In this document: positions 1-64,000 of the stretch, in pieces | How the letters are laid out: every line of letters begins with the position of its first letter | How positions within the stretch are numbered: position 1 is the stretch's first letter | Origin: Candidatus Nitrosopelagicus brevis | GTDB taxonomy: Archaea > Thermoproteota > Nitrososphaeria > Nitrososphaerales > Nitrosopumilaceae | Direction: 5' to 3' | Length of the DNA: 64,000 nt | NCBI RefSeq assembly: GCF_000812185.1 | Contig: NZ_CP007026.1 | Coordinates: 1,121,107 to 1,185,106 of the forward strand | Position numbers and translations under genes: made by a program | Notes under the pieces: generated by a model | Seen by the model: only the letters and a program-made list of their open reading frames with translations | The model's database searches: none | What the model was told of the DNA's origin: nothing

Positions 1-548
1 CCACCTGCGGTAAGACTTACGTCACCAACATTTGATTTGATGTTAGAGACATCTTTTTGTAATGATGATAATGCATTTTTCACTGCGCCAATTTCACCTG
101 CAGAAGATGAACCACTAACTGGTGGAAATGCAATAATTGATTGACTTTCAACATCTTCAATAGGAATCACAACATCAACGGGCAAACCATTTAGTTCACC
201 AACCAATTTTACAGACATTGAACCTGTTTTAGTTGGGAATATTTTTGCATAGTAATGACCAGGGCGAGGATCAGAATTAATATCCAATTCTTTAGTTGCA
301 CCACCTGCCATCAAAGTTGCAGTCATGCTTTTGAAAGCGCTATTCACTCCAATTCGTAATCCTTCTTTTTCACCAGATTCTGCTACCTCAATTACAATTT
401 TGTTAGGCAAATTAACAACTGGAGGTTCATCACCCCAGCCTGCTTCAATTTCATATTGTTCAAGGTAGATAGTCGTGTGTCCATATGCTGAAGACATACC
501 AAAGCCAGAAATTAAAAGAACACTAAGAAAGAGAAAAGATTTTTTCAA
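1..548 (-). CDS. Secreted protein of unknown function, partial (3' end outside window)
   Basis: Reading the minus strand from a TTG at 548 (another TTG sits at 551) gives an open frame running off the left edge. It begins with a lysine pair and a hydrophobic signal peptide ending near SSAYG, then HTTIYLEQYEIEAGWGDEPP and a beta-rich domain. A TATA-like stretch near 573-582 lies about 27 nt upstream, which fits a leaderless TTG start. It is divergent from the CopC/CopD gene, so an extracytoplasmic role in copper or envelope biology is plausible but inferred. The visible C-terminal part, rich in Ser and Lys, looks like a coiled-coil linker. I do not recognise the family. Confidence 0.7.
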   Translation of the reverse strand, partial: MKKSFLFLSVLLISGFGMSSAYGHTTIYLEQYEIEAGWGDEPPVVNLPNKIVIEVAESGEKEGLRIGVNSAFKSMTATLMAGGATKELDINSDPRPGHYYAKIFPTKTGSMSVKLVGELNGLPVDVVIPIEDVESQSIIAFPPVSGSSSAGEIGAVKNALSSLQKDVSNIKSNVGDVSLTAG

Positions 549-645
549 CAAATATCATTTTCTTCATTACATTATTATCTTTACTAAGATAGTACAATTT
601 TCAGAGAGCATTTCTTTAAATTATAAGTAAACAAAATTGATACAA

Positions 646-3417
646 TTGAAAAAAATTTGGATTTTACCTGTGCTAGTATTCTTTTTAGGATTCCCTTTAG
701 CTAGCGCACACCCATTTTTGTTAGATTCCGAACCAGGACAAGGTCAAAATGCACCAGCAGGAACTACACAAATAATTACAAATTATTCTGAAGCAGTTGA
801 GATTGGTTTTTCTGAATTAAGGGTATATGATGCAAATGGAAATCAAATTGACAACAAAGATACAGCGTACAATGGTGGAGAAACATCACTAATAGTTACT
901 ACACCACCACTTGAAGATGGAGTTTATACAATTACTAGTAAAGTTCTATCAAAAATCGATGGTCATCTAGTACAAGCAGCCATAGTGTTTGGAGTTGGAG
1001 ATGTAAAAATTGATTCATCATTATTAGAAAAACAAGAAAATTCAGAAACGACATTCATTCCAGAATCAATTGCAAGATTTCCGGGATTAGTTGGTCAGAC
1101 AATAGTTCTAGGAGGAGTAATAGTTTCAATTACAATTTGGTCATCACAACAAACTAGATTTAGAGAAGTTTTTGCTGACATTAATGAACAATTTAAGATA
1201 AAATTCTCAAAGATTATTGGAATTGGAGTAATTGCAACTTTTGCATCAAATTTCATAATGCTAGGAGTTCAGACATGGAGATTAGAAACGTCTCCATTAG
1301 ATGTTATCGGAACAACATTTGGAACAACCTGGCTAATTCGAATGATCATAACAATAATCATAATTGGACTTTGGTTCTGGATGGAAAAGAAAAATGAAAT
1401 TACAATTAAAGGACAAATTCCATTATTAATTGCATCATTAATTTTGATTGCAACTACGACAATGATGGGGCACGGCGCATCAACTGAATTAGAAGCTCCG
1501 TGGATTTTAGATTATTCACATAATTTGTTATCTTCCATATGGATTGGAGGAGTAATATTTTTTGCATTTGTTGCATTACCAACTATCACAAAGACAGAGA
1601 ATTCAATAAAAGAGAAAATTACACTAAGTTTGATTCCAAGATTTTCAGGGTTATTCATTATCGCAATTGGAATTTTAATCATAACAGGTCCAACTTTACT
1701 ATGGTTCTTAGATGATAATGTAGCATCACTTACTGATTCTACGTATGGAAAATTGATTTTAATAAAAATCGCAATTGCTGCTGCAATGATTGGATTTGGA
1801 GGAATGTATCAAATTAAATTCCTAAAAAATATGAGCGATCTTGAAAAACTAAACATTTCAAGAAAAATTAGTAAACCACTAAAATTTGAAGCTGGATTAG
1901 GAATTGCGTTACTTGCAGTTGTTGCACTTTTGGTAAATTCTTCGCTTCCAGCAGGAGAAATTCAATCAGCAGATGCTATACAAGGAACATTTGGTTATGA
2001 ATCAGTATTATTTTCTGAAAACGCAAAATTTGATGTCAAAGTATTGCCAGCAGGAATTGGATCAAATACAATTTCAGTTATAGTTACATCATATGATGAC
2101 AAACCACTTGTAGATATTTCTGGGCTGAAGATTAAGGTTTCAAATCCACAGAAAAATATTTCACCTATAGAAGCTGAAGTTACAGAAAATGTACAAGATT
2201 CAGTTACGAAATATTCTGCAGATGCTACATTTGGATTTGTTGGAAACTGGCAGATTGAATTAGAAGCTCAAAGAGCAGAGAATTCAAATGAAAATGCAAT
2301 ATTTAGTCTTCAGATAAAACCATCACTCAATGATATAAGAACTGAAATTACTGAATATGATTTCCCAGCAGAAGAAACAGCACCATTATTCCCTGTTTAT
2401 GATGGAGAAAACATTTGGATTTCTGATGCACAAAAGCCAAGGTTATGGAAATTTTCAATAGAAGATGAACAGTTTACTCCTTACACATTTGATGGACTAA
2501 CAACAATCTTCATGGACATTGGTAAAGACGGAAAGATTTGGTTTACAGACACACCTAATTCAAAAATCGGAAGCTTTGATCCTAAAACAGAAAAATTTGA
2601 AACAATTCAATTACCACAATTCAACTTGGCTATCAAAAAATCACTTCCAACATCTGTAGGAGTTGACAACGAAAATGATGTTTGGGTAGCAGTAATTGAT
2701 CAATCATTACTTTTAGAGTATAATCAATCCACAAAAAAATTCAAAATAGTTAATACAATTACGCCTGAAGCAGGGCCAACTGCTATTGAAATTGACGATG
2801 CAAACAACGTATGGTTTGCAGAATCTCTAGTAGGTAAATTAGGTAAAATTGATGGAGAAACAAAAGAGTTGACAGAATTTACTCCTCAAGGAGAACCAAT
2901 GGCAGAGCCATTTGCGTTAATGATTGACAAAGAAGAAAATGTCTGGATTGCAGAGCACATTGGTCCTGCAATAACAAAATTCAATCCAATTTTAGAAGAC
3001 TTTAAGCAAATAAAAATTTCAAATCCAGATTCATTACCATTTGGAATGGCTTTTGACAAATATGACAACATGTGGGTTGCACAACACGTCATAGATAGTT
3101 TGGTAGTATATGATCAAAGTAGTGGTCAAATAATTGAAATTGCCATACCAACTGAAGGTTCATTCACGCAATTTGTAATTGCAGATGATAATGGAGATAT
3201 TTGGTTTGTAGAACAACGTGGAGGAAAACTTGGTAAAGTTTCAATCAGCGCAGTACCAAGTCAAATAGGAACAGTTCAAGAAGTAAAATCTCAAGACATA
3301 ATGTATGTGGAATTAGTAGCACCAATTATTGCAGCAGGAATTATTGCTACAGCATTATTTTATGTTAAAAGTGTAAAAGATAAGAGAAGAATTGACGATT
3401 TAATTTCCACTAAGTAA
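646..3417 (+). CDS. CopC-CopD copper protein fused to a lyase-like beta-propeller
   Basis: This long membrane protein seems to join four modules. A signal peptide ends at SAHP, leaving a histidine at the mature N-terminus as in CopC. A CopC-like domain follows (to about residue 120, with DGH near its end), then about eight membrane helices resembling CopD (about 145-430). Next come a YtkA-like beta domain (about 450-560) and a C-terminal propeller (about 580-880) with repeated blocks such as GKIWFTDTPNSKIGSFDP, like Vgb/NHL proteins. A last helix and a basic tail end the chain. Start: TTG 646 is preferred to TTG 637, because a TTTAAATTATAA box at 615-626 is about 27 nt upstream. Likely role: copper handling at the cell surface; the propeller's ligand is unknown. 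Confidence 0.8.
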   Translation: MKKIWILPVLVFFLGFPLASAHPFLLDSEPGQGQNAPAGTTQIITNYSEAVEIGFSELRVYDANGNQIDNKDTAYNGGETSLIVTTPPLEDGVYTITSKVLSKIDGHLVQAAIVFGVGDVKIDSSLLEKQENSETTFIPESIARFPGLVGQTIVLGGVIVSITIWSSQQTRFREVFADINEQFKIKFSKIIGIGVIATFASNFIMLGVQTWRLETSPLDVIGTTFGTTWLIRMIITIIIIGLWFWMEKKNEITIKGQIPLLIASLILIATTTMMGHGASTELEAPWILDYSHNLLSSIWIGGVIFFAFVALPTITKTENSIKEKITLSLIPRFSGLFIIAIGILIITGPTLLWFLDDNVASLTDSTYGKLILIKIAIAAAMIGFGGMYQIKFLKNMSDLEKLNISRKISKPLKFEAGLGIALLAVVALLVNSSLPAGEIQSADAIQGTFGYESVLFSENAKFDVKVLPAGIGSNTISVIVTSYDDKPLVDISGLKIKVSNPQKNISPIEAEVTENVQDSVTKYSADATFGFVGNWQIELEAQRAENSNENAIFSLQIKPSLNDIRTEITEYDFPAEETAPLFPVYDGENIWISDAQKPRLWKFSIEDEQFTPYTFDGLTTIFMDIGKDGKIWFTDTPNSKIGSFDPKTEKFETIQLPQFNLAIKKSLPTSVGVDNENDVWVAVIDQSLLLEYNQSTKKFKIVNTITPEAGPTAIEIDDANNVWFAESLVGKLGKIDGETKELTEFTPQGEPMAEPFALMIDKEENVWIAEHIGPAITKFNPILEDFKQIKISNPDSLPFGMAFDKYDNMWVAQHVIDSLVVYDQSSGQIIEIAIPTEGSFTQFVIADDNGDIWFVEQRGGKLGKVSISAVPSQIGTVQEVKSQDIMYVELVAPIIAAGIIATALFYVKSVKDKRRIDDLISTK

Positions 3418-3443
3418 AATAAGAGTAAGAATAGTTTTACAAT

Positions 3444-5000
3444 ATGAAGATCATAATTGGAATACTGTTAGTATTTTTTGTAACATTCTCAATTGGAACA
3501 GCATTTGGTCATGGAGCAGGTATTGAGGCATCACCATTAATTTTTACAAATGATAGAGAAGTAAAAGTTACAGTAGAATTACTTCCAGCAGATTTTTACA
3601 AATCAGATCAAAAAATGATTAAGATTGATGCATATGATCATACAAATCGAGAAACCATTACAAATGCTAGTTTTAAGGTTCAAATTTTTAATGACAATCA
3701 GTTATTGCTAGATGAGTGGTTTTACACACAAGATGGAAACTTGATTTTAGAAGTCGATCCTGATGTAATTGTCACTAACAGAAATACTATTGAAATTTCT
3801 GGAGAGAAGAATAGTTTTGGTTTGTGGGAGAAAACAGATACAACACCATTAATCGTAACTGGACCAATTTTTGATGAGGGCGGAATATACACCTTCAAAA
3901 TTAATCTAGATGCTCAAGATGAAGTGGGAATAATTAGTGATGTAGAGTTTGAGGTTCAAGTCAGCGTAACTAATGTAAAGTATTATCAAGAAAAGGTAGG
4001 AGAAAAAGATGCAGAATTTCGAGTGAAATCCTACTATGATAAAGTTAGCAATTTTGAGTATGATTCAAAAGAAAATGTTGCAAAAATTAGTTTTCCATTT
4101 GATTTTTCTGAGACAAATATTTCACATACAAATGTAATACATACAGAAATAATGTTTGCAAAAAATACACTTGAATTTCTTTCACCAAATTATTCTGGCA
4201 CTGGTAATGGCATAGAGTTATTCAAATCATCGATATTCATTGATGATTATTCTGAAGAAGATAATCGCATAGTTCACTTTGTATTACTGCCAGATCATGT
4301 AAGACATATCAAAAATCAAATGAAAAAAATGGGTGAAGAAATGCCAAATTCAATTGATTTAGTTCTCAACAAAGGAAAAGAAATAGAATTTCCATTACGA
4401 ACTCTAACACTTAGTGAAGAATATCAAGTTGATTTATCATGGGATCCTAAAGTTATAGTTCCTGGAGAAAAAGTCAAGTTCATTTACACATTTAGAGATA
4501 CGACAGACTTGGGTCCAATTAGAGATTCTGATTACACATTTACAATATTACAAGATGGTAAAACAATTTTTTCTGAAGACAGATTTGCAAAAATTGGCGC
4601 AGACTTTACAGACTTTACATTTACAGAAGAACAAACAGGTCTTACGATTGCCAGATTTTCAAATATTTCAGGAAGTGGGCAACAAACAGAATTTGCATTT
4701 GTAGTAGGTGGACAAACTGAAACAAAAACATCATCAGTTCCAGAGTGGGTTAAAAACAATGCTGGATGGTGGGCTGATGGTCAGATACCAGACTCTGCAT
4801 TCATTGATGGAATTGAATATTTGATCAAAGACGGAATTATTGTTGTTTCAAATGCAAAACAAAGTGAATCACAAGCACAAGGAATTCCAGAATGGATAAA
4901 AAATAACGCTGAATGGTGGGCTGATGGACGAATACCAGACTCTGCATTCATTGATGGAATTGAATATTTGATCAAAGACGGAATTATAAAAATAAGTTAA
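3444..5000 (+). CDS. Secreted beta-sandwich protein with two C-terminal PEWVKNNAGWW-type repeats
   Basis: A signal peptide (MKIIIGILLVFFVTFSIGTA) leads a 518-aa extracytoplasmic protein made of beta-rich Ig-like segments. The C-terminus holds two copies of a roughly 37-residue module starting PEWVKNNAGWWADGQIP and ending YLIKDGII, joined by a Ser/Gln linker. The same module, more diverged, ends the protein at 42796-43335, so it is a shared surface-protein module in this organism. The gene follows the CopC/CopD gene by 26 bp on the same strand and probably shares its transcript, suggesting a cell-surface partner of that protein. Function unknown. Confidence 0.75.
   Translation: MKIIIGILLVFFVTFSIGTAFGHGAGIEASPLIFTNDREVKVTVELLPADFYKSDQKMIKIDAYDHTNRETITNASFKVQIFNDNQLLLDEWFYTQDGNLILEVDPDVIVTNRNTIEISGEKNSFGLWEKTDTTPLIVTGPIFDEGGIYTFKINLDAQDEVGIISDVEFEVQVSVTNVKYYQEKVGEKDAEFRVKSYYDKVSNFEYDSKENVAKISFPFDFSETNISHTNVIHTEIMFAKNTLEFLSPNYSGTGNGIELFKSSIFIDDYSEEDNRIVHFVLLPDHVRHIKNQMKKMGEEMPNSIDLVLNKGKEIEFPLRTLTLSEEYQVDLSWDPKVIVPGEKVKFIYTFRDTTDLGPIRDSDYTFTILQDGKTIFSEDRFAKIGADFTDFTFTEEQTGLTIARFSNISGSGQQTEFAFVVGGQTETKTSSVPEWVKNNAGWWADGQIPDSAFIDGIEYLIKDGIIVVSNAKQSESQAQGIPEWIKNNAEWWADGRIPDSAFIDGIEYLIKDGIIKIS
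4785..4840 (+). repeat. 56-bp direct repeat, copy 1
   Basis: A 56-base stretch that encodes the second half of the first PEWVKNN module recurs without a mismatch at 4932-4987, 147 bp (49 codons) downstream. Identity at the DNA level, including third positions, points to recent duplication or gene conversion rather than only protein-level constraint. Confidence 0.9.
4932..4987 (+). repeat. 56-bp direct repeat, copy 2
   Basis: Second identical copy of the 56-base segment at 4785-4840. It encodes the last part of the C-terminal module just before the stop codon. Confidence 0.9.
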
Positions 5001-5011
5001 AAAAATTCTGG

Positions 5012-5143
5012 TTATTCAAAAGCTGAAACAAAACTAGATTGTTCAACCTTTGTTTCTTTGCACTTGCATTGATTTGAGTCTTCACCGCACTCAAAGCAAA
5101 CTAGGAGATTTCCTCCCTTACAGTCGTATAGTGACATTTCCAT
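5012..5143 (-). CDS. 43-aa Cys-rich (zinc-binding type) small protein
   Basis: An ATG at 5143 (second ATG at 5137) opens a 43-codon frame. It carries five cysteines: one near the N-terminus (YDCKGG), then CFECG and CKCK, which suggests a small metal-binding knuckle. It sits alone between the 3' end of the secreted repeat protein and the 3' end of pyrB. The spacing and number of cysteines are hard to explain by chance, so I treat it as a real gene of unknown function. Confidence 0.6.
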   Translation of the reverse strand: MEMSLYDCKGGNLLVCFECGEDSNQCKCKETKVEQSSFVSAFE

Positions 5144-5208
5144 ATCTTATTGCAAAGTTTGTATTTAATGATAATTGGGTATATAGATCAAGTATGACTA
5201 TTGTTTTC

Positions 5209-6126
5209 TTATTGTAAAAGTAGGCTCAAAATTGCTGCACGTGTGAATTTTCCATATTCAGCTTGCTGGAAGTATTTTGCTTGTTTTGAAGAATCAACAT
5301 CAGTTGAAATTTCATCAATTCTTGGAAGAGGATGTAACAGTATTGAATCGTCTTTCATTTTATTTACAACATCTTGACCTATCACATAACTGCCCTTTAC
5401 TTTGACATATTCTTCTTCATCAGGGAATCTTTCTTTTTGAATTCTTGTTACATACAAAACATCCAAGTCCTCTATGTACTCATCTAGATTTTCAGATTCA
5501 GTATATGATAGATTTTCTTTTAGATTGTATGTAGAATCACTTCTAATTTTTAGTGATTCTGGAGATATCAGATGAACATTAACATCATAATTGCTTAGAC
5601 CATACAATAAAGAGTAAACCGTTCGTCCATATTTGAGATCACCAACAATTCCAATATTTTTTCCATCAATCTTGCCTAGCTCTTTTTTTATTGTATACAA
5701 ATCCTGAATCGCTTGTGTAGGATGTTCTTCAGTTCCACTACCTGCATTGATAATAGGTTTTGAAGATACCTCTGCTGCAAATTTACTGGAGCCGTCTAGA
5801 GAATGACGTAAAACAATTGCATCAGTATATCCAGACATTATTCTTACAGTGTCAGCTAGACTTTCACCCTTTTGAACAGAAGAAGATGTTGCATCAGCAA
5901 TTCCAAATGAGGTACCACCAAGTAGAGCCATTGCTGATTGAAAACTAAGTCTAGTTCTAGTACTTGGTTCAAAGAATAGATAACCTAGAGTTTTCCCTCT
6001 AGCTATTTCACGTCTCTCTTCTGCCTTCATTTCGATAATTTCGTTTGTTTTAGAGTAGATTTCTTCTAGATTATCCTTTGATAAATCACGTATAGATATG
6101 ATATCATTTTGGGAAAAATTCTTCAT
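5209..6126 (-). CDS. pyrB: Aspartate carbamoyltransferase, catalytic chain
   Basis: PyrB condenses carbamoyl phosphate with aspartate, the committed step of pyrimidine synthesis, in the cytoplasm. The carbamoyl-phosphate motif FEPSTRTRLSFQSA, the GSGTEEHPTQA loop and the C-terminal HPLPRIDEI motif are all present, and the length (about 305 aa) is normal. ATG 6126 is chosen over the in-frame ATG 6138, because a minus-strand TATA-like box at 6150-6159 lies about 27 nt before 6126, and the 6138 ATG overlaps the TATA box of pyrI. The gene is divergent from pyrI, whereas many archaea have a pyrBI operon. Confidence 0.96.
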   Translation of the reverse strand: MKNFSQNDIISIRDLSKDNLEEIYSKTNEIIEMKAEERREIARGKTLGYLFFEPSTRTRLSFQSAMALLGGTSFGIADATSSSVQKGESLADTVRIMSGYTDAIVLRHSLDGSSKFAAEVSSKPIINAGSGTEEHPTQAIQDLYTIKKELGKIDGKNIGIVGDLKYGRTVYSLLYGLSNYDVNVHLISPESLKIRSDSTYNLKENLSYTESENLDEYIEDLDVLYVTRIQKERFPDEEEYVKVKGSYVIGQDVVNKMKDDSILLHPLPRIDEISTDVDSSKQAKYFQQAEYGKFTRAAILSLLLQ

Positions 6127-6137
6127 TCTTTGAATCA

Positions 6138-6159
6138 TATATAGTGGCAGATATACAAA
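6138..6159. promoter_or_regulatory. Interlocked divergent pyrB/pyrI promoters
   Basis: Two TATA-like boxes lie within 22 bp. TATATAG at 6138-6144 is centred about 26 nt before the pyrI ATG (6167, plus strand). The minus-strand TTTGTATATC at 6150-6159 is centred about 27 nt before the pyrB ATG at 6126. Both imply leaderless transcripts, and the two initiation complexes would compete for the same DNA, coupling the two chains' expression. Confidence 0.6.
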
Positions 6160-6166
6160 CTATTCT

Positions 6167-6637
6167 ATGGAACAATCTGATCTGTTAGTCAGGCGTATTA
6201 AAGACGGAACAGTAATTGATCATATTAACGAAGGAAAGGGCCTCAATGTTTTAGAAGCACTAGAAATTGATGGCAGTAGTGGAAACGTCATTACCATCGC
6301 TTTGAATATGCCTAGCGGTAAATTAAAGAAAAAAGACATGATAAAGGTAGAAGGTAGGTTTCTAGAAGGGGATGATACAAACAGGTTAGCAGTGATTGCC
6401 CCATCATCTACGGTGAATATAATCAAAGATTACAAACTTGTAGAAAAAAGAAGAGTTTCACTACCAAATCAGATTGAAGATATTTTTCGATGCTCAAACC
6501 CAGACTGCATTACAAACAGTCAAGAGCACATAGAGTCCATAATGGAAGTCATTGACAAGGATAATCTTGTTCTAAAGTGTAGATATTGTGGACGGATTTT
6601 AGATGTAAATGATCTAGTAATCCAAAAGAAAAATTAA
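6167..6637 (+). CDS. pyrI: Aspartate carbamoyltransferase, regulatory chain
   Basis: PyrI binds nucleotide effectors and assembles with PyrB into the allosteric enzyme. The N-terminal allosteric domain shows RRIKDGTVIDHINEGKGLNV, and the C-terminal zinc domain carries four cysteines as CSNPDC and CRYCG. Length of 156 aa is typical. The start at ATG 6167 fits a TATATAG box about 26 nt upstream. It faces away from pyrB across a 40-bp intergenic region and converges on the ATP synthase operon across a 25-bp AT-rich gap. Confidence 0.97.
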   Translation: MEQSDLLVRRIKDGTVIDHINEGKGLNVLEALEIDGSSGNVITIALNMPSGKLKKKDMIKVEGRFLEGDDTNRLAVIAPSSTVNIIKDYKLVEKRRVSLPNQIEDIFRCSNPDCITNSQEHIESIMEVIDKDNLVLKCRYCGRILDVNDLVIQKKN

Positions 6638-6662
6638 AAAATTTTAAAAAAATTATTTTTGA
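6638..6662. terminator. Bidirectional A/T-tract terminator between pyrI and atpK
   Basis: The 25-bp gap between the convergent stops is almost only A and T. It gives oligo-U tracts on both transcripts, which is how archaeal RNA polymerase usually terminates. Confidence 0.5.
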
Positions 6663-6974
6663 TTATTGTCCTAAGATAATGAACATCATGACGATACCGT
6701 AGATAGCAATTGATTCTACCATTCCGATGAAGATGAACACTTTAGATTGTAATGCTGGGTTTTCAGTAATTACTGCTAAACCTGCAGAACCGACATAACC
6801 TAAACCAATTCCTGCACCCATTGCTGCAAGACCAAATGCAAGACCTGCACCGATTAGTTTTGAACCGTCACCACTACCAGAAGAAGCGTCTTCTTCAGCA
6901 GCATGTGCAACGCCGGTTAGTCCTGTAAATGAAACTGCGATGACTGCAAGTAAGAATATTGAGAGTGGTCTCAT
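6663..6974 (-). CDS. atpK: A-type ATP synthase proteolipid (K/c) subunit with signal peptide
   Basis: This is the rotor-ring subunit. The C-terminal part is one two-helix hairpin: a Gly/Ala-rich helix (AAMGAGIGLGYVG) and a helix with the ion-binding glutamate in FIGMVESIAIYG. It is preceded by a hydrophobic leader (MRPLSIFLLAVIAVSFTGL) and a short Glu/Ser/Gly stretch, so the mature subunit probably follows cleavage of a signal-like peptide. ATG 6974 is preferred to 7001 or 7019, because a minus-strand TTTAAATA box at about 7002-7009 is about 27 nt upstream. An own promoter would permit the high stoichiometry of the ring. It is the last gene of the ATP synthase cluster. Confidence 0.93.
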   Translation of the reverse strand: MRPLSIFLLAVIAVSFTGLTGVAHAAEEDASSGSGDGSKLIGAGLAFGLAAMGAGIGLGYVGSAGLAVITENPALQSKVFIFIGMVESIAIYGIVMMFIILGQ

Positions 6975-7024
6975 TTTCAATTTTTGAATTTTAGTGACCA
7001 TATTTAAACCAACACCCAATTTTA

Positions 7025-7156
7025 TTAGATCTTATCCAAAGTTTTCTTTTTTGCGGATTGAAGTTTATCTTTGATCGATTTTGAAGAAGTCTCATACTCA
7101 CTGTCTAAAGTTTTCTTAGAATTTTCAAGTAATCTTTTAATTTCATCTTTTGCCAT
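7025..7156 (-). CDS. 43-aa charged helical protein inside the ATP synthase operon
   Basis: A 43-codon frame starts at ATG 7156, one base after the atpD stop, and ends 50 bp before the atpK start. It encodes a Lys/Glu-rich, probably all-helical peptide (MAKDEIKRLLENSKKTLDSE) with no membrane segment. Its position between D and K and tight spacing suggest co-translation with the ATP synthase. It could be a small stalk or assembly factor, comparable in character to the short helical G/H peripheral-stalk subunits, but homology cannot be judged by eye. Confidence 0.65.
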   Translation of the reverse strand: MAKDEIKRLLENSKKTLDSEYETSSKSIKDKLQSAKKKTLDKI

Positions 7157-7157
7157 T

Positions 7158-7790
7158 TTACTGTCTTTTCTCCATGGAAGCTTTCACTTTTTTTAACCTT
7201 GCGAATTCCTCTCTTTCTCTTTCTTCAAGGGTAGCAAGAATAAAGCGAACTCTTTGTTTGTATTGAGGAATAATCACATTTTCTAATGCATTTAGAAGTT
7301 TTTGTGTCTTTTCAAGTGCTTTTGCAAGACTAAAGATAGAGTTTTCATACTCAGCAGCCTTGCAGATTTTTGGAAGTAAATCTTTGATTAGTTTTGCACC
7401 ACGATCAATTGATGCATTAGTATCTGCAAATCCATATGGAATTGATTTTGTGTCTTTTTCAGTAACGCTCAGGACAGGTATGGTTACGTCTACTACACGT
7501 TTTACATCTGATTCTACCTCCATTACAGCAGGTGTGGATTGTGCTACAGAATCGACTGTTCCTACACCTAGAGATAGATATGATTCGTTAACTGATTGGT
7601 AGATATCTTGTAAAGGTTCCCAGATTCCACCTCTGGTTTTTTGTGCTTCGGCAATCATCTCTTCAATATTTTTTAGTAAAACTTTACGTTTATCATCTAA
7701 AATTTTCTGTACCATAGTTGCAACTTGACTAGAACGTTTGTACTTGAATAGCTCAATCTTTGTTGCTGTTACGTTTTGCCCAAATGACAT
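7158..7790 (-). CDS. atpD: A-type ATP synthase subunit D (central stalk)
   Basis: Subunit D forms the coiled-coil central shaft that turns inside the A3B3 head. The 210-aa protein starts with the typical helix (ATKIELFKYKRSSQVA) and ends with a second long helix with KALEKTQKLLNALENVIIPQ and RVRFILATLEEREREEF, the hairpin seen in the D/gamma family. It follows atpB by 5 bp and precedes the 43-aa gene by 1 bp, so it is inside the operon. Confidence 0.95.
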   Translation of the reverse strand: MSFGQNVTATKIELFKYKRSSQVATMVQKILDDKRKVLLKNIEEMIAEAQKTRGGIWEPLQDIYQSVNESYLSLGVGTVDSVAQSTPAVMEVESDVKRVVDVTIPVLSVTEKDTKSIPYGFADTNASIDRGAKLIKDLLPKICKAAEYENSIFSLAKALEKTQKLLNALENVIIPQYKQRVRFILATLEEREREEFARLKKVKASMEKRQ

Positions 7791-7795
7791 TAGAA

Positions 7796-9178
7796 TTATT
7801 CCTTATAGTATTGGTCTACGTATTTGTCTTTGACTTTGGTTAATTCATTCTTTGGAAGTTTTGAGACACAATTCCATTGTAGTCCCAGAGTTTCCTCAAT
7901 TGTTCTGTTTTCATCTATTGCTTGTGTCAAGAATTTCTTTTCAAATTCATCACCAAAGTTCATGTAATTAAGATCAACTGGTGTAAGTCCTGCTTTTCCT
8001 ACAATTCCTGCTAGTGCCCTAACTTCTTGAGCACGAGAATATGCATCATAATTTTGATTTGAAATTTCTTGATGATCAGCACGTGTACTTCCTTCACCGA
8101 TTCCGTCTTTCATGATTCTACTAAGACTCATCAAGATGTTGATTGGAGGATAAACACCTTGTCTGAACAAATCTCTTCCAAGTACCAATTGTCCTTCAGT
8201 AATGTAACCGGTAAGGTCTGGAATTGGGTGAGTAATATCATCAGATGGCATTGTTAAGATAGGTACTTGTGTAACACTTCCTTTTTTGCCTCTTAATCTT
8301 CCTGCTCTTTCATAAATTGTTGAAAGGTCAGTGTAAAGATATCCAGGATAGCCTTTTCTTCCAGGTACTTCTTCTCTTGCTGCACTGATTTCACGAAGTG
8401 CTTCAGCATAGTTTGTCATATCAGTAAGAATGACGAGTACGTGCATTCCTAAATCATATGCAAGATATTCTGCAACAGTTAATGCTACTCTAGGCGTGAT
8501 AATTCTCTCAATTGCAGGATCGTCTGCAAGATTCAAAAATAGTACACTTCTTTTTAGTGCACCAGATTCTTCTAAACTTCTTTTGAAATATTCTGCTTCA
8601 CTGTATTGCACACCAATTGCTGCAAATACTACAGCAAAACTATCATCTGTTCCAATGATTGCTGCTTGACGTGCAATTTGTGCTGCTAAGATGTTGTGTG
8701 ACATACCAGAGCCAGAAAATATTGGAAGTTTTTGTCCTCTTACAAGAGTAAGCATTCCATCAATAACAGAAACTCCAGTTTGAATGAAATCTTTTGGATA
8801 TTCTCTTTGTTCTGGATTCATTGGTGCGCCGTTAATATCTAAAAATGATTCTGCAACTGGTTCTGGTAAGCCATCTTTTGCTCTTCCTAAACCATCAAAA
8901 ACTCTACCAAGTACTTGGTCCGATACAGGCATTTCCATAACTTTTCCAACAAATTTTGCATTTGTTCCAGCTACAGAAAGACCTGTTGTTCCTTCAAAGA
9001 CCTGAACAACTGCTTTGCCGTTTCCAACCTCTAAGACTTTACCTAGACGTCTTTCACCTTCAGTTGTTTCAATTTCTACAAGCTCGTCAAATGCTGCATT
9101 GTCTACACCATCAACAATTACAAGTGGTCCTTTAATCTCAGCAATCTTGCTGTATTGAACTCCGCCTTGATTACTCAA
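7796..9178 (-). CDS. atpB: A-type ATP synthase subunit B (non-catalytic nucleotide subunit)
   Basis: Subunit B alternates with A in the A3B3 hexamer. The 460-aa sequence has the family signatures [28 protein letters not shown] in place of a functional P-loop, and [15 protein letters not shown]. The N-terminal beta-barrel ([17 protein letters not shown]) is intact. Its start overlaps the atpA stop by four bases (ATGA), indicating translational coupling. Confidence 0.97.
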
Positions 9179-10953
9179 TTTTGAACTTTAACTCCTGTAA
9201 TACTTTTGAATTGTTCTGCCATATCAGTTTCGATTTTATCTAATTTTGGCATCTCGTCGTCTTTAACATCCATTCTTGCTTTGAGTAATAGTGAGATTAC
9301 ATCCATAGAACGAATGTCAGCTAGTGATGCACCATCTTTGAGTGCTTGTTGACCTTTGTTGTAAAAGTCAACTTGTAATTTCATTAATTTGAATTGTTTT
9401 TCAGGGCTACAATATGTGTCAACATCATCAAATGAGTTTTGTTGTAATATTCCAATCTTAATCATTCTTGCAACTTCTAGGATTAATTTTTCTTCATCAG
9501 GAAGTGCTTCAGGTCCTAGTAGTTTTACAATTTCTTTTAGTGTATCTTCTCTCTGTAAGATTCCGTATGTTTCACTTCTAAGGCTTAGCCAGTCTTGACT
9601 AATGTTTTCAGACCACCATTTTGCGATATCTGCAAGGTAGCCAGAATAGGAGTTCATCCAGTTGATTGATGGATAATGTCTTGAATATGCTAAACTTGCA
9701 TCTAAAGCCCAGAAAGTTTTGATAAATCTCATTGTATGTGTTGTAACAGGTTCTGTAAAGTCACCACCAGATGGAGATACTGCACCTACTAGAGATACAG
9801 AGCCGTCTCTTTCAGGAGAACCTTTTGCTCGAACACGTCCTGCTCTTTCATAAAATTCTGCTAATCTTGATGCTAGATATGATGGATAACCTTCTTCTGC
9901 AGGCATCTCTTCTAATCTTCCGGACATTTCACGAAGTGCTTCAGCCCATCTACTTGTAGAATCTGCAACAAGTACAACGTCATAACCCATGTCACGATAA
10001 TATTCTGCAATTGTTACACCAGTGTAGATACTTGCTTCTCTTGCTGCTACAGGCATGTTACTTGTATTTGCAACAAGTACAGTTCTGTCCATGAGTGGTT
10101 TTCCTGTTCTTGGATCTTTTAATTCTGGGAACTCGACAAGTACCTCAGTCATTTCGTTACCTCTTTCACCACATCCAATGTAGACTACAACTTGAGAGTC
10201 AGCCCATTTTGCAATTTGATGTAGTGTTACAGTTTTACCAGTACCGAATGCACCTGGGATTGAACCAGTACCACCTTTTGCTAATGGGAAAAATGTGTCA
10301 ATAACTCTTTGACCAGTAAGTAATGGTACAGTTGGATCGTATCTTTTGAGATATGGTCTTGGTTGTCTAACAGGCCATTTGTGATACATTTTCAATGGGA
10401 ATGATTGACCATCTTTTTCAACAGTTGCAATTTCAGTTTCTAATGCATAGTCACCTTCTGCAACAATGTTTGTGATTTTTCCACCTTTGTGATCTGGTGG
10501 GACTAGAATTTTATGTTCAATTAATGATGTTTCTGGAACAGTTCCAATGATGTTTCCTGCCTCTACTTCATCACCAACTGCTACAGATGGTGAGAAATGA
10601 TATTGTTTTTCCATATCAACAGGAGTGGTAGTAATACCTCTTCCAATAAATGAGCCTGATTTTGCAGCCAAATCCTTTAGCGGTCTTTGAATTCCGTCAT
10701 AAATTTGACCAATAATTCCCGGTCCTAGTAATACACTAAGGGGGTTACCGGTACCAACTACAGGTTCGCCTGGTTTAAGACCAGAGGTTGATTCGTAAAC
10801 TTGAATGAATGCTACGTCTCCAGTAAGACGAATAACTTCACCGATTAATTTTGATTCTCCGACAGATACAGTTTCATACATTTTTGCATCGGCCATACCA
10901 TCAGCTTTGACGGCAGGTCCACTAATCCAAACAATTTTTCCTTGTGCTACCAT
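9175..10953 (-). CDS. atpA: A-type ATP synthase subunit A (catalytic)
   Basis: This is the catalytic subunit that makes or hydrolyses ATP. The 592-aa protein has the N-terminal barrel, the A-specific insertion, the P-loop GAFGTGKTV (about residues 237-245), the GCGERGNEM motif and [19 protein letters not shown]. It is preceded by atpE with a 1-bp gap and overlaps atpB by 4 bp. A P-loop GAFGTGKT instead of the more common GPFGSGKT is a mild variation. Confidence 0.98.
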
Positions 10954-10954
10954 A

Positions 10955-11554
10955 TCAATTACCTAGGTTAAATTGAGCTGCGATGTCTTTTCTAATTAAA
11001 GGTTTCAATAATTCAATTCTTGCATCTATGGTATTATCAAAGCTCATTGATCCATCTTTGGATGTAACTTTTACTCCACCCATACAATCAATTAGATCGC
11101 TTGAGAGTTCTGCGCCAGACATACTTGATACAGCAGATTGAACTAAATCTTTGTCTTTAGAATTTGTGTAAACTATAACATCACTAGTGTTTAGTGCCGA
11201 AGTTGCTTCGGTTAGTAATTTTGTAATTAAACTAGAATATTCAGAATTTCTTTCCATATTTGCGATTTTTTCTTTTGCTTTTTCTAAGACTTTTTCAGCA
11301 GATTCTTGTACAACTAAAAGAGACTTGTTTCTGGCCTCTAGATCGGCACTTCCAACTATCTGTTTTTCAATTTTATCTGCTTCTTTTTTTCCATCAGCAA
11401 TTATTTTTTCATATTCCTCTTCTAGCATAGGTAAGGAATCAGAGAGTGTTTTTTGTGCATCTGTAAGAGAATTTTTCAGACTTTGTGAAAATTCCGCAGA
11501 ATTTCGGTCTAAAACCTGATCGATTGTAGATTCTAATGCGGAATTAGATGACAA
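10955..11554 (-). CDS. atpE: A-type ATP synthase subunit E (peripheral stalk)
   Basis: Subunit E links the head to subunit I. The 199-aa protein has a long charged N-terminal helix (about residues 10-105) and a globular C-terminal part with [20 protein letters not shown], which is typical of the V/A-type E subunit. It starts with TTG at 11554; the ATTAAAAT box (plus-strand 11577-11584) is about 27 nt upstream, supporting a leaderless start. It is the first gene of the E-A-B-D-(43 aa)-K cluster. Confidence 0.92.
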
Positions 11555-11576
11555 TGAATGCCGTTTTAAAGAATGG

Positions 11577-11609
11577 GATTTTAATGTTGGGGTTTTGGAA
11601 AGATATTAA
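11577..11609. promoter_or_regulatory. Divergent promoter of atpE and atpI
   Basis: A minus-strand ATTAAAAT (11577-11584) is about 27 nt before the atpE TTG, and a plus-strand ATATTAAA (11602-11609) is about 30 nt before the atpI start. The two arms of the ATP synthase locus thus share one promoter region. Confidence 0.5.
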
Positions 11610-11635
11610 ACACACACGTTTCACATCTGGATATC

Positions 11636-13735
11636 TTGGTAGTGGCAGATCTAAAAATTGGGACAGTTATTTTGCCCAGATCCGAAACACCGGAGATCGT
11701 TTCTAGATTAACAGAATTTGAATGGTTTCATAAAATAGACTCTACATCTGAGACTGTAACTCCTGAAGTTGATGATATCTTACTAAAAGCCCAACAGACA
11801 TTTCAGGAAATTGACGAAGTCATCAAAGGACTAGAAATTCCTAGAGAGGTAGGAATGCTTGAGATTTTGTTCAAGGGAACTGTATTCAAAAAACAGAATC
11901 AAGAATTAGACGAATTAGAAAAGATGGTTGATGAGATTGCAAAAAAGGCACCTGGAATAATCGACGCCCCTGCAAAATTACTCAAACAGCAAGAAGAGTA
12001 CAAAAAAGAGATTTCGGATTATACGACACTAAAAGAGACTTTAGAGGTAGTAAAGAAACTCAATATCGATCTTACAGGATTTGGACTAATGAAGCAATTT
12101 TACACAAACTTGTTCATTGTTCAAACAAAAGATATTGATGAAATTAAAAAAACATTAGACGATGCTACATTCAATCAATATCCTCTAAATACAAAAGAAG
12201 AATCTGCATTGATGATTATTGCAGATGTTGCAAACTTGGAGAAAATTCTCAAAGTCATGCGCAGTTTTAATGCAAACCCATTTTCTATTCCAGAAAATGT
12301 GGAACAAGTTCCAACAAAAGCATATGCAACTGCTGAATTAAAAATAAAAGAGTTTGAAGAAAAACACAAGAAAGTAACAAAAGAAATTGCAAAAATGATA
12401 GCAAAGATTAGACAAGACATACTAACCTTACATGAAAGAGCTTCAGTTGCAAAAGATGTTTTAGAGCTATTAAGAAAACCTGGTGGAACCAAAAACTTTG
12501 CAGTAGTTCAAGGATATATTCCTAAAAAAATGGAGAAAAAATTCAAAGAGACTACAGGTAAATGGATGTCAGTTGTTGAAGATGTATCAGATCCTGAACT
12601 ATCTAAAAAGAGACCTACTCTATTTGATAACAAAATTTTTGTTAGAACATTCGAGGTAATTACACAAAGTCAGGGAATTCCAAAGAAAGGAGAAGCAGAT
12701 CCAACACCAATGATTGCATTGATGTGGCCAATCTTCTATGGATTGATGTTTGCAGATGTAGGTCACGGATTATTACTAATGGGATTAGGATTAGTTTTCA
12801 AACTAAAAGGACAAGGAAATCTTTCAAGATGGGGAATGCTAATTGCAATTTCCGGTGCCGCTGCTGCAATAGCGGGAGTGGGAACTGGAGAAGCGTTTGG
12901 ATTCCACATAAACTACTTCGATCCATGGAAAGGATTGTTAGAAGAGGGCGGCGCATTGCACTCTGTTTCATGGCTAGTTGGCGTGATTAGTGTAGCAGAA
13001 CTAAACTTTGAACAAGTAATTATGATTCTAAAAGTTTCATTATTTTTGGGAATAATTCACATCGTTTGGGCATTTATTTTACACATCAGAAAACTTGCAA
13101 AAGATGGTCACAAAACAACAATGTTTACAGAAGCAATTCCTAATGTTACACTTTACGGCGGCATTGTAGTAATCATGATGTGTGCAATTGGTTCAGGTTA
13201 TGATGTAATGAACATGTATTCAAAAATACACACAGAACCAGTTCCATGGGTTACAGTTTTCCTAGGTGATTGGGCTCAAGTTTGGATTATTACTAGAATT
13301 GCAGGAATTATTGTAATTGCATCAATTGTAGTAATGATGATTGGAGGACTAAAACATATCAAGGCACATCCAGAAGAAGGTGGAAGTCCCGCAAATGTCT
13401 TCATGGAAGTTTTACTTGGAAAAAGTGTAGAATGTCTTGCACATACAATTAGTTATGCTAGACTTGGAATTATGTTGCTTGTGCATGCGGCGCTATTATT
13501 GACAGTTAACAATTCTTATGCATCACTAGGCGGTATGGAATCACCAGGTGCACTAGCACTACTCATTGGTGGAAACATCGGAATTATGATGATTGAAGGA
13601 TTAATCGTATACATCCAGTCACTAAGACTTCACTTGTACGAATTTTTCACAAAATGGTATGATGGTGGAGCACAACCATTCAAACAAGTTGTTCCAGAAA
13701 TGTTCTACAATCAATTCAAGTGGAACAAAAAATAA
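11636..13735 (+). CDS. atpI: A-type ATP synthase subunit I (membrane stator / proton channel)
   Basis: Subunit I carries the ion half-channels next to the K ring and holds the peripheral stalks. The N-terminal half (about residues 1-340) is soluble and coiled-coil, the C-terminal half has about seven to eight membrane helices. Typical signatures are FYGLMFADVGHGLLLMGLGL and the channel-helix region SYARLGIMLLVHAAL, with LRLHLYEFFTKWYDGGAQPF at the end. It starts at TTG 11636 (or GTG 11642), divergent from the rest of the ATP synthase genes. Confidence 0.96.
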   Translation: MVVADLKIGTVILPRSETPEIVSRLTEFEWFHKIDSTSETVTPEVDDILLKAQQTFQEIDEVIKGLEIPREVGMLEILFKGTVFKKQNQELDELEKMVDEIAKKAPGIIDAPAKLLKQQEEYKKEISDYTTLKETLEVVKKLNIDLTGFGLMKQFYTNLFIVQTKDIDEIKKTLDDATFNQYPLNTKEESALMIIADVANLEKILKVMRSFNANPFSIPENVEQVPTKAYATAELKIKEFEEKHKKVTKEIAKMIAKIRQDILTLHERASVAKDVLELLRKPGGTKNFAVVQGYIPKKMEKKFKETTGKWMSVVEDVSDPELSKKRPTLFDNKIFVRTFEVITQSQGIPKKGEADPTPMIALMWPIFYGLMFADVGHGLLLMGLGLVFKLKGQGNLSRWGMLIAISGAAAAIAGVGTGEAFGFHINYFDPWKGLLEEGGALHSVSWLVGVISVAELNFEQVIMILKVSLFLGIIHIVWAFILHIRKLAKDGHKTTMFTEAIPNVTLYGGIVVIMMCAIGSGYDVMNMYSKIHTEPVPWVTVFLGDWAQVWIITRIAGIIVIASIVVMMIGGLKHIKAHPEEGGSPANVFMEVLLGKSVECLAHTISYARLGIMLLVHAALLLTVNNSYASLGGMESPGALALLIGGNIGIMMIEGLIVYIQSLRLHLYEFFTKWYDGGAQPFKQVVPEMFYNQFKWNKK

Positions 13736-13752
13736 CCAGTATATTATAGATA

Positions 13753-14034
13753 TTGAATAAATTACGAAGAAACCAAATCATAGTAGGAATTGTTAGCATT
13801 GTGATAATAGTTGGAGTTCTTGTAAACATGGAGATTGACGAACAAAACAGACTTGATAAAATTGGAGAATGTAGGGCAATCATTAGTGAGCATTTGGATA
13901 ATCCTTGTGTTGACAATGATCAATGTGAGAAAAGACAAGAAGCTGAAGAACAAAAATGCTTCAATGAATTTGATGAACTGACACATAATGAAAAGAAGTA
14001 TGATAACATGAAGATCGTGGCACGTTCTCCATGA
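13753..14034 (+). CDS. Small membrane-anchored protein with Cys/charged C-terminus
   Basis: A TTG start at 13753, 17 bp after atpI, gives 93 aa: a basic N-terminus, one transmembrane helix (about residues 8-26) and a soluble charged tail with four cysteines (GECRA, NPCVDNDQCEKR, EQKCFNE), which may form disulfides if outside. It lies on the atpI transcript. I do not recognise the family; an overlapping antisense frame is less protein-like. Confidence 0.6.
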   Translation: MNKLRRNQIIVGIVSIVIIVGVLVNMEIDEQNRLDKIGECRAIISEHLDNPCVDNDQCEKRQEAEEQKCFNEFDELTHNEKKYDNMKIVARSP

Positions 14035-14119
14035 CCTTGAATTTTGCAGAATAATACAGGATGTTAATCTGAAATAAGTCTAAATCAACACTATTCATTT
14101 GTAAAATAATTTATTTTTT

Positions 14120-14329
14120 TTAAATCCTTTGTTTGCGTTCTTTGAGTTTGTCTCCTAATTCCTTTATCTCATTACGTAATTCTTCATAATTTTCTCCTAA
14201 GATGTCAATCTTGGATGGTTCTATCATCAGTACTTTTTGGAGTTCATTCATTTCTTTTTGTTTCTTGACGATTAATTCATCTATTTTTACTATCTCTTGT
14301 TTTGTCTTTTCAATATCATTTTCAGACAT
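14120..14329 (-). CDS. 69-aa coiled-coil protein
   Basis: A short Glu/Lys-rich protein predicted to be one long helical hairpin (EIVKIDELIVKKQKEMNELQ, then EELRNEIKELGDKLKERKQR). ATG 14329 is supported by a minus-strand TTTTTAATTAA box about 26 nt upstream. It is monocistronic, 35 bp after the rhodanese gene. Function unknown. Confidence 0.65.
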   Translation of the reverse strand: MSENDIEKTKQEIVKIDELIVKKQKEMNELQKVLMIEPSKIDILGENYEELRNEIKELGDKLKERKQRI

Positions 14330-14364
14330 ATCTAGTCTTGAATAGATTAATTAAAAATCGTATG

Positions 14365-15141
14365 CTATTTTTCTATAGGAAGATTCAAGTCATTTCCCCA
14401 TTCGCCCCAAGAGCCCAAATACACTTTGATGTTTTTGAATCCAATCTTTTTCAAAGAGAGATAGCTGTTTGCAGCACGATATGCACCCTGACAATATGTA
14501 ACAATTTCAGTCTCCTTATCTATTTGATATAGAGACTCTAATTCTTCATCAGACTTTAGTTTTCCAGAATCATCAAGATTGTTATTCCAATCTATGTTTT
14601 TTGCAGTAGGAATGTGGCCACCACGTGCTGCTCTAGGAGTAGTTCCATCAAATTCTTCAGGTGAACGAGCATCAATTATTGTAACTTTGCCAATATTTTC
14701 ATTTAATTCCTCAAATCCAATTATGATTGAAGGGTCAATTGTCGTGGTAAGTCTAGAAGGTTTGTAAATAGTAGATTCAGTTTCAGTCGGTTGATTTTCC
14801 CCAGTCCAGTTTGATAAACCACCATCTAACATTTGAACATCTGGATGTGAGAAATATAGACACATCCATACTCCTCTAGCTGCAAGCATTCCAGTGGTAT
14901 TATCATAGAAAATTATTTTTTTATTTTCATCGACTCCAGCATATGATAGAATTTTTCTCATATGTTCTCCAAAACTTATCAATCCTTTTTCAGATGTATC
15001 AGCCCAATGAAATGAAAATAGATCCAAACTTACAGCACCGGGAATGTGTGATTTAGAATAATCCTTGTAAGAGCGGGCATCTATTATGAGAACAGAATCA
15101 TCTTTGTAGATTTTTGCCAAATCCATAGTTGAGATAAACAT
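14365..15141 (-). CDS. Two-domain rhodanese (thiosulfate/3-mercaptopyruvate sulfurtransferase)
   Basis: Sulfurtransferase with two rhodanese domains in 258 aa. The N-terminal one (about 1-120) has VLIIDARSYKDYSKSHIPGA but lacks the catalytic cysteine. The C-terminal one has IIDARSPEEFDG and the active-site loop YCQGAYRA with the persulfide-forming cysteine. The ATG at 15141 is supported by a TATA-like box about 27 nt upstream. It is likely cytosolic and moves sulfane sulfur to acceptors. Donor specificity (thiosulfate or mercaptopyruvate) cannot be read from the loop alone. Confidence 0.92.
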   Translation of the reverse strand: MFISTMDLAKIYKDDSVLIIDARSYKDYSKSHIPGAVSLDLFSFHWADTSEKGLISFGEHMRKILSYAGVDENKKIIFYDNTTGMLAARGVWMCLYFSHPDVQMLDGGLSNWTGENQPTETESTIYKPSRLTTTIDPSIIIGFEELNENIGKVTIIDARSPEEFDGTTPRAARGGHIPTAKNIDWNNNLDDSGKLKSDEELESLYQIDKETEIVTYCQGAYRAANSYLSLKKIGFKNIKVYLGSWGEWGNDLNLPIEK

Positions 15142-15231
15142 AAACTAACTTTTCGCAAGTGGAATAAAAATTAGTTTAGCATCCGCTGCTTGGAAAATCT
15201 AAAAAAAGAAAAAAAGAAAATTGGTTTTTTT

Positions 15232-16812
15232 CTATTCGTTTACGTATGCTCTTTCACCGTTCTGTGAGAGGTCGAGTCCGATTTCCTCCTCTTTTGGAGT
15301 GACTCTGATTCCTCCAGGCCATACTGCATCCATAACCTTGAAGATTACAATGGAGACACCAAATGCATATGCAATTGACATTCCTGCAGCAACTATTGAA
15401 ATTGCTTGTTGTTCGTAACCTTCTGGTGTGCCGGTCCATGCGCCAATACCATCGCCTGTGTCCCAGATGTGTGGACTAGCTAGTGTACCTGTTAAGATAG
15501 CACCTGTTAAACCACCCATACCGTGAACTCCCCAAACATCGAGGGCATCGTCCCACTTTCGAGCGTTCTTGAATGCAACACATCCATAACAAACTGTACC
15601 TGCAGCAATACCGATAATTATTGCAGCCATTGGTCCAACCCAACCAGATGCTGGTGTGATTGCGACTAAGCCTGCGACGGCTCCTGTTGCGGCACCTACT
15701 ATGCTAGGTTTGCCGGTGTGTGCCCATGACATCAACACCCACGTTACTGTCGCCATACCGGTGGCAGTGTTTGTGACTGTCCATGCGCTTACAGTGATTC
15801 CATCTACCATTACTTCACTTCCAGCGTTAAAGCCGAACCATCCGAACCATAGAATAGATGCACCTAGAACTACCATTGGTACATTGTGTGGTTCCATTGG
15901 AACTTTGCCGTAACCTAATCTTCTTCCGAGGATTAAGGCTCCTGCAAGTGCTGTAAATCCTGATGAAATGTGAACCACAGTTCCGCCAGCGAAGTCAAGT
16001 GCATATGATGGTGATAAGTCAGGGTTGAAGTCTAAGCTTCCTCCGCCGATGTAACCACCGCCCCATACCCAATGACAAATTGGGTCATAGACGAATGTTC
16101 CCCATAAGAGAACAAAGACTACAATTGCACTGAATTTCATACGGTCAACTAAACCACCAACAATGAGTGCTGGTGTGATGATTGCGAAGGTTGCTTGGAA
16201 CATAGCAAATAGTTGGTGAGGCACTGTGCCTGGCCATGTATCACTACATACATCTCCCTCCTTCATCGTTTGCATTTGGTAATAGTGTGCCCAAGTATCT
16301 TCACATGGACTTGGAGCACCTAACGGTGCCCAGTGTGAAACTTGGTTGAAGCCAACATAATCAAGGTTGCCCATGAACATGTTTGCATCGTTGTCTATTC
16401 CGCCGAATGCAAGTGAATAACCCCACAATACCCATTGTACACTCATGAGACCCATGATTACAAAGACCATGCCAATTGTATTGACTGCGTTCTTTGATCG
16501 TGCTAATCCTCCGTAGAAGAATGCTACACCTGGAGTCATGAAAAGTACTAGAGAGCTTGCGGTTAGCATCCAAGCCATGTCACCTGTATCTACATAACAG
16601 TACATGTCTGGGACGCCGTCATCATCAGTGTCATACCAACATTCGTTTGGGTTACCGGTATAGATACCAGCACCTCCATCGGGATCACCGACTACATAGC
16701 CGTCCATACCATCAGAGGTTTGTTGGGCATATGCTGTTGATAGAGCACCTGTTGCCGTCATAGCGACTGCGGCCATAAGTATTAGAGCATACTTATGGTT
16801 TCGAGATTTCAT
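15232..16812 (-). CDS. amt: Ammonium transporter with N-terminal signal peptide
   Basis: Amt channels bring ammonium to the cytoplasm, here of an organism living on ammonia oxidation. The 526-aa protein has a cleavable-looking leader (to about ALSTAYAQ), an acidic and Cys-containing extracellular segment (CWYDTDDDGVPDMYC), then about eleven membrane helices. Family signatures include GVAFFYGGLARSKN, the first pore histidine in FAGGTVVHISSGF and the second in WGVHGMGGLTGAILTG. Codon usage is richer in G/C than in neighbouring genes, as expected for a highly expressed gene. The leaderless ATG at 16812 is about 27 nt from a strong TATA box at 16835-16843. Confidence 0.97.
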   Translation of the reverse strand: MKSRNHKYALILMAAVAMTATGALSTAYAQQTSDGMDGYVVGDPDGGAGIYTGNPNECWYDTDDDGVPDMYCYVDTGDMAWMLTASSLVLFMTPGVAFFYGGLARSKNAVNTIGMVFVIMGLMSVQWVLWGYSLAFGGIDNDANMFMGNLDYVGFNQVSHWAPLGAPSPCEDTWAHYYQMQTMKEGDVCSDTWPGTVPHQLFAMFQATFAIITPALIVGGLVDRMKFSAIVVFVLLWGTFVYDPICHWVWGGGYIGGGSLDFNPDLSPSYALDFAGGTVVHISSGFTALAGALILGRRLGYGKVPMEPHNVPMVVLGASILWFGWFGFNAGSEVMVDGITVSAWTVTNTATGMATVTWVLMSWAHTGKPSIVGAATGAVAGLVAITPASGWVGPMAAIIIGIAAGTVCYGCVAFKNARKWDDALDVWGVHGMGGLTGAILTGTLASPHIWDTGDGIGAWTGTPEGYEQQAISIVAAGMSIAYAFGVSIVIFKVMDAVWPGGIRVTPKEEEIGLDLSQNGERAYVNE

Positions 16813-16834
16813 TGATCAAATCCGCTGGATGAAT

Positions 16835-16843
16835 GTATATAAC
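16835..16843 (-). promoter_or_regulatory. TATA box of amt
   Basis: The minus-strand sequence GTTATATAC is centred about 27 nt upstream of the amt ATG, predicting a leaderless and strong promoter. Confidence 0.65.
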
Positions 16844-16900
16844 AATTAAGATGTAAAATCTGTACCTAATGTAAATTATTATATTCTAGCATATTGTGAT

Positions 16901-16930
16901 AGTAACATAAAATGAGTAAATTATGTTACT
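16901..16930. promoter_or_regulatory. Perfect 10-bp inverted repeat over the start of the next gene
   Basis: AGTAACATAA (16901-16910) and its exact reverse complement TTATGTTACT (16921-16930) flank a 10-bp spacer. Centre-to-centre spacing of 20 bp, about two helical turns, suits a dimeric regulator. The right arm covers the first codons of the 16923 frame, so binding there could block transcription start. Confidence 0.55.
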
Positions 16931-17615
16931 TAATGAGGCAAAAAGGGGTATGAAATCAGAAAAATCACGATTAGCAATTTTTGATACATTCAAAACCAAA
17001 ACTCAACAGATTACTGGAGAAGCATCAAGACAAAGAGCAATCATACATCACTTGTCAAACTCGACGAATTCCGCATCAAAGACAAGAACTGCCATATCAC
17101 AAAGCATTGCAGAGAAAAATAAGATTTTGTGGAAGAATATCTATTCAGGAATATTCAGAGATTTGGATGAAATTTTAATTCCATTAGGAATAGTTGAAGA
17201 AGAAGGTAGACTTCCTCTGAAAAGAGGACCTAAAGCATTGCAACAAAACGGAATGCCATTTTACCATCTAACAAAAAAGGGAATGATTGTCTCATTAGCG
17301 ATTGACAGCATGTCAGAAAAGAAGAAGATTCTCAAAGGAATAGTAAATCAGGCAGATGAACATGAAAAACAAGCATTTGAGATTATGCAGAAATTAGTTA
17401 AGATTGCACCTCATTTTGGATTTTCAATTTTTGAAAGATATGTCAAGGCATATTGTGAAAACAAGATTGACGATCTGCTTCCATTTACAGTAGAAAATGT
17501 GAGTAAATCAGCAGATAATTCAGCCCAACTCCAAATGGAGCTATTAGAAGGATTTTCTAAGCTTTCAAAGTCAGATCGGGATCAGACTATTGATTTTCTG
17601 AAGAAGATTGACTGA
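16923..17615 (+). CDS. Possible winged-helix regulatory protein, unknown family
   Basis: A 230-aa basic protein, predominantly helical. The stretch about 75-125 (LGIVEEEGRLPLKRGPKA, then FYHLTKKGMIVSLAIDSM) reads like a winged-helix recognition helix, wing and following helix, with a helical C-terminal part. ATG 16923 lies in the inverted repeat; ATG 16950 is an alternative start (MKSEKSRL). It is divergent from amt across 110 bp and upstream of atpC. A DNA-binding role, perhaps autoregulation through the inverted repeat, is inference only. Confidence 0.65.
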   Translation: MLLNEAKRGMKSEKSRLAIFDTFKTKTQQITGEASRQRAIIHHLSNSTNSASKTRTAISQSIAEKNKILWKNIYSGIFRDLDEILIPLGIVEEEGRLPLKRGPKALQQNGMPFYHLTKKGMIVSLAIDSMSEKKKILKGIVNQADEHEKQAFEIMQKLVKIAPHFGFSIFERYVKAYCENKIDDLLPFTVENVSKSADNSAQLQMELLEGFSKLSKSDRDQTIDFLKKID

Positions 17616-17657
17616 GTTAACAAACATTTAAAATCAGTTCGGCGTGAGAAAAGCTAA

Positions 17658-18707
17658 ATGGGCTCTGGAGGTTCTCAGAAAATTTTCGTTACTGTAAAAT
17701 CTTATAGTAAGAGGGGTCAATTACTAAAAAGACCAGATCTCCAAACTTTAGCCGAATCTCGCGATTTAGACGAATTAGTTACCAGAATCAAAAATACAAA
17801 ATATATCGATGCTGTTAACTCTGTGTCAAAACCATATACAGCCGAAAAGTTGGAAATGGCACTCAAGACATATCTTGCAAATCAACAATACAAGATTGCA
17901 AAGGCTTCTGGAAACGCAAAAATTCTAGATGCATTTTTCCAGAAATTTATTATTTCAAATCTAAAACTAATCCTAAAAGGAAAAATTCTTGAAAAATCTC
18001 AAGATGAAATTTCAACTTACTTTAACATGGAAGCTGAAGAATTGACAAAACAAAGAGATACTGTTGTGAAAGCACTAGTCTCAAAAGATTTGGAAGAGGC
18101 AGTATCATCATTAGCCTCATCACCATTTAATTCAGAAATTCAAAAAGCAGTTGAACTATACAATGAAACTAAAAACATTCAGGCATTTGATATCTACTTT
18201 GATAAGATGTATTATCAAAATGTATCAAAATCACTACGCAGTGAAAATGATCAGGACATATCTCATGTGTTTGGAATGGAAATTGACTTTTTCAATATCA
18301 TGACCGTTGTTAGAGGAAAATTCTGGGGACTGGATGATGAAAGAATTCAGGATTTGAGCTGTGCTGCAACTCTAAACATTCCAAATCAAGTAATGGATAG
18401 AATGAGAGCAGCTGAAAGTGTCAAAGATGCATTAGATGAATTAGCATCAACAAAATACAAAGACTTGGTACCAGAAACAGAAGATGATGTTGAAGCAATT
18501 GCCGAATTTGAACATGCATTTGAGATGGGATATTACAAAGCAATTAACGGAGCATTTTCAAAGATGTTTAACTTTGCAACAGTTATAGGAATTTCAAAAT
18601 TAATTGGATATGAGGTCAGAAACATTGGCTCAATTGCATTTGGCGTTGAACAAAAAATTCCAGTTGAAACTACAATGTCAAAATTAATCATTAAAGAAGC
18701 TGAATAG
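17658..18707 (+). CDS. atpC: A-type ATP synthase subunit C
   Basis: Subunit C (d-like) caps the K ring and couples it to the central shaft. The 349-aa all-helical protein fits the V-ATPase d/A-ATPase C family, with threefold-repeated helical bundles and segments such as FFNIMTVVRGKFWGLDDERI and the C-terminal IGYEVRNIGSIAFGVEQKIP. It lies about 4 kb away from the other ATP synthase genes instead of inside their operon. It begins 42 bp after the preceding gene and is followed after 2 bp by a membrane protein gene. Confidence 0.9.
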   Translation: MGSGGSQKIFVTVKSYSKRGQLLKRPDLQTLAESRDLDELVTRIKNTKYIDAVNSVSKPYTAEKLEMALKTYLANQQYKIAKASGNAKILDAFFQKFIISNLKLILKGKILEKSQDEISTYFNMEAEELTKQRDTVVKALVSKDLEEAVSSLASSPFNSEIQKAVELYNETKNIQAFDIYFDKMYYQNVSKSLRSENDQDISHVFGMEIDFFNIMTVVRGKFWGLDDERIQDLSCAATLNIPNQVMDRMRAAESVKDALDELASTKYKDLVPETEDDVEAIAEFEHAFEMGYYKAINGAFSKMFNFATVIGISKLIGYEVRNIGSIAFGVEQKIPVETTMSKLIIKEAE

Positions 18708-18709
18708 AA

Positions 18710-19213
18710 ATGAATCTAAGAGTAATTCCAAATAACAAACTGTATTATGTAATCAAGGAACGAGCTCAACCAGAAATCAAACGAGTAATGAGCCCATACA
18801 AGGACAAGAAAATTGATTTTCTTGCATTAGGATTTTGGGTGAGTTCAATTGTGGCTGCAATTTTGGCAGTTCCTGCAATAGGAGTTTTTGTGTATTTTTA
18901 CGCAGTTTTTGACAATATTCTGGTTGGCGGTGTGCTTGCATTTGTTGTTCATTTTGTGCTGTTAATGAAATCAGATAAGATTTCGAATTTTCTGACAAAT
19001 CTGATAGATGATAAAGAGAAAAAAGCAGACACACATGGATTCATGTCAAGTGACTTTTTCACATTTGAGACAGATGAGGAAAACGTGATGGTGTTGAGTA
19101 TTAACGAAGATGGAAAGGAGAAAAAAGATGTTCATAGCTACATGCTTGAGCATCAAGTATTCCATGTAGCTTTGGACAAATATTCAAAAAGTACTCCGAA
19201 ACTAACCTATTAG
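18710..19213 (+). CDS. Membrane protein of unknown function downstream of atpC
   Basis: A 167-aa protein with a basic cytosolic N-terminus, two predicted membrane helices (about residues 43-65 and 70-88) and a charged soluble C-terminal domain (about 95-167). It starts 2 bp after the atpC stop, so it is almost certainly co-transcribed and perhaps coupled. That suggests, but does not show, a link with the ATP synthase or its assembly. No known family recognised. Confidence 0.7.
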   Translation: MNLRVIPNNKLYYVIKERAQPEIKRVMSPYKDKKIDFLALGFWVSSIVAAILAVPAIGVFVYFYAVFDNILVGGVLAFVVHFVLLMKSDKISNFLTNLIDDKEKKADTHGFMSSDFFTFETDEENVMVLSINEDGKEKKDVHSYMLEHQVFHVALDKYSKSTPKLTY

Positions 19214-19870
19214 CTACGATTTCATACTATCCAAGAAGTCTTTTCCTGCACCAAAGAAGTTAATGGTTTTTCCAGCCTTCCTGTTTGTGTAACATCTTTC
19301 AAAATATTGACAATCTGTACATTCAACAGATGTCTCTAGGATTGGAGTCTTTTTCTCTTTTAGTAAATCGTTTAGGACACGAACTCTTCTGATAGTTTCT
19401 TCGAACATTTTCTTATGTTTTGTAACTGAAAATGATATCTCATCACCTTTGCCGTTTATGTAAATTATAACTCCATCAACCTTATCGTATGCGTACATAC
19501 ATGCGTTAATGTACAACAAATCTTTTGCATTTGGACTCTCTGGAAAGTCTCCTGTTGATCTGAAAACCATCACTAAATCATCTACAATTAGGTCTGCTTG
19601 GGCTTGTAGGCTAATGTCTTCTAAGGAGAAATCCTTAGGCTGTGCTCCATAATCTAACTGTCTGAACATGCCTCCTATTAGATCTGAAAAACTTGTTCTA
19701 TCTTTTTCAATTTCGTCTGTTCTATCATAAAATGCTCTTCTGAGACATCCTGTCACTTCACTGGCATGAATTTTTGTTATATCGTCTTTTTTGAATCTGT
19801 ATTCCAGTTCCCTTCCGACTGATTCAACTGAATTTTGAATAACCGACCTATAGTCGCGATCTCCCATCAT
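19214..19870 (-). CDS. Cas4/RecB-like PD-(D/E)XK fold protein with degenerate active site
   Basis: The 218-aa protein follows the Cas4-like layout: an N-terminal ITKIHASEVTGCLRRAFYDR (one Cys next to Arg), a middle nuclease-like core, a helix YINACMYAYDK, and a C-terminal cysteine triad CTDCQYFERC. Together the four cysteines could hold an Fe-S cluster. The expected D...E-x-K reads ADLIVDDLVMVFRST: the aspartate is kept but the E-x-K pair seems replaced. No cas genes or CRISPR are nearby. It converges directly on the preceding gene with no gap. A binding or structural role is more likely than cleavage. Confidence 0.65.
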   Translation of the reverse strand: MMGDRDYRSVIQNSVESVGRELEYRFKKDDITKIHASEVTGCLRRAFYDRTDEIEKDRTSFSDLIGGMFRQLDYGAQPKDFSLEDISLQAQADLIVDDLVMVFRSTGDFPESPNAKDLLYINACMYAYDKVDGVIIYINGKGDEISFSVTKHKKMFEETIRRVRVLNDLLKEKKTPILETSVECTDCQYFERCYTNRKAGKTINFFGAGKDFLDSMKS

Positions 19871-19988
19871 TGTAGATCATTTGCAAATCATCAGTGTTTT
19901 AAAGGTGTCCATAATGACGCGCACAAATTCGAGCTGGAAGATCTATAAAAATAAGAAAAAGAAAAGAAAATTCTTTTTTGGTTTTAGT

Positions 19989-20102
19989 TTATTCGCCTGG
20001 TTCTTCTGGGTGGCCTTTGCCTCTAAGTGCAAATGTAACTACTGCTAGTGCGATTGCTACGCCAATTGCTGAACCGAATGCGGCCATATCTGCTTCTGCC
20101 AT
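19989..20102 (-). CDS. 37-aa single-helix membrane microprotein
   Basis: ATG 20102 opens a 37-codon frame with an acidic N-terminus (MAEADMAAF), one clean hydrophobic helix (about residues 9-27) and a short basic/acidic tail (RGKGHPEEPGE). A TATATT-type box about 25 nt upstream supports a leaderless transcript. G/C-rich third positions resemble those of highly expressed genes such as amt. It could be a small subunit of a membrane complex; identity unknown. Confidence 0.65.
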   Translation of the reverse strand: MAEADMAAFGSAIGVAIALAVVTFALRGKGHPEEPGE

Positions 20103-20167
20103 GGTAAAAATCGACTAGAAATAGAATATAACATGTTGTATCATAATTTTGAAAAATTATGATACTA

Positions 20168-20716
20168 TTACCTAGTAAATTCGAAGGTGATCTCGTTTTC
20201 TCCGCCTGCAGTCATCGAACTGAGGTTGTAGTATGCCTCACCTGAAACACGCCACTGCGGGGTATCATTCTCTAGTGCTTTCCAAAGCTCAGGGATATTG
20301 CCATCATTTTTGATGGTAAAATCATCTTTGATAATTGATGGTCTGTCACTTAGAATTGTAAAGTAATTGGAAGCAGAAACTAATCCACCAGGAGCGGCTC
20401 TGTCACCAATTGATTTTGTACCAATCTTCATTCCATCCTCATACACATTATAACGAATCATTTCTAAAATTACAGATTTGTAATTTGGATTTGTGACCTT
20501 GAATGCTATTTCTACATATGCAGTTCTCTCATCAACATCTTTGATTATAATCTCATCCAGATCAATTACTAATGGCTCAATTACAGTGCCACTTGAACTA
20601 CCCAAACGTGCCTCACCAGAGGTATCATCAATGACGGAGGTTCCAGAATATGCGATTATCAGGATTACTACGGCAAAAGCGCCAACAACTCCGATTACAG
20701 GTATTCTGGGATTCAA
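20168..20716 (-). CDS. Membrane-anchored LEA14/WHy-type protein
   Basis: One N-terminal membrane helix (VIGVVGAFAVVILIIAYS) is followed by a beta-sandwich resembling LEA14/water-stress WHy domains, with the usual TAYVEIAFKVTNPNYKSVIL motif and YNVYEDGMKIGT. 182 aa. Start TTG 20716 is about 27 nt downstream of a TTTTTATG box. Proteins of this type are found as extracytoplasmic stress or envelope proteins; specific role unknown. Confidence 0.75.
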   Translation of the reverse strand: MNPRIPVIGVVGAFAVVILIIAYSGTSVIDDTSGEARLGSSSGTVIEPLVIDLDEIIIKDVDERTAYVEIAFKVTNPNYKSVILEMIRYNVYEDGMKIGTKSIGDRAAPGGLVSASNYFTILSDRPSIIKDDFTIKNDGNIPELWKALENDTPQWRVSGEAYYNLSSMTAGGENEITFEFTR

Positions 20717-20782
20717 TAAAAATTTCTTATTTTTTCTTCATAAAAAGGAATCTAAAATATAGCACTAGTGCTGAAGGAAATT

Positions 20783-21136
20783 ATGCAGTATTTTCAAGCG
20801 GTTCAGGAAGGCAAAAAACGGGCAAATGAAGCCCAGATGAAACTGTTCGATATTGCAGGATTTGCCATGCTAACTCTAACTACAAAGAAGAAAGATGGAA
20901 AATTCATTCCTATAGGAGCGGAGAACTATTGTGCCGCAATACATCGACCTGAAGGCTATCTGGTAATTCTAGTTGATGCAGAGGGATATACAAAAGCACA
21001 AACAAAGGATTTGGAAAAAGAAGAGGCAGGACAAATTTATTCCAAAGTTGCAGAATCGGGAATTGAAGAATTTTCAGGAAACCAGATTACTATTTGGACC
21101 GAGACATTTGATACAATTCAATCAGAATTCAAATAA
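20783..21136 (+). CDS. Conserved-looking small protein of unknown function
   Basis: A 117-aa soluble alpha/beta protein (MQYFQAVQEGKKRANEAQ at the N-terminus, AAIHRPEGYLVILVDAEGY in the middle). ATG 20783 is preferred over the in-frame GTG 20768 because a TAAAATATAG box (20753-20762) lies about 26 nt upstream. It is divergent from the LEA14 protein and converges on the TPR gene. No family recognised. Confidence 0.65.
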   Translation: MQYFQAVQEGKKRANEAQMKLFDIAGFAMLTLTTKKKDGKFIPIGAENYCAAIHRPEGYLVILVDAEGYTKAQTKDLEKEEAGQIYSKVAESGIEEFSGNQITIWTETFDTIQSEFK

Positions 21137-21140
21137 AAAA

Positions 21141-21632
21141 TTAGACGGTAACTTCTTTGAATTCATTCAGATGTTTGATATCAATAAAATCAATATCACA
21201 TTTTGCCTGCTCTTTGTATGAGGCATCTAATTCAATTAATTGAGATAAAACTTGCAATCCTTCCTTGAGTTTTCCTGATTTGATTAAAGATGATGCCATA
21301 TTGTACATCCCAGTTTTACTGTCAGGTTTTATCTTCAAAACTATATCAAAACATTCTATGGCTGGAACATACTGCTCAATTTTGTGAAAACATAATCCTT
21401 TGTTCAGTAATGACAAGATGTCTTCTTTTTCTTGTGAGAGAACACCATCATAACAAATGATGGCATCTTCATATTTTCCAAATTTTCCAAATATGTTACC
21501 TTTTTTGAATAACGCCTGAAGATTAGTTGGATCTTGTTCAAGAACCTTTTCATAAAATGCTAGTGCGTCTTTTGGATTACCCAAATTTAGTGCAGTTTGT
21601 CCACTTTTTAGTAATGATTCTATTTCAGACAT
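21141..21632 (-). CDS. TPR-repeat protein
   Basis: 163 aa with about four tetratricopeptide repeats (for example ALAFYEKVLEQDPTNLQALF and AIECFDIVLKIKPDSKTGMY), a protein-binding scaffold. It is last in a minus-strand run tmk, HD phosphohydrolase, pyrH, TPR, 11 bp after pyrH. The binding partner is unknown. Confidence 0.85.
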   Translation of the reverse strand: MSEIESLLKSGQTALNLGNPKDALAFYEKVLEQDPTNLQALFKKGNIFGKFGKYEDAIICYDGVLSQEKEDILSLLNKGLCFHKIEQYVPAIECFDIVLKIKPDSKTGMYNMASSLIKSGKLKEGLQVLSQLIELDASYKEQAKCDIDFIDIKHLNEFKEVTV

Positions 21633-21643
21633 GAATTATGCGA

Positions 21644-22327
21644 TTATTTTTTTCCTAAGATGATTTCAGTTCCAGCTGCCCCACCCTTGATTGCCTTTTC
21701 AAGAGTTTTGATATCAGATTTTATCACTCTGGTTCTAATTTTTGAGCGTTCTATAATTTTGAGTGCAACTATATCCATCAGATCATAACCGCCGGCTACG
21801 GAATCTTCATGAATTAGAAGTTTTTTGAGGCTTTTCATCTCGATTGTTTTGAAGAGTTTTGCTTTTTTGTTTTTGTTAGGATCAGAGTCGTAAATTCCAG
21901 ATACATCTGTTGCATTAAGGAACTGTTCAGCATTTACTTTTTCAGCAATTAATGCAGCAGTTCCATTTGTTGATTGACCTGGATGTAATCCACCAGCAAT
22001 TACAATTAATCCGCTATCTACTGCATGTTTTGCTTCTCGCAAAGTGGTTGGAGGATGTGGGTATGCCTTGTCTTTTAGTGCATAAATGAGTAATTTTGCA
22101 TTTAATCTCGATATCTCAATTCCAAGCTCATCCAAAGTGGATTCATCAGCACCAGATGAGCGTGCATGTGTAATGTAGTGTCTTGCAATTTTTCCGCCGC
22201 CAGCAACTATGATTGGCTGGTATGTCTTGCTAATTTTTACAAGAAATCTAGCATAATCTTTGAGGAGTTTTACATTCTCCATTGCGAAGACTTTGCCTGA
22301 AAATTTGATTACAATTTTTTTCTTCAT
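21644..22327 (-). CDS. pyrH: UMP kinase (archaeal PyrH type)
   Basis: Amino-acid-kinase-fold enzyme that phosphorylates UMP to UDP. In 227 aa it shows the N-terminal [11 protein letters not shown], the glycine loop [14 protein letters not shown], the signature [20 protein letters not shown] and the base-site [15 protein letters not shown], all as in archaeal UMP kinases. Starts 2 bp after the HD phosphohydrolase stop, so it is in an operon with nucleotide enzymes. Confidence 0.93.
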
Positions 22328-22329
22328 TT

Positions 22330-23568
22330 TTACAGTTCACCAAGAATTGATTTTGCAGCAATTTCAACTTTGTTTCTATTCTTTTGTTGAGTATATGCTC
22401 TAAGAATATTCATTTTTCCAGACATTGTAGATACAAGAGGGATTTTAGATATCGGGATTATCTGCGGAGTGATTTTGCCTCCCTCTTTTTTGATTAGGAT
22501 TATCGAGCTTGATTCTTTTTTGGATGGAGCAAGAGGCATCGAATGAGTAGTGGTGGTATCTATGAAAATTTGATTTTCTGCTAGTTTTGATTTTTTAGCA
22601 ATATCTGCTCGAAATTGTTTTAGTGTATTTTTTCCAAATGTCTTTTTGCCAGAAATTGTTTTTTCAAATACACATTTGAAGAGTTTTCTATCTTGATAGT
22701 CATTGGCAATTTTTTTGGCTGCCTTTAATTCAGAATTAGTTTCTGGAAGAGATGTTAATTTTTCTAAAATGGTATCATCTGTTTGTTTGACATATTCTTG
22801 AGCATTCATTGAACTCAATCCGAGATGATCATCGGCCAAACTCATTGCCTCTAACAACATTACCTCTCCTGCACGCACAGTTTTGTGGAAATATACGGCC
22901 TTGAACATCTGAAAACGAGAAATCATCATTGTTTCAAAGTTTACCAAAGCAGAACTTTGGAGTGCTAACTTGTTTTTGTAAACCTCAAAGGAGTTTGTTA
23001 TTCGATTATGATCAATTTTTGCATGCTCAGCACCTGTGAAATAACCATCTCTTAGCAGATAATCCATCATATCAGCAGAAAGCGCACCAGAGATGATTTC
23101 ATTTTCAAACTGTTTACTTCCCTCTCCAACTGCAAGACGATTAATTTTTTTCTTATCAGTAGTTTTAGAGATGATATCACCAATTTCAGATTTTAAGATA
23201 ATTTCTTTTCCAATCTGTTCATGTGTTATTCGCTTTTTTTTCTGTAACACTTCTTCAAATAGATGTGAAAATGGTCCATGACCAATGTCATGCAGTAATG
23301 CTGCTAATCTAATATCATCAATATCTGTTCCAGGCATTTGTTTTTTTGATGCAAGTGAAGTTCCTGCCATTCCTGCAATATGCATCACACCAAGTGAGTG
23401 TTCAAATCTTGTATGTTGTGCGCCAGGATATGTCAAGTGCGCACCAGACAATTGTTTGATTCGTCTCAATCTTTGAAAGACAGATGTATCAATAATTTTT
23501 TGTTCAGTACTGTTCAGTCGAATAAAATCATGAATTGGATCTGTAATTTCTAGAAATTGGTTTTTCAT
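22330..23568 (-). CDS. HD-domain phosphohydrolase (dNTPase / SAMHD1-like)
   Basis: 412 aa with the N-terminal [17 protein letters not shown], the first metal histidine in [15 protein letters not shown], the HD pair in [18 protein letters not shown], and a downstream aspartate in [15 protein letters not shown]. This is the pattern of YwfO/SAMHD1-like dNTP triphosphohydrolases. Its start overlaps the tmk stop by 4 bp, and pyrH follows, so a role in nucleotide-pool control fits. Substrate not determinable from sequence. Confidence 0.9.
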
Positions 23569-24146
23569 AGCCTCATCTTTTTTGTTACAACCTTCATTAC
23601 GTCACTATGAACATCATTTTTTGATTGAGAGGCATTGACAATTTTCCACCCCTTCTTTTTTGCCAATTTTCGATATCCTTGAGAAATTTTGTTTGAAAAT
23701 TCCTTATTTTTCTCAAATTTATCACGATTTTGTTTTTTTCTTGCAAATGATTCCTTTTGAGGCACATCTAAAACAATGACAAGGTCTGATTTTGGTAATC
23801 CTTCATCTAACTTCTCTAGCCAGTCTAGTTTGAGGCCGTTTGTTATTCCATATACCAAATTAGATTCTCTATATCGATTCATTATAACAACAGAATTTTT
23901 CTCATGAGCTTTTATGACATCATTAGCTCGTTCCCATCTGTTTGCAGCTAAAAGACAATGGATTACCTGTGCAGGATACTTTCTCTTTCCATGTAGATAT
24001 CTATCAATTTCTTTTCCAATAGGAGTTGTATAATCAGGAAATGAGAATAATTTTACCTTTAATTTTGCAGAGCGGAGTTTTCGTTGCAGCATAGCAGACT
24101 GGGTCTTTTTTCCAGCCTGGTCACCACCTTCAAATGTTATAATCAA
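23565..24146 (-). CDS. tmk: Thymidylate kinase-like P-loop kinase
   Basis: 193 aa with the dTMP-kinase layout: P-loop FEGGDQAGKKTQ, FPDYTTPIGKEI, AANRWERAND, NRYRESNLVYG and a lid rich in Lys/Arg (ARKKQNRDKFEKN). The P-loop has Lys where Ser or Thr usually follows the invariant lysine (GKK), and the usual DR of the third motif is NR. It is first in the tmk-HD-pyrH-TPR operon. Substrate most likely dTMP. Confidence 0.88.
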   Translation of the reverse strand: MIITFEGGDQAGKKTQSAMLQRKLRSAKLKVKLFSFPDYTTPIGKEIDRYLHGKRKYPAQVIHCLLAANRWERANDVIKAHEKNSVVIMNRYRESNLVYGITNGLKLDWLEKLDEGLPKSDLVIVLDVPQKESFARKKQNRDKFEKNKEFSNKISQGYRKLAKKKGWKIVNASQSKNDVHSDVMKVVTKKMRL

Positions 24147-24188
24147 TGTATAGACGAATGTTTCTTGGAATTAAAATCTTGGGCAGGA

Positions 24189-24317
24189 TTAAGAATAATT
24201 TTTTCTGCCTACTTTGAGTTTATCAAGACGTGTAGTTTCTTCATCGTTTACAGTATCCTCAACTTCATCTTTGATTTCTTTTGATTTCTTTGATTTAGAA
24301 GATGCCATTTTGCTCAT
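24189..24317 (-). CDS. 42-aa charged microprotein
   Basis: ATG 24317 (second ATG 24308) opens a 42-codon frame: a basic Ser/Lys N-terminus (MASSKSKKSKEIK), then an acidic stretch and TTRLDKLKVGRKNYS at the end. A GTTAATATTG box about 26 nt upstream fits a leaderless start. Likely disordered; function unknown. Confidence 0.5.
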   Translation of the reverse strand: MSKMASSKSKKSKEIKDEVEDTVNDEETTRLDKLKVGRKNYS

Positions 24318-24380
24318 TACACAATTACCACTATTACAATATTAACACTAGCGATCGTTCTCTATACAGATAACATAGGA

Positions 24381-25931
24381 TTATTTCTTCCTAAATAGAG
24401 CAGAAATTCCAATTATAACGCCAGATGCGATCATTCCTAGCACTCCAACGGTTTCATTCGATTGGAACATAAATGCAGAACCAAGAAAGACCGCTGCTGC
24501 AAAAATACTTCCAGCCAACATTGCATTGTTCTTTTTGCCAGATTGTTGCTGCATTAGTTTTGTGTCTTCCATGAATTTTTTTATCTCAGGTGCAATCGTT
24601 AATGTATCTTCAATTGTTTTTGCAAAACGTGAAAATGATCTTTTAATTTCTTCAACGTATGCATCTTTGATTAAAGACTCTTCTTCTAAAATTTGTCCTA
24701 ACACCTTGATGAACTTGAAATCAACTTTGTGTGTATGGTATATGCCTTCAATAATTGTAGACATTCTCAAGTATAGAGCTAAATGTTTTGGTAACTTGAA
24801 TGGAAATTTTGACATTGTTTTGTTTGCCATGTTCATTAACTGCTCAACTTCCATCTCATCAGGTTTCTTTCCATACATTGACTTGATTGATAACTCGATT
24901 CCCTTTTCAATTACCTGGCGATTAAAGTCAGGTGCTAACATTCCTAGCTCATCCATTGCTGTGACTGTTCTTGGTGGATTTTTCTCTATCAATCCTAGGT
25001 ATAATCTGACTAGCTTTACTCGAGTTTCATCATTGATACGACCAATCATTCCAAAGTCATACAAAATGAGCGTACCATCGTCTTTTACAGAGATGTTTCC
25101 TGGATGTGGGTCAGCATGGAAGATGGAATGCTTGAGAAGCATTGTAAAGAAAACCTTGTGAACATCAATTACCAGTTGTTGTCTGTCTATTCCCTTTTCA
25201 TCTAAAGACTGGATGTCTGTTACCTTTATTCCTGGAATATACTCCATTGTTAGGATATTTTTTGTGGAATAATCATCATGGACTTCTGGAATGACTACAT
25301 TGTTGTATGGTGCCATGTTTTTCTTTATGGTTTTGAGGTTGTCGGACTCTTTTGTATAGTCCAATTCTTCGTGCATTGACTCTACAAACTGTTTCATTAT
25401 TGGAATTATTGAGAATCTCAAGTTTGGATCTACAAACTTCATTGCAAATGGAATAATTTTCATTAGAACCTTGAGATCTTTTTCAACAACCTTTTCAATT
25501 CCTGGTCTCTTTACCTTGACTATAATCTGCTGACCGTTTCTAGTTCCTCTGTAAACCTGACCTAGAGAGGCTCCAGATAGTGCAGTAGTTTCTAGAGAAT
25601 CAAATTTTTCATCAATCTTTCCAATGTCTTGTTCTATAACTGGTCTGACCTTTTCAAATGATTCAGCAGGAACATCATCTTGTAGTTTTGATAATTCTTT
25701 CATGTATGGTTCAGGTAAAATGTCAGCTCTTGATGATAGCCACTGTCCAAACTTTATGTAAACAGGACCTAATGAGATGCAGGTGTTTAGAATACGTCTA
25801 GCATGACGCTTGAATCGTTCTTCATCTACATCTTTTTTGTCATCAGATATCCATAAGACGCGATCTTTTCTTAATGCCATGATTGATGGCAATAATTTGA
25901 TGAAAACGTAGATTGTTCTTCCTAAAACCAT
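24381..25931 (-). CDS. ABC1/UbiB-family atypical kinase, membrane-anchored
   Basis: 516 aa with UbiB/ABC1 hallmarks: the KxGQ motif in GPVYIKFGQWLSSRADILP, the Ala-rich loop ALSGASLGQVYRG, HADPHPGNISV and YDFGMIGRI. Two hydrophobic segments end the chain (about 465-510). Relatives act in lipid or quinone metabolism as ATP-dependent proteins. It is third in an operon after the 131-aa and 44-aa proteins, with gaps of 4 and 6 bp. Confidence 0.92.
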   Translation of the reverse strand: MVLGRTIYVFIKLLPSIMALRKDRVLWISDDKKDVDEERFKRHARRILNTCISLGPVYIKFGQWLSSRADILPEPYMKELSKLQDDVPAESFEKVRPVIEQDIGKIDEKFDSLETTALSGASLGQVYRGTRNGQQIIVKVKRPGIEKVVEKDLKVLMKIIPFAMKFVDPNLRFSIIPIMKQFVESMHEELDYTKESDNLKTIKKNMAPYNNVVIPEVHDDYSTKNILTMEYIPGIKVTDIQSLDEKGIDRQQLVIDVHKVFFTMLLKHSIFHADPHPGNISVKDDGTLILYDFGMIGRINDETRVKLVRLYLGLIEKNPPRTVTAMDELGMLAPDFNRQVIEKGIELSIKSMYGKKPDEMEVEQLMNMANKTMSKFPFKLPKHLALYLRMSTIIEGIYHTHKVDFKFIKVLGQILEEESLIKDAYVEEIKRSFSRFAKTIEDTLTIAPEIKKFMEDTKLMQQQSGKKNNAMLAGSIFAAAVFLGSAFMFQSNETVGVLGMIASGVIIGISALFRKK

Positions 25932-25937
25932 TGTAAA

Positions 25938-26072
25938 TTACTCCTTTAGTTCCTGTTGTTTTTTGATTGCTGCCTGTAGCTCTAGATTCAATTTTTTTAG
26001 CTGGATTTTGTTTTCTCTTATCTCAGATGCGATAAAATTAATTGTTTTTTGAATTGTCTCTTTTTCGTCCAT
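25938..26072 (-). CDS. 44-aa coiled-coil microprotein upstream of UbiB-like kinase
   Basis: An ATG at 26072, 4 bp after the preceding gene and ending 6 bp before the kinase start, encodes a single amphipathic helix (KETIQKTINFIASEIREN, then KKLNLELQAAIKKQQELKE). Tight spacing suggests a co-translated partner of the kinase. Confidence 0.6.
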   Translation of the reverse strand: MDEKETIQKTINFIASEIRENKIQLKKLNLELQAAIKKQQELKE

Positions 26073-26076
26073 TGTA

Positions 26077-26472
26077 TCAATCCATTTTTTCCTTTATTTT
26101 TTTAGATATTTTGTAAGATGCATATCCTGCAGCCAAAGATGCTGCCAGTCCGCCAATTACTGCTTGCTGTTTTCTATATGGTGAGTTTTTTTTAATTTTG
26201 TAAATGTAAGAACCAATTGCTGCGCCAGAAATGGCTGCACCTGCTAAACCGATTAACACTTCTTGTGCGTCATGGATTAGATGCCCCATTGGGTCTGTTC
26301 TTGGGTCTACCTTGTCGGTATGAACTGTAAATTTGTCTGCGTATTCTCGAATGTGTAAATTTCCTTTTCTGTATTGTTTTAGAGCGCCTTTTTTATCGCC
26401 AAGTTTTGTCTCTTCTGCACCCATCAGTACGACTCGTTTTAAATCTAAAGGAATCTCAATTTCTTGTACCAT
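26077..26472 (-). CDS. Membrane protein of unknown function, first gene of the UbiB operon
   Basis: 131 aa: a soluble N-terminal region (about 1-65), then two Gly/Ala-rich hydrophobic segments (VLIGLAGAAISGAAIGSYIY and AVIGGLAASLAAGYASY) and a basic tail. ATG 26472 is about 27 nt downstream of a TTCTTATAG box. Sharing an operon with the kinase suggests a role in the same membrane process. Confidence 0.65.
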   Translation of the reverse strand: MVQEIEIPLDLKRVVLMGAEETKLGDKKGALKQYRKGNLHIREYADKFTVHTDKVDPRTDPMGHLIHDAQEVLIGLAGAAISGAAIGSYIYKIKKNSPYRKQQAVIGGLAASLAAGYASYKISKKIKEKMD

Positions 26473-26541
26473 AGTGATCGATCCTAGACTGCCATTACTA
26501 TAAGAATTCTATGTAACGTAGAAATGCAATTAGTTCCGTTT

Positions 26542-26591
26542 TGATAGTAAAACTATCATTTCAGGCACAAAAAATTGCCCGAAATGATAGT
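26542..26591. promoter_or_regulatory. Triple TGATAGT/ACTATCA element with 15-bp inverted repeat
   Basis: TGATAGT (26542-26548), aaa, then ACTATCATTTCAGGC (26552-26566), a 10-bp loop, and GCCCGAAATGATAGT (26577-26591). The two 15-bp arms match at 14 positions. The first box can pair with the left arm in a smaller hairpin instead. It sits in the 223-bp divergent region between the 131-aa gene and the 26696 gene, as expected of an operator with three half-sites. Confidence 0.6.
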
Positions 26592-26695
26592 AAATTTTTA
26601 CTGCTGCAATACAGTATTCCTTAACATAAAATTACTATTGTTACTATATGGATACTGCTTAAATTCTACAATGCCGTAATTTGTTGTCATCAAAA

Positions 26696-26896
26696 ATGGG
26701 AAACGAAAAAGAACTGTTCAATGGAAATAGAATCAGCCTCTATGACTACAAAGACGAAAAGGGAAACGATGCTGTCATCTTAGAGTATGGTACGACAAAG
26801 CTATACATCTGGGATGAAGACTTTGACGAGCTAATCCATGGCATAAACTTCGTAAGAAGTAAAGCAAGTATGCCACGTGGAGACTTTTACAAGTGA
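26696..26896 (+). CDS. Small acidic protein of unknown function
   Basis: 66 aa from ATG 26696 (an in-frame TTG at 26681 is the alternative). It is acidic with aromatic beta-strand pattern (ISLYDYKDEKGND, KLYIWDEDFDELIHGI). A TTAAATTC box at 26659-26666 favours the ATG. Its stop overlaps the next gene's start by 4 bp (GTGA), so the pair is translationally coupled. Confidence 0.7.
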   Translation: MGNEKELFNGNRISLYDYKDEKGNDAVILEYGTTKLYIWDEDFDELIHGINFVRSKASMPRGDFYK

Positions 26897-27270
26897 CATC
26901 GCCATATTTGGAACCAAAACTTGCTCAAAAAGAATATCTGGAACAACGATACAAAATTCGAGCATGGATTAATGGTGGTCTTGACAAGTGGACATTAGCA
27001 CTGGAACAAAAAACTGACGGATTTGAGATAATCAGCAATCTCGTCAGATACTGTCACATCTACTTGAAAAGTTGTACAGACCTTCCAGAAACGACACACT
27101 TGATGCCGTTAGTCGAAGGATTTGTCGAAAAAATGGAGAAAAAGTATCCACTTGGAACTCCCGGACGAGTCAGACTGGTAGCGCAAATGATGTTTGCAAC
27201 ATACTATCTGCTAGATCCGGAGTTACACAAGGTTACAGAGGCTGGTAAAAATATCAGGTGTGAATCCTGA
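26893..27270 (+). CDS. 125-aa helical protein of unknown function
   Basis: GTG 26893 overlaps the previous stop. The protein is largely helical with AWINGGLDKWTLALEQKTDG near the start and VRLVAQMMFATYYLLDPELH near the end. No motif recognised. The coupled pair (26696-27270) ends 14 bp before the convergent end of the defence-like operon, so it may mark the island border. Confidence 0.7.
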   Translation: MTSPYLEPKLAQKEYLEQRYKIRAWINGGLDKWTLALEQKTDGFEIISNLVRYCHIYLKSCTDLPETTHLMPLVEGFVEKMEKKYPLGTPGRVRLVAQMMFATYYLLDPELHKVTEAGKNIRCES

Positions 27271-27284
27271 ATTCAATCCTTTTT

Positions 27285-28073
27285 TTATTTTTGTATATTT
27301 TCTTTGGTAAATTCGTATTTTTCCATTATTGAAATCTCTTTTTCAAATCCTAAACGTTTTACTTCTTGATTCACAATTTTTTCGTGTTCATCATATTCCT
27401 TTGAAGGGGGATAATATCCAGATTTCAAATATTTCTTGAGTATTAGTCCAATGTCTTCAACTGTAGTTACTTCATCATTATGTTCTTCTAACACATTGTA
27501 TTTTGTAGAATATTCAACTAATTCATGGATTATCACTCCTTTGATGTAATCATCATTTCTGCAATGAATCCGGTGATCAATTACAATATCGATATCAAAT
27601 TTGAGACTGGTTTCATCCTTAGAGTCAAGATAAAAATCTAGAAAACAGACTCCATCAGGATATTCTCTCATAGTACTAACAATATCAAAAAGATTATCAG
27701 GATTATTTCCAATTATTGGAGCCAAATTTTTCCATTCTTTTTCTGCATTTTCAATGTCTTGCAAATATTTGGTTTTTTTAAGATGAATAGGACCAGATTT
27801 GCGTCTTTTCGCTATGTTTTCTAATGTAGAAAAATAGATGGTTCCTGGAGATTTAAACGCGTTTTCATTAGGAAGTCTTTGTACAATATCATCAAGAGTT
27901 TTTAGCAAAAAATTACTCATTTTATTAGCAAGTTCACCTTCAAATTTTATCTCAACATTATTGAAAAAATTTTCAAGACTTAATCTATCTTGATTAGAGT
28001 TGTTTGAACAAAATGGACATGACTTTAATTGTCTTCCATATTTTTTTCCACAATGTGTACATTTTTGTGCCAT
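27285..28073 (-). CDS. Zinc-ribbon protein with HExxE-type motif, last gene of the defence-like operon
   Basis: 262 aa. A four-cysteine ribbon (CTHCGKKYGRQLKSCPFC) opens the chain. A C-terminal helix carries GVIIHELVEYSTKY followed by an acidic LEEHNDE; the HE...E and later His resemble, but do not match, the HExxH of zinc peptidases. It starts 6 bp after the PRTase gene. I infer a metal-binding accessory protein; peptidase activity is uncertain. Confidence 0.65.
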   Translation of the reverse strand: MAQKCTHCGKKYGRQLKSCPFCSNNSNQDRLSLENFFNNVEIKFEGELANKMSNFLLKTLDDIVQRLPNENAFKSPGTIYFSTLENIAKRRKSGPIHLKKTKYLQDIENAEKEWKNLAPIIGNNPDNLFDIVSTMREYPDGVCFLDFYLDSKDETSLKFDIDIVIDHRIHCRNDDYIKGVIIHELVEYSTKYNVLEEHNDEVTTVEDIGLILKKYLKSGYYPPSKEYDEHEKIVNQEVKRLGFEKEISIMEKYEFTKENIQK

Positions 28074-28079
28074 TTTTAA

Positions 28080-28829
28080 TCAGATAGTCCTACCTGCAAC
28101 AAAGACCCAAACAATTTCTGCACCATTATTTTTTAAAAGTTCAGCACATTTGCCTGCTGTATTTCCAGACGTAAGATTATCATCAACTAGGAGAATTTTC
28201 TTCCCGGTTAGATTAGTTTCTTCATCTACTGCAAAGAGATCATTAACTGCCTCAGAGATTTCTTCTTCTGTGGTTAATTTTTGAATTTTAATCTTTTTTG
28301 TTTTTTTGATACAATCAAGTAATTTAGTTTCATGTCCTTCATTTTGGAGAATTCTATGAATCTCATTAGCAAATGCATATGCATTTACATTTTGTAAATT
28401 ATCTTTTGAAAAACTAGGTACAGGAATTATAAAATCTGCTTCCAATAACGAATTATGGTTATTTTTGATAATATCTATAGCCACCATAGCCAAAGGTTCT
28501 GCAAATTCAATTCTATCTTTTAGATTTTGGATATGAGTTGTAAGTTGATCATTTTTTGGCTTTTTATCAAGTACATGTCTATTGTAATAATACCCAATTT
28601 GAAAAACTCCATCTGTAAACTTTAATCTTTCATGATTGTTTTTTCTGTGACAGATTTTATCAAGATTTGATCTTTTATCTAAACCACATATTTCACAAAT
28701 ATTCAGATTTACAGTGATATTATAGATCCCAGATGACAAAAAATCTTTGAATCTTTTGTCATATTGAAATAATTCATAATGATCTCCTTGGGATTTTATT
28801 TTCCATTCATTTTCAGATAAATTATTCAT
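28080..28829 (-). CDS. ComF-like phosphoribosyltransferase-fold protein
   Basis: 249 aa with a Cys/His cluster (CEICGLDKRSNLDKICHRK, about residues 43-62), then a ComFC-like core: ADFIIPVPSFSKDN and the PRPP loop ILLVDDNLTSGNTAGKCAEL (about 209-230), matching the family's DD-x(3)-TG-x-T pattern with Ser in place of Thr. ComF proteins are linked with DNA uptake and recombination in bacteria; enzyme activity is unproven. Here it sits 12 bp after the DUF1998 gene, so it is probably part of that machinery. Confidence 0.8.
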   Translation of the reverse strand: MNNLSENEWKIKSQGDHYELFQYDKRFKDFLSSGIYNITVNLNICEICGLDKRSNLDKICHRKNNHERLKFTDGVFQIGYYYNRHVLDKKPKNDQLTTHIQNLKDRIEFAEPLAMVAIDIIKNNHNSLLEADFIIPVPSFSKDNLQNVNAYAFANEIHRILQNEGHETKLLDCIKKTKKIKIQKLTTEEEISEAVNDLFAVDEETNLTGKKILLVDDNLTSGNTAGKCAELLKNNGAEIVWVFVAGRTI

Positions 28830-28841
28830 TTTAACTTAGAA

Positions 28842-30416
28842 TTAAGAAACAAATTGTTTTGCAAGGTTTCTTGTTAATAATGAATTTGGAATTACCCATG
28901 TTTTTGGGAATTCTCTTTGCCATGTTGGATGACAATTTGGATCACTATGAAAAACACATTTTGCACATCCATCCTCACAGTCATTACTACAATTTACCAA
29001 TTGAGTTTTTGATCTGAAAATCCATGTTTTTAGATTATCATCTAATGTAAGAAAATCTGCACCGCCTGCAGAAACATTCTTGTTTTCATAAATTAAGACT
29101 GCACCTAATTCGGTCAAAACTGTACCAGTAAAAGTTTCATTTTCTAATCCAGTGACAAGAGCAGCATTTTTTGTTAGAGAATGCTCAAACGTATGTAAGA
29201 TTTTGAATAATACAGAAAAATCTGAATCCTTATCTAATTTATCATCATCATCTTTTAGTTTAGAACAAAGCCATGAATACATTTCATTAATTTCTGATTC
29301 TGATGCAGTTTCTATATCTCCCAAAAATTTTTCTATTTGTGCCTTATCGGTGCCAGAAAGTTCTTGTTTAATTAAAAATTGTAAAACAATTGAAGTTAAT
29401 TTCTTTTTATCAAATCTTACTAAAATTCCTTTTCCCACAGTTTGATTAAGATAAACAGAATACTCATTTTGATTTTCTGAACGATTAAATTTTCTAAATA
29501 AATTAGGAACTGATGTTGCATCATAAGTTGTTGTTCCAAATATTACATCATTATTTTGAACTTGATCAATTTTTTCTATATTTGTTATTCCAAAAGAATT
29601 GATCAATATCTGTAATTCCTCATCAATTGAGGAGTCTTTTATTGACCATGAGGAATCTGAAGATTCAGGTATTTCATTTTTAGATTCGCCAAATAAAATG
29701 AAATTTTTTCTTGCAGCAATTAATTGAGAGCGATTTGAAGGTATAAGATCCATTTTCGTTGCGGTTCCAGTTCTTGCCTTACATACCTGACAAAATCCCA
29801 TAACAGGGTCCTCATGATTACCAGATTCACAGATCCATTTCCATTTACTACCTTGACTATTCATTTTCAATTTTATAGGACCATGATGGTTTCTACAAGA
29901 AAATGTTGGATCAGTAAAATTTTCCATCGGTGAAACGTCTTTAACATTTCCACATTTGTTACAAGAAAAATATCTTGGAATTTGTTCCAGTTCATTTTGT
30001 TTACAAATTGGACATTTCCAATCTGTCTTTTTATCTGGATTTAGTATTTCATAATGACCGCATCTTTTGCAGTTCAAACCTTTTGGAAAGCACTCTAGAT
30101 GTGCAACTTCAGGTTTCATTATTCGAATTTGTTCTTTTTTGATTAATGGTTTAGCTGAACTTTGAGAATATGTGGCCATTAGTGCCTGAATCTTAGTTTG
30201 TTTAGTAGGATCAGAGTCAGGAGCAGTATCAAATGTAGTTTCAATTGAGTACAACAATTCACCAATTAAACTTCTCAAAGTTTCATCAACAAATACATCG
30301 CGACCTTCGATAGATTCAGTTTTCCAAGCAGATGAATTTTCATATGAATAATTAACTTGATCAGGGAGATACTTCTGGAGAATTTCTCTTTTACCTAATT
30401 CACGAAACTCAGTCAT
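28842..30416 (-). CDS. DrmB-like DUF1998 protein
   Basis: 524 aa. The middle carries several CxxC knuckles (CKRCGHYEIL, CPICKQNEL, CNKCGN, CQVCKA) and the C-terminus the DUF1998 signature: a conserved acidic loop (SAGGADFLTL), the cysteine set CSNDCEDGCAKCVFHSDPNC and ending SLLTRNLAKQF. Separate DUF1998 proteins next to an SF2 helicase are the DrmB/DrmA core of DISARM. It overlaps the helicase gene by 8 bp. I infer a helicase partner that binds DNA through zinc. Confidence 0.78.
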   Translation of the reverse strand: MTEFRELGKREILQKYLPDQVNYSYENSSAWKTESIEGRDVFVDETLRSLIGELLYSIETTFDTAPDSDPTKQTKIQALMATYSQSSAKPLIKKEQIRIMKPEVAHLECFPKGLNCKRCGHYEILNPDKKTDWKCPICKQNELEQIPRYFSCNKCGNVKDVSPMENFTDPTFSCRNHHGPIKLKMNSQGSKWKWICESGNHEDPVMGFCQVCKARTGTATKMDLIPSNRSQLIAARKNFILFGESKNEIPESSDSSWSIKDSSIDEELQILINSFGITNIEKIDQVQNNDVIFGTTTYDATSVPNLFRKFNRSENQNEYSVYLNQTVGKGILVRFDKKKLTSIVLQFLIKQELSGTDKAQIEKFLGDIETASESEINEMYSWLCSKLKDDDDKLDKDSDFSVLFKILHTFEHSLTKNAALVTGLENETFTGTVLTELGAVLIYENKNVSAGGADFLTLDDNLKTWIFRSKTQLVNCSNDCEDGCAKCVFHSDPNCHPTWQREFPKTWVIPNSLLTRNLAKQFVS

Positions 30417-33400
30417 CTTGTTTACCTCTAAAACTTCGAAGTGAATTTAAAATACTATATTGTATTTTTGGTTTTACTTTTACTCTATCATCAGATTCAT
30501 GTAAAGTCGAAGTAAGCATTTTTTCATCATGAAAACGTTTTGATGTAAAGTCACTTGGAGATGATGCTTGTTTAACTTTCATATATGCTTGAACTTGTAA
30601 TTGATTTAGAATTTCTTTCCAGCCTTCATCTTTAACCCAATCTTTTTTGTAGATTTTTGTTAGATCTTTTTCAAATTCTCCAGATTCAATCATTTTATCA
30701 AATGCTTCAAAAGCTTTTGAAGAATTCATTACAGTTGAATCATTTACTTGTTGACTCAAAATTGTAGCTAATGTTACATTTGGTAATGACAAATCAATCG
30801 CATAAGAATTCATTACATTAATTGGCATTGGTTCATACCATTTTTCTAAATTACCTAATGTTTTTTCCAAATTTTGATAAATTAGATTATCACGTGGGAT
30901 ATCTGGACGTATGTGGATAAATATTAGACTAGGAACGTTTCCCCTAGCAGTTCTTCCTGCTACTTGAGCAAGCTCTACAAAACTATTAGGAACACCAAAA
31001 AAATGCATGATGTTAATATTTGGAAAATCAACACCTTGACCAAGAACACTTGTTGTAATCAAAACATCAAGTTCATTTTTTTCTACCTGTGATAGTAAAT
31101 CAAAAAGTTCTTTTCTTGTATTTCGTCCTGAACCAAATTTTATATTATTTGGATCAATTGGATATCCATCATCATATGCTCTATTAGGTAAACTTTGATA
31201 GATAGAAATTCCATCAAATTTTCTTCGTACATAGATTGTCTGTATTTTGTAGAACTTTTCCATAGAAGGATCTGGTTTGACTATATTTTTTATCGCTTCA
31301 AATCCCGATAATGTCATTCGTTCTACGGAATCAAGAGTACTTGCAATTATTGGTTCAACAATTACAAATCTATGCCTAATTTCTTGTTGGCTTTTAGTAA
31401 AATATTCTGCCCAGAAATTTTCTTCTTTAGGAAAAATTGTTTCTTCATTTGTTTTCCAACCAGTAAGATTTGTAATTAATTCATCCTGATTTGCAATAGT
31501 TGCAGTGGCTCCTAAATGCTGAATAGCATTTGTAATACCATATTTTTCATTTGTAACTTTTAGTAATGAAAGAAAATGACCGAAGAGATTTCCAGATGTG
31601 CCTGAAAGAGTATGAACCTCATCAAAAACAATCAAAGATGGATTTGAATGGAATTTTGTTTTATTGTCCATATCAGTTTGACAGTTTTTACATTTGTGAA
31701 TTTCGTCATTTTGATTCTTTAAAATTAATGGTTGAACAAGATTACATTTTGGACATCTCTTAGATGATACACCAAACATGGTATGAGACCATGAACTAGT
31801 TGTTAATGAGAACCAAAATTTATCTGGTGTTCCAACTACAACACTTGGACAATACCATTCAACTTCACTACTAGTGACAAAAACAAATTCAAATTTTTCA
31901 TCACAAGAAGCACATTTTGGAATTAACCTGAAATCATTAATTTTTTCAACAATAATTTTTTTCTCTTTACATTTTGGGCATTTTCTTATCAGATTAAGAG
32001 GTTCTTCTCCTGAAACTGATGCAGGTCGTAAAATAGCATTTGGATCAATGTCACCATCACTATATTGACCAGTATAGTAACCAATTGATATTTCAATTCC
32101 TCGTTTATTCAAATGATAGAAATATCTAACCATATCATTGAATTGTGCTGCATTTAGTGCCTTTGTTGGAAATGTGATTAGTGTTGAAGTACCATCTAAT
32201 TCATTGAAAGTTTTATGAATCACTGAACAAACATAGAAAACTAATGATTTTCCAGAATCAGTTGGTGCTCTAACAATAAATGGAGAGGATTCTTTATTCA
32301 ATAATTTTTTAATAAATTTCTGTATAGCCTCAAATTGAAATTTGTATAATTCATTAAAATTCGGGTTTGCATCCTTAATTGCACGAAATATTTCTAAAAG
32401 TATAGAAATTTTTCCATTCTTAAGAGACTCAATCTCAGCATCATCTAACATAGTTAAACTATGTAAAAGATTTTCTTCAGAATCCAGCATAAAATCAAAA
32501 TTACTGTCTGATTTTACAGGCGTAATTCTTGCATGATCAATTATTCCAATAGGGTTAGCAAATAATTCATTTCCTAATGATGATATTTTTGGTATTGTGT
32601 TAAGTGAAGAACATTGTTTGATTGCAAGTTTCAATTCGGCGGAATTTACTTCATTATTACCATCATCTATGAGTAATTTTCCATCATTTGCCTTAACAAT
32701 CAACTGAGTTCCAAAAAAAGCAAAAGGAAGAACAGTACTTGGATAAGGTGTTGAGGGTATTTTTCCTGGTTTAGGTGCGGTTAGATTCATTTTTGAATTA
32801 TTTTCTATTCTAATTGTAATTTCATAAAATCCATCTATTCCAATTTCTCTAGCAGAAATTCGTAATTCTCCTCCAAGTTTCTTTGCTTTTATCTCAATTG
32901 CTTTTTTTGTACTATCATTTCGTTTTGTTTGTTCTTTATCATCTTCATCATAAAATGTCTCATTTTCAATTTTTGGTATTTCAATTGGAATTAATTTTTC
33001 TTTTGAAAGTAAGCTTTCAATTGATTCATTACCAGTAAATGAAAAATTTTGTACATCTTCAATTCCTTGTTTATGTTCTTTACCAGAAATACTAATTGAT
33101 TGTGTGGAGTTTAATCTATTCTCGGTAACTAATCCTTTTCCAGATTTTTGATAATTAATTTCTACTTCTTCCATCTTTTTTACATTTTTTAGAATAGGAC
33201 GTAGAAATGAAAAATTTGTCTCAATTTTATTTTCTTTTGTAGATTTAATCAAAAATTGTACTTGCTGATGGAAAGGAAATGATTTATTTTTCATTCCCCA
33301 ATTCTGTAAACATCTTTCATTGTATTCTTGTGGAACAAGTAGACCACAAATTGATGCTCGTCTTAATCCTTTTTCATCAATATCCAATTGCCCATCTAGA

Positions 33401-33537
33401 ACCATTGATCGTAAAAATTCACTTGTAAGATTATCCAGGTATTGAGTCTCAGACGTACTAGAGTCCATTTTTTGATGATCAATTAAAGATGTAATATTTG
33501 CCTGTACGACATCAGTAGGAGATTGTGAATTAGACAT
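30409..33537 (-). CDS. DrmA-like SF2 helicase with zinc-finger insertions
   Basis: 1042 aa. After a 400-residue N-terminal region of unknown fold come the SF2 motifs: Walker A IVRAPTDSGKSLVFY (about 420-434, TDSGKS rather than TGAGKT), motif II VFDEVHTLSG (about 633-642), LGATATI, TTSVLGQGVDFP and motif VI QVAGRTARG (about 857-865). Two insertions between motifs I and II carry CPKC...CASC and CPKC...CKNC zinc pairs. The size and DUF1998 neighbour fit DISARM DrmA; MrfA-like repair helicases are the main alternative. Overlaps of 8 bp with both neighbours. Confidence 0.8.
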   Translation of the reverse strand: MSNSQSPTDVVQANITSLIDHQKMDSSTSETQYLDNLTSEFLRSMVLDGQLDIDEKGLRRASICGLLVPQEYNERCLQNWGMKNKSFPFHQQVQFLIKSTKENKIETNFSFLRPILKNVKKMEEVEINYQKSGKGLVTENRLNSTQSISISGKEHKQGIEDVQNFSFTGNESIESLLSKEKLIPIEIPKIENETFYDEDDKEQTKRNDSTKKAIEIKAKKLGGELRISAREIGIDGFYEITIRIENNSKMNLTAPKPGKIPSTPYPSTVLPFAFFGTQLIVKANDGKLLIDDGNNEVNSAELKLAIKQCSSLNTIPKISSLGNELFANPIGIIDHARITPVKSDSNFDFMLDSEENLLHSLTMLDDAEIESLKNGKISILLEIFRAIKDANPNFNELYKFQFEAIQKFIKKLLNKESSPFIVRAPTDSGKSLVFYVCSVIHKTFNELDGTSTLITFPTKALNAAQFNDMVRYFYHLNKRGIEISIGYYTGQYSDGDIDPNAILRPASVSGEEPLNLIRKCPKCKEKKIIVEKINDFRLIPKCASCDEKFEFVFVTSSEVEWYCPSVVVGTPDKFWFSLTTSSWSHTMFGVSSKRCPKCNLVQPLILKNQNDEIHKCKNCQTDMDNKTKFHSNPSLIVFDEVHTLSGTSGNLFGHFLSLLKVTNEKYGITNAIQHLGATATIANQDELITNLTGWKTNEETIFPKEENFWAEYFTKSQQEIRHRFVIVEPIIASTLDSVERMTLSGFEAIKNIVKPDPSMEKFYKIQTIYVRRKFDGISIYQSLPNRAYDDGYPIDPNNIKFGSGRNTRKELFDLLSQVEKNELDVLITTSVLGQGVDFPNINIMHFFGVPNSFVELAQVAGRTARGNVPSLIFIHIRPDIPRDNLIYQNLEKTLGNLEKWYEPMPINVMNSYAIDLSLPNVTLATILSQQVNDSTVMNSSKAFEAFDKMIESGEFEKDLTKIYKKDWVKDEGWKEILNQLQVQAYMKVKQASSPSDFTSKRFHDEKMLTSTLHESDDRVKVKPKIQYSILNSLRSFRGKQDD

Positions 33538-34927
33538 TTTTCACTACCTCTTTTGAAAAAATATGACTGAGTTTTCTGAATAATCCTTCTGGTGCGTTAA
33601 TCCATCCTTCCAGTGTTGTGTTTTTAACTAAATCTTCAAACCAATTTCTAAGGTATGACTCCTTTGAGGGATCACTGAGTAATTTTTTGATGAAATCTAT
33701 ATCATCAATATTTTCAGTTAAACATTCAGTTACAAATGAGAGATCTGCATCATTTGAAATTTCTACACATTCTGCAAGTGTTTTTTTAATATCTAATTTT
33801 TTACCAGCACGATAAAGTATTTTGTGAGCAGATGCTTCAAATTCTCTGATATTTTCGATTAGAGCAATAGGAATATACAATTTATTTTCTTCATGTACAG
33901 GAATAGCACGAGAAGAATCATTGTCTACAAACAAAATAGAGTAAGAGTCATTTTCAAAAGTTACTTTTAATTCGGTTTTAGTTTTAGTAATTTTTCCATT
34001 TAATTTTTCTATTAAATTACTGATTGTTTGTATTTTTTCAGATTCGATATCTGAGAGCGAAATTAATGGACTTCCACTGGCCTTTCCATTATCACCTGGA
34101 AGAGTAACAAAATCTTCGCATTTTAAAAGATTAATTTTATTTGCTTTTAAGAAAACTTTGAGTAATTCAAAATATGTTATTTTGAAATATAACATTCCAT
34201 ACAAAATAACTTCATTTGGTCTAAGACGTGTTAGAGAATTGAAAATATCATCAGGTATCATTCCTAATGAATTTAGTTTTATTGTGCCAAATCCTAACAT
34301 TTTATGATCTGCCCAATAGACTGTACGATTTGTGAAAGTCCTTGATGCTAGATTGAATGCTGCACGTTTATCTACTAAATGAAGTTCTTCTTCAGCACCT
34401 AGATAGTAGTATTCGTCGTTTCCTTGATTTTCACATTTTATTATTTGATGTTCTCTCAGAGGTACACCAATCGAGTTTTCTGGATTTTTTATGTAAATCC
34501 ATCTTCGTGTTTTAGGATCAAGGAATCTGTGTTCTCGTCCTTTTGGTAGTTTTACAAATCTATGACGACCAAGTGATAGTGTTTCTTTTGTGTAACCTGA
34601 AAAAACATTTCGTACGTGTGTTAAGAGATCATGTACAGTTACATCTATTTTCCTAAGAAAATCAATTGTTTGATCAACAATTTCTAAAGGAACTCTAAAT
34701 CCAGCAAGTCTGAATTCACTGTTCATTTTACCAGAATTTAATTCAACAAACTCCTGTATGTCTTTGTATTTTTTATAATCTAGTCTAGTTAAAATTAAGA
34801 ATTGATCTGTTCTAGTTTGAACTATATCTGGTTCCGTCTCATGAAAACAATTATTGCAATACTCTAGAGGATTCAAGCTGATCAATAGATCTCTCCTAGA
34901 ATATGAACATTGTGCGTGATTAGACAT
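33530..34927 (-). CDS. 465-aa protein of unknown family in the helicase operon
   Basis: The N-terminus has a possible zinc site (CSYSRRDL, then CNNCF). The middle contains KLPKGREHRFLDPKTRRW and a dense beta region, the C-terminus is helical (about 360-465). I looked for the HxKx4D motif of phospholipase-D nucleases (as in DrmC) and did not find it. It overlaps DrmA by 8 bp and the upstream gene by 1 bp (TAATG). Its position is where a system-specific component would be expected. Confidence 0.7.
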   Translation of the reverse strand: MSNHAQCSYSRRDLLISLNPLEYCNNCFHETEPDIVQTRTDQFLILTRLDYKKYKDIQEFVELNSGKMNSEFRLAGFRVPLEIVDQTIDFLRKIDVTVHDLLTHVRNVFSGYTKETLSLGRHRFVKLPKGREHRFLDPKTRRWIYIKNPENSIGVPLREHQIIKCENQGNDEYYYLGAEEELHLVDKRAAFNLASRTFTNRTVYWADHKMLGFGTIKLNSLGMIPDDIFNSLTRLRPNEVILYGMLYFKITYFELLKVFLKANKINLLKCEDFVTLPGDNGKASGSPLISLSDIESEKIQTISNLIEKLNGKITKTKTELKVTFENDSYSILFVDNDSSRAIPVHEENKLYIPIALIENIREFEASAHKILYRAGKKLDIKKTLAECVEISNDADLSFVTECLTENIDDIDFIKKLLSDPSKESYLRNWFEDLVKNTTLEGWINAPEGLFRKLSHIFSKEVVKNV

Positions 34928-35517
34928 TATTTCATGTCCTCCTTATCTTTATCACTAAACTCTGATTTTCTAGTCCAGTCTCTTTTACGCCTGCGTTCTG
35001 CATGGTATTTGTCCCAGTCTATACCTCCATTGGGTTTTCTATACTTCAAAATGTCAATATCAGTAAATTTGTCTAAAAATTTATTTTTGATTTTATCTTT
35101 CTTCTTTTCTAATTCATCCCAATATTCCGTTAAATTCCGTTTTTCTAATTCCCTATCTATTTCGGATTCAAAGTTTTCCATTTCCTTTAGAGATCTACAA
35201 AGGTCTGAACTGGTAAGCTTTGAAAGAGCTTTACGTATCTTTTCCTCATCAGTAGTTTTATCGTAAGGTGCACCTGCATATTTTGATTCATGGTCTTCAT
35301 ATTCACAATCATCATAACCAAAACGACCAACTGCACCATGACAAATAGAACATTTTCCAAGAAGTATTGGTGATCCTGGAGAAAGTTTATCTCTAATTTC
35401 TGCACCAACACTATGAAATTTTGCTTCAGATGATGAAGATTCTTTTAATTTTGTAATAACAACTTTGTCGCATTTGAAACAATAAGCAGGACCATTAACA
35501 ATCATTTTCTTCCTCAC
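34927..35517 (-). CDS. Zinc-finger protein with charged coiled-coil tail
   Basis: 196 aa. An N-terminal knuckle (CFKCDK) pairs with CSICHGAVG about 40 residues later, followed by an acidic DDCEYEDHESKY. The second half is a Lys/Glu-rich helix (about 90-150) ending in a basic RRRKRDWTRK. ATG 35517 overlaps the upstream gene by 23 bp; ATG 35505 would reduce this to 11 bp. Likely nucleic-acid-binding. Confidence 0.7.
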   Translation of the reverse strand: MRKKMIVNGPAYCFKCDKVVITKLKESSSSEAKFHSVGAEIRDKLSPGSPILLGKCSICHGAVGRFGYDDCEYEDHESKYAGAPYDKTTDEEKIRKALSKLTSSDLCRSLKEMENFESEIDRELEKRNLTEYWDELEKKKDKIKNKFLDKFTDIDILKYRKPNGGIDWDKYHAERRRKRDWTRKSEFSDKDKEDMK

Positions 35518-35776
35518 CTACTAAATGATAATAAAAAGAGAGCCAAGTTTGTGCGGCTTCTCTTTCTCTTTGACTTAATCTTCCAAATAATTTTCGTGTT
35601 GCATCTTTAATCCGTGAATCATCTTGTCTGCAAGATTCACAAAATTGTTCTTCCTTAACGATTTCAGAATCCTCATTTTCTGTCTTTAATTGTACTCTAC
35701 ATTGATTACAAACTCCAGTTTGTAGACTAGTTTTACTTGGCTTAGACAGTGTGCACTTGCAATTTTCACAGATCAA
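35495..35776 (-). CDS. 93-aa Cys-rich protein
   Basis: Three cysteine pairs in the first half (CENCKC, CNQCRV, CESCRQ) suggest one or two zinc ribbons; the second half is a helix with RLSQREREAAQTWLSFYYHL. It starts on the base after the stop of the upstream gene and overlaps the next. Function unknown. Confidence 0.7.
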   Translation of the reverse strand: MICENCKCTLSKPSKTSLQTGVCNQCRVQLKTENEDSEIVKEEQFCESCRQDDSRIKDATRKLFGRLSQREREAAQTWLSFYYHLVGEEENDC

Positions 35777-36172
35777 TTACATCTCCACCTCTTGACGTAT
35801 CTTAGAAAAGCAATCTAGACAGAAACAACTCAATAAATCAGCATAATCTACTTCATCACCACCTAGAGCTAACCCACAATCTTTACAGTGCAAATAGATT
35901 GGAACAAAATCAACTTGATGCCAATCAGGATTATGCATTGGCCACTTTTCAACTCTGGCAGGAGTTTTTGGTCCAAATCCAATCTGGATATAAGAGATCT
36001 TCTCGCCTCTTCGAATCTGTTTTAATGGTAATTGATGAATTTCCCATAGCTCATCAGTGTGTTTGAGCCCATTTTTACTACAAAAACCACAAATCTGTTT
36101 TTGTTGATGTGATTCCCATAGCTTTTGACTGTGTTCTTCACTATCTTTATGACATATTTGGCACATACTCAT
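35777..36172 (-). CDS. 131-aa multi-zinc-finger protein
   Basis: Four CxxC-like pairs: CQICHKDS and CGFCSKN, each followed by a LWE-H stretch (LWESHQQ, LWEIHQL) suggesting two duplicated C2-H type fingers, then CKDCGLALGG with CFCLDCFSK. It overlaps the 46-aa gene by 4 bp. Probably nucleic-acid- or protein-binding. Confidence 0.7.
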   Translation of the reverse strand: MSMCQICHKDSEEHSQKLWESHQQKQICGFCSKNGLKHTDELWEIHQLPLKQIRRGEKISYIQIGFGPKTPARVEKWPMHNPDWHQVDFVPIYLHCKDCGLALGGDEVDYADLLSCFCLDCFSKIRQEVEM

Positions 36173-36309
36173 TTCTTACGCACCTCAATTGGTAACACAA
36201 ATGCCACATCGGCACCTTCTTCACCAAGATAATAGACACTAACTATTGCGATTCGTTTTAGGTGAAAATCTATTATGGCATTTCGCTCATAATTTATTTT
36301 TTTATCCAT
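36169..36309 (-). CDS. 46-aa protein between nuclease and zinc-finger genes
   Basis: ATG 36309 shares its A with the TAA of the nuclease gene (TAATG), and its TGA overlaps the next ATG (ATGA). The peptide is mostly beta-like (MDKKINYERNAIIDFHLKRI, then VSVYYLGEEGADVAFVLP). Coupling on both sides makes it very likely real despite its length. Confidence 0.65.
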   Translation of the reverse strand: MDKKINYERNAIIDFHLKRIAIVSVYYLGEEGADVAFVLPIEVRKK

Positions 36310-37010
36310 TACTTACACACCTCACATTCAGGATGAACTTTTCTAAATTCATCCAAAATGAAATTTATTTCATCAAGAAATTCATCTCTGTGTTTAACAA
36401 AAACTTCAACAGTTCCATCTTCTGCTGCAGATATGGTAACTAGTTGTCCAACAGGTTTACCAAGAACATCTTCAACTAAAAGTGAGTAAGCAGCTTCTTG
36501 TAAAAACCACTTTTTGCAATAAACTTCTTTCTTCTTTGTTCTAGAAGACTTGAAATCTATTATAGATAAAACACCATTATATTCAGCCAATACATCTAAT
36601 TTTCCAGCAAAACCATATTTCTCAGAAATCATTGGAAACTCCATGGCCATAATATTATCAATTTTATTTAATTCTGATTTGACATTTTGGAACATTGAGT
36701 AAACTAGAAGATTGTTTTCAAATTGACATGTACATTCGTTTTTTAAATAAGATTCACATATTTTATGAAATAAATTACCTCTTTGTATTGCATCATGTAA
36801 TGTCTTCTTTGCTATATCTTCACCAACTCTTTTCCTCCATCTATCTAATGAATCATGATCAGTAGCCAATACTTTCAAAATAAAAGAAATGGAGTGGTAT
36901 ACTCCAGTTCCATTACTGTACATTCTACTCCCATGAATATTTTGTACAGTTGGTTCTGTGTACTCCACTCCTTGAGGGATCGAAGTGTGGGTGAATTTTC
37001 TACTGACCAT
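36309..37010 (-). CDS. RecB/Cas4-like PD-(D/E)XK nuclease
   Basis: 233 aa from ATG 37010; an ATG at 37094 would overlap the upstream gene by 95 bp. The nuclease core is complete: His in RGNLFHKICESYL, the aspartate in FAGKLDVLAEY (about 132-142), the D-x-K in LSIIDFKSSR (about 146-155) and the QEAAYSLLVED helix. Cysteines in ECTC and at the extreme end (ECEVCK) could form an Fe-S site as in Cas4/AddB. It is the second gene in the operon, so DNA cleavage is probably part of the system. Confidence 0.82.
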   Translation of the reverse strand: MVSRKFTHTSIPQGVEYTEPTVQNIHGSRMYSNGTGVYHSISFILKVLATDHDSLDRWRKRVGEDIAKKTLHDAIQRGNLFHKICESYLKNECTCQFENNLLVYSMFQNVKSELNKIDNIMAMEFPMISEKYGFAGKLDVLAEYNGVLSIIDFKSSRTKKKEVYCKKWFLQEAAYSLLVEDVLGKPVGQLVTISAAEDGTVEVFVKHRDEFLDEINFILDEFRKVHPECEVCK

Positions 37011-37422
37011 TTGCACCCACCGTTCTGTTGTGTTCCTGAATTTCCATCTCAAGATAAGACTCTGGTATGTAACAAGTCTCCAATGAGACCCCATTGCCTA
37101 ATTTCCAATCGACTTCAATTCTAGGAGTTTGGATTTGTAATCCATTTTCTGCAGAAACTATTGATTTGAGCACAGGTAGAGACTTTGCAGTATCTATAGT
37201 TGGTCCAGGTATTTCTAAGACAAGAAATGAGTTTCGAGATAATGGTGGTTGATTGAAATCAACAACCATGAAACCTCTATTCACATATTCTTTCTTAGCA
37301 TATTCGACCATCCTTCGCTTTTGAGCAACAAGCTCTTGACGTGTGATTGATCGAGGCTCATCTTCCCAATTCAATGGATTCTGGTTATTTTCTTTGTTCA
37401 CGGTTATTCTTAACCGAAGCAT
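37000..37422 (-). CDS. First gene of the defence-like operon, unknown function
   Basis: 140 aa from ATG 37422; GTG 37401 (codon 8) is an attractive alternative because the TTTTTAAG box at 37423-37431 is about 26 nt upstream of it. The protein has a basic helix (QELVAQKRRMVEYAKKEYV) and a beta-rich second half (FLVLEIPGPTIDTA, RIEVDWKLGNG). Its last 11 bp overlap the nuclease gene. No family recognised. Confidence 0.7.
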   Translation of the reverse strand: MLRLRITVNKENNQNPLNWEDEPRSITRQELVAQKRRMVEYAKKEYVNRGFMVVDFNQPPLSRNSFLVLEIPGPTIDTAKSLPVLKSIVSAENGLQIQTPRIEVDWKLGNGVSLETCYIPESYLEMEIQEHNRTVGANGQ

Positions 37423-37431
37423 CTTAAAAAC
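37423..37431 (-). promoter_or_regulatory. Probable TATA box of the defence-like operon
   Basis: Minus-strand GTTTTTAAG abuts ATG 37422, too close to serve it, but is about 26 nt from GTG 37401, which would then be a leaderless start. No other TATA-like box is evident inside the operon. Confidence 0.45.
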
Positions 37432-37563
37432 TCTTTGGCAATTTTTTTTCTAATAATGGGTAAATTAATTTCACAATGGTTAGGCACAATCTAGGCGTGA
37501 AAGTGAAATTATTACATTGATCGATGCTAATTTCTCCATTTTTTGGTTATTTCTGACTAAACA

Positions 37564-37570
37564 CTATAAT
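37564..37570 (+). promoter_or_regulatory. TATA box of the RHH protein / restriction endonuclease genes
   Basis: CTATAAT is centred about 27 nt before ATG 37593, supporting that start over the in-frame ATG 37569, which overlaps the box itself. Confidence 0.5.
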
Positions 37571-37592
37571 GTTAGTTATTTTCTTAAGTAAT

Positions 37593-38909
37593 ATGGTAGA
37601 AAAAAATGATCAAATTGAAGGAAATGGTAGACTATTTGAGCTCTTTTTAGAAAAAGAGGTCTGGACCATGCTAGAAAAATTGGTGAGAAGCGGAACATAT
37701 GATTCTGAAAAAGAGGTTATCATTCAGGCCATAAAAAATCTCCATGAAAGAACAAAGGCAAGAGAAAATGGGAGTAAGGGTGAAATGTCGGAATCTTTGT
37801 CAACTGATTTAAAACAAATTTACGGATTTGATTTTGAAGAAAGAAAAAAATTATACTGGAATGAAAATAAGAAGATAGTCAGATCACCTAGATACTTGTT
37901 AAAAATTCTCCCCGAATTTAGTTTACCACATTTAACAGAAGTTGAACAAGAACAGGATGTAAAATTAGAGGTATTTGATGAAAAATTAGCAACACAAAGA
38001 CAACTATATGGTAGTGAATCAATTGGACTAAATTGGTATTTTAATAATCGTATACTTCCAGTCAAACTAGCAGCAATTGTACTTATTCAAAAAATAAATA
38101 AAGAAGAAAATGCTTGGATAGAACTTGACGAATTAAAAAAGGACTTTCTAACATATGTTAAACAATTTGATTTTATAATAAGAAATGTAATAGATGAATT
38201 AAAAGATATAATTTCAACATTTCCAGCATCATCTGGAGATAAAAACTTTGAAAGAAAAGAAGGAAGATTCGCACATACATTTGTTGGGAAATTAGTTAAA
38301 AAGAAAGAAAATAAATTGTATGATACATCTGATGGGCACTATCTAACTGGCGCTCTATTTGAAATGGGATTAATCAAAGCTAAGAGAGTTGTTAAAAAGA
38401 GATGGGGTAAAACAATGACAGGAAAATCATATAAAAATATAACAAATATTGTTTATGTTTCTATAACAGAACTTGGATTAGAATTTGCTGGATTAAACAA
38501 TCCATTATTAGATTTTTTTGATAAAGTAGAATTAGCTGAAGATAATCAAGTATATACTTATGAGTGGGATAATGATGCACCAATTTTTTCACATGAAGAA
38601 CAAAAATTTTACCTTGATAAGATTTTACCAAAATTTGAATTTGAACATAGTTTTGTGGACGAAATGATATCTATTGGACGTTTTGAGAAGAGTGGAGACA
38701 TAAAGGAATTATTTGAGAGACAATATTTGGAATGGCTAAAATTGAATTATCCTCAAGATTATCAGGAACTTACAGGCAAAGATGATAGAAAACTGAGTGA
38801 TTTTGTGAGAATGCGCTCATTAGTAATAATGTCCAGATTAGTCGAATTAGGCATATTTGTTAAAGAACCAGGCTCAAAATTCGGACCATATTATCTAAGA
38901 GATAAATGA
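37593..38909 (+). CDS. Large protein with N-terminal ribbon-helix-helix-like domain
   Basis: 438 aa. Residues about 15-55 (LEKLVRSGTYDSEKEVIIQA) have the pattern of a CopG/ParD ribbon-helix-helix DNA-binding domain. The remaining 380 residues are mixed alpha/beta, with winged-helix-like segments (DGHYLTGALFEMGLIKAKRV and SFVRMRS-like C-terminus) but no catalytic motif I recognise. It is divergent from the defence-like operon and 27 bp upstream of the endonuclease gene, so it may regulate one or both. Confidence 0.65.
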   Translation: MVEKNDQIEGNGRLFELFLEKEVWTMLEKLVRSGTYDSEKEVIIQAIKNLHERTKARENGSKGEMSESLSTDLKQIYGFDFEERKKLYWNENKKIVRSPRYLLKILPEFSLPHLTEVEQEQDVKLEVFDEKLATQRQLYGSESIGLNWYFNNRILPVKLAAIVLIQKINKEENAWIELDELKKDFLTYVKQFDFIIRNVIDELKDIISTFPASSGDKNFERKEGRFAHTFVGKLVKKKENKLYDTSDGHYLTGALFEMGLIKAKRVVKKRWGKTMTGKSYKNITNIVYVSITELGLEFAGLNNPLLDFFDKVELAEDNQVYTYEWDNDAPIFSHEEQKFYLDKILPKFEFEHSFVDEMISIGRFEKSGDIKELFERQYLEWLKLNYPQDYQELTGKDDRKLSDFVRMRSLVIMSRLVELGIFVKEPGSKFGPYYLRDK

Positions 38910-38936
38910 GAAAAGTGATTTTTGAATCAATAAGAA

Positions 38937-39893
38937 ATGGCTGATGATGGAGGTGAACAGGATGTTAGGAATATACTTGATCATTCAGAATTCACCTTTG
39001 AGAATAGACTTTACAAAATAATTACGAATGCAAAACCATATCCTGAAACTAAGACTGATTTTTACATACTTGCAAGAGACCTAGATGATGAAACAGAGAG
39101 AGAATTCAAGATATCGTACAAAAAACCATCATATTCTTTCATTGAAAATAAGATACAGCCACATAGGATTAGAATGATCTATGGTGAAGATTGGTCAGAG
39201 ATTCTAAAATCTCAAATATCTCAAACAAACACCGAACAAGAAAACATTCATTGGATGAAGAAGAGACCCAATGAACATCTAGTTGATTCTTTCAATAATT
39301 TTCCTGTAATTGATTTCAATAAGAAAAAAATCGTGCTTGGATGGAGATATGAGATTGAACAATTAGATGCACCAAAAACAGGAACTAGATTACATTCTGG
39401 AATGATTGAACAAGACATATCATCACAAGTTTTTTGGGGAGAGGGTTGTAGCGATGAAATGCGAGATGCTATAGTGAATGGCGATATAATTCCAGATAGT
39501 GGAATTCCAGATTTTATATTGATTAGAGACCCAGAAGAGATTCAAAATGCAAATGATGTATTCAATCATATCGAGGATATCAGAGAACACGCAAGAGAAC
39601 ATAATGAAATGCGTGCAGGTTTTATTACTCAGAACAATAGATGGAATGAAAACGGCAACCGTTGGAAAACGGAAGGACTTTCTCGTGCATTTGCAGTTTG
39701 GATAAAATGGAATGTTATAGATGGTAATCTTAGAGGAAGACCTGTGTTTAATCATCCACTTGAAAGAACATCTGGAGATGTAATACAGAATCTCAAGGAT
39801 TGTCTAGAAGAAATGGATATTACATATGAATCAAATTTTGCTTTTGAATTATTACGAGATTGTCTTACGGAAGATACAGTTTCAATAGGATGA
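38937..39893 (+). CDS. Probable type II restriction endonuclease (PD-(D/E)XK type)
   Basis: 318 aa. The segment about 36-68 (ETKTDFYILARDLDD, EREFKISYKKPSYSF) looks like a PD-(D/E)XK core: an aspartate after KT, a hydrophobic strand, then E-F-K and Ser/Lys, as in many restriction enzymes. The assignment leans on context: its 3' end overlaps the convergent C5 methyltransferase gene by 12 bp. The recognition sequence cannot be read from this. Confidence 0.68.
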   Translation: MADDGGEQDVRNILDHSEFTFENRLYKIITNAKPYPETKTDFYILARDLDDETEREFKISYKKPSYSFIENKIQPHRIRMIYGEDWSEILKSQISQTNTEQENIHWMKKRPNEHLVDSFNNFPVIDFNKKKIVLGWRYEIEQLDAPKTGTRLHSGMIEQDISSQVFWGEGCSDEMRDAIVNGDIIPDSGIPDFILIRDPEEIQNANDVFNHIEDIREHAREHNEMRAGFITQNNRWNENGNRWKTEGLSRAFAVWIKWNVIDGNLRGRPVFNHPLERTSGDVIQNLKDCLEEMDITYESNFAFELLRDCLTEDTVSIG

Positions 39894-40964
39894 TTTCTTA
39901 CCTTTGTAATACGGCATGATGCATTCTGCTACCTTTTGCATCAATAATGGTGGAACCGCATTTCCAATTTGCTTGTAAATTGAAACCACATCACCAGAAA
40001 ATGGATGATCCTTTGGAAATCCTTGGATAGCAGCACACTGTCTCCAAGACAAACGAACCAAACTTTTTGAGATATCTTTTTCATGTTTCTTTCTAAATTC
40101 CGCCCACTCACTATCTTTTGGTCTATTTTCACCTGTAACATCTACATTCCACATTTTCTTTGAGGATGGGTGTGCAGGAACTTGACTAGCTTCGGCAGGA
40201 ATTGTAAAACTTGTTTCATTCCATTTTCGAATTCTATTTCGAGACATGTATCGTGATGAAAAAAAGTCCTTGCGTTTTCCTTTTGCTTCTCTAAAAACTT
40301 CATCATCTTTTAGTGGGATATCTTTGATTCCAAATTCTTCCATTGTGACATATGGTTTCAAACCTTTTCCATGAGTAGGTTTTGGGAATTTAAACTCAAA
40401 ATTAATGTCTTTTCTGACACCAACTATGATTATTCTTTCTCTATCTTGTGGTATTCCAAAATCTTTTGCGCTGTGTAATTGGTAACTGACATTGTAACCT
40501 TTTCCAACCTCAGATAATTCTTTGATTATCGCTTCTGCGACCTTTCCAAGCTTTACAATTTTACCATTATGGAAATATTTTGCTTTACTTTTCTCACCAA
40601 TTGTAACAAGACCTTTTACATTTTCGCCGATAAAAAATTCAGGATTTACTAGAGAAATTGCTCTTTTCAATTCTTGATATAGACTGTTTCTTTTGTCTTT
40701 TACCTCTCGTGGTCCTGCAAGACTGAATCCCTGACATGGAAAACCACCAGTTATGACATTTGCATTTCCAAAATTTTTAATTTTTTCAACATTTCCCTTA
40801 TGAACAATTTTCTTTCCTGAACCATTCTCAAACCTACTCCTTAGTGTTTCACAAGCATCAGGATTGTTATCATTTGCAAATACTAGATCAAATCCTGCAG
40901 ACGTAAATCCAAGAGAATCTCCTCCTCCACCTGCAAAGAGTGTAGCAACGGTTGGTTTTTTCAA
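39882..40964 (-). CDS. DNA (cytosine-5) methyltransferase
   Basis: 360 aa with ordered C5-MTase motifs: I (TLFAGGGGDSLGFTSAGFD), IV with the catalytic cysteine (TGGFPCQGFSLAG, about 72-84), VI (FIGENVKGL), VIII (PQDRERIIIVGVR), a target-recognition region (about 200-290) and X (QIGNAVPPLL). It methylates a cytosine in a specific site, most likely as the protective half of a restriction pair with the convergent endonuclease. Class-2 DISARM also has a C5 methylase, so a second role with the helicase operon is possible. Confidence 0.93.
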   Translation of the reverse strand: MKKPTVATLFAGGGGDSLGFTSAGFDLVFANDNNPDACETLRSRFENGSGKKIVHKGNVEKIKNFGNANVITGGFPCQGFSLAGPREVKDKRNSLYQELKRAISLVNPEFFIGENVKGLVTIGEKSKAKYFHNGKIVKLGKVAEAIIKELSEVGKGYNVSYQLHSAKDFGIPQDRERIIIVGVRKDINFEFKFPKPTHGKGLKPYVTMEEFGIKDIPLKDDEVFREAKGKRKDFFSSRYMSRNRIRKWNETSFTIPAEASQVPAHPSSKKMWNVDVTGENRPKDSEWAEFRKKHEKDISKSLVRLSWRQCAAIQGFPKDHPFSGDVVSIYKQIGNAVPPLLMQKVAECIMPYYKGKKSSY

Positions 40965-41028
40965 GATTATACATATTGTATTCTAATTGATTTTAAATTA
41001 TCCGGGGCGTTTTGTACACCACTTTACA

Positions 41029-41235
41029 TCACTTTTCTCTTTCAATAATTGATGCAACTAACTGAATCATCATAGTAAACTCCTCAATGTTTCCCTTACA
41101 GATTTCCAACATCTCGTCTCTCTCAGGCGAGGCTGGCTGTTTTTGTACATTCTCAACTATTCCTGTCTCTCTAATACGATTAGTCTCAAACCATTCCTGT
41201 AACATCTTCAAGTCATTAGCAGAATCTTCTTGCAT
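41029..41235 (-). CDS. 68-aa helical protein
   Basis: ATG 41235 is chosen over GTG 41250, as a minus-strand GATTATTTAG box lies about 27 nt upstream. The peptide has LKMLQEWFETNRIRE and EEFTMMIQLVASIIEREK helices and one cysteine. Function unknown. Confidence 0.55.
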   Translation of the reverse strand: MQEDSANDLKMLQEWFETNRIRETGIVENVQKQPASPERDEMLEICKGNIEEFTMMIQLVASIIEREK

Positions 41236-41384
41236 GAATGTACATTTCACTCCTAGCTAAATAATCTTCATTTGAAATACCTATAACCAAACCATGCATA
41301 CACAATGATGGAAGAGCTTTAGTAATTTTCTTGTAAAAGAACTGAAACTACTGTCTCTGCTCACATTTTTTAAAAAATATTTGA

Positions 41385-41400
41385 TAGCAAGAGCTTGCTA
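41385..41400. repeat. 7-bp inverted repeat
   Basis: TAGCAAG, 2-bp spacer, CTTGCTA, in the 194-bp gap upstream of the 68-aa gene and downstream of the DUF5679-like gene. Could be an operator or a terminator stem; weak evidence. Confidence 0.3.
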
Positions 41401-41444
41401 AAGTTTCTAAAAAACAAAAAGGGACCGCATTTTTGTTAAAGGTT

Positions 41445-41615
41445 CTAGATGAGTGCTTCTGCTTTAGCCTTATCTGAACCACATATTCTCATAACTGTGA
41501 TACCTGTTTCAGAAGATGTTCCTTTGATAGCATAACGTCCGTTCTTTAGTTGGACTACTTTAGGATCCTTAATCTCTACTTTCTTTCTGGCCTTCACATC
41601 ATATGCTTCTACCAT
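41445..41615 (-). CDS. DUF5679-like small protein lacking the zinc cysteines
   Basis: 56 aa from ATG 41615. The segment VKARKKVEIKDPKVVQLKNG and the following GRYAIKGTSSETG follow, position by position, the DUF5679 pattern I recall (CxxC, KKxEI, xxxxxKNGRxAxxGxCPxCG). The CxxC positions are Tyr/Asp/Ala here and the second pair is Ser/Thr. Only one cysteine (RICGS) remains. So this looks like a DUF5679 derivative that lost zinc binding; function unknown. Confidence 0.65.
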   Translation of the reverse strand: MVEAYDVKARKKVEIKDPKVVQLKNGRYAIKGTSSETGITVMRICGSDKAKAEALI

Positions 41616-41834
41616 GATATACGACAGCCCGAATAGTATTTGAAATAAAATTATGAGGGAAAGTTATCTTAGAGCTTTAATTTATTCACACATTTCGAGT
41701 TTTGTTATATATGATTATCAAAAAGGTGGTAAATTCAAACAAATATCCTGCTTTTCCCATCTTTTACAATTTCATAGAACAAGTTTGAAAAATCATCATT
41801 TATTTTTTAATCAAATTTTGATGCAAAATAGCAA

Positions 41835-42020
41835 ATGATGGATTCATCAATTTGTGAGTTTTGTAAGAAAAAACAAGCGACAAAATCTTTTCATTGTAAC
41901 CATTGTCTAAAACCACACAAAATTTGTATGTCTTGCATTTTAAAATACAAAACAAAAATGAATCTACGCAAAGTTCACAAGAATACTATCTTTGATAGTA
42001 ACTTGGAAAAATGGGCATAG
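41835..42020 (+). CDS. 61-aa small zinc-finger protein
   Basis: ATG 41835 (or 41838) opens a frame with cysteine and histidine pairs CEFCKKK, FHCNHCLKPH and CMSCIL, a cross-brace-like or treble-clef pattern, and a basic tail. Six cysteines in 61 residues argue for a real gene. No promoter box stands out at the usual distance. Function unknown. Confidence 0.5.
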   Translation: MMDSSICEFCKKKQATKSFHCNHCLKPHKICMSCILKYKTKMNLRKVHKNTIFDSNLEKWA

Positions 42021-42060
42021 AGAAATCTAGAGAAATATCCAATATTGTAATCTCTGATGT

Positions 42061-42453
42061 TTAGTTTTTTGTAGGATCACCGCTAAGGATGTTCAAGACA
42101 TGTTCAACAACGTCTTCTCTTCCACCTTGATTGTAGTCTTCCCTTACAGGATTTGAGGCCATACTGACAAAAACCAAATGATTTTCTCCTGCAGGAAAAG
42201 TCATTCGTGTTAGCTTTTCAAATGCTGCTACAGCATATTGCCCTTGACCAATTTTTGGGGATAGTTGTTTTCGTGCCTTCCATGAAGTTGCTGCTCGTTT
42301 TAGCGATTCAGATGTTTCTTCATCGCTAAGATAGTTACGAATTCCATCTCTATGCATTACTGCTTTGATTTCTCCTTCCGTATCAGCTACAATGCAGTTT
42401 CTTATGTTTGAATCAGAGTCCATTATTCGTTTCATGGTTGCATCATATTGCAT
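42061..42453 (-). CDS. Profilin/roadblock-like small protein of unknown function
   Basis: 130 aa alternating helices and strands (MKRIMDSDSNIRNCIVADTE, then AVAAFEKLTRMTFPAGENHLVF), suggestive of a roadblock/LC7-like fold: a helix, a strand with VADTEGEIKAV, and a late strand HLVFVSM. ATG 42453 is about 27 nt from a CCTAAATC box. Fold assignment is by look only. Confidence 0.6.
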   Translation of the reverse strand: MQYDATMKRIMDSDSNIRNCIVADTEGEIKAVMHRDGIRNYLSDEETSESLKRAATSWKARKQLSPKIGQGQYAVAAFEKLTRMTFPAGENHLVFVSMASNPVREDYNQGGREDVVEHVLNILSGDPTKN

Positions 42454-42519
42454 GGGATCGTATACGTCACCGTGAGATTTAGGTTTTTATCACTGGTCAT
42501 GCTAGCACAATCGTTGATT

Positions 42520-42570
42520 CCATGAACACGCAGTTCATGGGTGGGAGAGAGATTTCGGTTTCTCTTCCAC
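42520..42570. other. Two adjacent hairpins, possible structured RNA or operon 3' end
   Basis: CCATGAAC (42520-42527) pairs exactly with GTTCATGG (42533-42540) around a 5-nt loop. Immediately after, GTGGGAGAGA (42541-42550) pairs with TCTCTTCCAC (42561-42570), the one mismatch being a G-U wobble if transcribed on plus. The elements lie just past the stop of the minus-strand three-gene operon. Confidence 0.45.
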
Positions 42571-42578
42571 ACTAAATT

Positions 42579-42683
42579 TTACTGACTAGTCTGAATGTAC
42601 AAAATTACACAAATAGTAACAAACATTGAGATTATTGCAATTCCACGAAGATTAACAATTTTGTTTTCCTCGTCTTCAGACAT
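42579..42683 (-). CDS. 34-aa single-helix membrane microprotein
   Basis: ATG 42683 shares its A with the TAA of the 38-aa gene (TAATG). An acidic N-terminus (MSEDEENKIVNLRG) is followed by one membrane helix (IAIISMFVTICVILYIQ). Last of three coupled genes. Confidence 0.55.
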   Translation of the reverse strand: MSEDEENKIVNLRGIAIISMFVTICVILYIQTSQ

Positions 42684-42799
42684 TATTTCTTCCAGCCCGA
42701 GGTCCAGTTTTTCAAAGAACATTTTGCTAATTCACTTCTAGAGTGTGCTTTTAGTTTGCGTCCACACTTTGGACACTCCATGTTCATGTATTTGCTCAT
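42683..42799 (-). CDS. 38-aa zinc-knuckle-type microprotein
   Basis: ATG 42799 overlaps the stop of the upstream secreted protein (ATGA). The peptide carries CPKCGRKLKAHSRSELAKC, a half zinc-ribbon with three cysteines and one histidine, ending in NWTSGWKK. Coupled on both sides. Confidence 0.55.
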   Translation of the reverse strand: MSKYMNMECPKCGRKLKAHSRSELAKCSLKNWTSGWKK

Positions 42800-43335
42800 G
42801 TGTTAGTTACGTCATCGACTTGGATAATCTTTTCTTTTATCAGATACTGTAAGGCTTGTAACAGTTCCTTTTCTGAAATGCTGTCTTCGGCATACCAGAC
42901 AAAGATGTTTCTAACCCAGTCAGGAATCTTACTTTGCTCACCTATTACACTGATAGTAGTTTCTGCAGTCTTGTGTGTACAAATATCTCGATGTATCTCT
43001 CTGCACATACTCATTATGTTCACTAGATAATCACCAGATGTATCATCATCAGACAGTTCAAACGGAAACTCAAACTGTCCATTAGAGTCACTAGTCAAAA
43101 AGAAATCAGAGATAACTGTTCCATTTGGATTTGATATCTTTACACTTAGTAAAACATCTGATGTTGCTGCATCATCGTATTCAACCCAGCCTGTTATGGA
43201 AAGATCATCGCCAACTGAATATACAAAATTGTCATCAATTGTTAAGATTGGCTGTGATACGTGAGTTGAATATGCATTTTCAACACCAATCACCATAATA
43301 GCTGCAATAGCAAATAGAACAAAGATTTTCATCAT
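42796..43335 (-). CDS. Secreted protein with Ig-like domain and C-terminal PDWVRN-type module
   Basis: 179 aa: signal peptide (MKIFVLFAIAAIMVIGVENA), an Ig-like/carrier beta domain (SVGDDLSITGWVEYDDAA, SGDYLVNIMSMC) and a C-terminal module IPDWVRNIFVWYAEDSIS...LQYLIKEKII. That module matches the two repeats at the end of the 3444-5000 protein. A TTTAAATTA box is about 26 nt upstream of the ATG. Surface protein of unknown function. Confidence 0.75.
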   Translation of the reverse strand: MMKIFVLFAIAAIMVIGVENAYSTHVSQPILTIDDNFVYSVGDDLSITGWVEYDDAATSDVLLSVKISNPNGTVISDFFLTSDSNGQFEFPFELSDDDTSGDYLVNIMSMCREIHRDICTHKTAETTISVIGEQSKIPDWVRNIFVWYAEDSISEKELLQALQYLIKEKIIQVDDVTNT

Positions 43336-43419
43336 AATTTACTCTGATAAATCAAATAATTTAAAGATGGAAACGGCTTTCACCTTTTTCAAAGCTACTC
43401 ACCATCTCCGTAACCACAA

Positions 43420-43436
43420 CGGTCTAGCATAGACCG
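43420..43436. repeat. Perfect 7-bp inverted repeat in a 154-bp gap
   Basis: CGGTCTA and TAGACCG are separated by GCA. It lies in the gap 43336-43489, 85 bp upstream of the secreted-protein gene's start, followed by a weaker ACTG/CAGT stem (43438-43456). The G/C-rich stems stand out in AT-rich DNA; could be a small RNA or the upstream gene's 3' structure. Confidence 0.4.
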
Positions 43437-43489
43437 CTGACTGACGAAGACAGTGATTAGATTAGGTCAATTATCATATTTTAATTTAA

Positions 43490-43705
43490 TCAGGATCCGC
43501 TAATGTTAGCAGTCAGATCCATGAGGTATGCGATGATGAAATTGACCACCTGAAAGCCACCAAAGCCCACGGCAAATCCAATTACAATTTTCTTTGGTAA
43601 TGAAAGCTTGTTCCACCAGGAGAGAGTCTTTTTTGATGGGGTAGCGCATGACGCACAATAATCTCCATGTTCGACTATCTTTATGCCACATTTTTGACAG
43701 AACAT
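43490..43705 (-). CDS. Zinc-ribbon membrane protein
   Basis: 71 aa. An N-terminal ribbon (CQKCGIKIVEHGDYCASC) is followed by a basic stretch and a single membrane helix (about residues 38-62, IVIGFAVGFGGFQVVNFIIA). Common archaeal architecture; function unknown. Confidence 0.7.
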   Translation of the reverse strand: MFCQKCGIKIVEHGDYCASCATPSKKTLSWWNKLSLPKKIVIGFAVGFGGFQVVNFIIAYLMDLTANISGS

Positions 43706-43796
43706 ACCATTTAGTATCCCATACTCAAATTAAGAATTTCGAGAATGTGCCTGTTTTTTTCGCATACTATATTTAGAGTAAAATCATAATTGAAAC

Positions 43797-44669
43797 ATGT
43801 CAAAGTATCAGAATCAGCCAATGAACGTAAACTTTGGTAAGGCTAAAGGAGTAGTTTTAGGATTAATTGTTTTAATTATCATAGGAGTAATGGTTGGTTC
43901 TGCAGTATCAATTGTAGATGCAGGATTTAGAGGCGTACTACTCCACTGGAATGCTGTAGATTTAGTTGATCCTCCACTAGAAGAAGGACTGCATTTTATT
44001 GTTCCATTCCAAGATTCAGTTATTCCACTTGAGGTTCGTACCTTAAAGTATACAAAGTCGACAACGTCGGCATCACAGGACTTGCAGACAGTGTCAACTG
44101 AGATTACAGTAAACTATCATCCGGAACCAACTCGTGTTAACTATCTATACAAAGAAGTTGGTTTAGACTATGAGAATCGTATCATTCAACCAACTGTAGA
44201 AGAGGTTGTAAAACAGGTAACTGCGAATTATAACGCTGAAGAGTTAATCACAAAAAGACCGCTAGTAAAACAAGACATTCAAGATGAGATTACTGCACGT
44301 CTTGCTGACTTTAACATTACAACTGAGATTGTATCAATTACAGACTTCCAGTTCTCAGTATTATTTGCACAAGCAATTGAATCTAAAGTAGAGGCAGAAC
44401 AACGCGCACTACAAGCAGAAAATGATTTGAAGAGAATTGAGGTAGAAGCAAGACAGTTTGAAGCACAATCATTTGGTATTGCAGAAGCAAATATTGCCGA
44501 AGCAAAAGGTGAAGCAGAAGCAATTAACATTATCAACCAAGCACTTGCAAACAACCCATACTATCTAGAATGGCTCAAGATTCAGAAATGGGATGGAATA
44601 CTACCGCTAGTTACTGGTGGTGATGGAGCAACTCCATTTATTGAAATTCCAACAGATAACAGACCTTAG
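43797..44669 (+). CDS. SPFH/band-7 (prohibitin-like) membrane protein
   Basis: 290 aa with an N-terminal membrane helix (about 19-41) and a band-7 domain including SIVDAGFRGVLLHWNAVDLV, EVRTLKYTKSTTSAS and ITDFQFSVLFAQAIESKVEA, then an Ala/Glu-rich coiled coil. Forms membrane-associated oligomers that organise proteases or membrane domains. ATG 43797 is about 26 nt from a TACTATATTTAG box. Confidence 0.93.
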   Translation: MSKYQNQPMNVNFGKAKGVVLGLIVLIIIGVMVGSAVSIVDAGFRGVLLHWNAVDLVDPPLEEGLHFIVPFQDSVIPLEVRTLKYTKSTTSASQDLQTVSTEITVNYHPEPTRVNYLYKEVGLDYENRIIQPTVEEVVKQVTANYNAEELITKRPLVKQDIQDEITARLADFNITTEIVSITDFQFSVLFAQAIESKVEAEQRALQAENDLKRIEVEARQFEAQSFGIAEANIAEAKGEAEAINIINQALANNPYYLEWLKIQKWDGILPLVTGGDGATPFIEIPTDNRP

Positions 44670-44959
44670 TTCTTCGGTCTATCTCGTAAATTATCGTACA
44701 TTGACAAGAATTGATCAGGTTCGTTTCGACGATAATGTTTTGCTAAGCGTCTAATCTCTCCATCAGAAAGTGTTTCACCTTTCATTTCGTTGAACTCTTT
44801 GATAATCTCATACTGTGTTTTTTTGATGTTGTACCTTTTCAAGGTGTTATTGATTGAGCTGTTTGCCAGGATGTCAAAAATCACGTATCTATACACCAGA
44901 TAGCCAGATATTCCTAAAATTGCGACTATTGAGATTGGAATTATCCAAGCATATACCAT
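44666..44959 (-). CDS. Small membrane protein convergent with band-7 gene
   Basis: 97 aa: one N-terminal membrane helix (IIPISIVAILGISGYLVYRY) and a charged helical tail (GEIRRLAKHYRRNEPDQFLS). Its stop overlaps the band-7 stop by 4 bp. Function unknown. Confidence 0.65.
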   Translation of the reverse strand: MVYAWIIPISIVAILGISGYLVYRYVIFDILANSSINNTLKRYNIKKTQYEIIKEFNEMKGETLSDGEIRRLAKHYRRNEPDQFLSMYDNLRDRPKN

Positions 44960-45314
44960 ACCTATCTTTGGTAAAAAGAGTATTTCATTGTTATCAGAAA
45001 GGTTTTAGTTTGAATTAAAATTGATAATTTCTATTGGTTTGCACGCCAACAGGAGATTAATTTCTCTGCCTGAAGAGACGACAAACGTTGTCTTTTCAGG
45101 ATTTCTTGTATTACAAAAGAGTGATTCTAAATAGGCAATGTGTGTTGTATTATTTGCTGATGATTATAGATTAGACGAGGTTCTCTCTGACTTCCTCAAA
45201 CAGTGATGAGATAAAGTTCATTTGAACGCCGAATTATGAAGCAAGAAAATTTTATTGGAAAAAAATTGTATAATAATTGCATAGGATTTTAAGCAAAAAA
45301 CGCATCTTTTAATC
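44960..45314. other. 355-bp intergenic region with a strong hairpin and box-C/D-like motifs
   Basis: The only gap over 300 bp. It holds a 14-bp hairpin at 45069-45100, a smaller overlapping stem at about 45049-45071 (CAGGAGA with TCTCTGCCTG), box-C-like TGATGA copies (45159-45164 and 45204-45209) and the TATA box of the next gene near 45286-45295. I see no convincing protein-coding frame. Confidence 0.5.
45069..45100 (+). ncRNA. Candidate small RNA hairpin
   Basis: CCTGAAGAGACGAC and GTTGTCTTTTCAGG pair over 14 positions around the tetraloop AAAC. The two non-Watson-Crick pairs are both G-U if transcribed on plus but A-C on minus, so the RNA would be plus-strand. A TATA-like AATTAAAAT near 45013-45021 and a T-rich tract after 45101 could bound a transcript of about 70 nt. 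Confidence 0.4.
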
Positions 45315-46487
45315 ATGAAACATTTTGCTCCATTGATTGCAGTTGCTTTTGTTTCATTGATTACCCCAGCATTTGCTGAGATGAACATAGATGTGGTAGT
45401 TGACGGCTTGAATAATCCATGGGAGATGGTTTTTGCACCAAACGGAGACATTTACTTTTCAGAAAGAGACGGACGTGTATGGAAAATTGAAAATTTCGGA
45501 GAGGCCAAAGTAATCCAAACTTTCCCAAAGAGCGGATCATATGAGGGAGGAACGCTTGGTCTTGCCTTAGATCCAAATTTTGAAGAGACCAAGAAAATTT
45601 ACATTTACCAGACAAATTTAGAACTTGAATTTTTTCAAAACAAAGTTTTTAGCTTTACAGTTGATGGAGATGAACTAGTAGATATGCAAACGGTAATAGA
45701 TGACATACCAGGTGCACCATGGCATGATGGCGGTAGAATTGCGTTTGGTCCTGATGATAAACTGTACATAACAACAGGTGATGCAGTTAATCCCGGATGG
45801 TCACAAGATCTTTCATCACTGGCAGGAAAAATTTTAAGAATTAATTCAGATGGAAGCATACCTGATGACAATCCATTTGATTCAAGTGCAATTTTTTCTT
45901 ATGGTCATCGTAATCCACAAGGAATTGCATGGAATGAAGATGGAATGCTTGTATCATCAGAGCACGGACCATCTGGAGAAATGGGATACGGTCATGATGA
46001 GATTAACGTAATTGTAAAGGGCAAAAATTATGGGTGGCCAAAAGTTGTAGGTGATTCATCTGATGATAGTTTTGTAAATCCAATTATTCACAGCGGCGAG
46101 CAAACGTGGGCTCCAAGTGGAATGATATTTTACAATTCAGATAAAATTTCTAGTTTGGAAGGAAAGTTTTTGGTAGGAGCGTTAAGAGGACAACATCTGA
46201 TGGTGTTAGATGTTGCAAATGATGGTTCGTTAATCAGTGCAGAAAAAATGTTTGAAGGTGACTTCGGTAGAATTCGAACAGCGCAGATTAATTCTGATGG
46301 AGTTTTGTATTTACTAACAGCAAATGGAGACAATGATAAGATAATTCGTATCTCTGAAGCACCGCTAGAAGAAGTAACAAAATTTACTTCAAGTGAGTCT
46401 GGTGATAATCTAGCTATAGTATATGCAATAGTTGGAATTGTTATTGCAGGAATTATTGCCGTTATTGTAATAAAACGAAGAAGATGA
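45315..46487 (+). CDS. PQQ-type soluble aldose dehydrogenase-like beta-propeller, membrane-anchored
   Basis: 390 aa, secreted by a signal peptide (to about PAFAE), with a six-bladed GSDH-like propeller: LNNPWEMVFAPNGDIYFSER, GGTLGLALDPNFE, HDGGRIAFGPDDKLYITTGD and FSYGHRNPQGIAWNEDG. A C-terminal membrane helix and RRR tail anchor it. Relatives oxidise sugars with PQQ; whether this organism has PQQ is not visible here, so the catalytic role is uncertain. Confidence 0.87.
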   Translation: MKHFAPLIAVAFVSLITPAFAEMNIDVVVDGLNNPWEMVFAPNGDIYFSERDGRVWKIENFGEAKVIQTFPKSGSYEGGTLGLALDPNFEETKKIYIYQTNLELEFFQNKVFSFTVDGDELVDMQTVIDDIPGAPWHDGGRIAFGPDDKLYITTGDAVNPGWSQDLSSLAGKILRINSDGSIPDDNPFDSSAIFSYGHRNPQGIAWNEDGMLVSSEHGPSGEMGYGHDEINVIVKGKNYGWPKVVGDSSDDSFVNPIIHSGEQTWAPSGMIFYNSDKISSLEGKFLVGALRGQHLMVLDVANDGSLISAEKMFEGDFGRIRTAQINSDGVLYLLTANGDNDKIIRISEAPLEEVTKFTSSESGDNLAIVYAIVGIVIAGIIAVIVIKRRR

Positions 46488-46916
46488 TTATTCTCCTTCT
46501 AATTCTTTGACTTTAGCAAAACAGGTTTCAGCTTCTACATCTTGACCCTTGTGCTTCAAAAGTTCTGCTTTGTTATACCATGCATCTGCGTAACCAGGTG
46601 ATACCTCAATTGCTTTTTCATAACTTGATAATGCATCATCAAATTTTTCTAATTGTGTCAATGCAACACCTCGATTGTACCAAATAAGAGAATCATTAGT
46701 ATCAATTGTTGCTGCTTTATCATAACATGTTACAGCATCTTCATATTTTTCTAATTCTACAAGAGAAATTCCTTTGTTTAGATAAGTTTCTGAAGTTTCA
46801 ATAATTTTTAGAGCCTTGTCGTAAAATTCTATGGCCTCTTTATGTTCATCATAATCTGCTGAAAGAACCCCTTCATTTACTAGAGCTTTTGCATCGGCTT
46901 CAGTTAATCCCATCAC
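46488..46916 (-). CDS. TPR-repeat protein
   Basis: 142 aa with three clear tetratricopeptide repeats (AIEFYDKALKIIETSETYLN, AVTCYDKAATIDTNDSLIWY, ALSSYEKAIEVSPGYADAWY). ATG 46916 is followed by a second ATG. It abuts the 3' end of the PQQ-type gene with no gap. Scaffold protein, partner unknown. Confidence 0.85.
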   Translation of the reverse strand: MMGLTEADAKALVNEGVLSADYDEHKEAIEFYDKALKIIETSETYLNKGISLVELEKYEDAVTCYDKAATIDTNDSLIWYNRGVALTQLEKFDDALSSYEKAIEVSPGYADAWYNKAELLKHKGQDVEAETCFAKVKELEGE

Positions 46917-46947
46917 GATTAATTATCGTAATTTTAGATAAGCATTT

Positions 46948-47202
46948 CTAAATCTTCTTTTTGTATTTTATTTTTTGACAGTTATGAGGTCTGCCTGTAT
47001 TCCTGTCAATGGGAATGAATTTTCCCTCTTCTGTTTTAAAATCCTCATCAAAGTAAATTTTCTTTCCACACCCCTTATCACAATTGTTAAGTTTTTGATT
47101 TGAATAATCTGAAAATTTTATTCTTTTCGGAAGTTTTTCTTTGTCACATGTGGTGCAAAATTCACCGTTCATTCGGTCGTTACATGTAGGACAAAATTTC
47201 AT
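46948..47202 (-). CDS. 84-aa zinc-ribbon protein
   Basis: Cysteine pairs CPTCND, CTTCDK, CDKGCGKK and a late HNCQK indicate two small zinc sites. Its ATG shares the A of the aglB stop (TAATG), so translation is coupled to aglB. Function unknown. Confidence 0.75.
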   Translation of the reverse strand: MKFCPTCNDRMNGEFCTTCDKEKLPKRIKFSDYSNQKLNNCDKGCGKKIYFDEDFKTEEGKFIPIDRNTGRPHNCQKIKYKKKI

Positions 47203-49475
47203 TAGTTCTGAGGATTATAATCATGATTAATTTTATAAATTAAAACTGCTGACATAGCTCCTTGTTGTTGACTGTAGAAACTTGGGGATGCATATACTAA
47301 ATAGAATGGATCACTTTCAGGATCTTTAAATTTTAAATCATTAACATAAACAGGAATTAGACCATTCTGATATACATCAAATGCTCTACCTGTACTAGGT
47401 TCAACATACTTGTATATTGAAAAAGGAGTTAACAATCCGAGTGTACTGTTTTCCATATAATATGGAGTTGGAGTAATATTATCATTTTCAATCATTTTAG
47501 AAACTGGATGATTAGAGATTGCGGTAAACCAAGTTTTTTTACTTTCATCACCTCCACCTTCAAGAGTATAGAAAGGTACGTTAGAATTTTCTGAATAGAA
47601 TCTTTCACCAGCAATGTAGATAACAACATAATCTGCATCCATTCCTTGTAAAATTGGATGGCAACTTCGTTCAGGAACACCTAACTCTTGTGCTTCTTTT
47701 TTGAATATTTGTTTGCATGACTTATCAAATGTCATTTCTAATGTAGGATCTTTAATCATTCCCCATAATTTTATATTTTCTTGACCAATATACTGTGAAA
47801 CATCCTCAGTATAATGCGATTTTAGTATATGCCATGAATTTTCAGGAGTTGTAATTAATGCATAACCAATTTTTTTGATTTGCCAATCAATTAGTGTTGC
47901 ATTATCAGCTAAAGTTGTACGTTCACTTAAGGTAGTAATCCAGTATCCATAATCCCACCATGATGCAATTATTGCATCTTCAGGAGTATTTTGTTTTAAC
48001 CATAATGTTGCATCTTTCCAGTCATTAGATGAAAAATTGGTGAATGAAGAACCGCCATTTAGTATAGATGGCGTGAAGTCAGCCCATGTTAACCAGTTAT
48101 TATTTTCAGGCATAGTCATAGGTATAATGAATAAAATAATAATTACAGCTGGAAATATTATCTTTGTAAAGTTTTGTTTATTCTGTTCAAATATTTTTTG
48201 TGTTAAGATTGTTAATCCAATAGAACCTAAAATTATGATTCCAACAGATGCAAATAATTCTAATCTAATAAATGCCGAACTAATATAGATAGCAACAATA
48301 CTACTACAAATAGCAAAAATTCTCATGTCGGTTTTTAGATTAATTGTTTTTTTGGAGAAAAGAAACCATATTCCAATTACAGAAAAAATAAGAAAAACCG
48401 ACAAAAATGTAAATGATAATGATAAACTTGTAGTCATATGTTCTGCAACTGAATCAGTCAAAGTATCCTGGGTAGTTAAGAAAGGATTTACAGCGTTAAG
48501 ATATCTAAATGAAGGTAACCCAATAATTCCAGAACTTGCTATACCTATACCTGATGTGACAAATGAGATTAAAACTATTGCACAATTACGAATTTTTGCA
48601 CGTTCACTACTAAATTTCATAACAATACCTGCAATAATTATGAATATTGTTGGAAGTAAAAGTGCCAATCCAGCGTAACCAATTATGAAGGTAGTTGTTC
48701 TTTCAAATACTAAAGAAAATAATATTACTGATGTTGAAAATGATGGAGCTGCCCACATTATGAAATTATCTTTATTTTTAAAGAATGGTAATGAAAAATA
48801 GAATAATACAATAGGTATAACAAAAAACAGAATTCCACCCCAAGCAGATAATCCTAACGATAAAAATAATCCAGCTATGATTAATTTAATTAAGGATATT
48901 TTTCCTTTGTTGAATTTTATTCCTGAAACAAAAAGGTACATTGCTATGAATGCAAAAAATAAACCTAGTGGTTCGGATTTAAACCAACCAATTAATCCTC
49001 TTGAAAAAATTGGAACAGATACTGAAAAAATTAATGCTGCAAATAATCCAGCAGTAGTTCCACCTAAAACACGAACAAATGCAAAAACAACAATTGCAGT
49101 TAATGAACCAATAACTAATGGAAAAAGTATTGTGAAATTATAAAGAGATGAACCAAAATTGAAAATTGGATACAGAAATGCAGCTGTAAGATGAAGTGTG
49201 ACTTGTGATGTTTCAGATACATTTCTGCCGAATGGATGCCAAGTTTTTTCGTCAATCCAATTAAAATAAGCATCAGTTCCATTATCTAAAATGTATTCAG
49301 TTGCTCTAAAATTAAAAAATGGATCAAATTCAAATAATTCAAAACCGTATGAGCTAGGACCAGAGCGAATTAACATTCCAATTGAAACGGCAAGGACTAG
49401 TACTCCAATTACTAGTAAGTGTTGTAATCTAAAATCAAAAGTACCAACTGTAAATAATTTCTGATTAGATACCAT
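47202..49475 (-). CDS. aglB: Oligosaccharyltransferase (STT3/AglB)
   Basis: Transfers lipid-linked glycans to Asn of surface proteins outside the membrane. The 757-aa protein has about a dozen membrane helices, the first-loop acidic motif FDPFFNFRATEYI, and the catalytic-domain signature ASWWDYGYWITTL with downstream soluble domain. In this clade the S-layer is heavily glycosylated, which fits. Followed by a coupled 84-aa zinc protein. Confidence 0.95.
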   Translation of the reverse strand: MVSNQKLFTVGTFDFRLQHLLVIGVLVLAVSIGMLIRSGPSSYGFELFEFDPFFNFRATEYILDNGTDAYFNWIDEKTWHPFGRNVSETSQVTLHLTAAFLYPIFNFGSSLYNFTILFPLVIGSLTAIVVFAFVRVLGGTTAGLFAALIFSVSVPIFSRGLIGWFKSEPLGLFFAFIAMYLFVSGIKFNKGKISLIKLIIAGLFLSLGLSAWGGILFFVIPIVLFYFSLPFFKNKDNFIMWAAPSFSTSVILFSLVFERTTTFIIGYAGLALLLPTIFIIIAGIVMKFSSERAKIRNCAIVLISFVTSGIGIASSGIIGLPSFRYLNAVNPFLTTQDTLTDSVAEHMTTSLSLSFTFLSVFLIFSVIGIWFLFSKKTINLKTDMRIFAICSSIVAIYISSAFIRLELFASVGIIILGSIGLTILTQKIFEQNKQNFTKIIFPAVIIILFIIPMTMPENNNWLTWADFTPSILNGGSSFTNFSSNDWKDATLWLKQNTPEDAIIASWWDYGYWITTLSERTTLADNATLIDWQIKKIGYALITTPENSWHILKSHYTEDVSQYIGQENIKLWGMIKDPTLEMTFDKSCKQIFKKEAQELGVPERSCHPILQGMDADYVVIYIAGERFYSENSNVPFYTLEGGGDESKKTWFTAISNHPVSKMIENDNITPTPYYMENSTLGLLTPFSIYKYVEPSTGRAFDVYQNGLIPVYVNDLKFKDPESDPFYLVYASPSFYSQQQGAMSAVLIYKINHDYNPQN

Positions 49476-49515
49476 GATTCAATTCAATTTTGATACTTAT
49501 TTACAGTTTATTGCA

Positions 49516-49941
49516 CTATGGCGCAAAAGTACCAGTCAATTTGGCCTCGGCAATAATGTGACCTTTCATTGCATCTTCTAATTCCTGTTTTGAAAAACCT
49601 TCTTTCAGTTCTAATTCCGTATCTAATGCATATGCTTTGAAGACGTACGTGTGTCTTCCATCTGGAGGTGCAGGTCCACCATAACCAATTTCATCAAAAT
49701 CAGTTTTACCTTCTACTGGAGAAGATTCAGTTAGATTATGATATTGTAACCAATGAAGCCAAACTTTCCCTACTGCACCCATTGCATCTGGATCGTCCAT
49801 GATTAATGCCAACGTTGTTGTGCTAGATGGCGGACGATTAAATGAAATATTTGGTTCTTCGTTTTCAAATTTGTAACCAAATTTCTTTGGAATTTCTGCT
49901 CCTTCATCAAAATCCGAACAAGTGATAGAGAAATCAGACAT
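49516..49941 (-). CDS. PEBP/YbhB-family protein
   Basis: 141 aa phosphatidylethanolamine-binding-protein fold: IPKKFGYKFENEEPNISF, the DDPDAMGAVGKVWLHWL anion-pocket motif and YGGPAPPDGRHTYVFKAYAL. Cytosolic (no signal peptide). Substrate unknown. Confidence 0.9.
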   Translation of the reverse strand: MSDFSITCSDFDEGAEIPKKFGYKFENEEPNISFNRPPSSTTTLALIMDDPDAMGAVGKVWLHWLQYHNLTESSPVEGKTDFDEIGYGGPAPPDGRHTYVFKAYALDTELELKEGFSKQELEDAMKGHIIAEAKLTGTFAP

Positions 49942-49976
49942 AATTCATTAAACTATTATTTTTAAAATAAAGTTTT

Positions 49977-50345
49977 CTAGTTCTCAAGTACAATCTTATC
50001 ATTATGAATAGATAAAATTGAACTTCCTGATTGTTTAATTTTATTTTTCAGTTCTTTGTCCATTGTAGCTACAATACTTCTATTTTCTTTGATAAAATCA
50101 AGAATTGCTGCATCAGCATTACTGCCATCAATGTCATTTGTTTTAAAATTTTTAATAAAATCTAGTGTTTGTTCTGAAATAATTTTTTTATCTGGATCAC
50201 CTGCAAGATGTTCTAATTCTTTTTTAACAATTTTAGGAACAATGAAGGATAGAGTACCAATTTCCGTCTCTATAGAATCAATATTTTTTATTCTATGAGT
50301 AGCAAAATGAATTAAAAAACTAGTATCAGAGATTACCTTAACCAA
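49977..50345 (-). CDS. PIN-domain protein (Fcf1/rRNA-processing type)
   Basis: 122-aa PIN nuclease fold with VISDTSFLIHFA, a central IVKKELEHLAGD, NADAAILDFI and a late ATMDKELKNKI, giving the four acidic residues. Its start overlaps the aIF2-gamma stop by 8 bp, a pairing common in archaea. Role in rRNA processing is likely but inferred. Confidence 0.87.
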   Translation of the reverse strand: MVKVISDTSFLIHFATHRIKNIDSIETEIGTLSFIVPKIVKKELEHLAGDPDKKIISEQTLDFIKNFKTNDIDGSNADAAILDFIKENRSIVATMDKELKNKIKQSGSSILSIHNDKIVLEN

Positions 50346-51600
50346 TTATTCCAGCACCGATTAATCTCCATCTATCAGCGATTCTTCTACTAATTGCAAC
50401 ATTACTTTTTTCAAACAAACATGCAGGGCGTCTTAATGTTACTTCAATATCAGTTTCTTTGACTTTTGTAACCTTTCCAGGAATTGGTGCAGTACCAATG
50501 TTTAGCCTCAACATCTCACCCATGTTAATTGGAGCAATTTTTTCATTACTTGCAGAACCAACTGCTGAATCAAACAAACTGACCTTTAGTTTTGCAACAT
50601 CAGAATTTTCTGGTAAGGCATCAGGCTTACCAATCACAGAACCAATGAATGAATCACCACGTGTTAGATTTGGATCAAGTTTGGTTCCAATTGCAACCAA
50701 CCCACCAGGTTTAACATTGTCAACCGTACCTGCACCAGTACCTAAAGAAACAATTTCAGTGATTAACGGTTCATAATTTTTTTTCTTTTCATTTAACAAT
50801 CCAGGTTTAATTTCAATTTCATCACCAATGTTAAATTGACCTTCAGTTAAACTTCCTCCAATTACTCCACCTTTGATATTTGTAATTTTTGAACCAGGTT
50901 TGTTAATATCAAATGAACGTAAAACATGCATTACAGGAGATGTTTTAGTATCATGTTCTGGTGTTTTTATTTCAGTTTCGATTGAATAAATGAGTGCATC
51001 TAAATTTAGATTAGCTTGTGCAGAAACAGGGATTACAGGAGATTTTGCTGCATTTGTACCTTTGATGAATTTTGAAATATCAGAATAATTACTCATTGCT
51101 TCTTTGTACGTGATTAGATCAACTTTGTTTTGAACTACAACAATTTGCTTAATTCCTAATGTTTGAAGTGCTAAGAGATGTTCTTTACTTTGCATTTGTG
51201 GAACTTTTTCATTTGCAGCAACTAGTAAAATAGCACCATCCATTAATGCAGAACCAGACAACATATTTGCCATCAAACTTTCGTGTCCAGGACTGTCTAC
51301 AAAACTAACTACTCTACTTAGTTCTCCTTCCTGTTTACAATTCGGGCATTTAGGTGATGTAGAATAATTTGTTGGTGGTTCACAATCAGGACATTTGTAA
51401 AATGCTGCATCAGAATAACCGACTCGAATTGTAATTCCTCTTTTCAATTCTTGACTATGAACACTAGTCCATTTTCCTGTTAGTGCTTGAATTAAACTAG
51501 TTTTTCCATGATCTACGTGACCAGCAGTACCAATATTCACACATGGTTGATTACCATATTTTTTTACGTACGAGTCAGGAAGTGAATCTTTCCAATGCAT
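50338..51600 (-). CDS. Translation initiation factor aIF2, gamma subunit
   Basis: GTPase that, with alpha and beta subunits, delivers initiator tRNA to the ribosome. In 420 aa: G1 GTAGHVDHGKTSL, switch RGITIRVGY, the zinc site CPDCEPP...CPNCKQ, G3 VDSPGHESL and G4 QNKVDLITY, then two beta-barrels. ATG 51600 is about 27 nt from a TATA-like box. Cotranscribed with the PIN gene. Confidence 0.96.
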   Translation of the reverse strand: MHWKDSLPDSYVKKYGNQPCVNIGTAGHVDHGKTSLIQALTGKWTSVHSQELKRGITIRVGYSDAAFYKCPDCEPPTNYSTSPKCPNCKQEGELSRVVSFVDSPGHESLMANMLSGSALMDGAILLVAANEKVPQMQSKEHLLALQTLGIKQIVVVQNKVDLITYKEAMSNYSDISKFIKGTNAAKSPVIPVSAQANLNLDALIYSIETEIKTPEHDTKTSPVMHVLRSFDINKPGSKITNIKGGVIGGSLTEGQFNIGDEIEIKPGLLNEKKKNYEPLITEIVSLGTGAGTVDNVKPGGLVAIGTKLDPNLTRGDSFIGSVIGKPDALPENSDVAKLKVSLFDSAVGSASNEKIAPINMGEMLRLNIGTAPIPGKVTKVKETDIEVTLRRPACLFEKSNVAISRRIADRWRLIGAGIIG

Positions 51601-51648
51601 AATAAAATTACAAATCGAGAGTATGTTAATTTATGCATTAAATTTTGA

Positions 51649-52962
51649 TTATTGGGATTTTTTACTCATCATTGGCAATTTTCCTTTCTTGTATAGAATT
51701 CCAATAATTGCTCCGATAATGACTACTGCTGCAATTGCACCCATTGGAGAATCTCCCTCTTCTGTATCTAGTATAGACAATGCGGAAACATCAATGGTTG
51801 TATCATATGATAAAATGTGTTCTTCTCTCATAGAATCTTTGTATCTAACTTCAATTGTAATGTCATGCTCACCAGTTAGCGATACACCTTCAAAATCAAT
51901 TGGAATGTTGAATGGAACAGGACTGTCAGGCTCTATTTCATCAATGTACTGTGTTGATTCTTTAATGTTAGAGTCTCCTCTTGCTTTTAGAGTAACAAAT
52001 CCAAACAATCCATCACTATTTCCTTCATTTAGAATTTCACCAATTACTGTTTGTTTTCCAGATAAATCAATTACCTTAACACCATAAATTGATGGATCAA
52101 CTAATCCATTAATGTAAAAGTCAGTAACTCGGGTAACAGTTTCTAATTCACCATGAGCATCATAATATGATATTGTCATAGGAAGATGTAATGGTTCATT
52201 TTTGACCGTTTCTGGAACAAATACTTTCAATGAAAATGTTACAGATGATTGTGGAGGAATTGTTCCAACATCCCAATGTGTTTGATCAAAGATTACATTT
52301 TCTAAATTCGTAACAGATGATGAAGTAGATGCAACAGATGTTTGATCGTTCTGTAAAACAATATCTACATTATTCAATGGTGCACTACCTGCATTTGAGA
52401 TTTCAATTACCACATCATTATTTGTAATTGATGTTAGAGCCCCAGAAATAGGTCTGAGATTAACTATACTATCACCAGTTAGTTTGAATGTGAAAGCAAA
52501 GTTTTCACTTCGCTCACCAGATTCACGTAATCTTGAAAATGTAAGGTCAATAGTTCCAGAATAATCTTTGATAGGTGCTTTGTCTGAAACATCAACAAAG
52601 AATGTTAAAGCAAATGTATTACCAGCTGAAGCTTTTTGATCATTGTCAGCCATCATGGCAACTCCTCTTCCACTAGGAGATTGGTATGCCGCAGGAAGAG
52701 AAAGTTTTCCTTTGATTCCAGTGATATCTTGTGTTCCCACATTGCTCATTATCACTGTAAATGGAACATTTTTGTCACCTGGTGCAACTTCAATTTTATT
52801 TCCTTCAGTTCCAAAGTATGCATCTAGGAATTTTATACTAATCACAAAGTCTCTTAATACACCTAGAGGTGCATCAGCTGGACCAAGTCTTTCTCCAAAT
52901 GATAAAGGAGTGAGTGAGCTTACCATCAAAAATCCTAAAAACACTATAACGAATTTGTTCAT
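51649..52962 (-). CDS. Secreted CARDB-type (COG1361) protein of an ABC exporter operon
   Basis: 437 aa with a signal peptide (to about SFGERLG), three or more Ig-like domains (KNVPFTVIMSNVGTQDITG, NNDVVIEISNAGSAPLN), a C-terminal membrane helix and basic tail. S-layer-like proteins of this type often follow MacB-like ABC transporters in archaea. Overlaps the ATPase gene by 4 bp, so it is the likely outside partner of the exporter. Confidence 0.82.
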   Translation of the reverse strand: MNKFVIVFLGFLMVSSLTPLSFGERLGPADAPLGVLRDFVISIKFLDAYFGTEGNKIEVAPGDKNVPFTVIMSNVGTQDITGIKGKLSLPAAYQSPSGRGVAMMADNDQKASAGNTFALTFFVDVSDKAPIKDYSGTIDLTFSRLRESGERSENFAFTFKLTGDSIVNLRPISGALTSITNNDVVIEISNAGSAPLNNVDIVLQNDQTSVASTSSSVTNLENVIFDQTHWDVGTIPPQSSVTFSLKVFVPETVKNEPLHLPMTISYYDAHGELETVTRVTDFYINGLVDPSIYGVKVIDLSGKQTVIGEILNEGNSDGLFGFVTLKARGDSNIKESTQYIDEIEPDSPVPFNIPIDFEGVSLTGEHDITIEVRYKDSMREEHILSYDTTIDVSALSILDTEEGDSPMGAIAAVVIIGAIIGILYKKGKLPMMSKKSQ

Positions 52963-53663
52963 GCAGTTATCTCCATTGTAGTTTCTTCTTCACTGAATGC
53001 CTTACCATCTTTAATTGTAATTATTCGGTCAACATCTGGGAATTGGTGCTTATCGTGTGTAACAATTATGAAAGTTTGATTCAATTCCTTGGCCATTGTT
53101 TTTGCTAGTTTTACAACTTTTCCAGCTGTCACTGAATCAAGATTTCCTGTTGGTTCGTCAGCCAAAACTATGGTTGGGCGATTTACTAATCCCCTAGCAA
53201 TTGCAGCCCTTTGTGCTTGTCCTCCAGAAATTTTGTTAGAACGTTTGTGGATTTGATCCTCTAATCCAACTTTAATCAACAAATCAGTTGCATTTTGGCG
53301 TACATCCTCAGAACTTCTCTGTATTTGCTGTGGAAGCATAACATTTTCTAAGACGGTCAAATCAGGAAGTAAATTAGCAAATTGGAAAACAAATCCTAAT
53401 TTTTCATTTCTATATTGTGAAACCTGCCCATCATTTAGAGTGGTAGTTTCTTTTCCATCTAAAATTACTTTTCCACTTGTTGGTTTGTCCAGAAGGCCAA
53501 TCATGTTTAGCAATGTAGATTTTCCTGAACCTGAACTTCCAACTATTAGAACAAATTCTCCACGTCTAATACTTAATGAGACGTCATCTAATGCCTTTAC
53601 CTGAGCGTCACCCTCACCAAATATTCTTGAAACATTTTGTAGTTCTAAAACAATATCAGACAT
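52959..53663 (-). CDS. ABC transporter ATPase, MacB/LolD type
   Basis: 234 aa with Walker A GSSGSGKSTLLN, Q-loop FVFQFANLLPD, signature KISGGQAQRAAIARGL, Walker B TIVLADEPTGNLDS and the switch histidine in IVTHDKHQF. Powers the permease encoded 8 bp overlapping upstream. Confidence 0.95.
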   Translation of the reverse strand: MSDIVLELQNVSRIFGEGDAQVKALDDVSLSIRRGEFVLIVGSSGSGKSTLLNMIGLLDKPTSGKVILDGKETTTLNDGQVSQYRNEKLGFVFQFANLLPDLTVLENVMLPQQIQRSSEDVRQNATDLLIKVGLEDQIHKRSNKISGGQAQRAAIARGLVNRPTIVLADEPTGNLDSVTAGKVVKLAKTMAKELNQTFIIVTHDKHQFPDVDRIITIKDGKAFSEEETTMEITA

Positions 53664-54852
53664 TTCTCATAGCCTCCACTGGTTGTAGTTTAGTCGCTCT
53701 ATAAGAGGGATATATTGAAGCAAGCATTGCTAAGAAAAAGGCTAAAAGTGCGGTTTCTGCAATTTTTGGCCAGTTATAATTTACCTCAAGTGCTAAACTT
53801 CCCCCGAATTGCATATTGGTTTCTTTTGCATATGTTGTATATGCTAATCCTATTCCGGTTCCTGCACCTGCACCAATTGCACCAATAATCATTCCTTGTA
53901 AAATAAAGACCATTAGAATATCCTTTCTTTTTGCACCAATTGCACGCATGACACCAATTTCTCTAGTTTTACTATTTACAAGCATCATTTGTATAGTAAC
54001 AATTGCAAAAGCAGAAGAGCCCATTCCAAAGTATCCAATTAGATTAATCATTGCAATTCCAGAACGGAATCCTTTGAGTGTTGCCTCAGCAGATTCTTCA
54101 ATTGTTTGCGCTTTTAGATCATCATTTGCATATGCGGCTAGGAATTGTTTTCTAATATCAAGTGCTGCCTCTGGATTTTTCTCATTAAGTTTTACAAAGA
54201 TAGAATTTGATTCATCTGGTCTATCAAGTAGACTTCTCAAACTATCAATGTGAATTATGACACTAGTATCAAATCCTTGTCCACCAGCTGTTTTAGAAAT
54301 TCCTGTAACTACAAATCTTTTTGATTCTTCTTCTCCTCCTTGGTTTGTCATAATTAATTTAAGATTATCACCAACTCTTACACCACCAAGATCTTCTGCA
54401 ACAGTTTCACCGACTACTATTGAATTTCTAGCATAGACATACTGACCTTCACTAATTGTTGTATGAATTTTTGATGCAAGAATATCAGATACAGGTTCTA
54501 CACCTACTACTGGAACATCAAATTCTTCATTAAATTTTCCCATGCTTCTAAATTCTATGTCTGCACTGCCCGAAAGCCGGGGTGTCGCGGACTGAACCAA
54601 CGGTACTCTTTCAAACCAATTTGTATAAACTACATGAGATCTTTCTATTGTTGCTTCTTCTTCATGACTCACAAAGATGTCACCAAATCTGTAATCAGTC
54701 ATATCACGAATAATTGCATCATAAATTCCCTGAAAAATTACAAAATTAACATGAATTACTAAAATTCCAATTGATACAGCAAGAACAGCACCAATTAGAC
54801 TACCTCTCTTGTTTGCAAGCATTCTAGCTGCTAGATTAACCCTATAATCCAT
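53656..54852 (-). CDS. MacB/FtsX-type ABC permease
   Basis: 398 aa: one N-terminal membrane helix, a large extracytoplasmic MacB core (about 45-265) and three C-terminal helices with KTREIGVMRAIGAKRKDILM and the ending YPSYRATKLQPVEAM. Mechanotransmission-type exporter; cargo unknown. The ATG at 54852 is about 25-27 nt from a TTATATATTC box. Confidence 0.93.
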   Translation of the reverse strand: MDYRVNLAARMLANKRGSLIGAVLAVSIGILVIHVNFVIFQGIYDAIIRDMTDYRFGDIFVSHEEEATIERSHVVYTNWFERVPLVQSATPRLSGSADIEFRSMGKFNEEFDVPVVGVEPVSDILASKIHTTISEGQYVYARNSIVVGETVAEDLGGVRVGDNLKLIMTNQGGEEESKRFVVTGISKTAGGQGFDTSVIIHIDSLRSLLDRPDESNSIFVKLNEKNPEAALDIRKQFLAAYANDDLKAQTIEESAEATLKGFRSGIAMINLIGYFGMGSSAFAIVTIQMMLVNSKTREIGVMRAIGAKRKDILMVFILQGMIIGAIGAGAGTGIGLAYTTYAKETNMQFGGSLALEVNYNWPKIAETALLAFFLAMLASIYPSYRATKLQPVEAMRNV

Positions 54853-54967
54853 GTTCTACTATGAAATGTCGAATATATAATACTGATCAGCTATAGTGCT
54901 AACATTTAGGACATTATTACCTAAAAAGGCTAGATTTATTAGATTAACATACTATTTACTTGACATA

Positions 54968-55867
54968 TTGGACATTTTAGACATGAAAATTCTCAGTCGA
55001 TTACTGAATAATTGCAGGAAACCAGATAGACAAATCGGGATGGAATTAGGAATTTCCGGAGGAGCAGTTGGTTCAAGGATTAACAAAATGGAAAAGTTAG
55101 GAATCATAGAAAAATTTTGTCTTAAAGTTGAACCACCACTGTTGGGATTAAACATGTTTTACATTGTAGTAAATAGTCAAAACCAAAAAGAAATTATAAA
55201 AAATGTAAAGTTAGCTGGAATGCCATTTGCAATTGTTCCATGTGTTGGTGGAATTACAGTTATTGGTGTAATAGTGAAAGAAGATATGCAACAAAAAATT
55301 GAGTTGTTGCAGAAATTAATGGAAGATGTACGTGTGATGTCAGTTTTTGAAGCAGATAATACAAAAATTACACATAATCTTACTAGAACAGATTTAGAAA
55401 TTCTGAATGAGTTAATACAAGATCCTAGAAAAAGAATTGAGCAGTTATCAAAAGATACTGAATTATCAACAAAAACAATTAACAGAGGATTAGAAAAACT
55501 ACAAAATAACGAATCAATTCAGTTTACACTCATATATGATCCTAGCAAAATTGAGGGTTTCTTATGTTATGCAGTAGTAGCTATGACACAAGAGGATATT
55601 CCAAAAATGCTCAAGAAATTTGAAGATGAGTTTGGAGAAGATTATCTAATGACACCATTCTTAGCAAAAAATCAAGTTGTTCTATTTTTGTATAGTGAAA
55701 GTATTTTCAAGATGGATGAAATGACAGAAAGAGTGGCTAAAGTAGAAGGAACTATAACAACTGAATTATTTATTCCAAAAAAAATAGATATGCCTGAAAA
55801 ATGGTTAGAAAAAAGATTAGAAACGCTAACAAAGTCACAAACATTACATCTTTCTCAGGTAAATTAA
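54968..55867 (+). CDS. Lrp/AsnC-type transcription regulator with two HTH domains
   Basis: About 299 aa from TTG 54968, which gives the typical start [23 protein letters not shown] 54896 and ATG 54983 are alternatives. First [24 protein letters not shown] second sits at about 165-205 ([20 protein letters not shown]) and an AsnC-like ligand region in between. Divergent from the ABC operon and 2 bp before the NUDIX gene. Confidence 0.82.
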
Positions 55868-55869
55868 AA

Positions 55870-56385
55870 ATGAAAAAAGAAAAACTGTACAAAGGAAAAT
55901 TGTTTGAAATAAATGCATATCATATGCAAGTAGAACATAGAAAAGTTAGACGAGAAGTTATCGAACACCCAGGAGCTGCTGCAATGCTTGCATTTGATGA
56001 AAAAGGCAAAGTGCTTTTAGTAAAACAACATAGATTCCCTCACGGATATATTTTAGAAATTCCAGCTGGAACTTTGGAAAAAGGAGAAAAACCGATTGAT
56101 TGTGCATATAGGGAAATTATAGAAGAAACTGGCTACAAGGCCAAAAAGATGACTAAATTAGTCTCATATTTCCCTTCAGTAGGCTATAACAAAGAGGAAA
56201 TTCACATTTTTGTTGCATCAGGAACAAAAAAGGAGTTTGACTTGAAACTAGATAATGATGAGTTCATCACAGTTGTAAAAATGGATATTAAAAGATTAAT
56301 TGGAATGATTAAAGCTGGAAAAATTATTGATTCCAAAACAATTTGTGCAGTAATGATTTATGCTGCAAAGAAAAAATTACTATAA
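55870..56385 (+). CDS. NUDIX hydrolase (ADP-ribose pyrophosphatase-like)
   Basis: 171 aa from ATG 55870, 2 bp after the regulator; an ATG at 55801 would overlap that gene in another frame. The NUDIX box [20 protein letters not shown] with TGY is complete, and EIPAGTLE with [10 protein letters not shown]-like N-terminal residues resemble ADP-ribose pyrophosphatases. Its stop abuts the convergent PhoU-like gene. Confidence 0.92.
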
Positions 56386-57363
56386 TTATTTGTAACTTGG
56401 TTTAACCAAATCAGTAATATCAGACCAAGATTGTAAAATCTTTTCAAACATATAGATAAGATCAAACAATGCAAGTGAAATTTGTTTTTTATTTTCTAAA
56501 GAAGAGCGAATTTTAGAAATTTTTGCAGAATTGTTTCTTTGTAGTGTAATTGCATTAATTGCAAGGGATCTATCATTAGAAATAAAAGAATCAATTGATT
56601 TGGATTGTATTTCAGGCATGTCTTTTGTGAATCCATGTAATTTTTTTAATTCAGTTTTAGAGAGATTTGATTTAATTAAAGATTCAGCTAGCTCAACAAC
56701 AGTATCACCAGCTATTTCAAGTGTATTTGCAGCAATTCTATAATCAAGAATATCAATATTTTCAAGATTAAAAATACCTGCTAATCTAGTATCCATAATG
56801 GTACTACGAATTAATCTAACAAGAAGAAAATATTGTCTGTTTATTTCTGCATCACGATTTGAGATAGTTTCAAGATTTGTTTTATCGCCACTTTCCAAAG
56901 AGGATACAACATCAGTAAACATTCCAAGTGCAATTGAACTCATTCGTTTTAAGATATTTTGTGGGTTTACAGATGTTTCATCAAGTAAAAATTGAACAGA
57001 AATGTTTGTTGCATCTTCATCAATAATTTCCATTCCCACCAATCTTCTCATAGAACCACGTACACTTTCTCTATCAGCAATTGAGATAGGGGATTTACTG
57101 ACAATTTTAATGATATCATAACCTAAAAGATATGCGCCGGTAATTGTTGGAACAATACTTTCTCCTTTTGGTAAAGGATATGAAATTTCAATTTCTTTAG
57201 AAGGTCTTTTACTTAGTTGGGTCCTGATAGAAAGATTGTTTTGATTTGTTTCAATCTCAACTTGATTAGTTTTATCCAAATTATTTGCATCAATCCATTC
57301 TTTGGGCAATGATACCAAAATGCTACTTCCAATCTTTTGTAGGCGTCGTGTGAACGTGGTCAA
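56386..57363 (-). CDS. PhoU-domain regulator with N-terminal AbrB-like domain
   Basis: 325 aa. The first about 45 residues (RRLQKIGSSILVSLPKEWID) form an AbrB/SpoVT swapped-hairpin DNA-binding domain, followed by two PhoU-like helical bundles (for example MRRLVGMEII, MFTDVVSSLESGD, AANTLEIAGDTVVELAE). This archaeal family is thought to regulate phosphate uptake. TTG 57363 lies inside a 10-bp tandem repeat. Confidence 0.9.
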   Translation of the reverse strand: MTTFTRRLQKIGSSILVSLPKEWIDANNLDKTNQVEIETNQNNLSIRTQLSKRPSKEIEISYPLPKGESIVPTITGAYLLGYDIIKIVSKSPISIADRESVRGSMRRLVGMEIIDEDATNISVQFLLDETSVNPQNILKRMSSIALGMFTDVVSSLESGDKTNLETISNRDAEINRQYFLLVRLIRSTIMDTRLAGIFNLENIDILDYRIAANTLEIAGDTVVELAESLIKSNLSKTELKKLHGFTKDMPEIQSKSIDSFISNDRSLAINAITLQRNNSAKISKIRSSLENKKQISLALFDLIYMFEKILQSWSDITDLVKPSYK

Positions 57364-57381
57364 TTTATACTAATTTATACT
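57362..57381. promoter_or_regulatory. Tandem 10-bp repeat at the start of the PhoU-like gene
   Basis: AATTTATACT occurs twice in direct succession (57362-57371, 57372-57381) between the TATA-like TTAAATA (about 57383-57389) and the TTG start. A repeat period of one helical turn would place a regulator on one face of the DNA. Confidence 0.5.
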
Positions 57382-57428
57382 ATTTAAGCCAAGTATTAAT
57401 ATTTTCCATCTATGTCGGTTTGATCATA

Positions 57429-58319
57429 ATGGCGACAGCATTTTGTCCTGCACACATTACAGGTTTTTTCAAGGCAGAATTAGACAAAGAGGATTCCAAG
57501 CAGTTAGGTTCTCTTGGGGCAGGATTTTCTATACAAAAAGGCGTCAAAACTACAGTTTCAGTTAGAGAGAAAACAAAACATGACATTTCAAATTTCTCAA
57601 TCAAAGTGAATGGTTTTGAATCAGGAGATATGCGTGTATCAGAATTAGTACTTAGTAAATTTCCTATAGATAAAAAATTCATTGATGTAACACATGAAAT
57701 TGATGTTCCCGTAGGATATGGGTTTGGATGTAGTGCGGCAGTTGCGTTATCATTATCTATTGCATTAAATGATGCGTTAGGATGTAAACTATCTAAAATT
57801 CAAGTGGCACAAATTGCACACGATGTTGAAATAGATTGTAAAACAGGATTAGGAGATGTTTTGGCATCATATCATGGAGGATTTGAAATTAGAGTGAAAC
57901 CTGGTGCACCAGGTATTGGTGAAGTAAAGAAAATGAATTCGATGGACAAGCATGATGTTATAATAATTTGTTTTAATCCAATTTCAACAAAAAAATTTCT
58001 TAAAGAAAAAATTTCATCAATTAACGGTTTAGGAGGAAAGATGGTGAAAAAACTAATTGAAAGTAATGACACTGAAGAATTTCAGGATATGTCAGTAAAA
58101 TTTGCAAAATATGTTAACGTTATAACGCCAAAAATGAATCAGGTAATCAATCTTTTACATAAAAATGGAATAAAATGTGGTGTTGCGTTATTTGGTGAAA
58201 CAATTTTTTCATTAGTAACAAAAGATGAAAAAAATAAAGTAAAAGAAATTCTCAAACAATTTGATGATGGATTAATAATTACATCAAAAATTGACAATTC
58301 TGGTGCCAGATTACAATAA
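57429..58319 (+). CDS. Pantoate kinase (archaeal GHMP type)
   Basis: First step of the archaeal CoA route: phosphorylates pantoate. 296 aa from ATG 57429 (TTG 57420 alternative; an AGTATTAATAT box is about 27 nt upstream). N-terminal AFCPAHITGFFKAELD, the GHMP loop PVGYGFGCSAAVALSLSIA and a downstream KTGLGDVLASYHGG are typical. First gene of the CoA operon. Confidence 0.92.
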   Translation: MATAFCPAHITGFFKAELDKEDSKQLGSLGAGFSIQKGVKTTVSVREKTKHDISNFSIKVNGFESGDMRVSELVLSKFPIDKKFIDVTHEIDVPVGYGFGCSAAVALSLSIALNDALGCKLSKIQVAQIAHDVEIDCKTGLGDVLASYHGGFEIRVKPGAPGIGEVKKMNSMDKHDVIIICFNPISTKKFLKEKISSINGLGGKMVKKLIESNDTEEFQDMSVKFAKYVNVITPKMNQVINLLHKNGIKCGVALFGETIFSLVTKDEKNKVKEILKQFDDGLIITSKIDNSGARLQ

Positions 58320-58333
58320 ATTTTTTGATGCAT

Positions 58334-59068
58334 ATGAATATTCCAAAGTCTCATCCTCGATATCTATCTCTTCAAACTAGAGAAAAATTGGTTAATGGTT
58401 TTGTTAATAATTTAGTAGCAAAAGAAGGATTGTTAGCTCATGGGAGAGGTGAAGCATTTGATTATCTTATTGGTGAAAAAACTACAAAATCTGCAAAAAA
58501 TGCCATCAAGGCTGCAGCATACATGTTGAATCAGGCACAGAATTCTGTAATTTCTGTTAATGGTAATTTTGCTGCACTTTGTCCAAAAGAAATTATACAA
58601 TTAGCAAAAACAACAAACTCAAAGATAGAAGTAAATTTGTTTTATTCAAGTGAAAAACGAAAAAAAGCAATTTCAAAAATTTTGAAAAAATCAGGTGCAA
58701 AACAGGTTTTAGGAATGGACAAAAAACAATCTGCCAAACTAAAAGGAATAGACAGTGCTAGAAGAATTGTTGATAAGAATGGAATTTTTTCTGCAGATGT
58801 AGTCTTGGTTCCATTAGAAGATGGAGATAGAACAATTGCTCTAAAAAAGGCAAAAAAGAAGGTCATAACCTTCGATCTAAACCCTCTGTCTAGAACAGCC
58901 CAAACCGCAGATGTCACGATTGTAGATAATGTCACTAGATCCATGAAACTACTTGTTTCTGAATCAAAAAAATCTGGAAGAAAGGTTACATTTGATAACA
59001 AAAAAAATCTAAAATCGTCAATTTTAGAAATTCGTAAAAATCTAGAAAGGAGAGCAAAAAATGCCTAA
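58334..59068 (+). CDS. 4-phosphopantoate--beta-alanine ligase (phosphopantothenate synthetase)
   Basis: Archaeal enzyme joining 4-phosphopantoate and beta-alanine. 244 aa from ATG 58334: IPKSHPRYLSLQTREKLV, LLAHGRGEAFDYLIGE, NGNFAALCPKEI and FDLNPLSRTAQTADVTIVDN, as in the family. It overlaps panB by 8 bp. Confidence 0.93.
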   Translation: MNIPKSHPRYLSLQTREKLVNGFVNNLVAKEGLLAHGRGEAFDYLIGEKTTKSAKNAIKAAAYMLNQAQNSVISVNGNFAALCPKEIIQLAKTTNSKIEVNLFYSSEKRKKAISKILKKSGAKQVLGMDKKQSAKLKGIDSARRIVDKNGIFSADVVLVPLEDGDRTIALKKAKKKVITFDLNPLSRTAQTADVTIVDNVTRSMKLLVSESKKSGRKVTFDNKKNLKSSILEIRKNLERRAKNA

Positions 59069-59876
59069 CACAGTTAATGATATTATTCAGATGAAATCTA
59101 GAGAAAAAATTACTGTCTTAACAGGATATGATTCAACTATGGCAACATTATGTGATAAGGTTGATGTAATTCTGGTCGGAGACAGTGCTGGAATGGTAAT
59201 GCTAGGTTATGATGATACTCGAGATGTGACAATGGATGATATGATACGTTTCACAACAGCTGTAAAAAATGCAAAAACTGATTCATTAATTGTTGCAGAT
59301 CTTCCAATTAATTCCTATGAAAACGAGGATTCTGCTATTACTAATTCAAAAAGACTTGTACAAGCAGGTGCACATGCAGTAAAACTTGAAGGTGGAAAAG
59401 AGATTGAAAAAATTATCAAGGCTGTAGTTGATTCAGGAATTCCAGTTATGGGACATTTAGGATTACTACCACAGACTGCAGAAAAATATTCTGTTCAAGC
59501 AAAGAAGAGTAGTGATGCAGTAAATTTGTTAGAAGATGCTAGAATTTTAGAAAAAGCAGGAGTGTTCAGTATTGTTTTTGAGATGGTTACCAGAGATGTT
59601 GCAAAAATTATTACAGAAAGTGTGAAAGTCCCAACAATTGGTATTGGTTCAGGCAAAAATTGCGATGGCCAAGTATTGGTTGTTCATGATATGTTAGGAA
59701 TGTTTGAAAAAATAAAGCCAAAATTTGCAAAAAGATATCTAAATTTATCAGAGGATATTAGAAATGCAATAAACTCATACGTAAAAGATGTAAAAGAAGA
59801 GAAATTTCCTGAAGAAGAACATACGTTTTCTATGGAAAAAGAAGAGTTAGAAAAGTTGGAGAAAGAGATTGGTTAA
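59061..59876 (+). CDS. panB: 3-methyl-2-oxobutanoate hydroxymethyltransferase
   Basis: Makes ketopantoate, the precursor of pantoate. 271 aa with TVLTGYDSTMATLCDKVDVI, VGDSAGMVMLGYDDTRDVT, the Lys/Glu pair HAVKLEGGKEI, GHLGLLPQTAEKYS and IGIGSGKNCDGQVLVVHDML. Overlaps both neighbours by 8 bp. Confidence 0.96.
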   Translation: MPNTVNDIIQMKSREKITVLTGYDSTMATLCDKVDVILVGDSAGMVMLGYDDTRDVTMDDMIRFTTAVKNAKTDSLIVADLPINSYENEDSAITNSKRLVQAGAHAVKLEGGKEIEKIIKAVVDSGIPVMGHLGLLPQTAEKYSVQAKKSSDAVNLLEDARILEKAGVFSIVFEMVTRDVAKIITESVKVPTIGIGSGKNCDGQVLVVHDMLGMFEKIKPKFAKRYLNLSEDIRNAINSYVKDVKEEKFPEEEHTFSMEKEELEKLEKEIG

Positions 59877-61101
59877 AAAATTACCACACCCATCACTTGA
59901 CATAGTTGATAGCCACGGTACAGAACTTGCTGGAAAAAATATAGTTCTATGTGTTGCAGGTTCAGTTGCAGCATACAAGTCAATTGAACTTGCAAGATTA
60001 TTGATGAGACATGGGGGAAATGTCAAATGTGTAATGTCAAATGCAAGTACAAAATTAATCAAGCCTGATTATATGAAATGGGCTACAGGAAATAATGTAA
60101 TTACAAAATTAACTGGAGATATGGAGCACATTGAATTAGCCGATTACAAAAGATCTGATTTACTAATTGTATATCCATCAACTGCAAACACCTTAGGAAA
60201 ACTAGCAACAGGAATTGATGATACACCAATTTCTACAGTCCTTACTGTTGCATTTGGCTCAAAAATTCCAATAATTATGGGGTTAGCAATGCATCGTTCT
60301 ATGTATGAAAATGCCGCAGTCAAGAAAAACATGAATTTCTTAAGAAAAAAGATAGATTTTGTATCACCACAAATGATTGAAGGAAAAGCAAAAGCCCCAG
60401 AACCTGAAGATGTTCTATTATTTGTTTTAAAGAAATTTGGTGGATCAGAAAAATTGCGTGGTAAGAAAATTCTGATGACAGCAGGACCAACTGTAGAAAA
60501 AATAGATTCTGTTCGCGTAATAACAAATCAAAGTTCTGGAAAAACAGGTACCTTGTTGGCATCAGAATTAATTTCTGCAGGAGCCAAAGTTACTCTGGTA
60601 TATGGCCCAGGAACAAGTGAACCACCAAAAGGTGCAAAGATAATTCGAGTTAATTCAGTTGATGAAATGAATAAAGCGGTAAAAGAGGCTCTAAAGAAAA
60701 AATTTGATATTGCAATAATGACAGCTGCTGCATCAGATTATGTAGTCAAAAATGCTATTTCAAGTAAGATAAAAAGTGACAAAAAGGAAATTAATGTGAA
60801 ACTAGTAAAAGCACCAAAAATTATTGACATTATCAAGAATAAACAAAAGGAGATTTTCCTTGTTGGTTTCAAGGCTGAAACTGATATTTCTAAAAAAGAA
60901 TTAGTTAGTCGTGCAAAAAAGAAATTAAAAGACTCTAAAGCAGATATGATAGTTGCAAACGATATTGGTCGTAACTATAACAAAGATCCAAATTATAATG
61001 AGATAATTATTGTTGACTCTAAAAGTACAACAAAAATTCCAAGAACTAAAAAAGAAAGACTTTCAAAAATAATTTGTAAAAACATTGAAAAAAGAATCTA
61101 A
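59869..61101 (+). CDS. coaBC: Bifunctional phosphopantothenoylcysteine decarboxylase/synthetase
   Basis: 410 aa. The CoaC half (about 1-190) has LCVAGSVAAYKSIELARLL, catalytic His region MEHIELADYKR and YPSTANTLGKLATGIDD. The CoaB half has LMTAGPTVEKIDSVRVITNQ, SSGKTG and MTAAASDYVV. Start at TTG 59869. Last CoA gene of the operon in the window; it overlaps the methyltransferase gene by 17 bp. Confidence 0.95.
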   Translation: MVKKLPHPSLDIVDSHGTELAGKNIVLCVAGSVAAYKSIELARLLMRHGGNVKCVMSNASTKLIKPDYMKWATGNNVITKLTGDMEHIELADYKRSDLLIVYPSTANTLGKLATGIDDTPISTVLTVAFGSKIPIIMGLAMHRSMYENAAVKKNMNFLRKKIDFVSPQMIEGKAKAPEPEDVLLFVLKKFGGSEKLRGKKILMTAGPTVEKIDSVRVITNQSSGKTGTLLASELISAGAKVTLVYGPGTSEPPKGAKIIRVNSVDEMNKAVKEALKKKFDIAIMTAAASDYVVKNAISSKIKSDKKEINVKLVKAPKIIDIIKNKQKEIFLVGFKAETDISKKELVSRAKKKLKDSKADMIVANDIGRNYNKDPNYNEIIIVDSKSTTKIPRTKKERLSKIICKNIEKRI

Positions 61102-61927
61102 AGGTACAAAATACAAACAACGTACCATTTCAGTTTGGAATGAGGTTGCACCGTTTTATCATAAACGATGGGCAAAAAATGAAGTCGGGCCATTTGGTGT
61201 AACAAAAAAATTATTAGAACTATCAAAAATTAAAAAAAGTGATACAGTTTTAGATCTTGCATGTGGTACAGGACTTGTTACAAAAAAACTGATTAGAAAA
61301 GTTGGAAGTAAAGGTCAGATTTATGCAATAGATTCATCAGAATCTGCACTTAAAATAGCAAAAAAATGGACAGGGGATGCTAAAAATTTACATTTCATCA
61401 GAGCAGATGCAGAGAAAGTTCAATTTGAGACAAAATTTGATGCAATAACATGTCAGTATGCATTGTTTTTTTTCCCTAACGAGCAAAAAGTTCTGAAAAA
61501 TATGAAAAAATTATTGAAAAAAGACGGTACAATCACACTTGCAGTTCATGGGAAATATAATGTTCCATACTTTGATTGTATTTTAGAATCAGTAAAGAAA
61601 TTCATCCCAGATTACTTACCAAAATATCCAGAGATGGATAGATTTGGTACAAAAGAAACATTTGCAGATGCAATCAAAAAAGCAGGATTTAAGAAAATTG
61701 TTGTGAAGAAGTTTGTTTTCAAATATAGTCCAGGCACATTTTCAGACTATTGGAATAATTACAAAAAACATCTGTCAAAACCTCTAAGAGAAAAGTTCGA
61801 TTCCTTAACAAAATTTCAAAAAGCCAATCTTAGAGAAATGATCAAAGACAAAACGCTCGAGTATACCAAAAAAAATGGAAAAATTGCATTCCCATGGGAA
61901 GTACTAGTTCTAACAGCCAAAAATTAG
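61085..61927 (+). CDS. Class I SAM-dependent methyltransferase (UbiE-like)
   Basis: 280 aa from TTG 61085: WNEVAPFYHKRWAKNEVGPF, motif I VLDLACGTGLVTKKL, acidic IDSSESALKIA and DAITCQYALFFFPNEQKVL. Overlap with coaBC suggests co-transcription. Substrate unknown. Confidence 0.88.
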   Translation: MKKESKGTKYKQRTISVWNEVAPFYHKRWAKNEVGPFGVTKKLLELSKIKKSDTVLDLACGTGLVTKKLIRKVGSKGQIYAIDSSESALKIAKKWTGDAKNLHFIRADAEKVQFETKFDAITCQYALFFFPNEQKVLKNMKKLLKKDGTITLAVHGKYNVPYFDCILESVKKFIPDYLPKYPEMDRFGTKETFADAIKKAGFKKIVVKKFVFKYSPGTFSDYWNNYKKHLSKPLREKFDSLTKFQKANLREMIKDKTLEYTKKNGKIAFPWEVLVLTAKN

Positions 61928-61969
61928 CAGACATCAGACATAAATTCAGATTAAGAATGCATTTAGAGT

Positions 61970-63037
61970 GTGAAAGTTAGAAGAAAACGACTTTTGAAAC
62001 ACTGTAAAGAAATTACAGGTTGTGATATGATAGTTGCATTAGAACCTGAAAATCTATTTTACATGACCGGATTTTGGGGAGAGGCAATTGGAATTTTAGA
62101 AAAGAACGGAAAGACCACAATTATTGCACCAGAATTAGAAGTTGGACGAGCTAAAGAAGAAGGAGTTGATTGTGAAGTGATTCAATCTGATCGTGGTATG
62201 AGTTCTTTGTTAACATTAAAGAAATTTCTAAAAGGAAAGGTCTGTACAGATTGCCAGAATTATCCTGTAATGCAATCACTGAAAAAATCATTTCCAAAAA
62301 TAAAAAGTTCAATTGAGCCATTCAATAAATCAAGAGAAGTAAAAGATGATGCTGAAATTAAAATTCTAAAAAAAGCATCTAAGATAATCGATGAAATGTT
62401 TGGGATTTGTCAGAAGAAGATTAAAGCTGGACAGAAGGAATCAGAGCTTCAAGCAATTTTAATGTCGTATGCAGTTGAAAATGAAATGTTTGATACTGGT
62501 TATCGCTCTACATTAAATCCTTTAATTATTGCAGGTGGACCAAATGGTGCATTACCACATGCACAAGTAACTAATAGAAAATTTAAAAAAAATGAATTGA
62601 TTGTTGTTGATTTAACATTACGCTACAAAGGATATGTTTCAGATGCAACAAGAACATTTGCAATAGGAAAAATATCTAATGAAGAAAAAAATGTTTATGA
62701 GATTGTTAAAGAGTCACAAAAAGCGGGACTGAAAGCGGTAAAACCAAAAATTGATTGTAAAAAAGTTGATAATGCATGTAGAGAAATTATTGATGAATCA
62801 GGTTATGGAAAATATTTCATTCATTCAACAGGACATGGAATAGGATTGGATGTACATGAATTACCAACAATTGGACCACGTAGTTCTACAAAGTTAGAGA
62901 AGAACATGGCAATTACTGTTGAACCAGGCATTTACATTCCAAAAAAGTTTGGTGTACGAATTGAAGATTCATTAGTTGTGACACAAAAAAATCCAATCTT
63001 ACTACACAAATTTACAAAAGAACTTCTAACACTTTAG
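61970..63037 (+). CDS. M24 metallopeptidase (Xaa-Pro dipeptidase type)
   Basis: 355 aa from GTG 61970: N-terminal creatinase-like domain (PENLFYMTGFWGEAIG) and a pita-bread catalytic domain with all five metal ligands, in VVDLTLRYKGYVSDATRTFA, HSTGHGIGLDVHELP, AITVEPGIYI and GVRIEDSLVV. Cytosolic proline dipeptidase or aminopeptidase. Confidence 0.93.
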   Translation: MKVRRKRLLKHCKEITGCDMIVALEPENLFYMTGFWGEAIGILEKNGKTTIIAPELEVGRAKEEGVDCEVIQSDRGMSSLLTLKKFLKGKVCTDCQNYPVMQSLKKSFPKIKSSIEPFNKSREVKDDAEIKILKKASKIIDEMFGICQKKIKAGQKESELQAILMSYAVENEMFDTGYRSTLNPLIIAGGPNGALPHAQVTNRKFKKNELIVVDLTLRYKGYVSDATRTFAIGKISNEEKNVYEIVKESQKAGLKAVKPKIDCKKVDNACREIIDESGYGKYFIHSTGHGIGLDVHELPTIGPRSSTKLEKNMAITVEPGIYIPKKFGVRIEDSLVVTQKNPILLHKFTKELLTL

Positions 63038-63130
63038 ACATTATTATTCAGGGTAATTACGCACAAAAAATTTTGTCAATTTTTTTTAAGATCAAAAGAG
63101 TTTATGAAGGTGTAGATCGCCAGTAAGCTC

Positions 63131-63409
63131 ATGCAAAAGCAAGAAAATACAACTTACTTGAAAGCAATTACTATTCGTGATCCAAGCGATTTGCATTCAA
63201 TTAAAGAGGATATCAAAAAAGGCATGGTGTTAATTTTGAGAGTTACACCATTAGCACAAAAAGATGTTGAAAAATTACGCAAAGTTGTTGAAGAACTCTA
63301 TGTTATTGCACGCAATGCAGAAGCAGACATTGCAAGATTAGGAGAAGAAAGAATTATTGTGACTCCACCAAATGTAAAAATTTGGAAACCAGATTATGAT
63401 TTAAAATAA
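63131..63409 (+). CDS. sepF: SepF-like cell division protein
   Basis: 92 aa: TYLKAITIRDPSDLHSIKED, then a beta-alpha domain (GMVLILRVTPLAQKD, EELYVIARNAEADIARLGEE, ERIIVTPPNVKIW). Archaeal SepF anchors FtsZ at the membrane; the role in a clade that also has Cdv proteins is uncertain. ATG 63131 is about 27 nt from a TTTATG box. Converges on aCPSF1 with a 9-bp overlap. Confidence 0.88.
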   Translation: MQKQENTTYLKAITIRDPSDLHSIKEDIKKGMVLILRVTPLAQKDVEKLRKVVEELYVIARNAEADIARLGEERIIVTPPNVKIWKPDYDLK

Positions 63410-64000
63410 TTTTATTGCTTCTTGAACTTGTGGATAATGAGTTGTTACTCTATACATTCTATTAATTGCTGATGAGAGGTTTTGTGATTTTCTTCTTTCT
63501 CCGTGGTTAACTAAAACTCTACGAAGTTTTGGTCTTAATCTTTGTACATATGACATTAATTGGTTGTAGTCACTGTGACCACTAAATCCTTCAAGTTTTT
63601 CTGTACCACAGTTAATTGTAACAACTTCCACTTTGCCATCTCTACCCATGATAGTTACTTGTCTTGCACCATCCATGACTCTTCTTCCTAAAGTTCCATT
63701 AACCTGATAAGAAACAAAGAGAATTTTGTTTTTTGGGTTTGGCGCAAAGTTTCTGAAATATTCTAAGACTGGACCACCTTCAAGCATACCAGATGTAGCA
63801 ATAACAATGCAAGGAGTATCTTCTCTTAACGGTTCATCTCTTCCATCTGCGTGTTCGATATTTGTGAAATATTCAGAATCAAATGGATTATCATCAGTTT
63901 CTAGAATTTTTTGTTTTAATGATCTTTCAAGATATTCAGGATGTGCCTCATGTATTGCGGTTGCTTCTTGAATCATTCCTTCCATGAAAACAGGAGATTC
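63401..64000 (-). CDS. Beta-CASP ribonuclease aCPSF1 (FttA), C-terminal part; 5' end outside window
   Basis: 200 codons visible, open at the right edge. Typical metallo-beta-lactamase/beta-CASP blocks: CIVIATSGMLEGGPVLEYF, FVSYQVNGTLGRRVMDGARQ, GFSGHSDYNQLMSYV (motif B histidine) and VLVNHGERRKSQNLSSAI. aCPSF1 cleaves RNA 3' ends for transcription termination in archaea. The N-terminal KH domains would lie beyond 64000. Confidence 0.95.
   Translation of the reverse strand, partial: ESPVFMEGMIQEATAIHEAHPEYLERSLKQKILETDDNPFDSEYFTNIEHADGRDEPLREDTPCIVIATSGMLEGGPVLEYFRNFAPNPKNKILFVSYQVNGTLGRRVMDGARQVTIMGRDGKVEVVTINCGTEKLEGFSGHSDYNQLMSYVQRLRPKLRRVLVNHGERRKSQNLSSAINRMYRVTTHYPQVQEAIKLF

What the first reader, a model, noticed from the sequence alone, without database searches (positions are those of the whole stretch)
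27285..37422. DISARM-like operon of eleven coupled genes
Sequence shows an SF2 helicase with zinc inserts (DrmA-like), a DUF1998 protein (DrmB-like) and nine further genes on one strand; neighbours overlap or are at most 12 bp apart. DISARM is defined by DrmA, DrmB and the PLD protein DrmC plus a methylase. No PLD motif is seen here, while a RecB-like nuclease, a ComF-type PRTase and three Cys-rich proteins are present. I infer a DISARM-related defence system with its own composition.
Basis: partly seen in the sequence, partly recalled or inferred. Interest (0 to 1): 0.85.

Follow-up and report, generated by a model that had tools for sequence, protein, structure and literature searches.

The report
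DISARM-like defence operon with swapped effectors
In a tiny ocean archaeon, an eleven-gene cluster built on the two core proteins of the DISARM antivirus system sits in a genomic hotspot for defence genes, but its usual DNA-cutting partner is missing from the whole genome and its place is taken by a toxin-like enzyme normally found in a different immune system.

Summary
In detail: eleven coupled minus-strand genes, with DrmA (PADLOC 1.6e-186, full length) and DrmB (2.6e-65). The operon lies in a ~14.6 kb island absent from a sibling (100 bp between the same flanking genes) and replaced by other cargo in further siblings, so it is accessory, not core repair. The helicase carries the DISARM signature of two zinc modules in RecA1 plus a separate DUF1998 gene. 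DrmA, DrmB and gene 7 form a thaumarchaeal DISARM subclade: gene 7 is present in 5/5 members and absent from 8 other DISARM loci. Its other members carry the PLD nuclease DrmC right after DrmB, or in one case a McrBC-like pair. Here that slot holds a ShosT/PsyrT-type phosphoribosyltransferase plus an orphan zinc protein, and the complete genome has no PLD protein and no DprA/ShosA partner. A catalytically intact MGME1/phage-type exonuclease is the second gene; a C5 methylase with a restriction enzyme lies just outside. By strict definition it is not DISARM (DrmC not met); it is a DISARM-family variant. That all eleven genes form one system, and that the PRTase is a DrmAB-controlled effector, is inference: no second locus with this composition was found.

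The parts
37000..37422 (-). g1, 140 aa, first gene of the operon, no relative found
36309..37010 (-). g2, 233 aa PD-(D/E)XK exonuclease (MGME1 / phage exonuclease type); D-F-K and Q-x3-Y motifs and upstream Asp conserved in 22 homologues
36169..36309 (-). g3, 46 aa, unknown, translationally coupled
35777..36172 (-). g4, 131 aa zinc-type Cys/His protein; relatives in the same hotspot of sibling genomes
35495..35776 (-). g5, 93 aa Cys-rich protein; relatives beside g4 relatives in siblings
34927..35517 (-). g6, 196 aa, Cys-rich N-terminal part, charged C-terminal part, orphan
33530..34927 (-). g7, 465 aa, unknown family; partner of DrmA/DrmB in all five members of this thaumarchaeal DISARM subclade; also a stand-alone gene in three other genera
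30409..33537 (-). DrmA-family SF2 helicase, 1042 aa, two zinc modules inserted in RecA1, motifs intact
28842..30416 (-). DrmB (DUF1998/OB-CON canopy protein), 524 aa
28080..28829 (-). ComF-like PRTase of the ShosT/PsyrT type in the position of DrmC; zinc Cys and PRPP loop VDDNLTSGNT intact
27285..28073 (-). g11, 262 aa, N-terminal zinc-ribbon-like CxxC pairs, orphan
37569..38909 (+). divergent 446 aa protein, ParD-like (ribbon-helix-helix) N-terminal part; homologue faces a g2 homologue in another genome (L100)
38937..39893 (+). type II restriction endonuclease-like (PDLC03438 6.3e-33)
39882..40964 (-). C5 cytosine DNA methyltransferase; closest held relative is the methylase near DrmA in G358
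26473..41028 (.). variable defence island/hotspot between two conserved genes (26077-26472 and 41029-41250)

Best explanation
It is an accessory anti-mobile-element operon: a variant of the DISARM family in which the DrmA-DrmB motor is kept, gene 7 is a clade-specific partner, and the nuclease DrmC has been replaced. Proposed working: DrmAB loads on ssDNA ends or tails of incoming, unmodified DNA and translocates (known for Serratia DrmAB; inferred here from homology). The coupled exonuclease g2 chews the exposed ssDNA. The PRTase in the DrmC slot is a second effector, held in check by DrmAB and g11 until DrmAB engages foreign DNA, and then damages nucleotide pools or DNA to stop replication or the cell, as proposed for the PRTase of RqlH/ShosT. 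The neighbouring C5 methylase most likely marks self DNA. Shown: gene content, family assignments, intact motifs, accessory island, nested loss of PLD, absence of PLD and DprA genome-wide. Inferred: one operon, one system, direction of control, and defence function.
For: DrmA/DrmB assignment; two four-Cys modules in RecA1 and a separate DUF1998 gene, the DISARM signature described in PMC12458937. Tree: window nested among PLD-bearing DrmA, (G100_PLD,(window,(G358_PLD,(G203_PLD,L037_McrBC)))) with 89/92, 94/96, 99/99, 96/96, so DrmC was replaced in the window lineage and separately in L037. Gene 7 in 5/5 of that clade, in 0/8 other DISARM loci. No PLD (PF13091, DrmC) and no DprA (PF02481) in the complete genome, with positive controls. 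The two clearest PRTase relatives found in the class sit beside ShosA/DprA-like genes (2e-57, 5e-52). Defence hotspot with a 100-bp near-empty site and different cargo in siblings. Precedents: DrmC non-essential and 'mix-and-match' nucleases proposed in PMC9142583; PRTase-dependent toxicity of RqlH, held in check by its helicase domain and RqlI, PMC4670107.
Against: Only one locus with this composition was found, so co-conservation of the PRTase, g11 and g1-g6 with DrmAB cannot be tested. Relatives of g2 and of g4/g5 live without this DrmA. g11, g6, g1, g3 are orphans and g11 did not fold. The methylase is convergent with a restriction enzyme and may belong to that unit. The branches that place the window in the tree have moderate support (94/96 and 89/92). 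No expression or activity data.
Confidence: 0.5

Rival explanations
1. Composite directon: a DISARM-like core (g7-DrmA-DrmB) that works alone or with the neighbouring methylase, next to an independent PRTase-g11 toxin-antitoxin-like pair and an independent exonuclease/zinc-protein cluster (g1-g6), joined by insertion into a hotspot.
For: g2 relatives are widespread in the family without DrmA, g4/g5 relatives recur in the same hotspot in siblings; PRTase relatives form two-gene pairs with ShosA elsewhere; hotspots accumulate modules.
Against: Overlapping or near-abutting genes throughout; PRTase sits exactly in the DrmC slot; no ShosA/DprA remains, which a free-standing ShosTA would need; without PLD the core would lack a cutter.
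Confidence: 0.35
2. DNA-repair operon around an MrfA-type helicase.
For: Profile search of solved structures scores YprA/MrfA (1.9e-18) slightly above DrmA (2.4e-16); an exonuclease is present as in MrfAB.
Against: PADLOC and NCBIfam rank DrmA first; DUF1998 is a separate gene; RecA1 zinc inserts; the set is accessory and in a defence hotspot; the exonuclease is PD-(D/E)XK.
Confidence: 0.05
3. Decaying DISARM that has lost DrmC and is no longer functional.
For: DrmC absent genome-wide; only one genome of the genus carries this form.
Against: All eleven frames are open and tightly coupled, helicase, exonuclease and PRTase motifs intact; a small genome in which dead genes would be expected to be lost.
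Confidence: 0.07

Closest known systems
DISARM (class 2: DrmA, DrmB, DrmC, C5 methylase DrmMII, DrmE)
   Same: DrmA and separate DrmB in the same order; C5 methylase in the same island; defence-island setting
   Different: No DrmC/PLD anywhere in the genome; no DrmE match; gene 7 family, PRTase, g11 and MGME1-like exonuclease added
Thaumarchaeal DISARM of G203 / G358 (G203 evidently the source of PADLOC model PDLC02573) and G100
   Same: Orthologous DrmA (28-37% identity), DrmB, gene 7, C5 methylase in G203/G358
   Different: They keep PLD DrmC right after DrmB and lack the PRTase, g11 and g1-g6
ShosTA / PsyrTA / RqlHI (PRTase plus DprA-like antitoxin; RqlH fuses a RecQ-like helicase to the PRTase)
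   Same: PRTase of the same family (PsyrT 1.2e-13, ShosT 7.9e-12) encoded beside a helicase
   Different: No DprA-like partner in the genome; helicase is DrmA; PRTase is part of a DISARM-like operon
DISARM-like cassette with McrBC (mentioned in PMC11090510; L037 here)
   Same: DrmA-DrmB-gene 7 with DrmC replaced
   Different: L037 has an EVE/McrB-like GTPase and McrC-like PD-(D/E)XK pair instead of the PRTase
ARMADA / BRIGADE / TALON (PMC12458937)
   Same: YprA-family helicase defence operons; some use PD-(D/E)XK nucleases
   Different: Their DUF1998 module is normally fused to the helicase; no BrxHII/PglX, deazaguanine or TPR-CSD/TBP genes here

Membership tests
DISARM | DrmA helicase | tested here: met
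   PDLC02573 1.6e-186 full length; but that model's source is evidently the G203 relative, and NCBIfam DrmAS is hit at 64.6 bits, below its 950 cut-off
DISARM | Separate DUF1998 protein DrmB | tested here: met
   PDLC02581 2.6e-65
DISARM | PLD nuclease DrmC | tested here: not met
   absent from operon and whole genome: PF13091 and PDLC02600 no hits, controls positive
DISARM | DNA methylase of the system | tested here: inconclusive
   C5 methylase at 39882-40964, nearest to the G358 DISARM-linked methylase, but convergent with a type II REase
DISARM | Two zinc modules inserted in RecA1 | tested here: met
   C520 C523 C542 C545 and C595 C598 C616 C619 invariant between Walker A and DEVH
DISARM | Restricts phage or plasmid DNA | not testable with these tools
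   needs a bench assay
ShosTA/PsyrTA | PRTase toxin with intact PRPP loop | tested here: met
ShosTA/PsyrTA | DprA-like antitoxin | tested here: not met
   PF02481 absent from the genome
MrfA repair helicase | DUF1998 fused to helicase, core gene | tested here: not met
   separate gene; accessory distribution
[quoted passage not shown]
   DUF1998 is a separate gene and neither partner gene was found in the library scans of the island's proteins

The most novel reading that the evidence does not exclude
A DISARM whose DNA-sensing motor DrmAB controls a ShosT-type PRTase toxin instead of a nuclease: DrmAB and g11 take the antitoxin role of DprA, so the system would act by nucleotide poisoning or abortive arrest. 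DrmC, McrBC and PRTase would be interchangeable effectors in one slot behind DrmB.
Probability: 0.3. Interest if true: 0.75.

Novelty: new variant of a known kind. Interest (0 to 1): 0.56.

Why it matters
DISARM's core works in the laboratory without DrmC, and authors have guessed that host PLD nucleases fill in. Here is a natural DrmAB operon in a complete genome with no PLD protein detected at all, and the DrmC slot carries a different effector type; a sister lineage carries McrBC there. That makes the 'swappable effector' idea directly testable, and links DISARM to the PRTase toxin systems. It also shows a defence hotspot in one of the smallest, mobile-element-poor archaeal genomes of the open ocean.

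Tried and rejected
Viral contigs: no relative of DrmA, PRTase or g2; the g7 alignment was too diverse to scan. Plasmids: only distant DrmA relatives, no PRTase relative. g11 single-sequence fold was unusable (pLDDT 36), so g11's role stays open. g7 model (pLDDT 64) has no significant match in PDB or viral structures; the weak LRR hits of its profile look spurious. g7 is not DrmE by PADLOC. MrfA repair reading rejected on architecture and distribution. The strong PADLOC bits are partly circular, because the model was evidently built from the G203 relative (2467 bits); I therefore leaned on architecture, NCBIfam ranking and the tree. Wrong-frame translations were corrected. No paper was found that describes a DISARM with a PRTase.

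Full report
Setting. The window is bases 1,121,107-1,185,106 of a single-contig genome of 1,232,128 bp, 99.5% complete. Size and context fit Ca. [quoted passage not shown] the name itself was not verified.

Observation. Eleven minus-strand genes run from 37422 to 27285, each overlapping, abutting, or at most 12 bp from the next. The operon has 29-33% G+C; most 2-kb blocks to its left have 33-38%. Family scans give: g2 PD-(D/E)XK exonuclease (Pfam 7e-7, PDB MGME1 1.6e-10, phage exonuclease phrog_298 4e-51); g8 DrmA and g9 DrmB; g10 ComF-type PRTase, best defence hits PsyrT 1.2e-13 and ShosT 7.9e-12; g1, g6, g7, g11 no known family. Catalytic residues of g2 and the PRPP loop of g10 are conserved.

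DISARM relation. Between Walker A (K430) and DEVH (639-642) the helicase has two four-Cys modules invariant in four relatives, and DUF1998 is in a separate gene; PMC12458937 reports both as DISARM features. NCBIfam ranks DrmA first but far under its cut-off, so this is a divergent branch. PADLOC's strong score is to a model that matches one relative (G203) almost perfectly, so it is partly circular. A structure-library profile search does not separate MrfA from DrmA.

Relatives. In 400 genomes of the class, this DrmA type occurs in five, including the window's own, and in none of the other same-genus genomes sampled (several are incomplete). Neighbourhoods: G203, G358, G100, G330 (N. salaria BD31), two haloarchaea and a Haladaptatus plasmid carry a PLD protein directly after DrmB. 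L037, a contig filed under a Patescibacteria bin, carries an EVE/McrB-like GTPase (NTVD signature, AAA_5 2.9e-15) and a McrC-like PD-(D/E)XK protein there. The window carries the PRTase and g11 there. G203, G358 and L037 also have a C5 methylase; G100 an SPPY-type methylase.

Tree. A DrmA tree gives (G100_PLD,(window_PRT,(G358_PLD,(G203_PLD,L037_McrBC)))), supports 89/92, 94/96, 99/99, 96/96. PLD-less members are thus nested among PLD-bearing ones: the simplest reading is that DrmC was replaced at least twice. Gene 7 marks exactly this clade: present in all five, not detected at E 10 in eight other DISARM loci. Gene 7 also occurs as a lone gene in many genomes of three other genera of the family, beside CdvC/thymidylate kinase or Hef-type helicase/PolB genes, so it was probably recruited from or to a cellular role. 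Its model has moderate confidence and no fold match.

No PLD, no DprA. The genome has no detectable PLD-family protein (PF13091, 12 of 14 control genomes positive), no DrmC and no DprA-family protein. The two clearest PRTase relatives found in the class sit next to ShosA/DprA-like genes. So the PRTase here is a ShosT-type enzyme without its usual antitoxin, placed in the DrmC slot. DrmC is dispensable for DISARM and 'mix-and-match' of nucleases was proposed by the structural authors (PMC9142583). In RqlH the PRTase domain is needed for genotoxicity and is kept in check by both its helicase domain and RqlI (PMC4670107); a DprA-PRTase pair protects against phages (PMC9122126). These are precedents, not proof.

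Island. The operon lies between a gene at 26077-26472 and one at 41029-41250. In sibling G015 these two genes are 100 bp apart; in G027, G018 and G014 the corresponding interval holds about 6, 10 and 16 kb of different cargo, including restriction genes, a Cas4-like nuclease and C5 methylases. Relatives of g4/g5 occur in the same hotspot in G005, G016, G019 and G007, and a g2 relative in G018. A sibling, G025, carries a conventional methylase-DrmA-DrmB-PLD DISARM, and G005 a cut-off conventional DrmA in the hotspot.

Conclusion. Established: a DISARM-family, PLD-less, accessory operon in a defence hotspot, with the DrmC slot occupied by a ShosT/PsyrT-type PRTase. Likely: defence. Open: whether g1-g6 and g10-g11 act with DrmAB. 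Because relatives of g2, g4/g5 and the PRTase each occur in other settings, the composite reading keeps about one third of the weight.

Noticed in passing
L072 8859-10193, L074 8702-10045 (and homologues L055-L071): Gene 7's family is a common lone gene in three Nitrosopumilaceae genera, next to CdvC/thymidylate kinase or Hef helicase/dCMP deaminase/PolB; function unknown.
   Followed up: partly
L037 4455-14901: DISARM with McrBC-like pair in the DrmC slot on a contig binned as Patescibacteria, probably a mis-binned thaumarchaeal contig.
   Followed up: partly
L102 5897-14986: Same hotspot in a sibling: response regulator, GHKL ATPase, g2-like exonuclease, Cys-rich protein, PIN-like protein, C5 methylase, REase and Vsr; a possible further defence operon using the same exonuclease family.
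   Followed up: no
L100 5180-12572: g2 relative in an operon with a GHKL-like ATPase and a PIN-like protein, facing a relative of the window's ribbon-helix-helix protein (37569-38909).
   Followed up: no
L120 7129-14365: Conventional methylase-DrmA-DrmB-PLD DISARM in a same-genus genome.
   Followed up: partly
L098, L099: Sibling hotspots carry one or two copies of g4/g5-like small zinc proteins among many small genes of unknown role.
   Followed up: no
window 26681-27270 (+): Two small overlapping genes (71 and 125 aa) convergent with the operon end, inside the island; no family.
   Followed up: partly
L104 2864-4536, L105 2145-3844: ShosTA-type PRTase plus DprA-like pairs in ammonia-oxidising archaea.
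   Followed up: yes
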